A stretch of DNA of 56,775 nucleotides from contig QYQN01000002.1 of assembly GCA_007280895.1 (NCBI GenBank), positions 1 to 56,775 on the forward strand. The letters are read 5' to 3'. The notes under the pieces are model-generated. The model was given only the letters and a program-made list of their open reading frames with translations. It did no database searches and had not been told where the DNA came from. Made by a program: the position numbers and the translations under genes. The DNA is from Methylococcaceae bacterium (GTDB lineage Bacteria; Pseudomonadota; Gammaproteobacteria; Methylococcales; Methylomonadaceae). Shown here in pieces: positions 1-56,775 of this stretch. Every line of letters begins with the position of its first letter. Position 1 is the first letter of the stretch.

Positions 1-130
1 CAGCAATCCCGCATTATTGGCGGGCTTATGGGTTTTCCTGGCCATGTCCAAAATTATGGAGGCCTACTCTCAAGTGGAGTTGGAGGCTTTAAAAGCGACT
101 GCACAGCAATTCTTGGGAAATGTTGTGTAG
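1..130 (+). CDS. C-terminal fragment of an unidentified protein (5' end outside window)
   Basis: Frame 2 reads SNPALLAGLWVFLAMSKIMEAYSQVELEALKATAQQFLGNVV then TAG at 128-130. It looks protein-like but no family was recognised. Confidence 0.45.
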   Translation, partial: SNPALLAGLWVFLAMSKIMEAYSQVELEALKATAQQFLGNVV

Positions 131-229
131 ATACTTATGCTCAGGGGGGGGGGAATCCCTATCCCTGAATCGTTTGATGGGGTCTGTGGCCATAATGAGA
201 ACTGCTGACCATCATTTGCCCAGTAAAAG

Positions 230-1096
230 CTATTCGATGTTTTGAATTTGCTCGCGCATTTGTTCAATTAGCACTTTCAATTCAATCGAGATCTGGGTCA
301 TTTCTTTGTCGGCTGATTTTGCACCTAAGGTGTTGGCTTCTCTGTTGAGTTCTTGCATTAAAAAATCTAAGCGTCTGCCCACTGGTTCATGTTGAGTGAG
401 CGTTCGTTGTACTTCGTTGACGTGCGTATGCAGACGATCGAGTTCTTCTGATACATCCAGTCGTTGTGCAAGGATAACCAATTCTTGTTCTAAGCGATCA
501 AAATCAGGTTGGCTGATAAGCTCTAGTATGCGACTTTTATATCTCTTGTGAAGTGCGCTTAATACGCTAGGCATTCGTTGACTGGCTTGGTCGATATAGC
601 TTTGACTTTTTTGACAACGCTCTACAAGGAGTTGTTGTAATTGCTTTCCCTCACGTTCGCGAACTATTAAAAAATCAGTCACCGTTTTTTTCACTAAGTC
701 CTGTAAGCACGCAAGAATATCTGTTGCATTAAGCTCTTGTTCTTGCTGAATACCTGGATACGCAAGCACATCTAGTGCTGAAAATGCACTGCATGATGGA
801 ATGATATCAGCTATTAGTTGAGTGGCTTTTTGAAGCGCGTTAACGGCGTCTCTATTTACATGAATCGTGTTTGAACTAGCACCGTTTTTTTTGTATGTAA
901 TAATGCATTCTATTTTACCGCGACTGACTGCATCACTAACCAGAGTGCGTAACGTAGTTTCTGCAAAACGTAAGTGATCTGGAATTTTTATGTTTATGTC
1001 ACAGTATCGATGATTAACTGAGCGTAGCTCACAGCTAAGCATTAAATGATTGATTTCTGTTTCATTACTAGCAAAAGCCGTCATACTTTTTGTCAT
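230..1096 (-). CDS. yicC: YicC family endoribonuclease-like protein
   Basis: 288 aa. N-term MTKSMTAFA..., SVNHRYCDINIKIPDHLR, C-term GRRLDFLMQELNREANTLGAKSADKEMTQISIELKVLIEQMREQIQNIE typical of YicC. Confidence 0.93.
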   Translation of the reverse strand: MTKSMTAFASNETEINHLMLSCELRSVNHRYCDINIKIPDHLRFAETTLRTLVSDAVSRGKIECIITYKKNGASSNTIHVNRDAVNALQKATQLIADIIPSCSAFSALDVLAYPGIQQEQELNATDILACLQDLVKKTVTDFLIVREREGKQLQQLLVERCQKSQSYIDQASQRMPSVLSALHKRYKSRILELISQPDFDRLEQELVILAQRLDVSEELDRLHTHVNEVQRTLTQHEPVGRRLDFLMQELNREANTLGAKSADKEMTQISIELKVLIEQMREQIQNIE

Positions 1097-1333
1097 TGTT
1101 TACCTTAAATGTTTGTGTAGAGTTGTGTAGCTTTAAATCTTGATGATTTATCCAAGAAAGCGCGTGTGTTGTTTATGTAACAATTTTTTACTGATTAAAT
1201 CAGATTTAGCAGGTAATTACCTAGAGAAATACTTATTTTGTATTAATATTTTTTATGGGCAAATCTACACTATTAGTTTAAGCAGATTACCCGTAACTAC
1301 TCATCATTATTTACCTTAACTGGAGGTTAAACC

Positions 1334-2101
1334 ATGTCCACTAATGATATTTTCGCGCTTGATTTTGATGGTGTTATTTGCCATAGCGCAGTTGAAACTG
1401 CAATCACTGGTTGGAAAGCCGCTGGGCATTTTTGGCAGGATATGCCGGCGCTACCATCTGCTGCAATTGTTGATCAATTTGTGCTTATTCGTCCGTTAAT
1501 TGAAACGGGTTATGAGGCAATTTTAGGTATGCGTTTGTTATTTTTAGGTTATTCTTGTGCCGAAATTTGTGCTGACTACTTTAAAAAAATTAAATACTTA
1601 ATTGATGACTTAGGCGTTGAAACAGAAACCTTAAAGCACTGTTTTGGCATTACACGCGACGCTTGGATTGCAGAGGATATAAACGCTTGGCTGGCAATGA
1701 ATCCTTTATTTCCAGGTATACAACAAAAATTACAGACATTAACAGCAACCCATACGTGGTACATCATCACAACCAAGCAAGAGCGTTTCGTGCAAAAAAT
1801 TTTACAAGCAAATGCTATTGATTTAGCTCCTGAACGTATTTTTGGTTTAGATAGAAAACTAACCAAAGCACAGGTTTTAAAGGCCTTATTAGCTGCACAT
1901 CCCAATGCTACGTTGGCATTTGTTGAGGATCGCCTTGCTACCTTAGAAACTATCCAACTTGACTCCAGCTTGCGTATGCTTAATCTAGGCTTAGCGTGTT
2001 GGGGTTACAATACTGAGCACGAACGAAATCGTGCGCTAATGCAGGGTTTTTCACTGTTATCTTTGGAAAATTTTTTAGTGTTCACGCCCGAGGCAAGCTG
2101 A
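1334..2101 (+). CDS. HAD superfamily hydrolase
   Basis: DFDGVICHS motif I, IITTKQ motif II-like, FVEDR late motif. 255 aa. Confidence 0.75.
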   Translation: MSTNDIFALDFDGVICHSAVETAITGWKAAGHFWQDMPALPSAAIVDQFVLIRPLIETGYEAILGMRLLFLGYSCAEICADYFKKIKYLIDDLGVETETLKHCFGITRDAWIAEDINAWLAMNPLFPGIQQKLQTLTATHTWYIITTKQERFVQKILQANAIDLAPERIFGLDRKLTKAQVLKALLAAHPNATLAFVEDRLATLETIQLDSSLRMLNLGLACWGYNTEHERNRALMQGFSLLSLENFLVFTPEAS

Positions 2102-2122
2102 TAACTCGCTTGTGTCGCAGTA

Positions 2123-5100
2123 TTAAGTAAAAAGTGCGGCTAATTCTTCTACCTTTTCGCGCGCTGGGCGGTCTTGATAAACGCCACTTAAGGGCTGATC
2201 TGCAATCATTCCCCGCACAAATAAATAACGTACACCGCCAAAGTGCCTTTCATAGTCATAGCCGTCTAGGCGTTGTTGTAGATAACGATGTAATACTATG
2301 GTGTAAAGCCAATATTGCAGGCCATAATTATGGTGACGCATTGCTTGTTGTAGGCGTTGTTCGGTGTAATCTGGCAGAGTGTTGGTTTTGTAATCCATCA
2401 CATAATATTGACCTTGATATTCACAGACCAAATCAATAAAACCCGTTAAATATCCACTCAGTTGCTTATTAGGCAGGGCTCGATAGACGGGGCAAAACGC
2501 CAGGACTGTATTAATTTGAGCAACATTAAGTTTTGGTAATGATAAATAAAACGCTAACTCCTTTAAACATTTTACTTCTTCAAGGTTTTTTAAACAAAAG
2601 CTGGGTTCGGTTGCAGATAAGGGCGTGTGCACTAGGCTTTGCAAACACGTGGCTAGCAGTTCAGGTGCCATTAACTCAACGCCATATTGTTGGCACAATT
2701 GCTTACATTCCTCGCTATTAATATTCGCGAGCGCCACCTCTGCATAGCGATGGCTTTCTAATAAACGATGCACCACATTACCCAGCTTTGAGCCTTTAGG
2801 TATGTTTTCCCATAGTGAATTTTGCTGGTTTGCTGTGGGTGAATTGTCTTGCATCGCGTTAGTCAAATCATCATCGCTGCTGTCATTGGCAAATTCGGGT
2901 GCGTCCTGAATACGCGTATTGGCTAATGAAGTGTAACTACTCATTTGCCACGTTGTGTATAAAACTCGGTGACGCGTTAATGCGGTTAAGGTTTGTGTGT
3001 TGTTAACTGGAGAGTGATAACGCGCTGTTGCAACGACGGGAATGTCTATCAGAGTATGTGAAATTCCCGCTGTTGAACCTAAAACGCTTAATGTATCTAA
3101 TTGTTCGTTAAAGCTTAATTCAGATAAGTTGATTAAACTGGCTAAGGCTGACTCATTAACTGTGTCTTTGTTGTGCACATCGGCCCAAATAACATAATTT
3201 AAATATTTTGCTCGGGTTAAGGCAACGTAAGCAATACGTATCGCTTCGGCGCGGCTTTCTTGTATCGCCATTTGTTGATGCTGCGCAAAATCCGTTGAAC
3301 CAATGTCAATGAGCTGATAATTGTCTTGATGACAGCTAACTACTGTTAGACTATTAATTTTTGTATCATTACTTTGCCAAAGATATGGACAAAACACCAC
3401 GGGGTATTCCAGTCCTTTCGCACGATGCATGGTGATGATTTGCACGGCATTTGCATCACTTTCTAAACGTAACACATGATGCTCGTCACAGTCTTTCGAT
3501 TCTTTTGCCTCAATAATACGACTTTCTAGCCATTGCACGGTTTTATTGAGGCCAAGATATTCTTCATGTACGGCCTGTTGTAGCAGTTCTATTAAATGAT
3601 AAATATTAGTAATCACGCGCTCTGCTGCGCGACATTTAGGTAAGTGGGCGATTATTTTGGGATGTGTCAATAGCTTCATCATCATTGCCAACACACCTTG
3701 TTGTAGCCAGTTTTGATGGTATTCGGCAAACTCAAGTAAGTAATTATCCATGGCAATGTCATGGTTAAATAATTGGTATAAGGCTTGCCCATCCATGCCG
3801 TACCAAGCACAACTTAACGCTTGTCTTAATAAGCCTAGGTCATTAGGTTTGACTACTGCGTGCAATATTGTCAATAACGCTTCTGCTTCAGGCGAGGTGA
3901 AAACTGATTCATTGCTGTTGATCAACGCCGGCACCCCCGTGGCTAGCAGAGCTTGTTGATATGCGTTGGCTTGGTTGTTAGATTTTACCAATATGGCTAT
4001 ATCGCTGGGTTGCAACTTAATGTTTGCGGGCTGTAGTGTCACGTCTTCTGTTAATAAGCGTACTATTTCATTGACTACGGCTTGCTGAAGTTGAGGGTCG
4101 GCTTCTGCTGAAGACCAATATGATTTTTTGTCTGAGCACTGGTTTAATTGCCAAAGCTGCAAAGGCTTGATGGGCTTACCTGCAAGACTTAAGTAAGCTT
4201 CGGTTGCCGACTTAGCTGGACGAACTGTCTTAAAGACTAAATCTGTTAAACAAAACACGTTGTCACGCTTAAATAAACTATTCACAGCCGCCACTAACTC
4301 AGGATGTGAGCGCCAATTTTCGCCTAAGGTATAGCGCTGCTTGGCGGTTTTTTGTGCAGCTAAATAGGAATAAATATCAGCTCCGCGAAATTTATAAATA
4401 GCTTGTTTAGGATCGCCTATTAAAAATAACTCATGCGTATCGCAATTAAAAAGCGTTGAGAAAATAAACCATTGGTCATCATCAGTATCTTGAAATTCAT
4501 CAATTAAGGCAGCCGTAAAACGGGTGCGTAAGGCTTGCGTTAAGTTGGCGGCTTTTTCACTTTTCAAGGCTTCGGCTAAGCGAATAATTAAATCATCAAA
4601 TGATAAGACATTGAGTTCTTTGCCGCGTTGAGTTAGCTCAAGTCTTAAAGTCTCTAATAATGCGCAACGAAAAGTTAAAGATAAGGCGAGTTTCGCTGTA
4701 TTTAATTGCGTGAGTAAGGTGTTATTTAAAGCTAACTGTTCAATGAAAACTTGCTTACGCTCGTCACTCTGTTGGTTTTTATTGGCTCTAAATTTGTTTC
4801 CATTTAACCCTTCTTTTATGGAGCTGCTGGTAAATAAGGTAAACGCTTTTGCGGGCGGAAGTTGCGCGTGATCCCCTTCTATCCACGCCTGTAACATCGG
4901 TGCGTAGGTTGTAAATTCAGTATCATACGTAGATTTAAAAGAATCTTTAGAATCTACTAAGGCGGTCTTAATTTTATCAAAACAGCTATAAAACTCCACT
5001 GCTACATTTTCAGCTAATTCTTTGATAAGCGCTAATTGCTTGTTGATATCATGATGTTGTTGAAAATCTGGTGTTACTTGTAGAGGCGTGTGTGCGCTAA

Positions 5101-5725
5101 ACGCTGCTGCTGGAAACCTCGTCACACTATTAAGTAATGCGTCTGGTGTTTTAAAGTGCGATGTTAACAACCCCACCTCAAAAACTGAACGTTCATACAT
5201 CTGTTTACGCCAGAAATCATCAGCACAGGCTTGTTTAATAGCGTCAATATTGGCACTTAACTCGACATTAAATAACTGTCCACTTTCTAAAGCATGCTCG
5301 CGTAAAACTCGTTGACAAAAACCATGAATCGTAAAAATTGCTGCCCGATCAATGTCGAGTAATGCTTGGTTTAAGCGCTGTTGAATTTTTATTTTGGGCA
5401 ACTTCAACGTGAGTTGAACATGAATTAACCATTGGGTAAGTTTCTCGTCTAATTCTGGTGTACCCTCTGCACTCGTTAATGCTTTTTGAGCGGTAGCTAG
5501 ACGATTTCTTATCCGTGTTTTTAGCTCTTCCGTGGCGGCTTTGGTAAAAGTAACCACTAAAATATTTTCTAAAAGCCGTGCTTCTTCCACCACTAATCGT
5601 AGCACCAGCATAGCAAGTGCGAAGGTTTTGCCGGTACCTGCACTGGCTTCTAATAAGGTCACACCTTTATTAATTGGTGTGCTCACGACATCAAATTCAT
5701 TAACAGTAGTGTCTTGATTTTCCAT
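2123..5725 (-). CDS. recB: Exodeoxyribonuclease V beta subunit (RecB helicase-nuclease)
   Basis: 1200 aa. Walker A LEASAGTGKTFALAMLVLRL, LIDEFQDTDDDQW, TMHRAKGLEYPVVFCP, nuclease motifs GNVVHRLLE, GFIDLV, YVMDYKTN. Confidence 0.95.
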   Translation of the reverse strand: MENQDTTVNEFDVVSTPINKGVTLLEASAGTGKTFALAMLVLRLVVEEARLLENILVVTFTKAATEELKTRIRNRLATAQKALTSAEGTPELDEKLTQWLIHVQLTLKLPKIKIQQRLNQALLDIDRAAIFTIHGFCQRVLREHALESGQLFNVELSANIDAIKQACADDFWRKQMYERSVFEVGLLTSHFKTPDALLNSVTRFPAAAFSAHTPLQVTPDFQQHHDINKQLALIKELAENVAVEFYSCFDKIKTALVDSKDSFKSTYDTEFTTYAPMLQAWIEGDHAQLPPAKAFTLFTSSSIKEGLNGNKFRANKNQQSDERKQVFIEQLALNNTLLTQLNTAKLALSLTFRCALLETLRLELTQRGKELNVLSFDDLIIRLAEALKSEKAANLTQALRTRFTAALIDEFQDTDDDQWFIFSTLFNCDTHELFLIGDPKQAIYKFRGADIYSYLAAQKTAKQRYTLGENWRSHPELVAAVNSLFKRDNVFCLTDLVFKTVRPAKSATEAYLSLAGKPIKPLQLWQLNQCSDKKSYWSSAEADPQLQQAVVNEIVRLLTEDVTLQPANIKLQPSDIAILVKSNNQANAYQQALLATGVPALINSNESVFTSPEAEALLTILHAVVKPNDLGLLRQALSCAWYGMDGQALYQLFNHDIAMDNYLLEFAEYHQNWLQQGVLAMMMKLLTHPKIIAHLPKCRAAERVITNIYHLIELLQQAVHEEYLGLNKTVQWLESRIIEAKESKDCDEHHVLRLESDANAVQIITMHRAKGLEYPVVFCPYLWQSNDTKINSLTVVSCHQDNYQLIDIGSTDFAQHQQMAIQESRAEAIRIAYVALTRAKYLNYVIWADVHNKDTVNESALASLINLSELSFNEQLDTLSVLGSTAGISHTLIDIPVVATARYHSPVNNTQTLTALTRHRVLYTTWQMSSYTSLANTRIQDAPEFANDSSDDDLTNAMQDNSPTANQQNSLWENIPKGSKLGNVVHRLLESHRYAEVALANINSEECKQLCQQYGVELMAPELLATCLQSLVHTPLSATEPSFCLKNLEEVKCLKELAFYLSLPKLNVAQINTVLAFCPVYRALPNKQLSGYLTGFIDLVCEYQGQYYVMDYKTNTLPDYTEQRLQQAMRHHNYGLQYWLYTIVLHRYLQQRLDGYDYERHFGGVRYLFVRGMIADQPLSGVYQDRPAREKVEELAALFT

Positions 5726-5902
5726 TGTGTTATCAGGTGGTTAAGTTAGTTGAATAGAAATACAGTTAGCTGCTCAACGGGATATCATCGGGTTAACGAG
5801 TAAAACACGGCATAATACAATAGCGTTGTCGTTGTCTAGCGTCTGATGTTCGTATGGCACTGGCTTAAAATAACTAAAAAAACCTTCCCCCCATAATGCC
5901 TT

Positions 5903-6574
5903 GTGCTTAGGAGAATTGCCATCATGTTTTGTTTGCCTCTGTTTAAAAAATCTGCACAGTTTGGTTTATTGTTGTTGCTCGTTAGCCTCGCCACCACGGC
6001 TGTTAGTGCGGAGTCTTGGCAGTATCATCAAGACGTCGATCGTCTTAGTAATGAAGCATACAGCAGCGTGACGTCCCCTACTTTACCGCGCGGTTTATAT
6101 GATGATTTAAAAATAACGATTATGTGTAGGCAGCAAAGCTTGCAGGTAATTATTGATTCAGATAGTTTTATTGCTTCGCAAGACCGTCAATTTGAAATGG
6201 AATACCAACTTGATAAACAAGCTGCCGTTACCTTAGTAATGCGCACGTTTCCTGATTCTAAACGTAAGGGTGTTAATACCACTGAGGCAAAAGCATTGTT
6301 TGATGGCATGTTAATTAGTCAGGATAAACTTTATATTCGCGTTAAAACAATGCTGAAAGAAGTGCTTACTGCAACTTTTCCTTTAAATGATGCTCATCAA
6401 GCACTGGAGAAAATTCTCTCTGATTGCCGCCCAACTGCTGTTGGAGACTCAACTAATACCGCGTTTAGCTTGCGTGATTTTGAACACGCGCTGAAGCAGC
6501 TTCCAATCGACCAGCAACAACACTTGCTCAACACCATAAAAAACCTACTGACCACCATGAAACAAGCGCACTAA
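5903..6574 (+). CDS. Hypothetical secreted protein, possibly VasI/TagO-like
   Basis: 223 aa with an N-terminal signal-like hydrophobic segment (FGLLLLLVSLATTAVSAE). Alternative start at M8 (5924). Family assignment is weak. Confidence 0.6.
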   Translation: MLRRIAIMFCLPLFKKSAQFGLLLLLVSLATTAVSAESWQYHQDVDRLSNEAYSSVTSPTLPRGLYDDLKITIMCRQQSLQVIIDSDSFIASQDRQFEMEYQLDKQAAVTLVMRTFPDSKRKGVNTTEAKALFDGMLISQDKLYIRVKTMLKEVLTATFPLNDAHQALEKILSDCRPTAVGDSTNTAFSLRDFEHALKQLPIDQQQHLLNTIKNLLTTMKQAH

Positions 6575-6629
6575 CGAACACACCTGAAATTGTTTAATCG
6601 CTACGTTTGCGTTTTAAGTTGGTGCCCAT

Positions 6630-7286
6630 TTAAGGTAAGGGTCTCATTTGTCTTAATATCCAGCGTTGTCGAGACAGTACATAGGCAGAAGGATGGGCTA
6701 CATTAAGTGTTTTTGGATTAGGCAATACCGCAGCTAATAATGCACATTGGGCACGTGTTAATTGCTTGGCTGAAACACCAAAATAATGCTGACTAGCCGC
6801 CTCAATACCATAAAGATGATCACCAAACTCTGCAATATTCATATACATTTCTAAAATACGCGGTTTATCCCAAAGTAATTCTAATAAACAGGTAAACCAT
6901 GCCTCTAAACCTTTACGAAGCCAACTTTTAGCAGGAATTAAAAACAAATTTTTAGCAGTTTGCTGACTTATCGTGCTTGCGCCATGCAAGGATCGTCCGT
7001 TTTGATAATGGTGGAATGCGGCACTTATTGCCTTAACATCAAAACCATAATGTGCAATAAAGTGCTGATCTTCAGCGGCAATAACTGCACTTCCTGCAAA
7101 TGCCGAGATGTCATGTCGACTCACCCAGCGATAAGCAATACTGCGGGGCAGGGTATGCAAATTCGCGACATCTTCCACTTGCTGATAGAGCATAAACATG
7201 CTCAATGGCGGCGGACACCAGCGCAATAATAGGCACATAGAAAACGAACTGACCGTAAAAAATATAATTAACTTTCTTAAATACAT
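6630..7286 (-). CDS. mtgA: Monofunctional biosynthetic peptidoglycan transglycosylase
   Basis: AVIAAEDQHFIAHYGFD, GASTISQQTAKNLFLIPAKSWLRKGLEAWFTCLLE (GT51). The ORF extends to 7346; M21 (MYLRKLIIFF, 7286) is the likelier start. Confidence 0.9.
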   Translation of the reverse strand: MYLRKLIIFFTVSSFSMCLLLRWCPPPLSMFMLYQQVEDVANLHTLPRSIAYRWVSRHDISAFAGSAVIAAEDQHFIAHYGFDVKAISAAFHHYQNGRSLHGASTISQQTAKNLFLIPAKSWLRKGLEAWFTCLLELLWDKPRILEMYMNIAEFGDHLYGIEAASQHYFGVSAKQLTRAQCALLAAVLPNPKTLNVAHPSAYVLSRQRWILRQMRPLP

Positions 7287-7329
7287 AGTACCAAGGTTAA
7301 AAAAGTTGCAGTGTATCGCTTGTTGAGGC

Positions 7330-9222
7330 TCACCAATGCAGTGCACGTAAGCGAGAAAACTTTTTTCTTTGATGTTCTTGCATTCTAATCATGACATTAA
7401 TTAAAGCTTCAATAGCATCCAGAATATATGGGCCTTTATTTAACATGACACACTCTGCTCTTACCGCCATGGCTGCATCAGTAAATTCAGGGCGAGATTT
7501 CACACCCTTTTTAGCGATTGATTCTAATACTTGGGTTGCCCAAATTACTGGGACATGCGCAGCTTCACATACCCACAAGAGTTCTTCTTGTATTTCCGCT
7601 AAGCGTGCACTGCCTAATTCAACGGCGAGATCACCGCGTGCAATCATAATGCCCAAACTATGCTTACCAATGGTGCCAAGAATAATATCTGGGAGATTTT
7701 TTACGGCAAGATTTGTTTCTATTTTTGCAATAATAGGAATATCCGAGGCGTTACGTTTAGCAAGTTCTGCAACGAGGTATTCCATGTCTGATAATTTTTC
7801 TACGAATGAAAAACCAATTAAATCCGCATGCGTCGCAGCAAAATCTAAATCAAGTAAGTCTTTAGTGCTTAACGGTGAAAGCTTAAGGTCTGAGTCTGGA
7901 AAATTAATGCCTTTATCACTTTGGATTGACACACCTTGGCTGCGTGCTTGAGTAATGCGCACAAAAACGCCTTGTGTATCAATGGTTTCCACTATACCGC
8001 CTAATTTGCCATCATCAATCCAAACCGGCTGACCAATAGTTAGTTTTTCACTAAAGTTCGACAAGGTACAGCCAATATGCGCAGGGTGGAGTACATTGCC
8101 CTTTGCATCATATTCAGCAGGACCGCCTTCAATATCATTTTCAGTTAAAATCACACAATCATTTTTGTTTAAACGTATGTCCATTGGTTTGCCACTGAAT
8201 TCACCACAGGTATATGTGATGTTTTTATCATCTGTATCTGGTGCATTCGCTTCAGTTAATTGAACAGTACACGCTGACATTAAATAACTACTTTGGTGAC
8301 AATTGACCAACCATTTTGTCGCTGATAATTGCTTATCAACAGTAAAATATCGTTGTTTATTTCGTGCGTCCAGAAAGCTAAGTCGGCTTTGTGGCGTTAA
8401 GGCATTAAATAGATTCTCTGGTATGTGGAGATGAAATAAAGCACTACTTTCATCGTTAGTTTCTGAGTTGTGTGGCAAGGTCGTTAAAATTAATTGTGTC
8501 TTAGTATTACTTTGCCCATATACATTTTTTTTGATTTGAATATGATGCACTGCGGGTTCTAATTTAACTGCACCAGTGCGAATTTTATGGCCTGCTAAAT
8601 CCATCAAAATACGGCACATTTTGCCTGTCTCTGTTTCAGCACGCCGCACATTGCGTATCATCTGTCGCCAGATTGTTGCATTATCATGCGCACAATTAAT
8701 TCTTGCGCAGGTCATACCTTTTGTTAATAGGCCTAAGATTAATTCATAATCCCATGCTGTTTCCGTGGCTAAGGTCACCATAACATGCACCTTACTGTGA
8801 GTATGAAAAGGGCCAAATAATTCAATGCTATGCTGATCCAATAATTGTTGGCCGCGATTAAAACCATATTCTGTTGGTTTTTTTTCATCCGCTGAATAGC
8901 TTTTAGCCGTTGCTCGCTGCAAAATTTCAATAACTGAATTTAAGGTTGACATCACCGACGCTTCAGAGCGCCCTAAGGATGATAATCCTGCTTGCGCCAA
9001 TCTATCTTGTAAATGCCGTAGATCATATTGTCTCAGTGCTAGGTAATGCGCAAGATTGCAGGCACTTTTAGTGATGATTCCATCATGAAAATAGGCCGTG
9101 TATTTTAATAATCGATAACTGGCGTGTTCCTCAACGTCATGACGAAGCTGCATTACTTCAGTGAGCAATTGCTTTAAGGTGTCTTCATAAATATCTGAAG
9201 GTGATTGCAAGGAGATTGTCAT
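7330..9222 (-). CDS. Pyruvate kinase-like protein with long N-terminal extension and no C-terminal allosteric domain
   Basis: 630 aa. Motifs MTCARINCAHD, ILMDLAGHKIRTGAV, IPIIAKIETNLAVKNL, GIMIARGDLAVELG, PVIWATQVLESIAKKGVKSRPEFTDAAMAVRAECVMLNKG; ends about 35 aa later. Confidence 0.8.
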   Translation of the reverse strand: MTISLQSPSDIYEDTLKQLLTEVMQLRHDVEEHASYRLLKYTAYFHDGIITKSACNLAHYLALRQYDLRHLQDRLAQAGLSSLGRSEASVMSTLNSVIEILQRATAKSYSADEKKPTEYGFNRGQQLLDQHSIELFGPFHTHSKVHVMVTLATETAWDYELILGLLTKGMTCARINCAHDNATIWRQMIRNVRRAETETGKMCRILMDLAGHKIRTGAVKLEPAVHHIQIKKNVYGQSNTKTQLILTTLPHNSETNDESSALFHLHIPENLFNALTPQSRLSFLDARNKQRYFTVDKQLSATKWLVNCHQSSYLMSACTVQLTEANAPDTDDKNITYTCGEFSGKPMDIRLNKNDCVILTENDIEGGPAEYDAKGNVLHPAHIGCTLSNFSEKLTIGQPVWIDDGKLGGIVETIDTQGVFVRITQARSQGVSIQSDKGINFPDSDLKLSPLSTKDLLDLDFAATHADLIGFSFVEKLSDMEYLVAELAKRNASDIPIIAKIETNLAVKNLPDIILGTIGKHSLGIMIARGDLAVELGSARLAEIQEELLWVCEAAHVPVIWATQVLESIAKKGVKSRPEFTDAAMAVRAECVMLNKGPYILDAIEALINVMIRMQEHQRKKFSRLRALHW

Positions 9223-9254
9223 ATTTTAGTCTGCTTTATAACCAAGAAGAGCGA

Positions 9255-10109
9255 TTAAGGCTCAAGAATAATTGGGTTGATAAGTTCGCCAAGCTGTTCT
9301 ATTGCAACACGCACGGTTTGTCCGGCTGTTAAGTAACCGCGAGGGTTCATCGATACGCCTACGCCTGCGGGAGTGCCCGTTGTGATCACATCGCCTGGCT
9401 CTAAGGTCATGGCTTGTGAAAGATAGGCGATTAATTCATAACAATTAAAAAGCATATTATCAGTATTGCCATGCTGGCGTAACTCTTCGTCAACCCAAGT
9501 TTTTATTGAAAGCGTATGCGGGTTTTTAATTTCATCCGACGTGACTAACCAAGGTCCTAATGGGCCGCAGGTGTCAAACGATTTACCAATTGTCATGGTA
9601 GCAGCGTGTTGTTGCCAATCACGTACTGAAACATCATTAGCAATTGTAAAGCCGCCAATAACTTTGTGCGCCTCCTGAACAGGGACGTATTTGCAGCGTT
9701 TGCCGATGATAAATGCAAGCTCGCCTTCATAATCAAGCTTATCGGAAACTCTGGGTTTCTGAATAGGCGTTAAATGACCGATAATTGCGCTGCTTTGTTT
9801 GTTAAAAAAACTTGGGTAAAGAGGTTTTTCTTTACCCGTTTCAAGGATATGATCAGCATAATTTAAACTCACACCTAAATATTTTCCAGGTCTTGGAATG
9901 GGAGCTTGAAGTTGAACTTCTGACAATACAAAGTGCGTGACACCCTGCTGAATTATATCTTGCATACGTTGATGTATTTCGATGTCTGCCTCAAAAAATT
10001 CAACGAGTGATTTGGGTAGCGTTGAATGTACTGAGAAATCAATAATTTGATCGCCTATAACAGCGCCTAGTCGCGAATGTTGCTTATGTAAGAAAGTGAC
10101 CAGTTTCAT
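9255..10109 (-). CDS. Fumarylacetoacetate hydrolase family protein
   Basis: KYLGVSLNYADHILETG, DYEGELAFIIGKRCKYV, GDVITTGTPAGVGVSMNP typical of the FAH fold. Confidence 0.92.
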   Translation of the reverse strand: MKLVTFLHKQHSRLGAVIGDQIIDFSVHSTLPKSLVEFFEADIEIHQRMQDIIQQGVTHFVLSEVQLQAPIPRPGKYLGVSLNYADHILETGKEKPLYPSFFNKQSSAIIGHLTPIQKPRVSDKLDYEGELAFIIGKRCKYVPVQEAHKVIGGFTIANDVSVRDWQQHAATMTIGKSFDTCGPLGPWLVTSDEIKNPHTLSIKTWVDEELRQHGNTDNMLFNCYELIAYLSQAMTLEPGDVITTGTPAGVGVSMNPRGYLTAGQTVRVAIEQLGELINPIILEP

Positions 10110-10206
10110 CGCTTATTTTTTCCTGTATGATAGGCAGTACAGCTATTGTATAACAAAGCATCGCTGGTAAATACACAACATAGTTAATAACAATGAGGAA
10201 TAAAAT

Positions 10207-10878
10207 ATGAATTCAAATTGGATTGCTCCTTCAATTTTGTCTGCGAATTTTGCAAAATTAGGGGAAGAGGTTGACAAGGTTTTAGAAGCAGGCGCAGATG
10301 TTGTACATTTTGATGTAATGGATAATCATTTTGTTCCAAATTTAACCATTGGGCCGTTAGTCTGCGAAGCTTTAAGAAAGCATGGTGTTACCGCACCTAT
10401 TGATGTGCATTTAATGATTGAACCCGTTGATCGTATTGTTCCTGATTTTGCTAAAGCAGGCGCGAGTATTATTACTTTTCATCCTGAAGCATCTGTTCAT
10501 ATAGATCGTACTTTACAATTAATTCATGATAATGGTTGTCAAGCTGGCTTGGTGTTTAACCCAGGAACGCCGTTGCATTATTTAGATTATGTGATGGATA
10601 AAATTGACATGATTTTGTTAATGTCTGTAAATCCTGGTTTTGGGGGGCAATCATTTATTCCTTCTGCCCTAACAAAATTACGTCAAGTAAGGCAGCGTAT
10701 TGATGAAAGTGGTTTGAATATTCGTTTGGAAATTGATGGGGGCGTAAAAGTAGATAATATTCGTGAGATTAAAGCTGCTGGGGCTGATACGTTTGTTGCT
10801 GGTTCAGCAATTTTTAATCAACCAGATTACAAGCAAGTGATTGATGCAATGCGAGCAGAGCTTGCTAAAGCAGAGTAA
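10207..10878 (+). CDS. rpe: Ribulose-phosphate 3-epimerase
   Basis: [58 protein letters not shown]. Confidence 0.97.
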
Positions 10879-10890
10879 GTAAATTAAAAC

Positions 10891-10930
10891 TCGACAGTTA
10901 ATGGTTGGTTTTGTATTAATTAACTGTCGA
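10891..10930. terminator. Hairpin 3' of rpe (12-bp perfect arms)
   Basis: tcgacagttaat (10891-10902) / attaactgtcga (10919-10930). No strong T-tract, so termination is uncertain. Confidence 0.5.
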
Positions 10931-10967
10931 ATTTAATGGAATGATTAAAATAACGCGCTAAGGCGAA

Positions 10968-11168
10968 TTATTTTTTTAATGACAATGTTTCAGTTCGACC
11001 TTTGACGTCAAAGATCAATTTATCTTCTTTTGCTAGCCAACCAATCGCACGTTGCAATTCTGTTTTTGCAATGCCAGTTTCATTTGCAATTTTTGTTACA
11101 CTCGCTGATTCATTTTGATTAAGATATTCCCAAACTTTTCCTGCGGCATCACCAATGATTTGTTGCAT
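10968..11168 (-). CDS. Small winged-helix DNA-binding protein (DUF2582-like)
   Basis: 66 aa, IGDAAGKVWEYLNQNESASVTKIANETGIAKTELQRAIGWLAKEDKLIF. Confidence 0.75.
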   Translation of the reverse strand: MQQIIGDAAGKVWEYLNQNESASVTKIANETGIAKTELQRAIGWLAKEDKLIFDVKGRTETLSLKK

Positions 11169-11219
11169 ATAAATTACCTTTGAAGTAGTTAAAAAATAGA
11201 AGATTAATGTAAAAAAGTG

Positions 11220-11486
11220 TTAATTTTTTTTATGGGAAAGATCAGGAAGTACAATATTTAGCTCTAACGTTTCCTGATGATCGTCTTGTTCAAAATTAAA
11301 AGAAATAGCTTCTTGGTCTACGTGAATGTATTTTTTTATTACTTCTAGTAATTCTTTTTGTAATTGCGGTAAATAAGATGGCTGATTTCGTGACGAACGT
11401 TCGTGAGCGACAAGTATTTGCAATCTTTCTTTTGCAACGGCCGCTGTACTGGTTCTGGTTGATCTAAAATAATCTAGTAAATTCAC
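11220..11486 (-). CDS. minE: Cell division topological specificity factor MinE
   Basis: MNLLDYFRSTRTSTAAVAKERLQILVAHERSSRNQPSYLPQLQKELLEVIKKY; directly downstream of minD. Confidence 0.97.
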   Translation of the reverse strand: MNLLDYFRSTRTSTAAVAKERLQILVAHERSSRNQPSYLPQLQKELLEVIKKYIHVDQEAISFNFEQDDHQETLELNIVLPDLSHKKN

Positions 11487-12296
11487 CTACTTACCTCCAA
11501 ATAGCTTTCCGAACAATCCTTTTTTCTCGTCAATAAATCGATGGGGTTTCTCTTCTCCTAAATAGCGAGCAACTATGTCTGCGTAGGCTTGTCCTGCATC
11601 GCTTTTTTCATCTAGAATGACTGGTGTGCCTGAATTTGATGCGTTAAGAACTGATTTTGATTCAGGAGTCACGCCTAATAAATGCAGCGATAGAATTTCT
11701 TGAACGTCATTTACACTTAACATTTCACCTAATTTAACGCGATCTGGCGAGTAGCGGGAGAGAATTAGGTATTCTTTAATGGGTTCTTCGTTTAATTCAG
11801 CGCGACGTGATTTGCTTGCTAATAAACCTAGCATACGATCAGAATCACGCACTGAAGAGACTTCAGGATTGGTTACTACAAAGGCATCATCAGCAAAATA
11901 CATGGCTAAATGCGCACCTTTTTCAATCCCCGCTGGCGAGTCGCAAACAATATAGTCAAAGGTTTTTGACAGCTCGTCTAATATTTTACCCACACCTTCA
12001 AGACTTAATGAATCTTTGTCGCGTGTTTGTGAGGCGGGGAGTATATAAAGATTATCGCAATGTTTGTCGCGTATTAATGCCTGATTAAGTGTTGCTTCAC
12101 CGTTTATGACATTAACAAAGTCATAGACGACTCGTCGTTCACAGCCCATGATTAAGTCGAGATTTCGTAGCCCTACATCAAAATCAATAACTGCGGTTTT
12201 ATGTCCCTTTTTTGCCAGTCCCATTGATACTGCTGCACTGGTAGTTGTTTTTCCAACACCTCCTTTACCGGAGGTTACGACGATTATTCTTGCCAC
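11487..12296 (-). CDS. minD: Septum site-determining protein MinD
   Basis: MARIIVVTSGKGGVGKTTTSAAVSMGLAKKGHKTAVIDFDVGLRNLDLIMGCERR; C-terminal amphipathic KKGLFGKLFG. Confidence 0.98.
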   Translation of the reverse strand: MARIIVVTSGKGGVGKTTTSAAVSMGLAKKGHKTAVIDFDVGLRNLDLIMGCERRVVYDFVNVINGEATLNQALIRDKHCDNLYILPASQTRDKDSLSLEGVGKILDELSKTFDYIVCDSPAGIEKGAHLAMYFADDAFVVTNPEVSSVRDSDRMLGLLASKSRRAELNEEPIKEYLILSRYSPDRVKLGEMLSVNDVQEILSLHLLGVTPESKSVLNASNSGTPVILDEKSDAGQAYADIVARYLGEEKPHRFIDEKKGLFGKLFGGK

Positions 12297-12319
12297 AAAA
12301 TAGTTCCTTTGGATGATTA

Positions 12320-13063
12320 TTAGTCAATATCTTGGATGATTAAGGTATGTTCTTGAAGATAGATTTGTACGGGCTTATTATGATAGAACGCTTGCAAATC
12401 TTCGCTAATTTTATAATTTCCTGCAATAGAAATTAGTTCTGCTTGTAAGTCTGAGCAAAAAATACGCGCATTAGTGTTGCCCAAAACGCCAGCTAACACA
12501 CGCCCTTTTAAGCTATTGTATACATGAATGTTGCCTTCGGCTAAAATTTCTGCACCCGGACTGACCTGAGAAAGAATAATCAAATCCCCGTTTGAGTATA
12601 CGCGCTGTCCAGATCGAACAGGCTGAGTAATTAATAATGTCTGTGATTCTTTAGCTGTGACGGGTTCTTGTTGTGAGGGCGTTTTTGGTGTTGTATTAGG
12701 TGACTGTAAGTTGTGGTATTGCGAGTAAACTGGAATGCGCAACGCTAGTGCTTTATTATTTTGCGCTTCATTACCACCGCGAATCCCAATAGGTAATAAT
12801 CCTGCTTTTTGAATGACACGAGTTAATTCTTCAATATCAATTGATAGATCTTGTTCGTTTAAAAAACTTAAATCAAATACAACGGGAGAATTTTTAAAGA
12901 ACTCTGGAGCAAGCGAAATTTTTGTGTGAAGTTGTGTGTCTATTAGATTTAATGCATTCGATGAAAGCATTAAAACAGGAACGGGAAAGCTGCTGCTTTT
13001 GAATTCCAGGATAGTGTCTGTGAATGGGTTGTTTTTTGAAACTTTTGGCATGCATTGAATCAA
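12320..13063 (-). CDS. minC: Septum site-determining protein MinC
   Basis: VRSGQRVYSNGDLIILSQVSPGAEILAEGNIHVYNSLKGRVLAGVLGNTNARIFCSDLQAELISIAGNY. Start may be a few codons downstream. Confidence 0.95.
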   Translation of the reverse strand: MIQCMPKVSKNNPFTDTILEFKSSSFPVPVLMLSSNALNLIDTQLHTKISLAPEFFKNSPVVFDLSFLNEQDLSIDIEELTRVIQKAGLLPIGIRGGNEAQNNKALALRIPVYSQYHNLQSPNTTPKTPSQQEPVTAKESQTLLITQPVRSGQRVYSNGDLIILSQVSPGAEILAEGNIHVYNSLKGRVLAGVLGNTNARIFCSDLQAELISIAGNYKISEDLQAFYHNKPVQIYLQEHTLIIQDID

Positions 13064-13176
13064 TAGTAATTTTTTTCATAGATTCTAACATTGCTAAGTA
13101 AAAAAATCATTGATCAATGTGATTGATTACTGCTTACTTAAAGATGAAAGCAGTGTAGATAATGCTTAAAAATGAA

Positions 13177-13209
13177 AAGGGAGCTTAGATACGATCTAAA
13201 AACTCCCTT
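13177..13209 (-). terminator. Intrinsic terminator downstream of rpsI
   Basis: On the minus strand AAGGGAG...TTTAGATCGTATCTAA...CTCCCTT followed by TTCATTTTT. Confidence 0.7.
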
Positions 13210-13229
13210 AACATAAGTAGAAAGAAATA

Positions 13230-13622
13230 TTAACGTTTTGAGTACTGAGGACGTTTTCTTGCTTTGTGTAAGCCGACTTTTTTTCTTTCAACAATACGAG
13301 AATCACGCGTTACGAACCCAGCTTTTCTAAGTGCAGGGCGTAATGTTTCATCATATACCATCAGTGCGCGAGTAAGTCCGTGACGAATTGCGCCGGCCTG
13401 GCCTGAAGGGCCACCGCCTTTTACAAACACATTCACATCAAAGTTATTTACCATTTCAACGCATTCTAGCGGTTGACGAGATACCATTTGGTCAGTTTTA
13501 CGGCCAAAGTAATCTTCAATTGTTTTCGAGTTAATGGTTATTTTTCCAGTGCCTTTTGTTGCGTAAACTCGTGCAATTGCACTTTTACGACGACCGGTTC
13601 CGTAATACTGAGCTGCTGTCAT
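13230..13622 (-). CDS. rpsI: 30S ribosomal protein S9
   Basis: [21 protein letters not shown]...[17 protein letters not shown]. Confidence 0.99.
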
Positions 13623-13633
13623 GATTTACTCGC

Positions 13634-14062
13634 TTATAATTCTAAAAATTTTGGCTGTTGGGCTTGATGTTCATGCTCAGGACCCACATAAACTTTTAAT
13701 TTTTTAAACATTGCACGCCCTAAAGGGTTGTTTGGTAACATTCCTTTGACCGCTGTTGTAATAATGCGATCAGGAAATGTGCTTCTTAATTTGCCAAGGG
13801 TAGTCGTTTTTAAATTGCCAATATAGCCAGTATGGTGTTGGTAAAGTTTGTCTTTTTCTTTATTGCCAGTCACGCCTATTTTTTCAGCATTGACAACAAT
13901 AATATAATCGCCCGTATCAACGTGAGGCGTATATTCTGGCTTATGCTTGCCGCGTAGGCGACGTGCAATTTCAGAAGCAAGGCGACCTAACGTCTTGCCT
14001 TCTGCATCAACTACGTACCAATCACGCTTAACTTCTGCTGGTTTTGCACTAAATGTTTTCAT
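13634..14062 (-). CDS. rplM: 50S ribosomal protein L13
   Basis: 142 aa, [50 protein letters not shown]. Confidence 0.99.
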
Positions 14063-14153
14063 CGTTTTGGTTTTCTATTCGTTTTACAATTAAATCTCAA
14101 TAAATAAGAGCGAGGATTATACTAATAAACGGCAAATTTACAATAAGTTTTTG

Positions 14154-15518
14154 TTAGAGTTTTATGTTTAACGCATGTAATTTACGATAAAGATGGGTTC
14201 TTTCTATGCCGACAGCCGCTGATAATTTAGCGACACTCCCACCTGAGCGTTCAAAATGATATTCTAAGTAGGCTTTTTCAAAATGATCGCGCGCCTCTCT
14301 AAGTGGAAAATTAAAGAAATCTGGACTGAGCGATGAGATGCTTAGGCTTCTATTCATTGTTCCTAATGCGTTTTTAACTTCATCAAGTTCAATATCCTCG
14401 CCTACGCCCAAAATTAATAATTGTTGTACTAAATTTTTTAATTCCCTTACGTTGCCTTGCCAATAATAATTTCTTAAGTAATTTTGTGCTGCCATTGAAA
14501 ATCGTCGAAAAGCGACTTTATCTTGGTTGACAAAATAGTCGACATAAAAACTCAAAAGTGCTGGAATATCTTCGTTATGTTCTCTAAGAGGCTGTATTTC
14601 TAAGGTAATTTCATTTAGCAAATAATATAAATCTTGTCGAAAGCGATTAGACTTCACTTCCACATCCAAAGAAATTCGAGTTGATGCAATGATTCTAATA
14701 TCTACATGGATTAACTCCTTGCCGCCAATGCGCATAAATGTGTTAGAGGCTAAGGTGCTATAAAGCTTAAGCTGTGTTTCTTTATCCATGTCGGCTATTT
14801 CAGCTAAAAACAACGTACCGTGGTTTGCTTGCTCTAAAAAGCCAGGATAAATTTTATTGTCGTGTTCTTTACCAAAAAATTCCACAGCAACATTTTCCGT
14901 AAAGATACTGCCAACAGACACATTAATAAAAAGGCCTTTTCGGTGTGGACTGTGATTATGTAAATAGCGTGCATACAGCTCTTTGCCGACCCCAGCTTCA
15001 CCCGTTAATAAAATGCGTGCATCATGCTGCGCCAAGCGTTTAAGTTGATCTTTAGTGCGAGCTACTGTGGCACTTTTTCCCACAGGTTCTATGTCATTAA
15101 TTGATTGTTGATGCTTGCTAGCAAATTGCTCGGATTTAAGGTTGCCAGACGCTAGGGCGTGATCAACAACTAATAATAATTTAGCTAATGACAAGGGCTT
15201 TTCTAAGAAATCATACGCACCTAGGCGCGTTGCTTCCACAGCGGTTTCCACCGAGCCATGACCTGACATCATCACCACAGGACAAAGTTTAGGATCTTCT
15301 GCAACCCATTCTTTTAATAAAGAAATGCCGTCAATATCAGGCATCCAAATGTCCAGTAGAATTAAATTTGGTTGCTTAGATTGTTTTAATTTTTTTGCAG
15401 CAATAGCATTTTCTGCCATGGTTACTTCATAGCCTTCATCTTCTAATATTTCACTGACTAGTTGACAGATATCTGTTTCATCATCAACGACAAGAATGCG
15501 CGGTTTAGTAAAATTCAT
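14154..15518 (-). CDS. ntrX: NtrX-like response regulator with atypical AAA+ domain and Fis-type HTH
   Basis: Receiver ILVVDDETDICQLVSEILEDEGYEV; LLTGEAGVGKELYARYLHNHSPHRKGLFINVSV; C-term SGGSVAKLSAAVGIERTHLYRKLHALNI. The ORF extends to 15584; MNFTKPRILVVDDE (15518) is the likelier start. Confidence 0.9.
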   Translation of the reverse strand: MNFTKPRILVVDDETDICQLVSEILEDEGYEVTMAENAIAAKKLKQSKQPNLILLDIWMPDIDGISLLKEWVAEDPKLCPVVMMSGHGSVETAVEATRLGAYDFLEKPLSLAKLLLVVDHALASGNLKSEQFASKHQQSINDIEPVGKSATVARTKDQLKRLAQHDARILLTGEAGVGKELYARYLHNHSPHRKGLFINVSVGSIFTENVAVEFFGKEHDNKIYPGFLEQANHGTLFLAEIADMDKETQLKLYSTLASNTFMRIGGKELIHVDIRIIASTRISLDVEVKSNRFRQDLYYLLNEITLEIQPLREHNEDIPALLSFYVDYFVNQDKVAFRRFSMAAQNYLRNYYWQGNVRELKNLVQQLLILGVGEDIELDEVKNALGTMNRSLSISSLSPDFFNFPLREARDHFEKAYLEYHFERSGGSVAKLSAAVGIERTHLYRKLHALNIKL

Positions 15519-15526
15519 TTTTGATA

Positions 15527-17680
15527 TTAATTTTTTACGTGATAAGCAGGAAATTGAAGAATAAAGCCAGCCCCTTTTTGGCAACGTGTATCAACCCAAA
15601 TGGCGCCGCCATGTTCTTCAATTATTTTCTTTACAATTGTTAGGCCCAAGCCAGTGCCTTTTGCTTTAGTGGTAACGTAGGGTTCAAAAATTTCTTTAAT
15701 ATGCTCTTCTTTGATACCAGGGCCATCGTCGTGCAGAGCGATTTCTATGAAGTGCGTGTCGTTTTTTTGTACGCGATGTAAATGTATTTCTATGGTGCCT
15801 TTTGATTCAATTGCTTCTAAGGCATTTTTGATTAAATTATGGAGAATTTGTCGAATACTAACTGGATCACCATTGATGAGTAACGTCTCTGAATGAAAAT
15901 GTGTTTTAAATTTTACCCCTGATTTTAATACATAAAGTGCTAAAACTTCTTGAATTAATAGTGATAAATCGACAATGACGGTTTGTTTTTTGGAAGGTTT
16001 GGCATATTCTGAAAAATCATCCACCATTTCTTTCATGGCTTCAACTTGTTGCACAATAGTTCTTGTTGAACGTTGCAACATATTGGCGTCTGCAACGTCA
16101 AGTTTAGCGGCAAGCTTATGTTGCAAACGTTCAGCAGAAAGCTGAATTGGCGTCAGTGGATTTTTTATTTCATGCGCTAAGCGTCGCGCCACTTCCCCCC
16201 ATGCTGCATTTTTTTGTGCTTGAATTAAATCGGTGACATCATCAAATACCACGACGGCACCAATACGTAGCCCCTCTTGTGAGAATAACGGCGTCCCTCG
16301 GCAAAGGAGTTCTTGACGACCTTTAGCGCCTAAAAATGCAATACGTTGTTCCCAAATATCATCTGCCTGTTCCAGTAAGCGTTGCAGTAACTTTAAAGGT
16401 TCAGATAATTCAATAGCACTATCTGTTAATTGCAGCAAGCTTCTACCAATAAAATGCGTAACGGGAATATGAAAAATCCGGTACGCAGCTTGATTGACTG
16501 TGCGTATGTTAAACGCAGCATCAAAGCTAATCACACCAGCCGTTATATTCGCTAAAATAGTTTCTAAGTAAGCGCGTTGATTTTCTATTTCAACGCCTGC
16601 TAAACGGGATTCATTTTGTGCTTTAGCAATGCGTTGCGTCATGGCATTAAAGGATTCAACTAAAAAACCTAAATCATCGTGGGCGGTCACCGGCACAAGC
16701 TGATCATAACGTCCTGCAGCAACCGCTTGCGTGCCTTTAACCAATTCCTTTACGGGCGCAATAATATGCCTAATGCTGATAAAGGCGGCCCAAATAGCGG
16801 CGAGTAAGCTCATCAGTAAAACAAGTGACAAGGCCAGCGTAAAGCTGAGTTTTAATGAATGCCTAAGAAAATGCATTTCTTTATAGCGCACAAAAGCAAA
16901 TTCAACTGAATCAGCTAAGTCGGCAATTCTTACGGGAACAGGGTACAGAGCTTGAAGATAATAAGGTTGTTGCGCTTTAATATTGATAATGACACGAATC
17001 ATTAGCTCATTTTTATGCAATGGCGTGAGTGCCACATAATCTTCATTTTGCCTTAATTGTAGCCAAATGGATTCATCAGGAAGGTTGGGTAAAATATCGC
17101 TGGGATTATTGCTGCTTGAGGCAATGATTTTACCAGGACGCGAAAAAAGAGTAATTTCTGATGCTTCGGATTGATTTCTTAACTGCTCAATTTCCATCGT
17201 CATCATGCTAGGTGACGTTGATTCAAGTATTGTTGTGAACTGTTGTGTTTGCTTTAAATGCCAGCGCATTCTCTGATCTAAAGAGGCTTGGCTTAATTCA
17301 AGCGAGTCTTCCATAGCGCGATCAATTTCAACATTAAACCAGCTATCAATGCCTTGATGTAAGAACTGCATGGAAAAATAAAACACAATTGATGTGGGCG
17401 ACAGCGCAAGAATGATAAAAAATGACAGCATTCTTATGGTTAATTTTGACCCGGCTTCTTTTTTTTTAAATTGCTGAGTAAGAGTAATAATGTTGGCAAT
17501 AACTAAACCCAATAACACAATGGAACCCAATGCATTAATGAGAAAAAGCCACGAATAAAGCTCGCCCAATGCAGAAGATTCTTGGGTTGCAGAGCTCATT
17601 AATTGTAATGACAGTAAGATAAAACTGAACAAAATAATGACAGTAAAATTAATACGTGGATTTATTTTGTGAGTGGCCAT
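15527..17680 (-). CDS. ntrY: NtrY-like membrane sensor histidine kinase (HAMP, PAS, HisKA, HATPase)
   Basis: RRLAHEIKNPLTPIQLSAERLQHK, DDGPGIKEEHIKEIFEPYVTTKAKGTGLGLTIVKKIIEEHGG; partner of the ntrX gene. Confidence 0.93.
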   Translation of the reverse strand: MATHKINPRINFTVIILFSFILLSLQLMSSATQESSALGELYSWLFLINALGSIVLLGLVIANIITLTQQFKKKEAGSKLTIRMLSFFIILALSPTSIVFYFSMQFLHQGIDSWFNVEIDRAMEDSLELSQASLDQRMRWHLKQTQQFTTILESTSPSMMTMEIEQLRNQSEASEITLFSRPGKIIASSSNNPSDILPNLPDESIWLQLRQNEDYVALTPLHKNELMIRVIINIKAQQPYYLQALYPVPVRIADLADSVEFAFVRYKEMHFLRHSLKLSFTLALSLVLLMSLLAAIWAAFISIRHIIAPVKELVKGTQAVAAGRYDQLVPVTAHDDLGFLVESFNAMTQRIAKAQNESRLAGVEIENQRAYLETILANITAGVISFDAAFNIRTVNQAAYRIFHIPVTHFIGRSLLQLTDSAIELSEPLKLLQRLLEQADDIWEQRIAFLGAKGRQELLCRGTPLFSQEGLRIGAVVVFDDVTDLIQAQKNAAWGEVARRLAHEIKNPLTPIQLSAERLQHKLAAKLDVADANMLQRSTRTIVQQVEAMKEMVDDFSEYAKPSKKQTVIVDLSLLIQEVLALYVLKSGVKFKTHFHSETLLINGDPVSIRQILHNLIKNALEAIESKGTIEIHLHRVQKNDTHFIEIALHDDGPGIKEEHIKEIFEPYVTTKAKGTGLGLTIVKKIIEEHGGAIWVDTRCQKGAGFILQFPAYHVKN

Positions 17681-18246
17681 GATGTCCAGTTACTTGAAAG
17701 TGACCATTGGTGATTAAGGCGAGCAAAGGGGCGCAAAGGAAGAGGTAGCGCATCAAGATTAAACACTATTTTTATTTTAATGGTGGTCGCAGCTGGAGTT
17801 GATACGGCATGTTGGGCAATAACCGGCAGTGCTTTTATCTGTGATATGGAGGCTAGCGCGTTGGCTAGCTGTGAGAAATTAAAGGTTTCCCCTGTTTCTT
17901 CATTATTGACACGATACATATTTAGTAAGGCATGGTATCTGAGTTGATAATGAAGGTTGTGTTCGACCAGTGTTTTGGCAAGAAAAAACACCTGTTGTTC
18001 TGCTTTTATACGAATAGTCCAAAATAAAGGCACACCATTTTGCAATGCTTCCAGAGCTTCAGGACTGAGTTGGTAGGTAATCTGTGCAGAAACAACATAG
18101 GCATCGTCAACTACGCTAATCTTGACTTTATTAATGTGGGCTTGGTAATCATCGGCATCACTCATGGGGGATAAGCACATGCAAAATACCCACAGTACAG
18201 TAAGTAAACAGTGCTGACGTAGATTATTTTTTATGCAAACAAGCAT
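17662..18246 (-). CDS. DUF4390 domain protein (ntrYX-associated)
   Basis: HINKVKISVVDDAYVVSAQITYQLSPEALEALQNGVPLFWTIRI. The ORF extends to 18381 but overlaps rsmB; M46 (18246) is the proposed start. Confidence 0.8.
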   Translation of the reverse strand: MLVCIKNNLRQHCLLTVLWVFCMCLSPMSDADDYQAHINKVKISVVDDAYVVSAQITYQLSPEALEALQNGVPLFWTIRIKAEQQVFFLAKTLVEHNLHYQLRYHALLNMYRVNNEETGETFNFSQLANALASISQIKALPVIAQHAVSTPAATTIKIKIVFNLDALPLPLRPFARLNHQWSLSSNWTSWPLTK

Positions 18247-19513
18247 AATAAAAGCCATCCATATTTGCCTCACCAGTAAGGATTTGGCGACCATAACGAC
18301 CAGCACAGCCCCACTCAGCATTAATAATAGCGTGTTCGGCATCAGCTGTTTTTGCAATAAAGTGTTCAATTTGCAATTCATTTTCTTGCTTTAAAATTGA
18401 ACAGGTGGCGTACACCAGCAAGCCATTAGGTGCTAACAGTGGCCAAATTGCCTGAAGTAGCGCTGCTTGTAGGTGAACCAAGTCAGCTATGTCGTCAGCG
18501 TGACGTAAATACTTTATGTCTGGATGACGACGGATGACGCCTAACGCAGAACACGGCGCGTCCAGCAAAATGCGCTCAAAGAGGATGCCGTCCCACCACG
18601 ATGCTGTGTTGAGCGCATCAGCAGTCATTAATTTTGCGGTGAATTGTAAGCGCGTTAAATTTTCAACTACGCGCTCCATGCGTTTATTGTCGATATCAAT
18701 AGCGGTTAAGGAGCACTTAGGAGCCAGCTCTAAAATATGAGTGGTTTTTCCGCCCGGGGCTGCGCATACATCTAAAACACGTTGCCCTGCTTCAAGATTT
18801 AATAAAGAGGCGGCCAGTTGCGCAGCCGTATCTTGAATTGAGACAAAGCCTTCGGCAAATTTAGGCAATTGAGTTATATCGCAAGGATGCTTAAGGTGCA
18901 GTGCAGTGGGGCAAACGGTGCTAATTTCTGCCTCAATAGCCTGTTGCGCAAGCAACTCAAGATACTCAGGCGGACTGATTTTTGTCTGATTAACGCGCAG
19001 CACCATAGGGGCTTGTTGATTATTGGCGGTCAATATTGCCACGCTTTGCTCGGGCCAATCATTAGTAATGGCTTCAATAAGCCAATTAGGGTGTGAGTAA
19101 CGCGTGTTAGCGTGTTGATCAGCCTGAGCGTCAAGGGTCTCACGTTCGCGCAGATAAGCTCTAAGCAGCGCATTGATTAAGGCTTTAGCCCAGGTGTTCT
19201 TTTTTAAGGCGGATACTGTTTCTGAAACAGCCGCGTGTGGTTTGACGCGCATGAAGGCTAATTGATACAAACCAAGGTAAATAAGTGCTTTTACCTCAGT
19301 ATCTTTCACTGGCTTTTGAGCCAAGCACGTAAGAATAAAATTTAGTCGTTCAAGATGTCTGCATACGCCATAACACAAGGCTTGCACAAAGGCTTGATCT
19401 TTCGGGGAAGTGAGTTTTTTTAAGTGAAGGTCAAGCGCATGGGTTAAGGATTGCCCATTATCTAAAACGTGAATTAAAACCTGGGCTGCGATGTATCGTG
19501 TATTTATGCTCAA
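18224..19513 (-). CDS. rsmB: 16S rRNA m5C967 methyltransferase
   Basis: GFVSIQDTAAQLAASLLNLEAGQRVLDVCAAPGGKTTHILEL, ILLDAPCSALGVIRRHPDIK, LLVYATCSILKQENE. Confidence 0.97.
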   Translation of the reverse strand: MSINTRYIAAQVLIHVLDNGQSLTHALDLHLKKLTSPKDQAFVQALCYGVCRHLERLNFILTCLAQKPVKDTEVKALIYLGLYQLAFMRVKPHAAVSETVSALKKNTWAKALINALLRAYLRERETLDAQADQHANTRYSHPNWLIEAITNDWPEQSVAILTANNQQAPMVLRVNQTKISPPEYLELLAQQAIEAEISTVCPTALHLKHPCDITQLPKFAEGFVSIQDTAAQLAASLLNLEAGQRVLDVCAAPGGKTTHILELAPKCSLTAIDIDNKRMERVVENLTRLQFTAKLMTADALNTASWWDGILFERILLDAPCSALGVIRRHPDIKYLRHADDIADLVHLQAALLQAIWPLLAPNGLLVYATCSILKQENELQIEHFIAKTADAEHAIINAEWGCAGRYGRQILTGEANMDGFYYACLHKK

Positions 19514-20436
19514 CCCAATGTTACTCCGTTAAGTGTGTGGGCATTTAAAAATGCGTCTGCGGATATTTTTTTGCCGCCTGGGAGCTGTACTTCAAGTAAC
19601 CGTAATTGCCCATCACCTGTTGCAACATGGATGTGTTTATTTTCGATAGTCACTGAGCCAGGTAATAAACCTGTTGTAGGATTTGTTATCGTTTCTGCTA
19701 ACCAGATTCGTAGAATATGCTCGTGGAACTGCGTTTGGGCAACCGGCCAAGCATTTAAGCCTCTAATTTTATTAATTAACTGCGCCGTGGATTGATGCCA
19801 ATCTAGCGGTGCTTCAGCTTTATTTATTTTTTCAGCATAGGTAACTAAGTCTTCATCTTGCCGTTCAGGCATCAGCGTATTATTAGCGAGTTGTGCCAAT
19901 ACTTTTGCTAAGCCGAGTGCCCCCAGTTCGGCAAGAGCATCGTGCACGGTGCTGGAGGTATCGTGCGGAGACAGTGCGTAGGTTTCTTTATGTAACATAT
20001 CACCTGCATCTAATTTTTTAATAATACGCATCACCGTAATACCTGTTTCAATATCACCTGCCATGATTGCGCGTTGAATAGGTGCCGCACCACGCCAACG
20101 GGGCAGTAACGAACCATGCACATTAAGGCAACCTAGACGTGGTATATCTAACACAGCCTGAGGTAAAATCATGCCATACGCGACAACAATCATTAGGTCA
20201 GGTTTAAGGTCTTCGATACGTTGCCAGTGCTCTTGCGCGTTAAGCGATAATGGCTGATAAACAGGTAAATTATGCTGTAATGCTAATTCTTTTATTGGGC
20301 TAGGATGCAACTGTCGACCACGTCCAGAGGGTCGGTCAGGCTGCGTGTATACCGCCGCGATTTGCTTATTAGCCGTTAATAACATTTGTAAACTTGGGAC
20401 TGCAAACGCTGGTGTGCCAGCAAAAATAATATTCAT
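19510..20436 (-). CDS. fmt: Methionyl-tRNA formyltransferase
   Basis: [49 protein letters not shown]. Confidence 0.98.
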
Positions 20437-20957
20437 GAGGCGTTTTTTTCTAAGCGTTGGATTTTTTGTAGCTTTGCTTTAATGCGATGCCGTTTTAAAG
20501 TTGATAAATAATCAACAAATAATTTTCCATCCAGATGATCCATTTCGTGTTGAATACACACAGCAAGTAAATCTTGGGCTTCAAGCTCAAAGTGTTGACC
20601 AAATTTATCAAGTGCTTTAACACGAATGTGTTCGCTGCGTTTGACGCTTTCAAAAAAGCCAGGGACAGACAGGCAGCCTTCTTCAGAATCTTTATTGCCT
20701 TCTTTGATTAACAATTCAGGATTGATAAGGCACAGAGGATCATTTTTTTCTTCACTAATATCAATAACAATAATGCGTTGATGGACATTAATTTGGGTGG
20801 CTGCTAAACCGATGCCATTGGCTTGGTACATGGTTTCCAGCATATCGTCGATTAGCGATTGAATTTTTTCGTCCACTGAGTGGACGGGAACAGCTTTTTT
20901 TCGCAGGCGATTATCTGGAAATTCAAGAATCGTTAAAATGCTCAACAAGTTCTCCAT
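20433..20957 (-). CDS. def: Peptide deformylase
   Basis: [44 protein letters not shown]. Confidence 0.98.
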
Positions 20958-21161
20958 TAGATAAAGTTAAGTTGACGAATTCTATATGAAATCATTGCAT
21001 CTGCAAACAGCAAGCCAGCAAGAGTAGCGATTCTCATTATGATAAAAAACCTGACTACGCTGAATAAGCATAGTGTTACGTAGCAAAGCTTAAGTTGTCA
21101 GGCATGACCTAGCAATTGCTCAGTTTTAAGTTGGCGGTCTCAGTTTCTATTAAATGATTAA

Positions 21162-21180
21162 AATAATCACAATCATTATT
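21162..21180. promoter_or_regulatory. Candidate Fur box upstream of the MFP/OMF pair
   Basis: AATAATCACAATCATTATT matches 15/19 of the Fur consensus GATAATGATAATCATTATC; 78 bp before the start at 21258. Confidence 0.35.
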
Positions 21181-21257
21181 ACATTCTGAGTAATTTTGTA
21201 ACATACTGTTTAACTATGTTTTTACAGATTTAAATCCTCATTGAAATTTTAAAAAAT

Positions 21258-22202
21258 ATGAAAGTTAACTACATTCTGCCCGTTTTATCTTTATTAGGTT
21301 TGGTTTTTGCGGTGTATTCCACCATTAGTGGAAACCAAGCTTTACCGATTGCAGCGGCAATTGCTCAGCCCGCCTCGGCACCTTTTGCGTCTTTCATCGC
21401 AGGGTCAGGAATTGTTGAAGCAAGTAGTCAAAATATTGCAATTGGCGCACCCGTATCACGCTTAGTGACAAAGTTAGCCGTGCATGTTGGCGACAAAGTT
21501 CAGCTAGGTCAGGCGTTATTTTATCTTGATAATCGTGAAGTCTTGGCAGAAAAACTAATGCGTGAAGCCGACGTAGCCAAAGCAAAAGCGGAGCTGGGCG
21601 TGGCACGCGCAAGCCAGCAAGAAGCACAGACTTTATTTGATCTCCTCAATGCGGTCTCTGATGCGCGTGCTATCAATGCAGAAGATAAAGTGAAACGACA
21701 TAATACCTTGCTTGTAGCCAGTGCACGCACCACCAGTGCGCAATCAAGTGTTCAGCAAGCCGAGGCTGCGCTTGGCAATGTTAACGTCTTGCTCGACCGT
21801 TTGATTATACGTGCGCCCATGGCCGGTGAAATACTGCAAGTTAATGTTCGACCTGGCGAGTTTGCCGTAGCAGGCAGCGCACCCACGCCACTTATTTTAT
21901 TGGGAAATTTAGACGCGTTTCACGTTCGGGTTGATATTGATGAAAATGATGTCTGGCGGTTTGCTAAAAAAGGCAAAGCCATTGCCTATTTACGGGGCAA
22001 CCGAGCGTTTAAAACAGACTTATCATTAGCCTATGTTGAGCCCTTTGTCGTGCCCAAAAAATCGTTAACTGGCGACAGCACAGAGCGAGTAGACACACGC
22101 GTCTTGCAAGTGCTCTATCAGTTTTCTGGGCAACAATATCCCGTGTATGTCGGTCAGCAAATGGACGTATTTATTGAAACCTTTGAAGACACCAATAACT
22201 AA
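21258..22202 (+). CDS. HlyD-family periplasmic adaptor (membrane fusion protein)
   Basis: APVSRLVTKLAVHVGDKVQLGQALFYLDNRE lipoyl-like segment; RAPMAGEILQVNVRPGEFAVAG; N-terminal TM anchor. Confidence 0.9.
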   Translation: MKVNYILPVLSLLGLVFAVYSTISGNQALPIAAAIAQPASAPFASFIAGSGIVEASSQNIAIGAPVSRLVTKLAVHVGDKVQLGQALFYLDNREVLAEKLMREADVAKAKAELGVARASQQEAQTLFDLLNAVSDARAINAEDKVKRHNTLLVASARTTSAQSSVQQAEAALGNVNVLLDRLIIRAPMAGEILQVNVRPGEFAVAGSAPTPLILLGNLDAFHVRVDIDENDVWRFAKKGKAIAYLRGNRAFKTDLSLAYVEPFVVPKKSLTGDSTERVDTRVLQVLYQFSGQQYPVYVGQQMDVFIETFEDTNN

Positions 22203-22207
22203 GGCTC

Positions 22208-23698
22208 ATGATGATGATAATTAAAGCGCTAGGGTTAAGTGTATTATTGGGAGCCTTAACAGGATGCATGATCGTAGGCCCTGATTATCATCCGCCTAAG
22301 CTTGACGTGCCCAAGCACTGGCAAGGCGGCACGGTTGCTCAGCAACAACCCGTCACGGATAACTGGTGGGAACGCTTTCATGATACGAACTTAAACCACT
22401 TAATTGCCGACGTAATTAAGCAGAATATAGAATTAAAACAAGCACTCTTGCGGATTAACGAAGCGAGAGCGCAGCGCTTAGTAGTGTATGCAGCAGGCTT
22501 GCCCAGTGCCTCCGTAAAAAGCAGTGCTAGTCAGCGCTTAAATAACAGCACCTCCTCAGCGCAATCTGTGGGTGGTTTTGGTGTGGGGGATCAACTGATC
22601 AGTATTTTTCAAAGTGGGTTTGATGCGCAATGGGAAATAGATTTATTTGGTGGTGCGCAACGCACGGCAGAAAATGCAGATGCATTAGTCGAGGCCGAGA
22701 TAGAATCAAGTCGCGCAGTGTTAATAACGCTTCAAGCGGAGGTTGTAAGAAATTATAGTGAATTACAGGCAAATCGTGCGTTATTGCATGTTGCCCAGCA
22801 GCAGCGAGAGATTCAGCAACAACGTAGTGAATTAATACGGGTACGAGAAAACTCTGGCTTAGGTAGCACTTTCGACGTTGCCGAGAGTGATGCCTTCGTT
22901 GCTGAAAGTGACGCTAAAATAACGCAAATTAGTCGAGACATTGACATAACTAAACATGCGCTCAGTTTATTGCTGGGGGTAACCGCAAGTGAACTCCCTA
23001 GTTATGTAGACAATAGCACCTCTTTAGCATTGATTAACGACACGACCATTCCTAGTTTACCGTCAGATTTGCTCAAACGGAGGCCAGATATTCGTCGAGC
23101 AGAACGTCAATTAGCTGCCAGCAATGCTTCTATAGGCATTGCCATTGCTGAGCTCTATCCAAAATTAAACTTAACGGCTTTTTTAGGGCTGCAAAATATG
23201 CGTATAACTGACGTGACGCCACTGGGTAAATCGTGGTCGACCGCCGCGTCATTAAGCATGCCGTTGTTTAATTGGGGGAAAATACATGCCAATATCAAAA
23301 GTAAAGAAGTGCAATTTGATCGTGCATTGTTAGTGTATCAACAAGTAATTTTGGTAGCCTTCAAGGAAGTTGAGGATGCGCTAGTGACCTTAAGTGAAGA
23401 AACTACACGGCATGATGCACTTATTCGGGTAGTGCAAACACGGCAACTCGCCGTAAGTTTAGCGGACGCTCGTTATCAAGCAGGGGTAATGAGTTATCTT
23501 GATAGACTGCAAAATAAACATAACGCTTTACAAGCTCAAGCCGAAGAAATTCGTAGTCAGCTTAATCTCTCTACCCAGCATATTGCTCTCTTTAAAGCCT
23601 TAGGTGGTGGCTGGCAAACTACACCAGAAGTAAATGGAGCGTGCCTAGCGTGTAAAAAAAACCTAGCAGAACAGGCCCGAAAATTATTAACGCGATAA
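22208..23698 (+). CDS. NodT-family efflux outer-membrane lipoprotein
   Basis: Lipobox LTGC, MIVGPDYHPPKLDVPKHWQ, FDAQWEIDLFGGAQRTAENADALVEA, RRPDIRRAERQLAASNASIGIAIAELYPKLNL. Confidence 0.95.
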   Translation: MMMIIKALGLSVLLGALTGCMIVGPDYHPPKLDVPKHWQGGTVAQQQPVTDNWWERFHDTNLNHLIADVIKQNIELKQALLRINEARAQRLVVYAAGLPSASVKSSASQRLNNSTSSAQSVGGFGVGDQLISIFQSGFDAQWEIDLFGGAQRTAENADALVEAEIESSRAVLITLQAEVVRNYSELQANRALLHVAQQQREIQQQRSELIRVRENSGLGSTFDVAESDAFVAESDAKITQISRDIDITKHALSLLLGVTASELPSYVDNSTSLALINDTTIPSLPSDLLKRRPDIRRAERQLAASNASIGIAIAELYPKLNLTAFLGLQNMRITDVTPLGKSWSTAASLSMPLFNWGKIHANIKSKEVQFDRALLVYQQVILVAFKEVEDALVTLSEETTRHDALIRVVQTRQLAVSLADARYQAGVMSYLDRLQNKHNALQAQAEEIRSQLNLSTQHIALFKALGGGWQTTPEVNGACLACKKNLAEQARKLLTR

Positions 23699-23785
23699 AA
23701 GAAAACCTAGCTAAAAACTAGTTATTATTAGATACCCCTCGCAATCACGGCGAGTAATTGACACATAAATAGTAGAGCGCAGCGC

Positions 23786-24931
23786 ATGAAATTTATCCAC
23801 ACATCAGATTGGCATATCGGTCGGCACTTCCACAATGTCTCGTTATTGGAAGACCAAAAGCACGTGTTGCAGCAATTGCTTGAGCACATTAAACAGCAGG
23901 CCGTGGACGCGGTAGTGATTGCGGGGGATATTTATGATCGCTCTGTGCCTCCTGCTGCGGCGGTAACGCTGTTGGACGACGTGTTGAATGAAATTTGTGT
24001 CGTGCTTGGCATTCCTGTGTTACTTATTTCTGGCAACCACGACAGTGCTGAACGGCTGCGTTTTGGTGCTAGGCAATTACGTCAAGCAGGGCTACATATC
24101 ATCGGAGAGCTAAGCCAGCTTAACCAGCCAATAAGAATTCGGGGGAATGCGCAGGAGGTTTGTTTTTTTGGTATTCCCTACACCGATCCTGAATCAGTTA
24201 ACGCGCATTTTAAGCCCGACGTTGAGGTATCTACCCATGACCAAGCTCACCGTTATCTGGTTGAGCAAATTATCAGCACTAAACCTACGGACGTGCCTTG
24301 TGTCCTGATTAGCCATTGTTTTGTTGAGGGCTGGGATGAATCAGAATCAGAACGGCCGCTCTCAATTGGCGGCGCTGATCGCATTAGTATCGATGTGTTT
24401 ACTGGCTTTGATTATGTGGCACTGGGTCATTTGCACAGCCCACAGCACAAGGGTGAGCGGCAAATTCGCTACTCTGGTTCAATTTTGAAATACAGCTTCT
24501 CCGAGCAACATCAACGCAAAGGCGTTACCTTGGTGGAAATGAATGCTGAGGGTATGCACTCCGCTACGCATTTGCCTCTGCAGCCACTACGCGACATGCG
24601 TATTCTGGAGGGCGAGTTGAATGTCTTGCTGGAACAAGGCAAAACCGATCCGCATCAAGACGATTATTTGCTGGTGCGCTTAACCGATAAACACGCCTTG
24701 CTTGATCCTATGGGTAAATTGCGGCAGGTGTATCCCAATGTGCTGCACCTTGAAAAACCAGGTATGTTAGCCATGTCCGAACAGACCATTACGCGGGATA
24801 GGAAAAAACACAATGAATTGGACATGTTCCGTGATTTCTTTGAACAAACCCATGGTCAAGTCTTAACACCTGCTCAAGAGTTGGCACTTAACGCTACCCT
24901 GACAGATATTCATAAAGGAGCACAAGGGTGA
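23786..24931 (+). CDS. sbcD: Exonuclease SbcD
   Basis: MKFIHTSDWHIGRHFHN, VIAGDIYDRSVPPAAAV, LISGNHDSAERLRFGARQL, VALGHLHSPQ. Confidence 0.97.
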   Translation: MKFIHTSDWHIGRHFHNVSLLEDQKHVLQQLLEHIKQQAVDAVVIAGDIYDRSVPPAAAVTLLDDVLNEICVVLGIPVLLISGNHDSAERLRFGARQLRQAGLHIIGELSQLNQPIRIRGNAQEVCFFGIPYTDPESVNAHFKPDVEVSTHDQAHRYLVEQIISTKPTDVPCVLISHCFVEGWDESESERPLSIGGADRISIDVFTGFDYVALGHLHSPQHKGERQIRYSGSILKYSFSEQHQRKGVTLVEMNAEGMHSATHLPLQPLRDMRILEGELNVLLEQGKTDPHQDDYLLVRLTDKHALLDPMGKLRQVYPNVLHLEKPGMLAMSEQTITRDRKKHNELDMFRDFFEQTHGQVLTPAQELALNATLTDIHKGAQG

Positions 24932-27900
24932 AGCCATTACATTTAACATTGCAAGCCTTTGGCCCTTTCGCACAGCGTGAAACCATTGATTTCACTCGAT
25001 TGGGCAAGCATCCCTTATTTCTTATCAATGGTCCGACGGGCGCAGGCAAAAGCTCGTTATTGGATGCCATCTGCGTGGCACTTTACGGACAAACCACAGG
25101 TGCTGAGCGTGAGCCTGCACAAATGCGCTGTGATTATGCTGATGTTGCGCTGCTGACCGAAGTGCAACTGGACTTTCAGTTGGGCACAACCTGTTACCGG
25201 GTGCGGCGTGTGCCACTTCAGGAGCGGCCAGCAAAGCGTGGTGACGGTATTACCGTTCAGCAAGCCCAAGCGCAATTGTGGCAGCTTGATGCAGAGCATG
25301 GCGATATCTTGCTCGTTGCAAAAAGTGTCAGCGATGTCACCAATGAAATCCGTCAACGCATTGGTTTAAATGTTGAGCAATTTCGCCAAGTGATGGTGTT
25401 GCCGCAAGGTAAGTTTCGCGAATTGTTGATGGCAGGCTCCAGTGACCGTGAAAAAATCTTCAGCCAATTATTTCAAACGCAAATTTATAAGCGTATCGAA
25501 GAGCAATTGAAAGCACAGGCAGTGGGGATAAAACAGGAGGTAGAGCAGCATCAACAGCAAATTAGGGGTCTTTTGCAAAGTGTTGAAGCACCGTCGGATG
25601 CGGCAATTAATGATGAGCTGAGCCAGCTTAAGCCCGCCTTGGCGGTTGCGTTACAACAGAAAGGCGATGCTCAACAAGCACTGTTGCAGGCGAGTAACGC
25701 CAAAGATCAGGCACTGGTATTAAATCAACGCTTCGCTGCCTTAACTACTAAACACACTGAACTGGCTCAGAAAAAAGCCCAGCAATCGTTAATTGATACC
25801 AAGCGAATACGCTTGGCTGCTGCGCTAAACCATCAGAAAATTAAGCCTGTTCATCAGTCGTATCAAGAAAAAGCAAGCGCACTACAAAAATTAACTCAGC
25901 TTCTTAATGACAGTGAACAGGCTGTGGCAAAGGCGACAGTGGCAAAGCGTGATGCTGAACAGCACTGGCAGGCAGCCCAAACGGCTTTCACTGAAGTTGA
26001 CTCCTTAAAGACGCAGCAGATAGAACTTAATCAGTATCAGGGTCGAGGTGCTGAGTTGTTGCACGCGCAAACCAATTTGACGGCGGTGGAGCAGCGCTTC
26101 ACGCTCTGCCAAGATGCGGTTAATAAGCAGTTAACAACCAGAGACGCGGTGGTCGCCGAACAGAAAACCACCGCTGCCCATATTGAGCAAAGTGCGCAGG
26201 TGTTGGAGTGCTTGGCAAGTCGACAGATTGCTTTGGAAGCCTATCGGGTGGGTTATGAACAATGCAAACAGCTGGAAGACAAACGCGGCAAACAACGCGA
26301 CTTAGCACAGCACGAAGCTAAGTTACTGGAGGCTTATCAACGCAGCCTAAGCACCTTAGACACCATGCAAACCAAGGCGCGTCAAACAGAATTGGCGTGG
26401 CACACGGGGCAAGCTGCCTTACTTGCACAGGAACTTCAGGTCGATCAGCCTTGTCCCGTGTGCGGTAGCACGGTTCATCCTCTTCCTGCCCATGCCGTTA
26501 AGGCTGCCGAGCTTGTTACCAAGCAGCACGTAGACAGCGCCAGAGCCACAGAGGAGCAGTCACGTAAAGCATTGGATAGAGCAAAAGCAAGCTATGACAC
26601 ACTCCATCTGGATCTCGTGAGTCTAGGTAATGAAGTAAACCAATTGACCGTTCAATTAGGCGCTATTGCCCAGCAAGCATTAACCGACATTGGGCACACT
26701 TACCAGACTAAACAGGCTGAGGTTGACAGCTTGCTAAGACAGCAAACCGAACAGAAGCAGCGCATCCAGCACCATGCCAAACTAAACCAGCACTTGACTG
26801 AGTTGGTAGAAACGCTTGCCGTGTCGGAAACTCAGGCGAAAGTAGCGAATAATGACGTGATTACGGCGCGTGCTAATGTGCTGCAGTTGGAAAAACTGGT
26901 GCCCGCTGCGTACCGTGATGTTCAGGTAGTAAGTAATGCGATTAATGCCTTGCTTGCTAAGATTAAAAAACTAACTGCGGCGGTCACACTGGCACAAACC
27001 GATGTCACGGACAAGTCCAACCAGCTAGCTAGCGCATGCTCTAATCTAGCCACCTTAGGTCAGCAGCGTGATAGCGTGCAACACGATGCTAATCAGACTG
27101 AAGCCGCGTGGACGCTCGCGTTAAGAACCAGTACGTTTGCCAATTTTGACGACTTCCACGCGGCCTTACTTAGCGATGACGAGCAGCATTTGTTACAACG
27201 CCACATTGAAAGCTACTACTCTGAACTCGCAAATGTGCACGGTGCAGTCGATCAACTTCAAGCAGAGTTAATAGGGCAGTCACGGCCTGAGTTGGACAAA
27301 CTCGAGGCGGAACTTATTGAGAAAAGCACTGCCCTTAGTGCCTATGAGTTGGCATGGCAAACCTTGCAAGAACGCCATAACCAGTTACTTGCAGTGCAAC
27401 GCAAACTTGCCAGTGCGCACGAAAAAAATGCTGCGTTGGATGCGCGCTATCAAATTTATGGCACCTTAAGTGACGTTGCTAATGGACAAACGGGTGACCG
27501 CATCAGCCTGCAACGCTTTGTACTGAGCACGTTATTGGAAGATGTCCTCATCCAAGCTTCACAGCGACTGCATAGTATGAGCAAAGGTCGTTATCAGTTG
27601 GTGCATAAAAATGATCGAACGAAAGGGAATAAAGCCTCAGGACTGGAGCTGGAAGTTGAAGATAGTTACTCTGGCAAAAATCGTTCGGTGGCAACATTGT
27701 CGGGAGGTGAGTCGTTCATGGCCGCCTTGTCTTTGGCACTGGGTTTGTCTGATGTTGTGCAGTCTTATGCAGGTGGCATCAAGTTGGATGCTTTGTTTAT
27801 CGATGAAGGCTTTGGCAGCCTTGATCCTGAATCATTGGACTTAGCTATTAGAACCTTAATCGACCTGCAAGCCAGTGGTCGGATGATTGGCATTATCTCC

Positions 27901-27990
27901 CACGTGTCTGAGTTGAAAGAACAAATGGCGGTACGGATTGATGTCATTAGCACTGCAAGAGGCAGTCGTCTTGCTATTATCGCGCCCTAA
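24928..27990 (+). CDS. sbcC: Exonuclease SbcC (SMC-like ATPase, GTG start)
   Basis: MKPLHLTLQAFGPFAQRETIDFTRLG, INGPTGAGKSSLLDAICVALYGQT, CPVCGSTVHPLPA zinc hook, LSGGESFMAALSLALGLSDVVQ. Confidence 0.97.
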   Translation: MKPLHLTLQAFGPFAQRETIDFTRLGKHPLFLINGPTGAGKSSLLDAICVALYGQTTGAEREPAQMRCDYADVALLTEVQLDFQLGTTCYRVRRVPLQERPAKRGDGITVQQAQAQLWQLDAEHGDILLVAKSVSDVTNEIRQRIGLNVEQFRQVMVLPQGKFRELLMAGSSDREKIFSQLFQTQIYKRIEEQLKAQAVGIKQEVEQHQQQIRGLLQSVEAPSDAAINDELSQLKPALAVALQQKGDAQQALLQASNAKDQALVLNQRFAALTTKHTELAQKKAQQSLIDTKRIRLAAALNHQKIKPVHQSYQEKASALQKLTQLLNDSEQAVAKATVAKRDAEQHWQAAQTAFTEVDSLKTQQIELNQYQGRGAELLHAQTNLTAVEQRFTLCQDAVNKQLTTRDAVVAEQKTTAAHIEQSAQVLECLASRQIALEAYRVGYEQCKQLEDKRGKQRDLAQHEAKLLEAYQRSLSTLDTMQTKARQTELAWHTGQAALLAQELQVDQPCPVCGSTVHPLPAHAVKAAELVTKQHVDSARATEEQSRKALDRAKASYDTLHLDLVSLGNEVNQLTVQLGAIAQQALTDIGHTYQTKQAEVDSLLRQQTEQKQRIQHHAKLNQHLTELVETLAVSETQAKVANNDVITARANVLQLEKLVPAAYRDVQVVSNAINALLAKIKKLTAAVTLAQTDVTDKSNQLASACSNLATLGQQRDSVQHDANQTEAAWTLALRTSTFANFDDFHAALLSDDEQHLLQRHIESYYSELANVHGAVDQLQAELIGQSRPELDKLEAELIEKSTALSAYELAWQTLQERHNQLLAVQRKLASAHEKNAALDARYQIYGTLSDVANGQTGDRISLQRFVLSTLLEDVLIQASQRLHSMSKGRYQLVHKNDRTKGNKASGLELEVEDSYSGKNRSVATLSGGESFMAALSLALGLSDVVQSYAGGIKLDALFIDEGFGSLDPESLDLAIRTLIDLQASGRMIGIISHVSELKEQMAVRIDVISTARGSRLAIIAP

Positions 27991-28085
27991 GCATGGCAAC
28001 GTAGACTTTAATGCTTGCTTATGACGCCATTACTTTGGCTGTAGATTCCTATGCTTAATGGCTGAACCGCCACATTTTGCCTAAT

Positions 28086-29534
28086 TTACTCAGTGCTACG
28101 CTTATTTTTAATAGCTTGATAAGCTTCTAAGGCATGCAATCTGGACAAGGGTAAGTCTACCAATGGGTAAGGATACGTTTGCCCTAGCGTAATGCCAGCG
28201 TGGCTAAGTATGGATAACGGTGCTTCCCAAGGACGGTGAATAAACGCGTTGGGCAGGTGTTTAAGCTCTGGGCAGTAATGACGCACATAAGTGCCGTGGG
28301 GATCAAATTTTTCTCCTTGTAAGACAGGGTTAAAAATCCTGAAATAAGGTGCTGCATCTGCACCGGAACCTGCAACCCATTGCCAGCTTGCACTATTTGC
28401 AGCTAAATCGGCATCCACTAAACAATCCCAAAACCACGCCGCACCCTGTTGCCAATGAATGCGCAGGTTTTTAACTAAATATGAGCCAACCAGCATGCGC
28501 ACACGATTATGCATAAAACCAGTGTGCCAAAGTTCACGCATGCCTGCATCAATAATAGGTACGCCCGTTTGTCCCCGTTGCCAAGCACGTAATTTTTCAT
28601 CTGCTGGCTGCCAAGGAAAGTTATTAAATTTCTCGTTAAAATTTTTGCTGGGTAAGTCTGGGAAATGATACAGCTGGTAATGACTAAATTCTCGCCAGCC
28701 TAATTCGCTTAAAAAACAGTCGTTAGCGTTATGTTCTGAACAGCTTGACGCGTGAGTTAACACGGTATGCCATAGCTGATGAATGGATAATTCTCCAAAA
28801 TGTAAATATGGGCTTAACGAAGATGTACCATTAAGGCTGGGAATATTGCGTGCGTCTGGATACTGTTGAAGCCCCTTGGCTAAAAAAGCGGCAAGCTGCT
28901 GTTGAGCGGCCTGTTCACCTGGCTTCCAGTGCTGGGCTATCGTGTGATACCACTTAATTTTAGGTAGCAAACCCAGACTGTCAATGCCTTGATTTAACTC
29001 AGCTATAGCTTGATACGCAGGGTTTATTGGTGCGTCAAGGGGTAAGCGTGGCGCGGGGGCAGTTAAGCAGCCTTTGCGATAGAACGGCGTGAAGACTTTG
29101 TATGCTGTTCCCGCTTTAGTCAAAATCTGCCAGGGTTCCCACAGTAAACTGCCGTTAAAACTGTGTACCGTGAAGCCTGCTTGTTTAAGGTAGGCTTTAA
29201 TGTGTTTATCGCGGTGTATTTGCCAAGGTTCGTAGCTACGATTCCACACCACTTGTGTTGCACCCGTGTGGGCAAGTAAAGCCAGTAACTGAGGCAATGG
29301 ATCGCCACTGACCACAGTTAAGGTATGCTTAAGTGCCTTGTTAAGTGCCAGTAAAGAATGCTGAAGCCACCATTGACTTGCCGCACCTAACGCAGCGTCC
29401 ATAGCATGCGAGCAGTCGTGAATATACACAGGAAATACCGCCCCACTTAAACAGGCGGTAACTAACGCAGGGTTATCATAAGTGCGTAAATCTTGTCTAA
29501 ACCACATTAGGGTTTTATGTGTTGATAAGGTCAT
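28086..29534 (-). CDS. phrB: Deoxyribodipyrimidine photo-lyase
   Basis: MWFRQDLRTYDNPAL, NGTSSLSPYLHFGELS, FMHNRVRMLVGSYLVKNLRIHWQQGAAWF, NSASWQWVAGSGADAAPYFRIFNPVLQGEKFDP. Confidence 0.97.
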   Translation of the reverse strand: MTLSTHKTLMWFRQDLRTYDNPALVTACLSGAVFPVYIHDCSHAMDAALGAASQWWLQHSLLALNKALKHTLTVVSGDPLPQLLALLAHTGATQVVWNRSYEPWQIHRDKHIKAYLKQAGFTVHSFNGSLLWEPWQILTKAGTAYKVFTPFYRKGCLTAPAPRLPLDAPINPAYQAIAELNQGIDSLGLLPKIKWYHTIAQHWKPGEQAAQQQLAAFLAKGLQQYPDARNIPSLNGTSSLSPYLHFGELSIHQLWHTVLTHASSCSEHNANDCFLSELGWREFSHYQLYHFPDLPSKNFNEKFNNFPWQPADEKLRAWQRGQTGVPIIDAGMRELWHTGFMHNRVRMLVGSYLVKNLRIHWQQGAAWFWDCLVDADLAANSASWQWVAGSGADAAPYFRIFNPVLQGEKFDPHGTYVRHYCPELKHLPNAFIHRPWEAPLSILSHAGITLGQTYPYPLVDLPLSRLHALEAYQAIKNKRSTE

Positions 29535-29802
29535 TGGTTGCTTTAAAAAAGTTGCTGTAAGCAGAAGTAATCAGGTGTCAGCCTTGATAACCAAGGGCTA
29601 ACGCTATTGGGTTCCGTGGTGACGGTGAGGCTTATAATGAGCATGGTAGGTGCTTTAAATCAGACCACGCCACCATTCGGCATTGCGCTTAACTTAAGGG
29701 CTGTGACGCCGTGCATAGGCATAATGCAGCATACAAACATACATACGCTGAAATTATAGGTATTTCGGGTATACTTTATCGATTTATTTTTGGAATTAAA
29801 TC

Positions 29803-30525
29803 ATGAGACCTAGCGGACGTAAGCCAGACCAATTAAGAGATATTACTTTTACCTGCGGGTATACCAAACATGCCGAGGGTTCTGTGCTGGTTGAATTTGG
29901 TGATACACGTGTGTTGTGTAATGCCAGTGTTGATAGACACGTTCCACGTTTTTTAAAGGGCAAAGGTGAGGGTTGGATAACAGCTGAATACGGTATGTTG
30001 CCACGTTCTACGCACAGTCGTATGGGAAGAGAAGCCAGTTTTGGTAAACAAGGTGGAAGAACCATGGAGATTCAACGTTTAATTGGTCGGTCGTTGCGTG
30101 CAGCGGTGGATTTAAAAGCCTTAGGCGAACATACCATCACGATTGATTGCGATGTCTTACAAGCCGATGGGGGAACACGCACCGCGTCCGTTACAGGGGG
30201 CTTTGTTGCCTTAGCCTTAGCGGTTAAAACCATGCAGCAACGTAAATTGATTAAGGCAAGTCCTTTGCACGGCCAAGTCGGCTCAGTGTCTGTGGGCATT
30301 TATAATGGCGTGCCTGTATTGGATTTAGATTATGCAGAAGACAGTCAAGCCGAAACGGATATGAACGTGGTCATGAACGAGGCTGGCGCGTTTATTGAGG
30401 TGCAAGGCACGGCTGAAGGTCATGCCTTTAGAAAAGAAGAGCTTGATGCAATGCTGCTGCTTGCCGGTCAAGGTATTCAACTATTATTAGCAAAACAACG
30501 GCTTGCCTTAGGGATGGCAGAATAA
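29803..30525 (+). CDS. rph: Ribonuclease PH
   Basis: [77 protein letters not shown]. Confidence 0.99.
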
Positions 30526-31145
30526 TGACAGACTCAGCGCAGATAGTGTTGGCCAGTAATAATCAAGGAAAAATCAAAGAAATCCAGGCGTTGCTGACAG
30601 GTGTTCAGGTGTTAACGCAGTCTGTTTTTGGTATCGACGCGTGTCCTGAGCCTGCCTGTACTTTTGTGGAAAATGCCTTATTAAAAGCCCGACATGCGGC
30701 ATTGCATGCGCAGTTACCTGCCATTGCTGATGATTCTGGCATCATGGTGGATGCCTTAAAGGGTGCGCCTGGCGTAAGGTCGGCGCGTTTTAGAAGTGCT
30801 GTGGCGACAGATGCTGAAAATATACAGCATTTATTAACTGTGTTGCAGGCCGTGCCAGCGTCTCAGCGCAGGGCACGTTTTATCTGTGTGATGGTGTATG
30901 TAGAGCATGCAGAAGATCCCTGTCCACTCATTGCGCAAGGCGTGTGGGAAGGAAGCATTACTACGCAGGCGCATGGCGTACAGGGCTTTGGCTATGATCC
31001 AGTCTTTTGGGTGCCAGCTCTGCACTGTACAGCGGCAGAATTAGCGCCAGAAATTAAAAATACGTTTAGTCATCGTGCGCAAGCAGTGCAAAATTTAGTA
31101 GCATTAATGAGGGCAAAGTCTGCATACCTGACTGGCATCGTTTGA
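30525..31145 (+). CDS. rdgB: XTP/dITP diphosphatase
   Basis: IVLASNNQGKIKEIQALL, FVENALLKARHAA, AIADDSGIMVDALKGAPGVRSARF, GFGYDPVFW. Confidence 0.98.
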   Translation: MTDSAQIVLASNNQGKIKEIQALLTGVQVLTQSVFGIDACPEPACTFVENALLKARHAALHAQLPAIADDSGIMVDALKGAPGVRSARFRSAVATDAENIQHLLTVLQAVPASQRRARFICVMVYVEHAEDPCPLIAQGVWEGSITTQAHGVQGFGYDPVFWVPALHCTAAELAPEIKNTFSHRAQAVQNLVALMRAKSAYLTGIV

Positions 31146-31360
31146 GCGAGTGGTTCTTGCCACACATAGTTATTTGTTACTCGGTCGTTGTTCTTGATGT
31201 GTGACTAAATATTGTCATTCCATTTTATCAAATTGAAATCCACCTGACCCGCTAGGGCAAGCTTAAATCTACGTATTCCATTTATGAAAGTTTTGCCAGA
31301 AGGGTGTCTTGGTAATCAAAAATCATGTTTATAAAAATTAAGCAATTAAATTCCTAGACA

Positions 31361-31430
31361 GGGGACAGTCACACGATTTTATCGTGCTTAGCTGATACTG
31401 CCCACAGTTAAGCTGTGGGACGTGTGTCCA
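31361..31430. repeat. Branched inverted-repeat element (possible REP-like element or structured leader)
   Basis: Outer arms GGACA(gt)CACACG / CGTGTGTCC enclose hairpins cacgat-ttt-atcgtg and cccacag-ttaag-ctgtggg. Confidence 0.5.
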
Positions 31431-31494
31431 GCGCTTATGCACAAGCCTAGTTAACGTCATCATTATTATTATTACATTATTTTATGGAGTATTT

Positions 31495-34176
31495 ATGGGC
31501 CCTCATTATCTAAAGCATTTTTTTACCCCGCAGTCAGTCGCCATTGTGGGTGCTTCTGAACGACCTGATAGCGTGGGTTATCGGTTGTTTATTAATATGC
31601 AGGAAGCCGGATTTAAGGGTGAATTATATCCAGTCAATCATAAACATGAGGTGTTATTAGGCGTAAAAGCCTATCCAGAACTCAAGGCAATTCAAGGTGA
31701 TATTGATCTTGTCGTGGTGGCTACACCTGCACCTTCAGTGCCAAGCGTAATGCGTCAATGCGGCGAAAAAGGTGTGAAATCGGTGATTATTATTACCGCA
31801 GGTTTTGGTGAATTAGGTGAGGAAGGAATACGTCTTCAGCAAGAAGTGTTAGGCATTGCGCAGCGTTTTGGCATACGTTTAATTGGGCCAAATTGTTTGG
31901 GAGTGGTGCGTCCCAGTGGCTATTTAAATGCTACGTTTGGTGATGGCGTGGTTAAAGACGGTAATTTAGCGTTGCTATCACAGTCAGGTGCGGTGTGTAC
32001 GGCGATTTTAGATTGGGCAAAATGTCAGGATATTGGCTTTTCAACTGTCGTGTCCATGGGCGGTGCGGCAGATATTGATTTTGGTGAGGTGCTGGATTTT
32101 TTGGCGACGGATACAAAAACAACCGGGATTTTAATGTATGTTGAAGGGATTCGTGACGCGCGTCGGTTTTTAAGTGGATTAAAAGCGGCGGCCCGTTTAA
32201 AACCAGTTATTTTAATTAAATCAGGGCGTCATGAGGCTGGCTGTAAAGCGGCGATGTCGCACACTGGGGCTATGGTTGGGGGTGATAGCGTCTTTGATGC
32301 CGCCATTGCTCGTGCAGGTGTGGTGCGTGTGTACAGTATTGCCGAATTATTTTCTGCGGCGCGAGTCTTGGCTAATAACTACACTGTTAATGGTGATCGT
32401 TTGGCAATCATTACTAATGCAGGCGGGCCAGGTGTGATGAGTACGGATCGTGCTGAAGATGTAGGTGTCAGTATGGCAAGTTTAAGCCAAAGCAGTATTG
32501 ATGCGTTAAATAGCAGCTTGCCGGTGCATTGGTCTCATGCAAATCCCATTGATATTTTGGGCGACGCAAGTTCTGATCGGTATCAAAACGCCTTGGCGGT
32601 TTGTTTGGCAGATGAGCAGATTGATGGTGTGTTGGTTATTTTAACGCCACAAGCCATGACTGAGCCTACGCACGTTGCGCAATGTATTATCGATGCCGCC
32701 AAACTTAGCACTAAACCTGTGTTAGCCTCGTGGACAGGCGGTGCAAAAGTTCAACAAGGCAGGGAGTTATTTGCCAATAGCAATGTGGCACATTTTTCTA
32801 CTCCAGAAACGGCCGTTGATGCCTTTTCATTTTTAACGCATTTCACCCAAAATCAACGCTTATTAAAACAAATACCTTCGATCAGAGCAGAATCTACGTT
32901 GCCTGATGTGCAGGGCGCGCGGTTGATTATTGAACGTGTTTTGGCGGAAGGTCGTCAGGTATTAACGGCACAAGAAGCTAAAGCGATTTTATCGGCGTTT
33001 CATATTCCCGTTACTCAAACCATTAAAGTGACCAGTGCCAAAGATGCCATGATTGCTGCGCAAACCATGGGGTTTCCTGTGGTATTAAAAGTAAATATGC
33101 CTGAGTTTAGTCATAAATCTGATATTGGCGGTGTAAAATTAAATATCGCAAGTGTGCATGAAATTTCTATGTGTTTTTTAGAAATGGAAGCTGAGATTAA
33201 GCAAAAATACCCTGAAACTGAGGTGGTGGGGATGACTGTAGAGCCTATGTTTAAATCCAGCAGCGGTCGTGAATTAATGGTGGGAGTTGTGCGCGATCCA
33301 GTATTTGGCCCAGCAATAAGTGTAGGTTTGGGTGGGACAATGGTGGAAATCTTAAATGACAGTGCCGTAGCGCTACCACCGTTAAATGTGTATATGGTTG
33401 AGCAAATGATTGCACGCACCAAAGCAGCCAAATATTTACAGGTCTTTCGTCAATTACCTGCGGCCAATATGGCCGCCCTGATTGAGGTGTTACTTAATAT
33501 ATCCAGCATGGTTAGCGAGTTACCAGAAATTATTGAGTTAGATATTAATCCGTTAATTGTTGATGCACACGGCGCTATTGCTGTTGATGCGCGTATTAAA
33601 GCAGAGACTGTGCATCAATTAAGTCCGTATGCACACTTGGCAATTCATCCTTATCCACATGAATTGATTGACTATCAGCAATTAAAAAATGGCGTAAATA
33701 TTACCGTTCGCCCGATTCGCCCTGAGGATGCAATGCTTGAGCAGAACTTTATGCATCGCTTATCTGATAAAACTAAATATTTTCGTTTTATGAAGGATTT
33801 GCATGAATTAACCCCTGAGATGATCGTCCGTTTTACACAAATTGATTATGATCGTGAAATGGCCTTTGTGGCGATAACTGAAGATGCCAATATGCCCGCA
33901 GAATTAGGTGTGGGTCGGTATATGAAAAATCCTGATGGGTATTCAGCAGATTTTGCCTTAGTCGTTGCTGATGATTGTCAGGGCTTAGGTGTGGGCGCAA
34001 AACTTATGAAAATTTTAATGCAAACGGCTAAAAATCAAGGCATTACTTTTTTTGAAGCAGAAATATTAAGTGCTAATGTTGCAATGTTGAGCTTAATGAA
34101 AAAATTAGGTTTTAGTATTGAAGTGGTTGCTGAGCATACTGATATCGTCAGGGCGTTAAAAGATTTACGGCAATAA
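31495..34176 (+). CDS. Acyl-CoA synthetase (NDP-forming)-like / GNAT acetyltransferase fusion (Pat/YfiQ-type)
   Basis: CoA-binding QSVAIVGASERPDSVGYRLFINM, AMSHTGAMVGGDSVFDAA, ATP-grasp GFPVVLKVNMPEFSHKSDIGGVKLN, C-terminal GNAT VVADDCQGLGVGAKLMKILM. Confidence 0.92.
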   Translation: MGPHYLKHFFTPQSVAIVGASERPDSVGYRLFINMQEAGFKGELYPVNHKHEVLLGVKAYPELKAIQGDIDLVVVATPAPSVPSVMRQCGEKGVKSVIIITAGFGELGEEGIRLQQEVLGIAQRFGIRLIGPNCLGVVRPSGYLNATFGDGVVKDGNLALLSQSGAVCTAILDWAKCQDIGFSTVVSMGGAADIDFGEVLDFLATDTKTTGILMYVEGIRDARRFLSGLKAAARLKPVILIKSGRHEAGCKAAMSHTGAMVGGDSVFDAAIARAGVVRVYSIAELFSAARVLANNYTVNGDRLAIITNAGGPGVMSTDRAEDVGVSMASLSQSSIDALNSSLPVHWSHANPIDILGDASSDRYQNALAVCLADEQIDGVLVILTPQAMTEPTHVAQCIIDAAKLSTKPVLASWTGGAKVQQGRELFANSNVAHFSTPETAVDAFSFLTHFTQNQRLLKQIPSIRAESTLPDVQGARLIIERVLAEGRQVLTAQEAKAILSAFHIPVTQTIKVTSAKDAMIAAQTMGFPVVLKVNMPEFSHKSDIGGVKLNIASVHEISMCFLEMEAEIKQKYPETEVVGMTVEPMFKSSSGRELMVGVVRDPVFGPAISVGLGGTMVEILNDSAVALPPLNVYMVEQMIARTKAAKYLQVFRQLPAANMAALIEVLLNISSMVSELPEIIELDINPLIVDAHGAIAVDARIKAETVHQLSPYAHLAIHPYPHELIDYQQLKNGVNITVRPIRPEDAMLEQNFMHRLSDKTKYFRFMKDLHELTPEMIVRFTQIDYDREMAFVAITEDANMPAELGVGRYMKNPDGYSADFALVVADDCQGLGVGAKLMKILMQTAKNQGITFFEAEILSANVAMLSLMKKLGFSIEVVAEHTDIVRALKDLRQ

Positions 34177-34468
34177 CACGTTTAGTCTGTGCTATCAATA
34201 CCAACAAGCGTTTAACTAAAAGGACTAACGCTGTAGGTGGGCTTTAGAAAATTAATCAAAGTTTAGCTGTGTTTGTCGATACATTACACTGGCAAATTAT
34301 TCGTGCATGTCATTAAACATAGAGGAGTAATAAGCTATGTTTAGTGATATGCCGTTGCCACATGTGAAGAGCATGTCTTTTCTTTTTTTGGCTGGCTGAC
34401 GTGTTTTAGCTTGCTGTGAGCTAAGCACGATTTGCTGCGTGTGTTTATACTATTTTGAAAGTAAAAAA

Positions 34469-35992
34469 ATGATTAATTTCACAAAGATGCAAGGTTTAGG
34501 TAATGATTTTGTTGTGATAGATGCAATAAATCAAGCGGTAGAATTCACACCGGCGTTTATTTGTGGGTTGTCGGATCGCCATTTTGGCATTGGGTTTGAT
34601 CAGCTATTGTTAGTTGAAAAACCACAGTCTGCACAGGCTGATTTTAAATACCGTATTTTTAATGCAGATGGCAGTGAAGTCTCTCAGTGTGGAAATGGTG
34701 CGCGGTGTTTTGCGCGTTTTGTACGTGATAAAAAATTGACTGACAAATCGGTCATAACCGTTGAAACGCGTAGTGGTGTGTTGGTCTTAGCCTTTGCCGA
34801 GAACGAATCAATCACGGTAAATATGGGTATTCCAAAGCATGCACCCGAGCACATTCCTTTGCTTGCCGAGCAAGAGTCTAAATTTTATACAGTTAAATTA
34901 AATGAGGTTGAAAAAGCCTTTGGGGCAGTGTCCATGGGTAATCCTCATGCAGTTCTTCAGGTAAATGATGTGACGACGGCGGCGGTTACTGACTTGGGGT
35001 ATGCGCTTGAGCGTCATTCTATGTTCCCTGAACGCGCTAATATCGGTTTTATGCAAATTATCGATCGCCAACATATTAAGTTGCGCGTCTATGAGCGTGG
35101 CGCGGCTGAAACCTTAGCGTGTGGCAGTGGTGCCTGTGCAGCTGTGGTTATTGGCATTGAGCAGAATGCGTTAGATGCTGAGGTGGTTGTTGAGTTACCT
35201 GGAGGATTGTTGAACATCAGTTGGGCTGGGCGAGGTGAGCCAGTATTCATGAATGGGCCGGCCGTGTCGGTATTTGAAGGTAAAATACCGTTCGCCAATG
35301 AATTGGTTTCACTGGGATTATCTGAACGTGAAGTGACTTTATTTTTACAACAGCATCCAGAATTTTTTAATAATCATCTTGATTTATTGGAAAAAATTAA
35401 TATTCCTCACCCCAGTGGTGCAGCTGTTTCTTTAATTGCCAAGCAATTGGAAGTGTTTAGGAGCCGTCATCATGAAATGGAAAGCCAATTAACCTCACTC
35501 ATTGAAATTGCGAGAGAAAATGATACGTCAATGTTACGTATGCATAAATTAACGTTAGCATTATTAGACGCCTCAACCTTGCGTGAGGTCATAGAAAATC
35601 TCAATATCGTGTTGACGGATTATTTTCATACTGATTTTATGTCGTTACGCATTGTCAAAACTAACCGCGAGTGGTCAACGTCTTCACTCTTTCTTGAGCC
35701 TGATAGCCATGAGTTGCACGCATTTAACAAAGAGTTACTGTTAAATGAGGTTTTTTGTGGTTGCCCAAGTCTAGCTCAAGCACGACTTTTGTTTGGTAGT
35801 AATGCCATGCAGGTACAATCGTGCGCAATTATTCCTATGATATTTACAGAGTTAGAAGGCGTTTTAGCTATCGGCAGTACCGAGGCGGAGCGCTTTCATT
35901 TTAGTATGGGTAATTTATTTTTAACCCAATTGAGTGAGTTAATTGGCACACGACTGATTTCTTTGTTAAGTCAATATGTCGATGAATACTGA
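34469..35992 (+). CDS. dapF: Diaminopimelate epimerase fused to a DUF484 (GAF-like) domain
   Basis: DapF: MINFTKMQGLGNDFVVID, NADGSEVSQCGNGARCFARFV, ERGAAETLACGSGACAAVV. Continues in frame into DUF484: LSEREVTLFLQQHPEFFNNHLDLLEKINIPHPSGAAVSLIAKQLEVFR. The ORF opens at 34439; M11 (34469) is the likely start. Confidence 0.93.
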   Translation: MINFTKMQGLGNDFVVIDAINQAVEFTPAFICGLSDRHFGIGFDQLLLVEKPQSAQADFKYRIFNADGSEVSQCGNGARCFARFVRDKKLTDKSVITVETRSGVLVLAFAENESITVNMGIPKHAPEHIPLLAEQESKFYTVKLNEVEKAFGAVSMGNPHAVLQVNDVTTAAVTDLGYALERHSMFPERANIGFMQIIDRQHIKLRVYERGAAETLACGSGACAAVVIGIEQNALDAEVVVELPGGLLNISWAGRGEPVFMNGPAVSVFEGKIPFANELVSLGLSEREVTLFLQQHPEFFNNHLDLLEKINIPHPSGAAVSLIAKQLEVFRSRHHEMESQLTSLIEIARENDTSMLRMHKLTLALLDASTLREVIENLNIVLTDYFHTDFMSLRIVKTNREWSTSSLFLEPDSHELHAFNKELLLNEVFCGCPSLAQARLLFGSNAMQVQSCAIIPMIFTELEGVLAIGSTEAERFHFSMGNLFLTQLSELIGTRLISLLSQYVDEY

Positions 35993-36890
35993 GTTAGGCT
36001 CAAGTGTTAATAATTTTATCGCTTACCTTACCTATGAAAAACGTGCCTCAGTGCACACTATAAAAAGTTATCAGCGCGATATTGGGCAGCTTCAGCACTA
36101 TTGCGAAGGCATGCAAACGTTGGCGTGGGCAGCGTTAAGCACGGCGCAGTTGCGAATGTACATAGGCCAACGTCATCGCTCAGGTTTAGGGGCAAAAAGT
36201 GTGCAGCGGGAGCTATCAGCAATACGAAGTTTTTATGCGTTTCTGTTAAAAAATAATTGCGTTGAGAGTAACCCTGCAACGGTATTAAGAGCCCCTAAAG
36301 CGCCTAAAAAACTGCCTAAAGTATTAGATGTTGATCAGGTAATGGGGTTATTAGATGCACAGCCTGAGAGTATTCTTGAGCAGCGTGATTTGGCTATGTT
36401 TGAGTTGTTTTATTCATCAGGCATACGGCTTAGTGAATTAACAGGAGTAGATTTGCAGGATATTGACTTTACTGCCCGATTTATTCATATTCGTGCAGGC
36501 AAAGGGGGGAAGTCAAGAATGGTTCCGGTGGGCAGTAAAGCTTTGCAGGCGCTTGCGCAATGGTTGCCGCAGCGCCAGCAAAAGGCAAAGCCACACGAAC
36601 ATGCAGTCTTTATTTCTACGCGAGGCGTGCGAATGTCGCCGCGCAATGTGGAACTACGCTTAACGGCATGGTGTAAAAAACATGGCATAGCAGAAGCCGT
36701 TCATCCGCACATGCTACGGCATTGTTTTGCGAGTCATTTATTAGAATCTAGCGAAGACTTACGCGCCGTTCAAGAATTATTGGGGCATAGTAATATCAGT
36801 ACCACACAAATCTACACGCATTTAGATTTCCAGCATCTTGCTGTAATTTATGATAAAACACACCCACGTGCGAAAAAAAAAGCAGATTAG
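35976..36890 (+). CDS. xerC: Tyrosine recombinase XerC
   Basis: FYSSGIRLSELTGVDLQDIDF, HPHMLRHCFASHLLESSEDLRAVQELLGHSNISTTQIYTHLDFQHLAVIYDKTHPRAKKK. Confidence 0.96.
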   Translation: MSMNTELGSSVNNFIAYLTYEKRASVHTIKSYQRDIGQLQHYCEGMQTLAWAALSTAQLRMYIGQRHRSGLGAKSVQRELSAIRSFYAFLLKNNCVESNPATVLRAPKAPKKLPKVLDVDQVMGLLDAQPESILEQRDLAMFELFYSSGIRLSELTGVDLQDIDFTARFIHIRAGKGGKSRMVPVGSKALQALAQWLPQRQQKAKPHEHAVFISTRGVRMSPRNVELRLTAWCKKHGIAEAVHPHMLRHCFASHLLESSEDLRAVQELLGHSNISTTQIYTHLDFQHLAVIYDKTHPRAKKKAD

Positions 36891-37079
36891 TCCGTGGTGT
36901 GGTAAGCAAAAAATTAAAAAACCTGATACCATGCCCTGTGTTTAAATAAAAAATACTGTGAATGATTCAGTTCTTTTTTCAACTAATTTGAGTTAGCAAC
37001 GTTGCAGCAGCTACAGGTTTTAATATTAATGACGGTAAAATTTTATTTACCCCTCATCACTTTTTGGAAGGCTATCTAA

Positions 37080-38105
37080 ATGGCGACACAGGAAACAATG
37101 CAAGATATGAAATCCAGAGGCGCGCTCTGGGGGTTTGGTGTTTTTGGTATCATTGTGATGGTTGTTATGATTATTTTAGGTGCTTGGTGGGGCAGTGAGC
37201 CAGGTCAATTTAACATTATGGATGAGGCAGAAAAGCGTGCCGAAGAAACGCACGAAACCGATGCTATTCCTATTGGCTATGTTTATACCAACACCTTGGC
37301 ACATATTGCAGAAGTGTTATTGCACAAACCAGGCGGTTATATTACTAACGATGTAGGTCCGCCAGGTGTATTTTTGGACAACGTACCAAACTGGGAGTTT
37401 GGTGCTTTAGTTATGTTGCGTGATGCAACTTCAGCGTTGCGTAACCATTTTGCTAGAGATCAGTCACAATCAGCAGAAGATCCTGATTTAGCCATCGCTG
37501 AACCTTATTTTTATTTTGAAAATGATTCGTGGGCATTGCCATCAACCGAAGCAGAATATGAAAAAGGGATTGAAGCTTTGCACAAATATATGGAACGTTT
37601 GCAGCATTTTGGTGGCAATATCAAACATGCACAGTTTTATTCCAGAGCAGATAACCTTTGGCAATATACCGAAGTGGTTATTAAGCGTTTAGGTGGTTTG
37701 TCGACACGCTTAACCGCTAATAGCTCAGGCTCAAATTATGGGCCTGGGTTGACTGATTTAGAACGTGAAGAGCAAGATAAGCAAGGCACGTCCATAGCTA
37801 AAGTAACGTGGTTAGAAGTTGATGATGTTTTTTATGAGGCTCGTGGTGCAAGTTGGGCATTACTGCATATTCTTCGTGCCATAAAGTATGATTTTAAAGA
37901 TATTTTATTAGATAAGCGTGCGATGAGAACAGTTGACATCATGATTAAAGCCTTAGAAAATTCATTGGAACCAATTTTTAGCCCAATGATTTTAAATGGT
38001 GATGGTTATGGCTTATTTGCAAATTACTCGTTAACCATGGCAAATTATGTGGCGCGTGCTAATGCAGCAGCATTGGATTTACGAGATATTATGAATCGTG
38101 GGTAA
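37080..38105 (+). CDS. DUF2333 family membrane-anchored protein
   Basis: 341 aa. GFGVFGIIVMVVMIILGAWWGSEPGQF TM segment; PGGYITNDVGPPGVFLDNVPNWEFGALVMLRDATSALRNHFARDQSQSAEDPDLAIAEPYF. Confidence 0.85.
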   Translation: MATQETMQDMKSRGALWGFGVFGIIVMVVMIILGAWWGSEPGQFNIMDEAEKRAEETHETDAIPIGYVYTNTLAHIAEVLLHKPGGYITNDVGPPGVFLDNVPNWEFGALVMLRDATSALRNHFARDQSQSAEDPDLAIAEPYFYFENDSWALPSTEAEYEKGIEALHKYMERLQHFGGNIKHAQFYSRADNLWQYTEVVIKRLGGLSTRLTANSSGSNYGPGLTDLEREEQDKQGTSIAKVTWLEVDDVFYEARGASWALLHILRAIKYDFKDILLDKRAMRTVDIMIKALENSLEPIFSPMILNGDGYGLFANYSLTMANYVARANAAALDLRDIMNRG

Positions 38106-38116
38106 AAAAAAGGACT

Positions 38117-38446
38117 ATGGACATAAATAAAGACGCTATAAATCAAAATTTGCAACAGCTAAGCACATGGAAAAGACTGTTTTTTATGTTGGTCTTTGGC
38201 ATAATCGGGGAGTTATTGCGCTTATTGTTATGGGCAGTAATCATTTTGCAAGTGGTATCAACCTTATTAACAGGTAAAGCTAACGAGAATATTCTTAGTT
38301 TTGGTAAAAACCTTTCGTTATACTCCTATCATATTTTATTGTTTGTGACGTTTAATACAGAAACTCTGCCTTTTCCGTTTTCTGATTGGACTGCCACAAC
38401 TGAATTACAAGAAAATACTGACCCAAACTCAGCTCAAAAAAACTAA
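38117..38446 (+). CDS. DUF4389 family small membrane protein
   Basis: 109 aa. FFMLVFGIIGELLRLLLWAVIILQVVSTLLTGKANENILSFGKNLSLYSYHILLFVTFNTETLPFPFSDW. Confidence 0.8.
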   Translation: MDINKDAINQNLQQLSTWKRLFFMLVFGIIGELLRLLLWAVIILQVVSTLLTGKANENILSFGKNLSLYSYHILLFVTFNTETLPFPFSDWTATTELQENTDPNSAQKN

Positions 38447-38460
38447 GCTTTGTGTAAGGT

Positions 38461-38486
38461 GAACCCAAACTTATGCGTTTGGGTTC
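38461..38486. terminator. Hairpin between convergent DUF4389 and parB genes
   Basis: gaacccaaac-ttatgc-gtttgggttc, 10-bp perfect arms, in the convergent gap. Confidence 0.65.
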
Positions 38487-38492
38487 ATTCGT

Positions 38493-39365
38493 TCAATCAG
38501 GCATGGGCGAGTTTATATGCTCAAGAATGCCATCAAATTCATCTAAACTGGTGTAGTGAATGACAAGTTTACCGCTGCCATTATCTTTATGAGCAATCTC
38601 TACTTTTGCCCCCAAGCGCGAGCTTAAATCACGCTGAAGTTTAAGCGTGTCATGATCAATGTGTTGCGTGACTGATTTTTTTTGTGCAGGCTCGCTAAGA
38701 AGATCTTTCACTAAGCGTTCTGTTGCGCGTACCGACAAGCCTTCTTTGGCGATTTTTTGCCCAGCTAAAATTTGTTTCTGCGCCTCTAATGGCAGCAATG
38801 CTCGCGCATGCCCCATTTCTAGCTGTCTTTCTTGCAACAAAATTTTAATTTCCGGTTGAAGCTCAATTAAGCGCAGCAAATTAGTGACTGTGGTACGTGA
38901 TTTTCCAATAGCGGTCGCCACTTGCTGATGAGTCATGCCAAATTCATGCAATAAGCGTTTTAATGCTTCTGCTTCTTCTAAAGGATTTAAATCTTCACGT
39001 TGAATATTTTCAATAAGCGTTTGTGCCATGGTGGTACGGTCATCAATGCTTTTGATGACCACAGGCACGCTTTCCAGTCCAACCAATTGTGCGGCACGCC
39101 AGCGCCGTTCGCCAGCAACAATTTCGTATTTATTATCATCAAGTTGACGCACAATGATGGGTTGAATAATGCCTTGCGAGCGAATAGAGTCTGCTAACTC
39201 TTGCAGCTTCTCTGGATTAATATCTCGTCTAGGTTGGTATTTCCCCCGTTGTAGAAACTCAATAGGTAAAGATTGCTGGGTGGCGTGTGGTTTTTCTTCT
39301 TTATGAGATACATCACCTAATAAAGCGTCTAAACCTCGCCCTAATCCACGTTTGGGTAAAGCCAT
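38493..39365 (-). CDS. parB: Chromosome partitioning protein ParB
   Basis: MALPKRGLGRGLDALLGD, GERRWRAAQLVGLESVPVVI, TLIENIQREDLNPLEEAEALKRLLHEFGMTHQQVATAIGKSRTTVTNLLRLIEL. Confidence 0.98.
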   Translation of the reverse strand: MALPKRGLGRGLDALLGDVSHKEEKPHATQQSLPIEFLQRGKYQPRRDINPEKLQELADSIRSQGIIQPIIVRQLDDNKYEIVAGERRWRAAQLVGLESVPVVIKSIDDRTTMAQTLIENIQREDLNPLEEAEALKRLLHEFGMTHQQVATAIGKSRTTVTNLLRLIELQPEIKILLQERQLEMGHARALLPLEAQKQILAGQKIAKEGLSVRATERLVKDLLSEPAQKKSVTQHIDHDTLKLQRDLSSRLGAKVEIAHKDNGSGKLVIHYTSLDEFDGILEHINSPMPD

Positions 39366-39404
39366 AAGTTGTTCTCAAGAAAAGGGTGGGATTAATAATG
39401 GTGT

Positions 39405-39647
39405 TTACTTGTTATGTTGAAGTAAGGTTTCAAGGTCGTCTAAAAGTTGTTTTAGGTATTCGGCTTCCTGCAAGATATCAAGGTGGTTTTCTTTGTACAG
39501 CGTGATCAAGCTCTGTTGATGGGTTATGTTTTGTAAAGAGGGTGTTTCTGTTTCGGCGAGTGGCGAAATACTCTTAGCTGTTTCGGTGTTAGTATCCGCC
39601 AGTAAAGACTCCAAGCCTCTACCTAAACCGCGTTTTTTTGTGGTCAT
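39405..39647 (-). CDS. ParB N-terminal-like miniprotein (lacks CTPase and HTH domains)
   Basis: 80 aa. MTTKKRGLGRGLESLLADTNTE matches the start of the adjacent ParB (KRGLGRGLDALLGD), followed by a low-complexity and helix-prone tail. Confidence 0.75.
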   Translation of the reverse strand: MTTKKRGLGRGLESLLADTNTETAKSISPLAETETPSLQNITHQQSLITLYKENHLDILQEAEYLKQLLDDLETLLQHNK

Positions 39648-39648
39648 A

Positions 39649-40416
39649 TTAGTGTTTTTCTTTGTTAATAAGTTCTTGAGCTAAGGCTGTGTAAGCAAGT
39701 GCGCCGCGCGAAGATTTGTCATAGTTTAAAACGGGAAGCCCGTGGCTAGGTGCTTCTGCCAGTCGAATATTGCGTGGGACACAGGTTAAAAAAACAGCCT
39801 CACCAAAAAAACGAATCAATTGTTCGGAGACGTCTTTTGTTAACCTATTTCTGTCATCGTACATGGTTCTTAGAATCCCTTCTAAATGTAAGCTAGGATT
39901 GACTGTTTCCTGAATGTTTTTTAATGTCGACATTAATGCAGAAATACCTTCCAAGGCATAATATTCACATTGCATAGGAATTAATAAGCTATCTGCTGCA
40001 ACCATTGCATTTAAGGTTAACATATTTAACGAGGGTGGGCAGTCAATCAAGATGTAGTCATAATTTGCTTGAATACTAATTAAAGCCTCAGCAAGACGAC
40101 TTTCTTTGCGTTCAGCAGTTAAAAGTTGAACTTCAGCGGCAGTTAAATCAGCATTACCAGGAATGATAGAAAAGTTTAATTCTGGTAACGGGATGATCGT
40201 TTGTGCAGCAGGAATATCTTCCATTAATAAGTCATAACTAGAGTATTGGATATTTTCTTTATCAACACCACAGCCCATTGCCGCATTGCCTTGAGCGTCA
40301 AGATCAATCAATAGTATGCGTCGATTCTGGGCGGCGAGGGAGGCCGATAAATTAACACTGGTTGTGGTTTTTCCAACGCCACCTTTTTGATTAGTAATGG
40401 CAATAATTTTAGTCAC
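39649..40416 (-). CDS. parA: Chromosome partitioning ATPase ParA
   Basis: MTKIIAITNQKGGVGKTTTSVNLSASLAAQNRRILLIDLDAQGNAAMG, YDYILIDCPPSLNMLTLNAMVAAD. Confidence 0.98.
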   Translation of the reverse strand: MTKIIAITNQKGGVGKTTTSVNLSASLAAQNRRILLIDLDAQGNAAMGCGVDKENIQYSSYDLLMEDIPAAQTIIPLPELNFSIIPGNADLTAAEVQLLTAERKESRLAEALISIQANYDYILIDCPPSLNMLTLNAMVAADSLLIPMQCEYYALEGISALMSTLKNIQETVNPSLHLEGILRTMYDDRNRLTKDVSEQLIRFFGEAVFLTCVPRNIRLAEAPSHGLPVLNYDKSSRGALAYTALAQELINKEKH

Positions 40417-40417
40417 G

Positions 40418-41107
40418 TTAAGATTCCAAGGTAGAGGCTAAGAGGGTTATGGCGGTTATTTGAATCACACAACGTTCAGCGTTTACGCCAGGAAGACTAA
40501 GGGGGGTGCAGTGCGTATGCGCACTCATTGTACTGGGTAATGTGGCTATTTCAGTTGCTGCGTGTTGACCTTTCATAGCAAGCAATTGCCCGTCTGGGTG
40601 GATGACATGGGCAGTTAGTTTAATAATATCCTGAAGACTGGCAAAGGCACGTGTTATCGCAGTATCGTAAAGTAGCTCAGGGATATAGGTTTCCACGCGT
40701 TGATGAAGGACGGCAACATTGGTGAGTTTTAATTCCACTATTGCTTGTTGTACAAAGCGTGTTTTTTTAGCGTTACTGTCCAGCAACATAAACTGTTTGT
40801 CTGGACACGCTATCGCTAAAGGAATGCCTGGCAAGCCAGCTCCCGTACCAATATCAATAATGCGCTCACCTAAAACGAGGGGCTGAATGGCTAGGCTATC
40901 AATGATGTGTAATTTAATCATTTCGTCGATAGCGTTAATCGCCGTGAGATTGTAGATTTTATTCCATTTTTGAATTAATAAGATAAACAGACTCAGTTGC
41001 TCAAGCTGGACATGAGAAAGTGTGATATTTAATGCCTTAATGCTTGTTTCTAAAAGCGTTTGGCAAGATGTTGGCAGCTGAGTAGAGGACTTTTTGGCAA
41101 CATTCAT
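40418..41107 (-). CDS. rsmG: 16S rRNA m7G527 methyltransferase
   Basis: KWNKIYNLTAINAIDEMIKLHIIDSLAI, RIIDIGTGAGLPGIPLAIACPDKQFMLLDSNAKKTRFVQQAI. Confidence 0.97.
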   Translation of the reverse strand: MNVAKKSSTQLPTSCQTLLETSIKALNITLSHVQLEQLSLFILLIQKWNKIYNLTAINAIDEMIKLHIIDSLAIQPLVLGERIIDIGTGAGLPGIPLAIACPDKQFMLLDSNAKKTRFVQQAIVELKLTNVAVLHQRVETYIPELLYDTAITRAFASLQDIIKLTAHVIHPDGQLLAMKGQHAATEIATLPSTMSAHTHCTPLSLPGVNAERCVIQITAITLLASTLES

Positions 41108-42978
41108 TAGGCAGATTTCTTTTTTAAATAAACCAATAACAAGGAAATGGCAGCAGGAGTGATCCCAGGAATTCGTGAGGCTTGTCCTAAGGTTTCAGGG
41201 CGTTGCTTGCGTAGTTTTTCGCTGACTTCATTGGAAAGACCCGTGATCGTGAAGTAGTCAAGGGTTAAGGGTAATTTTAAGTGATCGTAACGCAGTGACT
41301 TATCAATTTCAGTTTGTTGACGCGTGATATAGCCTGCATATTTAGCTTGTATTTCAACTTGTTCAGTGACGTGCTCGGGATACTCAAATGTATGCTCAGC
41401 CAGTGCAAGTAAGCCTTGAATATCCACTTCTGGACGACGTAATAATTCCATAAGATTGGCTTCTTTTAGTAAGGGTTTACCCCAGCGCTCAGCCACTTCT
41501 TGTGCAGCAACACTTTCTGTGCGCACCCATTGTTTTTTCATGGTGTCTTGCAGGTCTGTAATAGCGGTACGTTTGTTTTCAAAGCTTGCCCAGCGGTTAT
41601 CAGCCACTAAGCCCAATTCGCGACCTGTGGGGGTCAGGCGTAAATCCGCATTATCTTCGCGTAATAACAATCGGTATTCGGCACGACTGGTGAACATACG
41701 GTAAGGCTCTTGAGTGCCGCGCGTGATTAAATCATCAATCATTACGCCAATGTAAGCCTCATCACGTCTTGGGCACCAACTGTCAAGCTCTTTGCACTGA
41801 CGAGCAGCATTTAGCCCAGCAATTAAACCTTGAGCAGCGGCTTCTTCATAGCCAGTGGTACCATTAATTTGACCAGCAAAAAATAAACCCTGAACCTGTT
41901 TGGTTTCTAAGGACGCTTTTAAGTCGCGAGGGTCAAAAAAATCATATTCAATCGCATAGCCTGGTCGGACAATCTCAGCGTTTTCAAAGCCAGTCATTGA
42001 GCGAACAAACTCATATTGCACGTCAAAAGGGAGACTTGTCGAAATGCCATTGGGATAAATTTCATGAGTATCCAAACCTTCAGGTTCAACAAAAATTTGA
42101 TGACTATCGCGCTCAGCAAAGCGAACAACTTTATCTTCGATTGACGGACAATAGCGTGGACCAATGCCTTCAATAACGCCAGAGTATAGTGGTGAGCGAT
42201 CTAAGCCTGCACGAATAATTGCGTGGGTTTTTTCATTAGTGCGAGTGATATAGCAGGGAATTTGTTGGGGATGCTGCGCACGGTGTCCCATAAAGGAAAA
42301 CACGGGAACCGGTTGATCGCCCTCTTGTCGTTCGAGCTTGGTAAAATCAATGGTACGGCCATCAAGGCGAGGGGGGGTGCCAGTTTTTAAGCGTTCCACA
42401 CGAAATGACATAGCACGTAAACGTTCAGCTAACAGTGTGGAAGCAGAATCGCCGGCACGCCCGCCACTGTAGTGTTCAAGGCCAATATGAATTTTACCTG
42501 CTAAAAAAGTACCGGCCGTTAATACCACAGCACGAGCATAAAAGCACAGTCCCATTTGAGTTTTAACACCAATAACGCGATCGTGTTCGATAATTAAATC
42601 TGCGGCCATTTGTTGAAAAAGCGATAAATTGACCTGATTTTCTAAATGGTAACGAATTGCGCGTTTATATAATATACGATCTGCTTGGGCACGTGTGGCG
42701 CGTACAGCGGGGCCTTTGCTGGCATTTAAAGTGCGAAATTGAATGCCCGATAAATCAATAGCATGCGCCATGATGCCACCTAAGGCATCAATTTCTTTAA
42801 CTAAATGACCTTTACCAATGCCGCCAATGGCAGGATTGCAACTCATTTGCCCAAGGGTCTCAATATTTTGCGATAATAATAAGGTATTTGCGCCGCAACG
42901 TGCCGACGCTAACGCAGCTTCGGTGCCAGCATGACCGCCACCGATAACAATGACATCAAAATGTTTTTTGAATTTCAC
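41107..42978 (-). CDS. mnmG: tRNA uridine-5-carboxymethylaminomethyl modification enzyme MnmG
   Basis: [62 protein letters not shown]. Confidence 0.99.
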
Positions 42979-43038
42979 AAGTTTTGTTAATCTATTGGTA
43001 AGAAGTTAATTTTTAAACGCTATTATAAGAGGTAAACG

Positions 43039-43245
43039 ATGAAAAAAAGTAAAAAACGACAACATTCTATTGATAAAACTGTGCCGAATGTGATTAGAAA
43101 CCCCGTTGCAAAGTTTGCTCATCAGGTGAATAAAACAAGTTTTTTTCGTGATAAAACCAAATATTGCCGTCAAGGTAAGCATCAAGGCCAGGAGGCTTCG
43201 CCGATAATTTTTATAAAAATTATCGGCGAAGCCTCCTGTGCATAG
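43039..43245 (+). CDS. arfA: ArfA-like alternative ribosome-rescue factor with in-ORF palindrome
   Basis: 68 aa. VIRNPVAKFAHQVNKTSFFRDKTKYCRQGKHQGQEAS resembles the ArfA core (..DPLFRxRVEKxKKGKGSYxRKxKH..). SD-like aagaggt before ATG. The 3' coding end is a perfect palindrome. Confidence 0.65.
   Translation: MKKSKKRQHSIDKTVPNVIRNPVAKFAHQVNKTSFFRDKTKYCRQGKHQGQEASPIIFIKIIGEASCA
43189..43238. repeat. Perfect 50-bp palindrome within the ArfA-like ORF
   Basis: caggaggcttcgccgataattttta / taaaaattatcggcgaagcctcctg, 25-bp arms with no mismatch and no spacer. Confidence 0.95.
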
Positions 43246-43348
43246 TGCAGGCACTAGGCGCAAGCCGTATTGCACCAAACCTTGAGCCATCAAGCGTCGC
43301 AATACGGCTTGGCAACTGCTCCGACGTCGCCTAGTGCGACCTATGCAC
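43238..43348. repeat. 111-bp interrupted inverted repeat
   Basis: Arm blocks gtgcatag/ctatgcac (43238-43245/43341-43348), gcactaggcg/cgcctagtgc (43251-43260/43328-43337), caagccgtattgc/gcaatacggcttg (43261-43273/43299-43311). Confidence 0.85.
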
Positions 43349-43388
43349 TGAGTCGTTACGAAATATGTGTAATGAAAGAGGTGTGTAA

Positions 43389-43784
43389 TTATTTTTGCTT
43401 AAACTGATGAATTAAGCGACGTTCTTTTTTATTGGGTTTGTAGCAGCGCAAACTAAAGGGCACAAGTTCGCGTTGTTCTCGTTCGATGGCGCGTTGTGCT
43501 TGGCGTTTAGTGATACTTTCTGGGCTTTCACTGTAAAGTAAAGCCGCGTCTTTGGCGGCACGACGTTGGCTACTGAGCGCCGTGACGGTAATTTCCCAGC
43601 GTAAATTATCTTTGCTGAGGGTAATTATTGCGCCCACACGAATCTCTTTACCTGCTTTAGAGCGTTGATTATTAACATGCACCTTGCCGCCGGTAATGGC
43701 CGCTGCGGCGAGGCTGCGTGTTTTATAAAAACGGGCTGCCCATAGCCATTTATCTAGGCGGATGCAGTCTAATTGAGTCGTCAC
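43389..43784 (-). CDS. hslR: S4-domain ribosome-associated heat shock protein Hsp15
   Basis: [49 protein letters not shown]. Confidence 0.93.
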
Positions 43785-44731
43785 AGATGTTTATGATTTT
43801 TTAAGCCTTTAGGTAATGAAAATACGACTTTTTCTTCAATGCCTTGAATTTCAATGGTGGATTGTCCGCCCCATGCTTTAAGACGATTAATAACTTCTTG
43901 CACTAACACTTCGGGGGCAGAGGCACCAGCCGTGACACCCACTACCTTAATATTGGCAAACCAGCTTTCTTGCATATCCATTGCCGTGTCGATTAAGTAC
44001 GCAGGTTTGCCAAGTTGCTCAGCAATTTCACGTAAACGATTTGAATTAGAGCTATTAGGGGAACCTACTACTAAAATGGTATCTGCCGTTTTGGCTAATT
44101 CATACACGGCATCTTGACGATTTTGTGTTGCATAACAAATATCATCTTTTTTCTGGTCTTGAATTGAACTAAATCGTTGACGTAAGGCATCAACCATCAC
44201 CTGCGTATCGGTCATCGATAGTGTGGTTTGCGTGACATAGGCTAGATTATTGGGGTTGTTGACGGTTAATTTTGCGACATCGTCAGGCGTTTCAACTAAA
44301 TAAATGCCACCATTTTCGGTGCATTTTTCATACTGTCCCATGGTGCCTTCTACTTCAGGATGACCAGCATGACCAATAAGAATAACCTCACGATCTGATT
44401 TTGCGTGTTTCGCAACTTGTAAGTGAACTTTAGTGACTAATGGGCAGGTGGCATCAAAGATAGTAAGGTTACGTTCTTTGGCTTCCTGTTGAACTTGTTT
44501 TGAGACGCCATGCGCACTAAATATAAGATGAGAACCTACGGGTACATCAGTCAGGTCTTCTATAAAAATAGCCCCTTTTTCTTTAAGACCTTCCACAACC
44601 GTACGGTTATGAACTACTTCATGGCGTACATAAATAGGGGCTCCAAAAGTTTCAAGTGCTTGGTCGACTATTTCAATAGCGCGATCAACACCGGCACAAA
44701 ATCCACGTGGGTTAGCTAGTACAATTTGCAT
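43781..44731 (-). CDS. ispH: 4-hydroxy-3-methylbut-2-enyl diphosphate reductase
   Basis: [77 protein letters not shown]. Confidence 0.99.
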
Positions 44732-44781
44732 ATCTTGACTTTATTAGTAGGTTAATTTTAGTTATTTTAACTTAACAAATG

Positions 44782-45270
44782 TTAAGTCAGTAATGTTTTT
44801 GCTGCAATAATTCCATCCTCATCGACATATAAATAATGCTCAGATTTAAAATGTATACCGCCAAAATACAGTGCTGTATTACGTTCACCATGGTTTTTTT
44901 TAGTGCTTTTTAGTGGCTGCGTTTGCAGTGCGCGGACGCCAATTGGTAGTTGATTGATGTGTGCTGAGTCGCGAATACAGCCATAAATAAGTACGCCTAC
45001 CCAACCGTGATTAATCGCTTGTTCGGCCAGTTTTGCATCAAATAAAGCGGAATGTAAAAAACCACCGCCATCGACCACTAAAATTTTATTAGTGACGAAT
45101 TCATTGACGGCCTGCTCAATTAAGTCACTATTTTCAAAGGTTTTAAGTGTGCTTATTTGACCAAAAAAAGAGCGTGTTGCGCCGTAGGCTTTAAAAATAG
45201 GTTCGGCAATTTGTAATGCCTCAACAGCGGCATAGCGATCGCATATCTGAGCGGTGCTAAAAGAAGACAT
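44782..45270 (-). CDS. rraA: Regulator of ribonuclease E activity RraA / 4-hydroxy-4-methyl-2-oxoglutarate aldolase family
   Basis: FFGQISTLKTFENSDLIEQAV, LVVDGGGFLHSALFDAKLAEQAINHGWVGVLIYGCIRDSAHI. Confidence 0.92.
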   Translation of the reverse strand: MSSFSTAQICDRYAAVEALQIAEPIFKAYGATRSFFGQISTLKTFENSDLIEQAVNEFVTNKILVVDGGGFLHSALFDAKLAEQAINHGWVGVLIYGCIRDSAHINQLPIGVRALQTQPLKSTKKNHGERNTALYFGGIHFKSEHYLYVDEDGIIAAKTLLT

Positions 45271-45363
45271 AATGTTCCTAGTAGGTTAATCATTGCGCTT
45301 ATGTTGGCTAACATAAGGTTTTTACTGTGTACGATAGCGGTGGCGGTGAGGTATAAACGTATC

Positions 45364-45996
45364 TTACCCTTTTTTAAATAACCATTTAAACGTTTTGTAA
45401 ATAACAAATACGGATACTGAGCCAGGGACGATGATAAACACCAGCGTTTTAAAGCTAAGGTCTATTGGATCAATGGTTGCAGAGGGTAGGGGGGCTTGCT
45501 GAGGTGTTGTGTGCATCTTGCTGATAATAACATCAGCAAAGTCGGTATTAGCGCTCAGCGGGGTGGTGTTTAATTGCCCAGTAATTGCCCATGCACAAAA
45601 TTGTTCGCAGTGATAGCCATAGTGCGTGTATTTATTTTTGGCAAGTTTTGAATGAAGCCGTTTAATGACTGCTTTGCCCGTGTACATTGGTTTTTTATAA
45701 TGACGGACACCCACTTGTTTATTGTTAACAAATGCTTCCAGCGAGCTGCGTTGTAACCACGCTTGGTTGCTGGCATGTTCTGGGGTTGGATAATGCAGAA
45801 CACAATTGTCACCAAGATAAATACCATGAGCGATAGTATCTGTGGTGACTGTAAAAATATGGCTACCAAGTTCAAGTGTGTTCATTAAGTGCGCTGGATT
45901 TAGAGAAGTTGCTGCGTTGCGAAAGTCGCGCAGTATGTTGTTGGCCGTGTTAATGGGCGTAAGTTTGATTGGGAAATTTAACGGAGCAACTCCCAA
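45364..45996 (-). CDS. LRAT/NC-domain protein with C-terminal TM segment
   Basis: GSHIFTVTTDTIAHGIYLGDNCVLHY (His motif) and THYGYHCEQFCAWAITG (Cys motif); C-term VFIIVPGSVSVFVIYKTFKWLFKK. Confidence 0.7.
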   Translation of the reverse strand: MGVAPLNFPIKLTPINTANNILRDFRNAATSLNPAHLMNTLELGSHIFTVTTDTIAHGIYLGDNCVLHYPTPEHASNQAWLQRSSLEAFVNNKQVGVRHYKKPMYTGKAVIKRLHSKLAKNKYTHYGYHCEQFCAWAITGQLNTTPLSANTDFADVIISKMHTTPQQAPLPSATIDPIDLSFKTLVFIIVPGSVSVFVIYKTFKWLFKKG

Positions 45997-46826
45997 ACCG
46001 GCTTAAGGTGTGCAGGAAGAGGATGTAGGCGACCCAGTTCCACCCATTGTTCTGGGCAATGAAAATCAGAGCCGCACGAGCCAGCAAGGTCATAGGTGCT
46101 GGCCCAGGTGGTGGCGATTCTTATTTCCTCAGCTGAAGAGCGACCGGTGACGACTTCAATGCCTTGTCCACCTGCCGTTTTGAAAGCGCTTAGCAAACGT
46201 TTCATCCATTTGCTGGTGAGCTTATAGCGTAAGGGATGCGCTAATATGGCAACGCCATCGGCCTGAGTAATCCATTGAATAGCTAAGTTTAAATCCGTCC
46301 ACGGCGTGGCAACATAGGCTGGTTTGCCTTTGGCAAGATAACGATCAAACGCGTCTTGATGAGTGCGAACATGGTCGTGCTTAAATAAAAAATCAGCAAA
46401 GTGAGAGCGGGTAATCATGCTATTTCCGGCGGCTAATTTAACGGCATCTAACGCACCTGGAATCTGTTTTTGCGCCAGTTTATCGGCAATTTTTTCAGCA
46501 CGTTCGTCGCGTAGAAGCTGTAGTTGTTGGGTCGCTTCAATCAGTTGCGAGTGATGGCGATTAATGCCGATGCCCACCACGTGCAGGCATTGGTTTTCCC
46601 ATAAGGTGGACAGTTCAATGCCCGTGATGAGCGTTATGCCTAGTTGGGTTGCTTTACACTGGGCTTCATCAAGTCCATTAAGCGTGTCGTGATCGGTTAA
46701 AGCTAGTGCCGTAACGCCTTTGTCAGCGGCCCGTTGGACAAGGTCTTCAGGTGCTAAGCATCCGTCCGACGCGGTGGAGTGGCAATGTAAGTCATAGCTA
46801 GTGAGGGAGTTATTGATATTCGCCAT
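45978..46826 (-). CDS. PHP-domain phosphoesterase (YciV/RNase AM family)
   Basis: YDLHCHSTASDGCLAPEDLVQRAADKGVTALALTDHDTLNGLDEA, GIELST, AILAHPLRYK, GSDFHCPEQ. The ORF extends to 46847; M8 (46826) is an alternative start. Confidence 0.93.
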   Translation of the reverse strand: MANINNSLTSYDLHCHSTASDGCLAPEDLVQRAADKGVTALALTDHDTLNGLDEAQCKATQLGITLITGIELSTLWENQCLHVVGIGINRHHSQLIEATQQLQLLRDERAEKIADKLAQKQIPGALDAVKLAAGNSMITRSHFADFLFKHDHVRTHQDAFDRYLAKGKPAYVATPWTDLNLAIQWITQADGVAILAHPLRYKLTSKWMKRLLSAFKTAGGQGIEVVTGRSSAEEIRIATTWASTYDLAGSCGSDFHCPEQWVELGRLHPLPAHLKPVWELLR

Positions 46827-48600
46827 AGAGTTTTGCATAAAGACCATGTTGGTTAATTAATGTGTCATGTTGACCTTGTTCGCAGATTTTGCCTTCTTCA
46901 AAAACGTAAACATGATCCGCTTGTTTAACCGCGCTTAAACGGTGGGCAATGATAAGTGTGGTGCGGTTGTGTAAAAAGCTGCTAAGTGCTTGATGAAGCA
47001 AATGTTCGGTTTCACTGTCTAAAGCTGACGTCGCTTCATCTAAAATAACCACTTTAGGATCTGCGACGATCATTCGGGCAATGGCCAGTCGTTGTCGTTG
47101 TCCGCCTGATAAGCGCATGCCGTGACGGCCAATCAGGGTATCCAGTCCATTGGGTAGCTCATTCATAACGTCGGCAAGTTGGGCAATGGTGATAGCCTGC
47201 CAAAGTACGTCATCGGTAACGGCTTTGCCCAAAGTGAGGTTTGCACGTATTGAATCATTAAATAAGGCAGGATGTTGCAGTACCGTCACAACGTGTTCTC
47301 TTACAACATCTAAGCCAATGCGCTCGATGGGCACGTTGTTAAAATAAATATGTCCTGATGTGCTTGGGTACAGACCAATTAAGGTTTGGATTAAGGTGGA
47401 TTTGCCGCCGCCACTGGCACCGACTAAGGCAACTTTTTGACCAGCAGGTATGGTTAAATGGATGCCTTTTAAAATAGTCTCTTGCCCATAACTGAAATAT
47501 AAATCTTCAATATGAATTGCAATCGGGTTAGTGGTGTTAAATGGATTTTCAAGATGTGGGTAGCGTGGTTCTTGACGCAGCGTATGTAAGCGGTTGATAC
47601 GCGTTAACGCTGCCTGTGCTGCAAAAAAAGCATATTGAATATTTAAAATTTCTTGAACAGGTCCCATCATGAACCATAAATAACCAAACACTGCCAGCAT
47701 TTGCCCAATGCTTAACTCCGCATAAAACACCATTAACATGGCGCCTGCACGAAACACATCAAAGCCAAATAAAAATATTAAAAAGCTCAGGCGGTTTGCG
47801 GCATCGCTTTGCCAGGCAAAGTTAATGGAATGGTCTTTAACGGCACGAGCAGAGGTAATCAAGTGACGACAGTAATGCACCTCCCGATTACTAGCACGAA
47901 TTTGATGAATAGCGTCTAAGGTTTCTGTTAACGCTTGTTGAAATAGTTCATACGCTGAGTTTTCATTCGCTTTTAAATGCTTTACTTTGGCACCGACTAC
48001 GCGGGTAAAGTAAATAACCACAGGATTAAGCAATAAGATAAATAAACCTAATTGCCAGTTCATCCATAATAAAATCACTGCGGTGCCCAAAATGGTTAAG
48101 AGCGCAATGAGAAACTTGCTTACCGTATTACTAATGAAGTTATCCAGAGTATCCAAATCGGTAACTAAATGGGTAACCACCGTGCCCGAACCTAGCGCTT
48201 CATATTCCGCCATAGAGATGTTTTGTAGATGTAAAATTAGGCTTTTACGGAAGCGAAATACAATATCTTTGGAGATATGAGAAAATTGGCGGGCTTGGAT
48301 AATGTTAAAAATAATGGCAATAATGCGTAAGAAGACGCTAATAAAAAGCACTAAGCCGATGTATAGCACAGGCTGTTGCCATTCGAGAGGAAAGTAGGTA
48401 TTAATCGTTTGCGTAATTAAACCTGGCTTATTTAGTAGAACTTCATCAACCAATAACGGCATTAATAACGGCACAGGAACGCTGGCAAGCGTGGCCAACA
48501 GAGCAATGAGGTGTGAGCTGATTAGTTTGTGTTGATGTTCCAGCGCAATGCGGTAAATGCTGTTCCAGGTATAAAAGGCAGAGTCCTTAGGTGTTTTCAC
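46810..48600 (-). CDS. ABC transporter, fused permease/ATP-binding (exporter type)
   Basis: VALVGASGGGKSTLIQTLIGLY, LSGGQRQRLAIARMIVADPKVVILDEATSALDSETE; six-TM N-terminal half. Confidence 0.95.
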   Translation of the reverse strand: MKTPKDSAFYTWNSIYRIALEHQHKLISSHLIALLATLASVPVPLLMPLLVDEVLLNKPGLITQTINTYFPLEWQQPVLYIGLVLFISVFLRIIAIIFNIIQARQFSHISKDIVFRFRKSLILHLQNISMAEYEALGSGTVVTHLVTDLDTLDNFISNTVSKFLIALLTILGTAVILLWMNWQLGLFILLLNPVVIYFTRVVGAKVKHLKANENSAYELFQQALTETLDAIHQIRASNREVHYCRHLITSARAVKDHSINFAWQSDAANRLSFLIFLFGFDVFRAGAMLMVFYAELSIGQMLAVFGYLWFMMGPVQEILNIQYAFFAAQAALTRINRLHTLRQEPRYPHLENPFNTTNPIAIHIEDLYFSYGQETILKGIHLTIPAGQKVALVGASGGGKSTLIQTLIGLYPSTSGHIYFNNVPIERIGLDVVREHVVTVLQHPALFNDSIRANLTLGKAVTDDVLWQAITIAQLADVMNELPNGLDTLIGRHGMRLSGGQRQRLAIARMIVADPKVVILDEATSALDSETEHLLHQALSSFLHNRTTLIIAHRLSAVKQADHVYVFEEGKICEQGQHDTLINQHGLYAKLYGEYQ

Positions 48601-48797
48601 GGGGCGTTGACCATCGATTTCAATGAGTTAATTGTAGCATTGAGCCGTATCTTATTAATACGTTGAGACGTCAAATTATTTCTTGTTCCTCTTCTATCCT
48701 GTGTAAAATAAGGGCTGATAATGTTGATGCTGGGCTTGTTAATTCAAAAATAAAATAAATATTTCTTCGCATAGCGAAATACTCGAGTATCTCTTAA

Positions 48798-51404
48798 ATG
48801 AAACAAAAAATAGCCTCTTTAATTGCACTTGTACTTCTGGTCATGATTAATTTTAGCATTTGGAGTTATGTCAATAACCCATTGCAACTGCAAACTTGGA
48901 CCAAAACAACCATGGGTTTAACGTATGACCCAACCCGTAAAGGTGATGATCCTAGGGATAATATTTTTGTTGATGAAGCGGATATAGACAAAGATTTGGC
49001 GTTATTAGAAAACAAAGTTCACGCCATCCGCACGTATTCAATGCTAAGAGGGCAGCATAAAATTCCTGAAATTGCTGCCAAACACAATCTTAATGTGACG
49101 TTAGGCGCATGGATTGATGGCAATTTAGAAAAAAATCGTCAAGAACTGGAAACGCTTTTAGATATCAGTAGACAAAATAATCCAAAAATTATTCGCTTGA
49201 TGGTAGGTAATGAGGTGCTATTGCGTAATGATATTTCTGAAGAAGCCCTGATTGACTACATTCGTGAAGTTAAAAAACGTAATTGGCGACCAGTCAGTAC
49301 CTCAGAAACGTGGGCAGAATGGTTAAAACATCCAAAAGTAGTCGACGAAGTAGACTTTATTGCCGTACATATCTTGCCTTATTGGGAAGGCATTGCGGCA
49401 GACGAAGCAGTTGATTACATCTTTGATCGTTATCACGATGTGCAAAAAGCTTATCCAAATAAACCCGTTATCATTACTGAGTTAGGCTGGCCTTCTGATG
49501 GGCAGCCAGCACGTCACGCAACGGCGTCAGTATCTAATCAAGCCAAAGTATTACGCGAGTTTTTAAACCGCGCTGATCAAGAAAAAATAACCTATTACAT
49601 CGTTGAAGCAATTGACCAACCTTGGAAACAATCCATTGAAGGTTCGGCGGGCGCGTACTGGGGCATTTTTAATGCCGATCGTGTCGCAAAATATCCAATG
49701 GATGGTGATGTCTTAACACTCCCCAATTGGGAGCATTGGGCAACGGGCGCTGGCGTCTTCAGTTTACTCTTGATGGGGTTATTTTTATTCACTCGTAGTA
49801 GTTTAAAGCTACCTGGCATTGTGTTCTTTGGTGTGATCACCAATTTGGCCGCTTCAACTATTTTCTGGTCGGTATCGGTGGGTGCGCAGCAATACCAAAC
49901 ACCCTTGACGATAGCGTTTTGGGTAATTTTGATTTTAATGCAGGTGTTGGCAGCCATTATCTTAATGATCGAAAGTCTTGAGATTGCAGAAGTGGTGTGG
50001 TATCGCAAAAGCGTAAGAACCTTTGAACCCTTAACCCCTTCAGTAGAATTTAATTACCCTAAAGTCTCGTTGCATTTGCCTATTCATAACGAGCCACCGC
50101 TGATGGTTAGAAAAACCTTAGAAGCGTTGGCGAAAGTAGATTATCCCAATCTGGAAGTGTTGGTGATGGATAACAACACCAAAGACCCTGCAATTTGGGA
50201 GCCTGTGCGTGATGATTGTCTCCGTTTGGGGCCGATGTTTCGTTTTTTCCATTTAGAGAATTGGCCAGGTTTTAAAGCAGGCGCTATTAATCATGCCTTA
50301 GAACAAACCGCACCCGATGCAGAAATTATTGCAGTAATCGACAGTGATTATATTCTTTCACCCGATTGGTTAAAGTGCATGGTGCCCTATTTTGATAATG
50401 AAAATGTTGGTTTTGTGCAATCACCACAAGATTATCGCGACCGTCAGCAAAGTGTGTTTAAAAATATTTGTTATTGGGAATACGCAGGGTTCTTTAATAT
50501 TGGGATGATGCAGCGTAATGAATATAACGCTATTATTCAACACGGCACGATGACCATGATTAGAAAATCTGCCCTGCAAGAAGTAGGCAAGTGGGCAGAA
50601 TGGTGTATTTGTGAAGACAGTGAGCTAGGTGTGCGTTTATACGAAGCAGGCTATGATTCTGTTTATGTAAAAGATTCGTTTGGTCGTGGCTTAATGCCCG
50701 ATACCTTTTCAGGTTACATGACGCAACGTTTCAGATGGGTTTATGGGGCGATGCAAATTATCAAAGGGCATTGGCGCAGTTTTTTACCCACCAAAAAATC
50801 AACGCTTACCCCAGCACAACGGTATTATTTTATTGCTGGTTGGTTGCCTTGGTTTTCTGATGCCTTAGCCTTGCTCTTTACCAGCACCAGCTTATTATTA
50901 ACGGCCGTGATTGTTTACGATCCTATTCACAGTGAATTACCCGTTAATGCGTTTTTATTGCCCACCATTGGCTTGTTTAGCTTTAAGGTGTTGCGTGGTT
51001 TATGGTTGTATCAAGTGCGCGTGCCATGTTCTGTTTGGCAATCTTTAGGTGCGGCATTAGCAGGCTTAGCGTTGACGCACACGGTGGCAAAAGGAACGAT
51101 TCAAGGCTTATTTACCTCGGGTAAACCCTTTATGCGCACGCCAAAATATGAGCAGCAAGGTCCGTTAATCGCAGGCTTAATGGTGATTCGTCAAGAAATT
51201 ATTTTATTGATTTTACTAGCGTCAGCGATTGCTGCTATGGCCTCGTTAGAGCATTTTGATAATTTAAGTGGACGTCTTTGGATTGCTGTTTTAAGCGTGC
51301 AATCTGTGCCTTATTGGGCAACGTTGCTCACAGTGTTAGTGAGTATTGCGCCAAGTTACAGTAAAAAATCAAAACTCTCAGCAGAAGAGCTTGATGATCT
51401 TTAA
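48798..51404 (+). CDS. GH17-like domain fused to a GT2 family glucan synthase-like glycosyltransferase
   Basis: GH17-like: IRLMVGNEVLLRNDI and KPVIITELGWPSDGQ. GT2: DNNTKDPAIW, AVIDSDYILSPDWL, CEDSELGVRLYEAGY, TQRFRWVYGAMQ; multiple TM segments. Confidence 0.88.
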   Translation: MKQKIASLIALVLLVMINFSIWSYVNNPLQLQTWTKTTMGLTYDPTRKGDDPRDNIFVDEADIDKDLALLENKVHAIRTYSMLRGQHKIPEIAAKHNLNVTLGAWIDGNLEKNRQELETLLDISRQNNPKIIRLMVGNEVLLRNDISEEALIDYIREVKKRNWRPVSTSETWAEWLKHPKVVDEVDFIAVHILPYWEGIAADEAVDYIFDRYHDVQKAYPNKPVIITELGWPSDGQPARHATASVSNQAKVLREFLNRADQEKITYYIVEAIDQPWKQSIEGSAGAYWGIFNADRVAKYPMDGDVLTLPNWEHWATGAGVFSLLLMGLFLFTRSSLKLPGIVFFGVITNLAASTIFWSVSVGAQQYQTPLTIAFWVILILMQVLAAIILMIESLEIAEVVWYRKSVRTFEPLTPSVEFNYPKVSLHLPIHNEPPLMVRKTLEALAKVDYPNLEVLVMDNNTKDPAIWEPVRDDCLRLGPMFRFFHLENWPGFKAGAINHALEQTAPDAEIIAVIDSDYILSPDWLKCMVPYFDNENVGFVQSPQDYRDRQQSVFKNICYWEYAGFFNIGMMQRNEYNAIIQHGTMTMIRKSALQEVGKWAEWCICEDSELGVRLYEAGYDSVYVKDSFGRGLMPDTFSGYMTQRFRWVYGAMQIIKGHWRSFLPTKKSTLTPAQRYYFIAGWLPWFSDALALLFTSTSLLLTAVIVYDPIHSELPVNAFLLPTIGLFSFKVLRGLWLYQVRVPCSVWQSLGAALAGLALTHTVAKGTIQGLFTSGKPFMRTPKYEQQGPLIAGLMVIRQEIILLILLASAIAAMASLEHFDNLSGRLWIAVLSVQSVPYWATLLTVLVSIAPSYSKKSKLSAEELDDL

Positions 51405-51517
51405 GGGGGGCTAATAAAACCGCCGCGAAAACATGCTGTGTCGTTTAGTTAGCGTCATTACTACAAGGGTGCACTAGGCTATAGCCGTATTGCACCGTAA
51501 GTATTGCTTAATATCAG

Positions 51518-52414
51518 TTAGTTAACACACTCTGCCAGTGCGGTAGGTAAGTCTTCATAAGTAAACGTGAAGCCATTTTCTTGTAAACGCGTTGGCAGCA
51601 CCCGTTGGCTCCCTAATAATAACTCAGCTCTTTCGCCTAGTAGGATATGCAATACTGGACTGGGCACGGGGCAGCATGCGGGGCGATGCAGTGCTTTTGC
51701 CAATTGCTTGGTAAATTCCTGATTAGTGACTGGATGAGGAGAGGTAATGTTAAACGCACCATGCTGTGTAGGTGAATCAATTAACCACTGCACGCTGGCA
51801 AGCCAATCATGGTAATGAACCCATGGCATCCATTGTAGACCTGAGCCCAGTTGCCCGCCTAAGCCCATCTTAAATGCTGGTAACATGCGCTGTAAAAAGC
51901 CCCCATTGTGTGCCAGCACTAGGCCAGTTCGTAGTAAGCAGGTGCGAATGCCTAGGGCTTCTGCTTGCAGAGCCGCTGCTTCCCAATCAGCACAAAGTTG
52001 CGCTGAAAAATCACTACCTTGCGGCGCTTGTTCGCTAACAATCTTGTCACCTTGATCCCCATAAATGCCAATCGCAGAGCCACTTAAAAAAACCTGTGGC
52101 TTAATTGGCATTTGTTCCATAAAAATAATAAGATTTTTGGTTAGCTCAATGCGGCTGTCACGCAGGCATTGTTTGCGAGCAGAACTCCAACGTGTATCAA
52201 AAATGCCCGCGCCAGCTAAGTTAATGATGCAATTGTAGACTGGGTGCCGCGTGTTGTCTGATAGTGAGCCTATGGCATGCACCTTAGAGCCAAAGCGTTG
52301 CTGCACTTTGTCAAGTGAACGACTCAGTACCGTTACGGTATGATTGTGCTGAAGAAAATGATGGACTAAGGCATTGCCAAGTAGACCGGTACCGCCAGTA
52401 ATAAGTATGTTCAT
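51518..52414 (-). CDS. TIGR01777 family (YfcH-like) NAD-dependent epimerase
   Basis: MNILITGGTGLLGNALVHHFLQHNHTVTVLSRS, IINLAGAGIFDTRWSSARKQCLRDSRIELTKNLI, SGSAIGIYGDQGDKIVSE. Confidence 0.94.
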   Translation of the reverse strand: MNILITGGTGLLGNALVHHFLQHNHTVTVLSRSLDKVQQRFGSKVHAIGSLSDNTRHPVYNCIINLAGAGIFDTRWSSARKQCLRDSRIELTKNLIIFMEQMPIKPQVFLSGSAIGIYGDQGDKIVSEQAPQGSDFSAQLCADWEAAALQAEALGIRTCLLRTGLVLAHNGGFLQRMLPAFKMGLGGQLGSGLQWMPWVHYHDWLASVQWLIDSPTQHGAFNITSPHPVTNQEFTKQLAKALHRPACCPVPSPVLHILLGERAELLLGSQRVLPTRLQENGFTFTYEDLPTALAECVN

Positions 52415-52677
52415 AATGCGCTCTCAAGTAAGAAGGCTAGGAATAATGTGTAACGGTGTTCGCGACATAACGAGCACCGTGTCATACACGCGTTGGTGTA
52501 CAAAGTGTAGGATATAACGCTTGCTCAGTATAGCTTTTGTTCATGTTTTGTTCAGCTATATTGACAATGGCTGGGTCGGCGGGTACATTGCAGGCAAGGT
52601 AAATGGAGTAGCTAAGCGTAGGTCTGTTTTTTTAAACTACTTACTACGATCATTTTCCTAATATCCTCCTCTATAAG

Positions 52678-52712
52678 CCTTCCAAACGTAGTTTATTGGA
52701 AGGTTTTTTTTT
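52678..52712 (+). terminator. Strong intrinsic terminator with no upstream plus-strand CDS
   Basis: ccttccaa-acgtagttta-ttggaagg followed by nine T residues; next ORF starts at 52737. Confidence 0.8.
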
Positions 52713-52736
52713 ATCTTTATTAATGGAGTAATATCT

Positions 52737-53150
52737 ATGCCGTTTAAAAATCTATCTTGGCTTCCTTTAGTAGTAGAAATCAATTTTTATGTGGCGGTAG
52801 CAATGGTTGTTTTGGGCAGTTTATTGTGTATAAGTAGCGCATCATATTTTGAATTTAACGAAGATTTGTATGGTGCGTTGGATAATAATTTGCGCATCAT
52901 AATGGTTTATCTGGCACTTACCGAGGTTGTGGTAGTTACCTATTGTTATGTAATGAAATCTTTTCATTATTTAATTTTAATGGGCTTTTTTCTGCTATTA
53001 ATGATTGGTTCTATGCAATTTTATGGAGACATCAATAGCGTTGAGGTCGACCCTAACTTTTCATTTTTCTTAATGTATACAGGGGGCTCACACATTATTT
53101 TTGCCTTGATAAAAAAAACGACCACTACACAACCTAAAAAAGCACTTTAA
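52737..53150 (+). CDS. Hypothetical four-TM-like membrane protein
   Basis: 137 aa with several hydrophobic segments; GGAGT SD-like (aatggagtaat) upstream. No family recognised. Confidence 0.65.
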   Translation: MPFKNLSWLPLVVEINFYVAVAMVVLGSLLCISSASYFEFNEDLYGALDNNLRIIMVYLALTEVVVVTYCYVMKSFHYLILMGFFLLLMIGSMQFYGDINSVEVDPNFSFFLMYTGGSHIIFALIKKTTTTQPKKAL

Positions 53151-53236
53151 CTTTATAATTGTTATAAGAATACAAGTGGAGCTTGTCGTAGGGTGAGTTT
53201 TTTGTTTAATAATGACCTAGATATCAGGAGGAGGAA

Positions 53237-53866
53237 ATGAAACGAGTGATGGTAAATATGAATAGGGTGATGATAGCAAGTGCTTTAATGTGCTTAGTTG
53301 GATGCTCAACTGAGGGGGGTAAACAGGTTAATATTGCCGATGAAAATTCGTCTAAAGTCAGCGCGGTAGAGTCTGAATTAAATGCCCAAAAAGCATCAGG
53401 AAGCCCTGAAATGACTATTACAAAACAAGGGTATAGCTTAAATTTAGTGCGAGTAATGGATGGTGCTGCATGTAAAAATGAGTTAGAAGGCGCTAAGGGC
53501 ACTTTTTTAATGTATGCGTCACCTATCGATATTGAACGCATTAAAAAGAACCAAGGTAATCAGATTTTTTCAGAGTTTGCAGTAAAAATTCAGACGTTTG
53601 CTGAACAGGCTTTACAAGAAGCCGTTGAGAATACCAATTTAGCCAAAGACCCTTTTGATTTAAGTGAAGAAATTAGCCAACAAAAATTGGTTAAAGAGTT
53701 AAGCGGTAATTTTCAAAATTATATTGCAGAGGCTGAAGAAGGCTTTACCAAAGAAACCAGTTTGACGATTGCTATTAAGGGATTTTTACCTTCATTTACT
53801 ATTTTTCAACAAGGCTGTAATGCCACCTTGCCTGAAGCAGATAGTGACGAGTTTAAAGCAAATTAA
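53237..53866 (+). CDS. Hypothetical lipoprotein
   Basis: MKRVMVNMNRVMIASALMCLVGCSTEGGKQ: lipobox LVGC; SD aggaggagg upstream. Confidence 0.75.
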   Translation: MKRVMVNMNRVMIASALMCLVGCSTEGGKQVNIADENSSKVSAVESELNAQKASGSPEMTITKQGYSLNLVRVMDGAACKNELEGAKGTFLMYASPIDIERIKKNQGNQIFSEFAVKIQTFAEQALQEAVENTNLAKDPFDLSEEISQQKLVKELSGNFQNYIAEAEEGFTKETSLTIAIKGFLPSFTIFQQGCNATLPEADSDEFKAN

Positions 53867-53893
53867 GCGTATTAATAATTAATCTAGGCAGGC

Positions 53894-53933
53894 AAAAAAA
53901 AGACCAAACTGCCTACCAGCGAGTTTGGTCTTT
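53894..53933 (-). terminator. Intrinsic terminator of the carbonic anhydrase gene
   Basis: aaagaccaaact (53899-53910) / agtttggtcttt (53922-53933); the A-run at 53894-53900 gives a U-tract on the minus strand. Confidence 0.8.
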
Positions 53934-53957
53934 GGCTATGTTCAGTTGTACAACTGT

Positions 53958-54506
53958 TTATACTGCAAGTAATCGACCTGATTTAACGTCATAAATATAG
54001 CCATGCACAGGAATAGAGTCTGGTACCAGTGGGTGAGCTTTAATGCGTGCAATATCTTCCTTAACACTTTGCGCTTGATCATTAATGGTTAACCAATTGA
54101 TGTATTTTCCCTCGCTAGAGCCATGACCTTCACCGCAATCATGCCAGCCCGTCGCATCAACGCTTGCTGTTTTTAAACTGCTGGCTAATAAGTCAGCCAT
54201 AATTTCATTAGTAAAGGTTTCCATACCACAATCAGTATGATGAATAACAAACCATTCACGGGTACCTAATAATTTATAAGAAATAACCAGTGACCGAATG
54301 GCATCATCGCTGGCACGACCACCAGCATTGCGGATAACATGGGCATCACCTTCTGCTAAGCCAGCATATTTGGCAGGATCAAGACGCGCATCCATGCACG
54401 TTAAAATAGCAAAATGTCGTCCTGGAGGCATAGGTAAATCGCCTTTGTCAAAACTATCAGCGTAGTCGCGGTTAGCGGTTAAGACTTCATTTAGTATATT
54501 GCTCAT
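53958..54506 (-). CDS. Beta-class carbonic anhydrase-like protein
   Basis: [46 protein letters not shown] zinc-ligand pattern. Confidence 0.93.
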
Positions 54507-54657
54507 TAGTATTCCTCATGTCATTATTAAAATTATAGTTAGGCTATGGGTAATAACTGCTTCCCATTAAGTAGCCTTTGCTAATTTACCATAAATTTCT
54601 TATTTGAAAACTGTGTTATGCCGTATTTCTTAGCGTAAGCAGTGATAACAACACACT

Positions 54658-56124
54658 ATGCAAAATTTAACGATGCAACTTTATACCGTGGCTGAGATTC
54701 GTGCTATCGAACAAGCGGCGTTTCAAGCTTATCAACTCAGTGCTACAGACTTAATGCAGCGCGCTGGAGCGCAGGCATGGTGCTGTATACAGCGTCATTT
54801 TAGTCAGGCGCACCAGCTACTGATTGTCTGTGGTGTCGGTAATAATGCGGGTGATGGCTATGTCTTGGCGCGCTTAGCGAAGTTGGCTGGGGTAGATGTT
54901 CATGTTTATACCGTTATTGATCCTAAGCACTTAAGCGGTGCCGCACAACAGGCTTATCAACACTATGTTGATATAAATGGACGTTTCACTAAGTTTACAG
55001 ATGCCTTGCCGATGTGCGCCGATGTGATTGTTGATGCCTTATTGGGCACCGGATTATCGCGTGATGTTGACGATGATTATCGCCTAGCTATAGAACGAAT
55101 AAACGCCAGTCAATGCCCTGTACTGGCTTTAGATATTCCCTCAGGGCTTCAGGCTGACACTGGGCGAGTCTTAGGCTGCGCAGTACACGCACAGATAACG
55201 GTGACCTTTATCGGCTTAAAACAAGGCTTATATACAGGACAAGCAAAGGCGTATTGTGGCGAAATAATCCTCGCCTCTTTAGACGTACCTCCAGACTTAT
55301 TAACATCCAGCGCGTCCACCACCTCGTGTCTGCACCGCATAGCCTTGCCGCCTCGTGCCGCGTATGCACATAAAGGTCATTTTGGACATGTCTTAATAAT
55401 CGGCGGCGATGTTGGCTACTCAGGTGCCGTAAAGTTAGCCGCAGAAGCTGCACTGCGAGTGGGTGCAGGGTTGGTCAGCGTGGCAACACGCACTGAGCAC
55501 GCGCTATTTTTAAATGCCCACCGGCCTGAACTCATGTGTCACGGCATAACTAGCCCAGCCCAATTACACGCCTTGATAGCACGGGCGGACAGTGTTGTAT
55601 TAGGGCCAGGCCTAGGGCAAGCAGACTGGGGGCAGTGGGTGTTTGCTGAAGCCCTTCAATGCCCAAAGCCAATGGTCATTGATGCAGATGGACTTAATTT
55701 ATTAGCGCGACAGACCCTACACAAATCAACGTGGATCTTAACGCCCCATCCTGGCGAGGCGGCACGCTTGTTAAGCGTATCAACTCAGGCTGTTGAGCAG
55801 GATCGCTTTTATGCCGTTAAGAAACTCTTGGCTGAACGCGGGGGAGTGATTATTTTGAAAGGCTCAGGAACGCTTATCGCCACCGCACAGGGAGTAAACG
55901 TGGTGACCCAAGGAAATCCTGGTATGGCATCGGGAGGAATGGGCGATGTATTAGCAGGCGTGATTGCAGGCTTAGTTGGGCAAGGTTTGAGTTTGACCGA
56001 GGCGGCACAACAAGGTGTGTGGTTACATGCAACGGCAGCAGACAGTGCCGCTCAACAAGGGGGAGAGCGAGGCTTACTTGCCAGTGATCTGTTTCCGTGG
56101 CTACGACAATGGGTTAATCAGTAG
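54658..56124 (+). CDS. nnr: Bifunctional NAD(P)H-hydrate epimerase/dehydratase (YjeF family)
   Basis: VCGVGNNAGDGYVLARLAKLAG, ILTPHPGEAARLL, GNPGMASGGMGDVLAGVIAGLVGQGL. Confidence 0.97.
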   Translation: MQNLTMQLYTVAEIRAIEQAAFQAYQLSATDLMQRAGAQAWCCIQRHFSQAHQLLIVCGVGNNAGDGYVLARLAKLAGVDVHVYTVIDPKHLSGAAQQAYQHYVDINGRFTKFTDALPMCADVIVDALLGTGLSRDVDDDYRLAIERINASQCPVLALDIPSGLQADTGRVLGCAVHAQITVTFIGLKQGLYTGQAKAYCGEIILASLDVPPDLLTSSASTTSCLHRIALPPRAAYAHKGHFGHVLIIGGDVGYSGAVKLAAEAALRVGAGLVSVATRTEHALFLNAHRPELMCHGITSPAQLHALIARADSVVLGPGLGQADWGQWVFAEALQCPKPMVIDADGLNLLARQTLHKSTWILTPHPGEAARLLSVSTQAVEQDRFYAVKKLLAERGGVIILKGSGTLIATAQGVNVVTQGNPGMASGGMGDVLAGVIAGLVGQGLSLTEAAQQGVWLHATAADSAAQQGGERGLLASDLFPWLRQWVNQ

Positions 56125-56129
56125 ACAGA

Positions 56130-56558
56130 ATGCAAAAATTTTTAGTCGATACACACGCAACAGAACGCATGGGTGCGCAGCTCTGGGCCAGTGCGCCCGC
56201 GCATGGCGTTATTTTCTTGCGAGGTGATTTAGGAGCAGGTAAAACAACGTTGGTACGTGGATTATTGCGTGCCGCAGGGGTCAGCGGCACAGTAAAAAGT
56301 CCCACCTACACCTTAGTTGAAGAATACTGGATTGCTGAGCGGCGCGTGTGTCATTTTGATTTATACCGCTTACATGATCCAGCAGAACTGGAGTGGATGG
56401 GCTTTGCAGATTACCTTGATGACAGCACCTTGTGTATTATCGAATGGCCAGAACAAGGCGGCGAGTATTTACCCGTGCCAGATATGAGTCTTTACTTAGC
56501 GTATTCTGGGACAGGTCGGCTCCTGCGCTATGAAGGCAATCTGTTACTTGACGTGTAA
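56130..56558 (+). CDS. tsaE: tRNA threonylcarbamoyladenosine biosynthesis protein TsaE
   Basis: IFLRGDLGAGKTTLVRGLLRAAGVSGTVKSPTYTLVEEY, HFDLYRLHDPAELEWMGFADY, IIEWPEQG. Confidence 0.97.
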   Translation: MQKFLVDTHATERMGAQLWASAPAHGVIFLRGDLGAGKTTLVRGLLRAAGVSGTVKSPTYTLVEEYWIAERRVCHFDLYRLHDPAELEWMGFADYLDDSTLCIIEWPEQGGEYLPVPDMSLYLAYSGTGRLLRYEGNLLLDV

Positions 56559-56582
56559 CCAAGCTTACGCCGCTGCAAAGGC

Positions 56583-56775
56583 TTAGTCATCAAACTGATA
56601 CCCGTGCTCGTTAAAAATACGCAGGCAAGCATCGACACTTGGTGCGTCTAAAGTAATGCCGCGCTGAGCGGTAATCTCGCTTAGCGCCGCCTTCATTCCC
56701 AGTGCCGCACGATAGGGACGATGAGACGCCATCGCTTCAACTAAATCAGCCACGGCAAGTATCTTCGCTTCCAGC
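56583..56775 (-). CDS. C-terminal end of an HD-GYP domain protein (5' end outside window)
   Basis: Reverse strand reads LEAKILAVADLVEAMASHRPYRAALGMKAALSEITAQRGITLDAPSVDACLRIFNEHGYQFDD*, the typical HD-GYP C-terminal block. Not in the supplied ORF track. Confidence 0.85.
   Translation of the reverse strand, partial: LEAKILAVADLVEAMASHRPYRAALGMKAALSEITAQRGITLDAPSVDACLRIFNEHGYQFDD

Follow-up and report, generated by a model that had tools for sequence, protein, structure and literature searches.

The small open reading frame at positions 43039-43245 of the 56,775-nucleotide stretch of Methylococcaceae DNA analysed here (the window) raises the question of why a gene should carry a long, perfect palindrome inside the end of its own coding sequence. 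In the case of both ArfA (PMC8012679) and BrfA (PMC6881298), production of a ribosome rescue factor from stop-less mRNA ties its synthesis to the failure of trans-translation, and the background on E. coli arfA has been covered in reviews (PMC8012679, PMC13159725). An earlier note on this DNA had proposed that the frame encodes a factor of the ArfA type. The evidence assembled below makes it probable that the product, a member of the family DUF7230, is a rescue factor of a diverged ArfA type which recruits a release factor and is made from a stop-less message under the control of a hairpin. The hairpin gene itself is real and under clear selection. Its features, all on the plus strand, are as follows.

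43026-43038, plus strand: Shine-Dalgarno-like AAGAGGTAAACG within a conserved TATTATAAGAGGTAAAC(G/C)ATG block, as seen in the upstream regions of orthologues
43039-43245, plus strand: DUF7230 open reading frame of 68 codons (Pfam PF23876, E=4.1e-16), encoding a putative ArfA-type ribosome rescue factor, with its stop codon 3' of the hairpin
43090-43203, plus strand: conserved DUF7230 core, running from where the profile match begins as far as the QEAS codons (conservation among 118 sequences)
43159-43182, plus strand: K-Y-x-R-x-x-K-H segment, here KYCRQGKH, whose columns hhalign aligns with the ArfA KGKGSYxRKxKH tail
43189-43213, plus strand: 5' arm of the hairpin, a perfect palindrome inside the frame
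43214-43238, plus strand: 3' arm of the hairpin, followed by the stop codon at 43243-43245

The frame translates as MKKSKKRQHSIDKTVPNVIRNPVAKFAHQVNKTSFFRDKTKYCRQGKHQGQEASPIIFIKIIGEASCA, ending in the stop codon. It is flanked, as the earlier note had described, by two minus-strand genes: mnmG upstream (41107-42978; GIDA, E=4e-171) and, downstream, a gene for an S4-domain protein consistent with hslR (43389-43784), with which the frame is convergent. Divergent mnmG is found upstream at 94 of 122 DUF7230 loci, and the gene has therefore been kept vertically. A scan of the window against Rfam gave no match.

The identity of the protein is best settled at the level of the family. With 59.3 bits against a curated cut-off of 27, the frame belongs to DUF7230, a Pfam family of uncharacterised function (PF23876). 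The search against the Pfam ArfA family that the earlier note had suggested went the other way, PF03889 (curated cut-off 25.5 bits) giving no match to the frame even at E<=10. A search of NCBIfam with the frame returned no family, a sequence search of the PDB no match, and a plasmid search with the family consensus likewise none; a literature search brought up no mention of DUF7230, and the papers retrieved on alternative ribosome rescue and methylotrophs did not, by title and abstract, concern rescue in methanotrophs. Within the same family-level group, here called methanotrophs on the strength of one named relative, 133 of the 151 genomes sampled encode a DUF7230 protein, and the family occurs in 39 of 61 relatives. 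Beyond that it is sporadic: 14 of 321 genomes have it in the class, and at the level of the phylum the count is 6 of 399, which includes several weak matches. A scan of genome contigs with the one sequence yielded a single close relative, an uncultured Methylococcaceae MAG whose protein is 81% identical. Some genomes hold two DUF7230 genes (L093/L094, L106/L107 and L108/L109), while in genome G415 the second gene (L113) is without a hairpin. At L121 (genome G014) the DUF7230 match is split over two frames, a possible frameshift or assembly error, and a 21-bp hairpin is still there.

How, then, does DUF7230 relate to ArfA (YhdL; PF03889; E. coli and other gamma- and betaproteobacteria)? Both are small basic proteins that share a K..Y.RK.KH tail, and hhalign places only this tail, 17 columns long, in alignment at a probability of 60. 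The profile score of 26.6 nevertheless lies above the maximum of 19.4 reached over 150 column permutations, and an ArfA HMM built here ranks 68 of 118 DUF7230 proteins above all 1,169 shuffled sequences. The KYCRQGKH columns of the present protein match the ArfA tail, which enters the empty mRNA channel (PMC8012679, PMC6881298); the KH motif, kept in the DUF7230 frame, contacts 16S rRNA in ArfA and BrfA (PMC6881298), and by analogy the segment may make the same contacts here. There are also differences: DUF7230 has an NPVAK..hqFNKA..F.DK segment in place of the ArfA LxxDPLFRQRVExxKKGKGS, and the RGxIxDN-type N-terminus is absent from it.

The link becomes wider through proteins of other lineages (L178, L189, L190, L041 and L177; for example MEAKLKRNPIAKSLRSPHLRLQVVKNKKTYSRKIKHKKGG...), which align with each of the two families over 37 columns, at probability 87 with ArfA and 95.6 with DUF7230, neither score being reached in any of 100 permutations. 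Only by way of these intermediates can the RF2-contacting segment of ArfA (around DPLF25RQR) be aligned with DUF7230. An in-frame stem was found in three of four inspected genes of this intermediate type, one followed by a T-run and another by T-rich sequence. L178 and L187-L190 are short proteins of a different lineage within the phylum and seem to stand between DUF7230 and ArfA. On these alignments DUF7230 is read as a remote homologue of ArfA, convergence being a live rival; the resemblance of the core to ArfA claimed in the earlier note holds as a remote relation, direct over 17 columns and complete through the intermediates, and fails as membership of PF03889.

That rival would make DUF7230 an independently evolved, release-factor-dependent rescue factor, much as BrfA or ArfT is, its likeness to ArfA confined to the KH tail and the logic of the stop-less mRNA. 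It is a variant of the preferred explanation, with the same working and another ancestry, such that the confidence placed in the two overlaps. The silence of PF03889 and the shortness of the direct similarity both suit it, and BrfA offers a precedent, uniting a KH motif with termination inside the reading frame despite a separate origin (PMC6881298). However, a bridge to both families that includes the SPhL..qVV.nKK segment, and a weak match of E. coli ArfA itself to the DUF7230 profile (E=0.11), speak for shared descent, and a convergent origin is on balance rather unlikely.

Other known rescue factors may be compared by their descriptions. BrfA (Bacillus subtilis YqkK) resembles the DUF7230 gene in the structure within its frame that gives a stop-less mRNA and in its KH motif (PMC6881298), but it relies on an intrinsic terminator, and its N-terminal helices are not evident in DUF7230. 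ArfT of Francisella, as a short basic backup to tmRNA that uses a release factor (PMC6299226), is close to what is proposed for DUF7230, yet it has a KKGGSTNKK stretch, works with RF1 or RF2, and seemingly lacks control by termination or RNase III. ArfB is an RF-1-domain peptidyl-tRNA hydrolase with a GGQ domain, whereas the present frame has no GGQ.

The second line of evidence is the hairpin. At this locus the two 25-nucleotide arms are 100% complementary with no spacer and span codons 51-67, exactly the perfect palindrome within the coding end that had been described from the sequence. Folding of the region, which the earlier note had proposed as a check, gives -57.8 kcal/mol (z=-8.6), a value equalled by none of 200 shuffles. 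The layout corresponds to that of arfA, the 5' arm covering codons 51-58 of 68 in this gene and codons 51-58 of 71 in an E. coli-like ArfA. When PF03889 loci are passed through the same pipeline, 21 of 35 show a strong stem, with the loop centre usually 12-16 codons past an anchor of KGKGSY plus five residues, and 19 of these 21 have their stop codon downstream of the 5' arm, so that the claim of an arfA-like geometry in a divergent sequence is borne out. The encoded tail is hydrophobic as had been claimed, if only moderately so at this locus; as a family mean its GRAVY is +0.49, whereas the core averages -1.37 and tails shuffled by dinucleotide +0.05.

The hairpin belongs to the gene family, beyond this one locus. 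In the 130 nt past the core, a stem score of at least 12 is reached at 112 of 121 distinct loci; none of 363 dinucleotide shuffles scores as high, and among 3' ends of other open reading frames from the same loci 7 of 181 do. The 115 distinct hairpins have a median stem of 24 pairs and a loop mostly of 4 nt. The position of the loop centre relative to the KH codons has a median absolute deviation of 0 nt, compared with 21 nt relative to the stop, and half of the 115 genes share the identical nucleotide offset of the loop from the Lys-His motif. As for the stop codon, 92 hairpins end ahead of it, 19 contain it within the 3' arm and 4 within the loop, and no gene has it before the 5' arm; a cut or a transcript end inside the 5' arm would thus always give a stop-less message.

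Moreover, the stem covaries. Among 43 diverged copies with mutual identity below 80%, double compensatory changes are seen at 24 of the 25 pairs. The stem has a covariation score of 0.675, whereas shuffles give 0.237 and slid partners no more than 0.176; choosing the aligned hairpins by stem position inflates the share of paired cells in these figures, though not the number of covarying pair types. RNAalifold recovers the stem independently. Even the closest relative (L116) carries double compensatory changes, at 43199/43228 (CG to GC), 43202/43225 (CG to TA) and 43206/43221 (AT to GC). Some of its pair changes alter amino acids while the stem is kept and, together with the covariation in the diverged copies, this indicates that the RNA structure is what is maintained. 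More than 100 orthologues, then, hold a conserved, covarying hairpin fixed to the Lys-His motif, where the earlier note had named orthologues lacking both an in-frame hairpin and the KGKxxY/KH region as an outcome that would speak against it. The comparative data thus lend strong support to its idea of an ArfA-like core joined to a hairpin that yields a stop-less mRNA. A comparable in-frame hairpin is absent from five bacterial DUF7230 genes (L036, L037, L040, L042 and L113) and from the phage gene L184; some of the hairpin-less proteins are also without the KH motif, and the Pfam family may therefore hold other functions.

Could the hairpin be an ordinary, possibly bidirectional, terminator between the frame and the convergent hslR, overlapping the end of a gene for some unrelated small basic protein? 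The convergent arrangement invites this reading, as do the U-tracts found in some relatives (T5 at the end of the 3' arm in 14 of the 115 hairpins; present in L013, L038 and L039). Yet the loop keeps its distance to the KH codons and not to the stop, and no stop lies ahead of the 5' arm; most of the hairpins, this one included (TGTGCATAGTG follows the palindrome), have no U-tract; and the median stem of 24 bp far exceeds what a terminator needs and suits an RNase III substrate. A mere terminator is accordingly considered improbable. The long stem without a U-tract at this locus points to RNase III, as the earlier note had argued from the missing U-tract; that argument fits this gene and most relatives and may not hold for the 14 with T5. 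Intrinsic termination may be used in some DUF7230 lineages, as it is in some ArfA genes and in BrfA.

A dispersed repeat immediately downstream (about 43250-43348) might suggest that the palindrome, too, is mobile or repetitive DNA which landed in the end of an unrelated frame. This is ruled out by the palindrome's single copy in the host genome and by orthologues that keep the hairpin at the same codons with diverged and covarying arms. The downstream sequence is separate from the in-frame palindrome: it forms an imperfect inverted repeat of ~110 bp just past the stop codon (43237-43360 of the window) and belongs to a dispersed family of which the genome carries some ten partial copies, one of them at 51471-51496.

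The host genome provides the setting. It has a tmRNA gene; its RF-1-domain proteins are RF1 and RF2 with no third, and hence ArfB was not detected. The host RF2 keeps V198 and F217 (positions counted on the printed alignment) of the ArfA pocket, whose role has been described (PMC6299226). None of the 61 relatives has a PF03889 match at E<=0.01, and 22 of them have neither DUF7230 nor ArfA. In the class-level sample, the 14 genomes with DUF7230 and the 7 with ArfA, out of 321, are disjoint; with ~0.3 overlaps expected, this is no more than chance would give. A genome with tmRNA and RF2 and with no ArfA or ArfB found fits, without proving, a lineage in which DUF7230 serves as the backup rescue factor.

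Away from the ribosome, proteins of the ArfA type are largely unstructured. Under the ArfA-type explanation preferred here, a ribosome that has stalled on a message lacking a stop codon would take the K..Y.R..KH tail of the DUF7230 protein into its empty mRNA channel, and the middle part of the protein would recruit a release factor of class I, RF2 being the most likely one, such that the peptide is freed. Its own mRNA would form the 25-bp hairpin over codons 51-67, which would be cleaved, most likely by RNase III, with loss of the stop codon and stalling of the very ribosome that makes the factor. While tmRNA and SmpB are working, the product would be tagged and destroyed; once tmRNA can no longer keep up, a shortened but active factor, about 50-58 residues long, would accumulate. 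Any full-length protein would have the hydrophobic tail and may be unstable. Cutting by RNase III, rescue activity, dependence on RF2 and instability of the tail are what we infer from these patterns.

DUF7230 proteins with the KH motif are also encoded by Pseudomonas and Xanthomonas phages, those of Pseudomonas phages PAK_P4 and vB_Pa-PAC2 and Xanthomonas phage XacN1 (L184, L185 and L186) having a Y.RK.KH-like motif. None of the three phage genes inspected has a comparable in-frame hairpin; the Xanthomonas phage gene has a 13-bp stem across its stop codon, and that of vB_Pa-PAC2 a weak A+T-rich stem near the stop. A broader picture may be put forward tentatively, as one possibility among several, in which DUF7230 and ArfA, along with the intermediates found in a different lineage of the phylum, are branches of a single old superfamily of release-factor recruiters, the methanotroph branch being held in reserve by an RNase III-type hairpin within the frame and Pseudomonas phages carrying a stripped, hairpin-less version for constitutive rescue during infection.

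Should the ArfA-type explanation be correct, DUF7230 would gain a testable function, and an apparent gap would be filled, in that a methanotroph lineage in which ArfA is not detectable (nor ArfB, in the single genome checked for it) would possess backup rescue. According to a suggestion by the authors of the BrfA study, rescue systems yet to be identified exist in many bacteria (PMC6881298). In a survey from 2024, ArfA was confined to the B. subtilis group and some of the gamma- and betaproteobacteria (PMC11633108). Short basic reading frames with a conserved hairpin just past a KH motif would offer a search handle that could reveal further rescue factors.

Two smaller observations may be added. 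In phage PAK_P4, the DUF7230 gene overlaps with the one that follows, whose annotation reads putative RNA methyltransferase. Elsewhere in the window, an 80-aa open reading frame without a Pfam match (39405-39647, minus strand) lies between parA and parB, and its N-terminus carries a ParB-like motif (KKRGLGRGLESLLAD).
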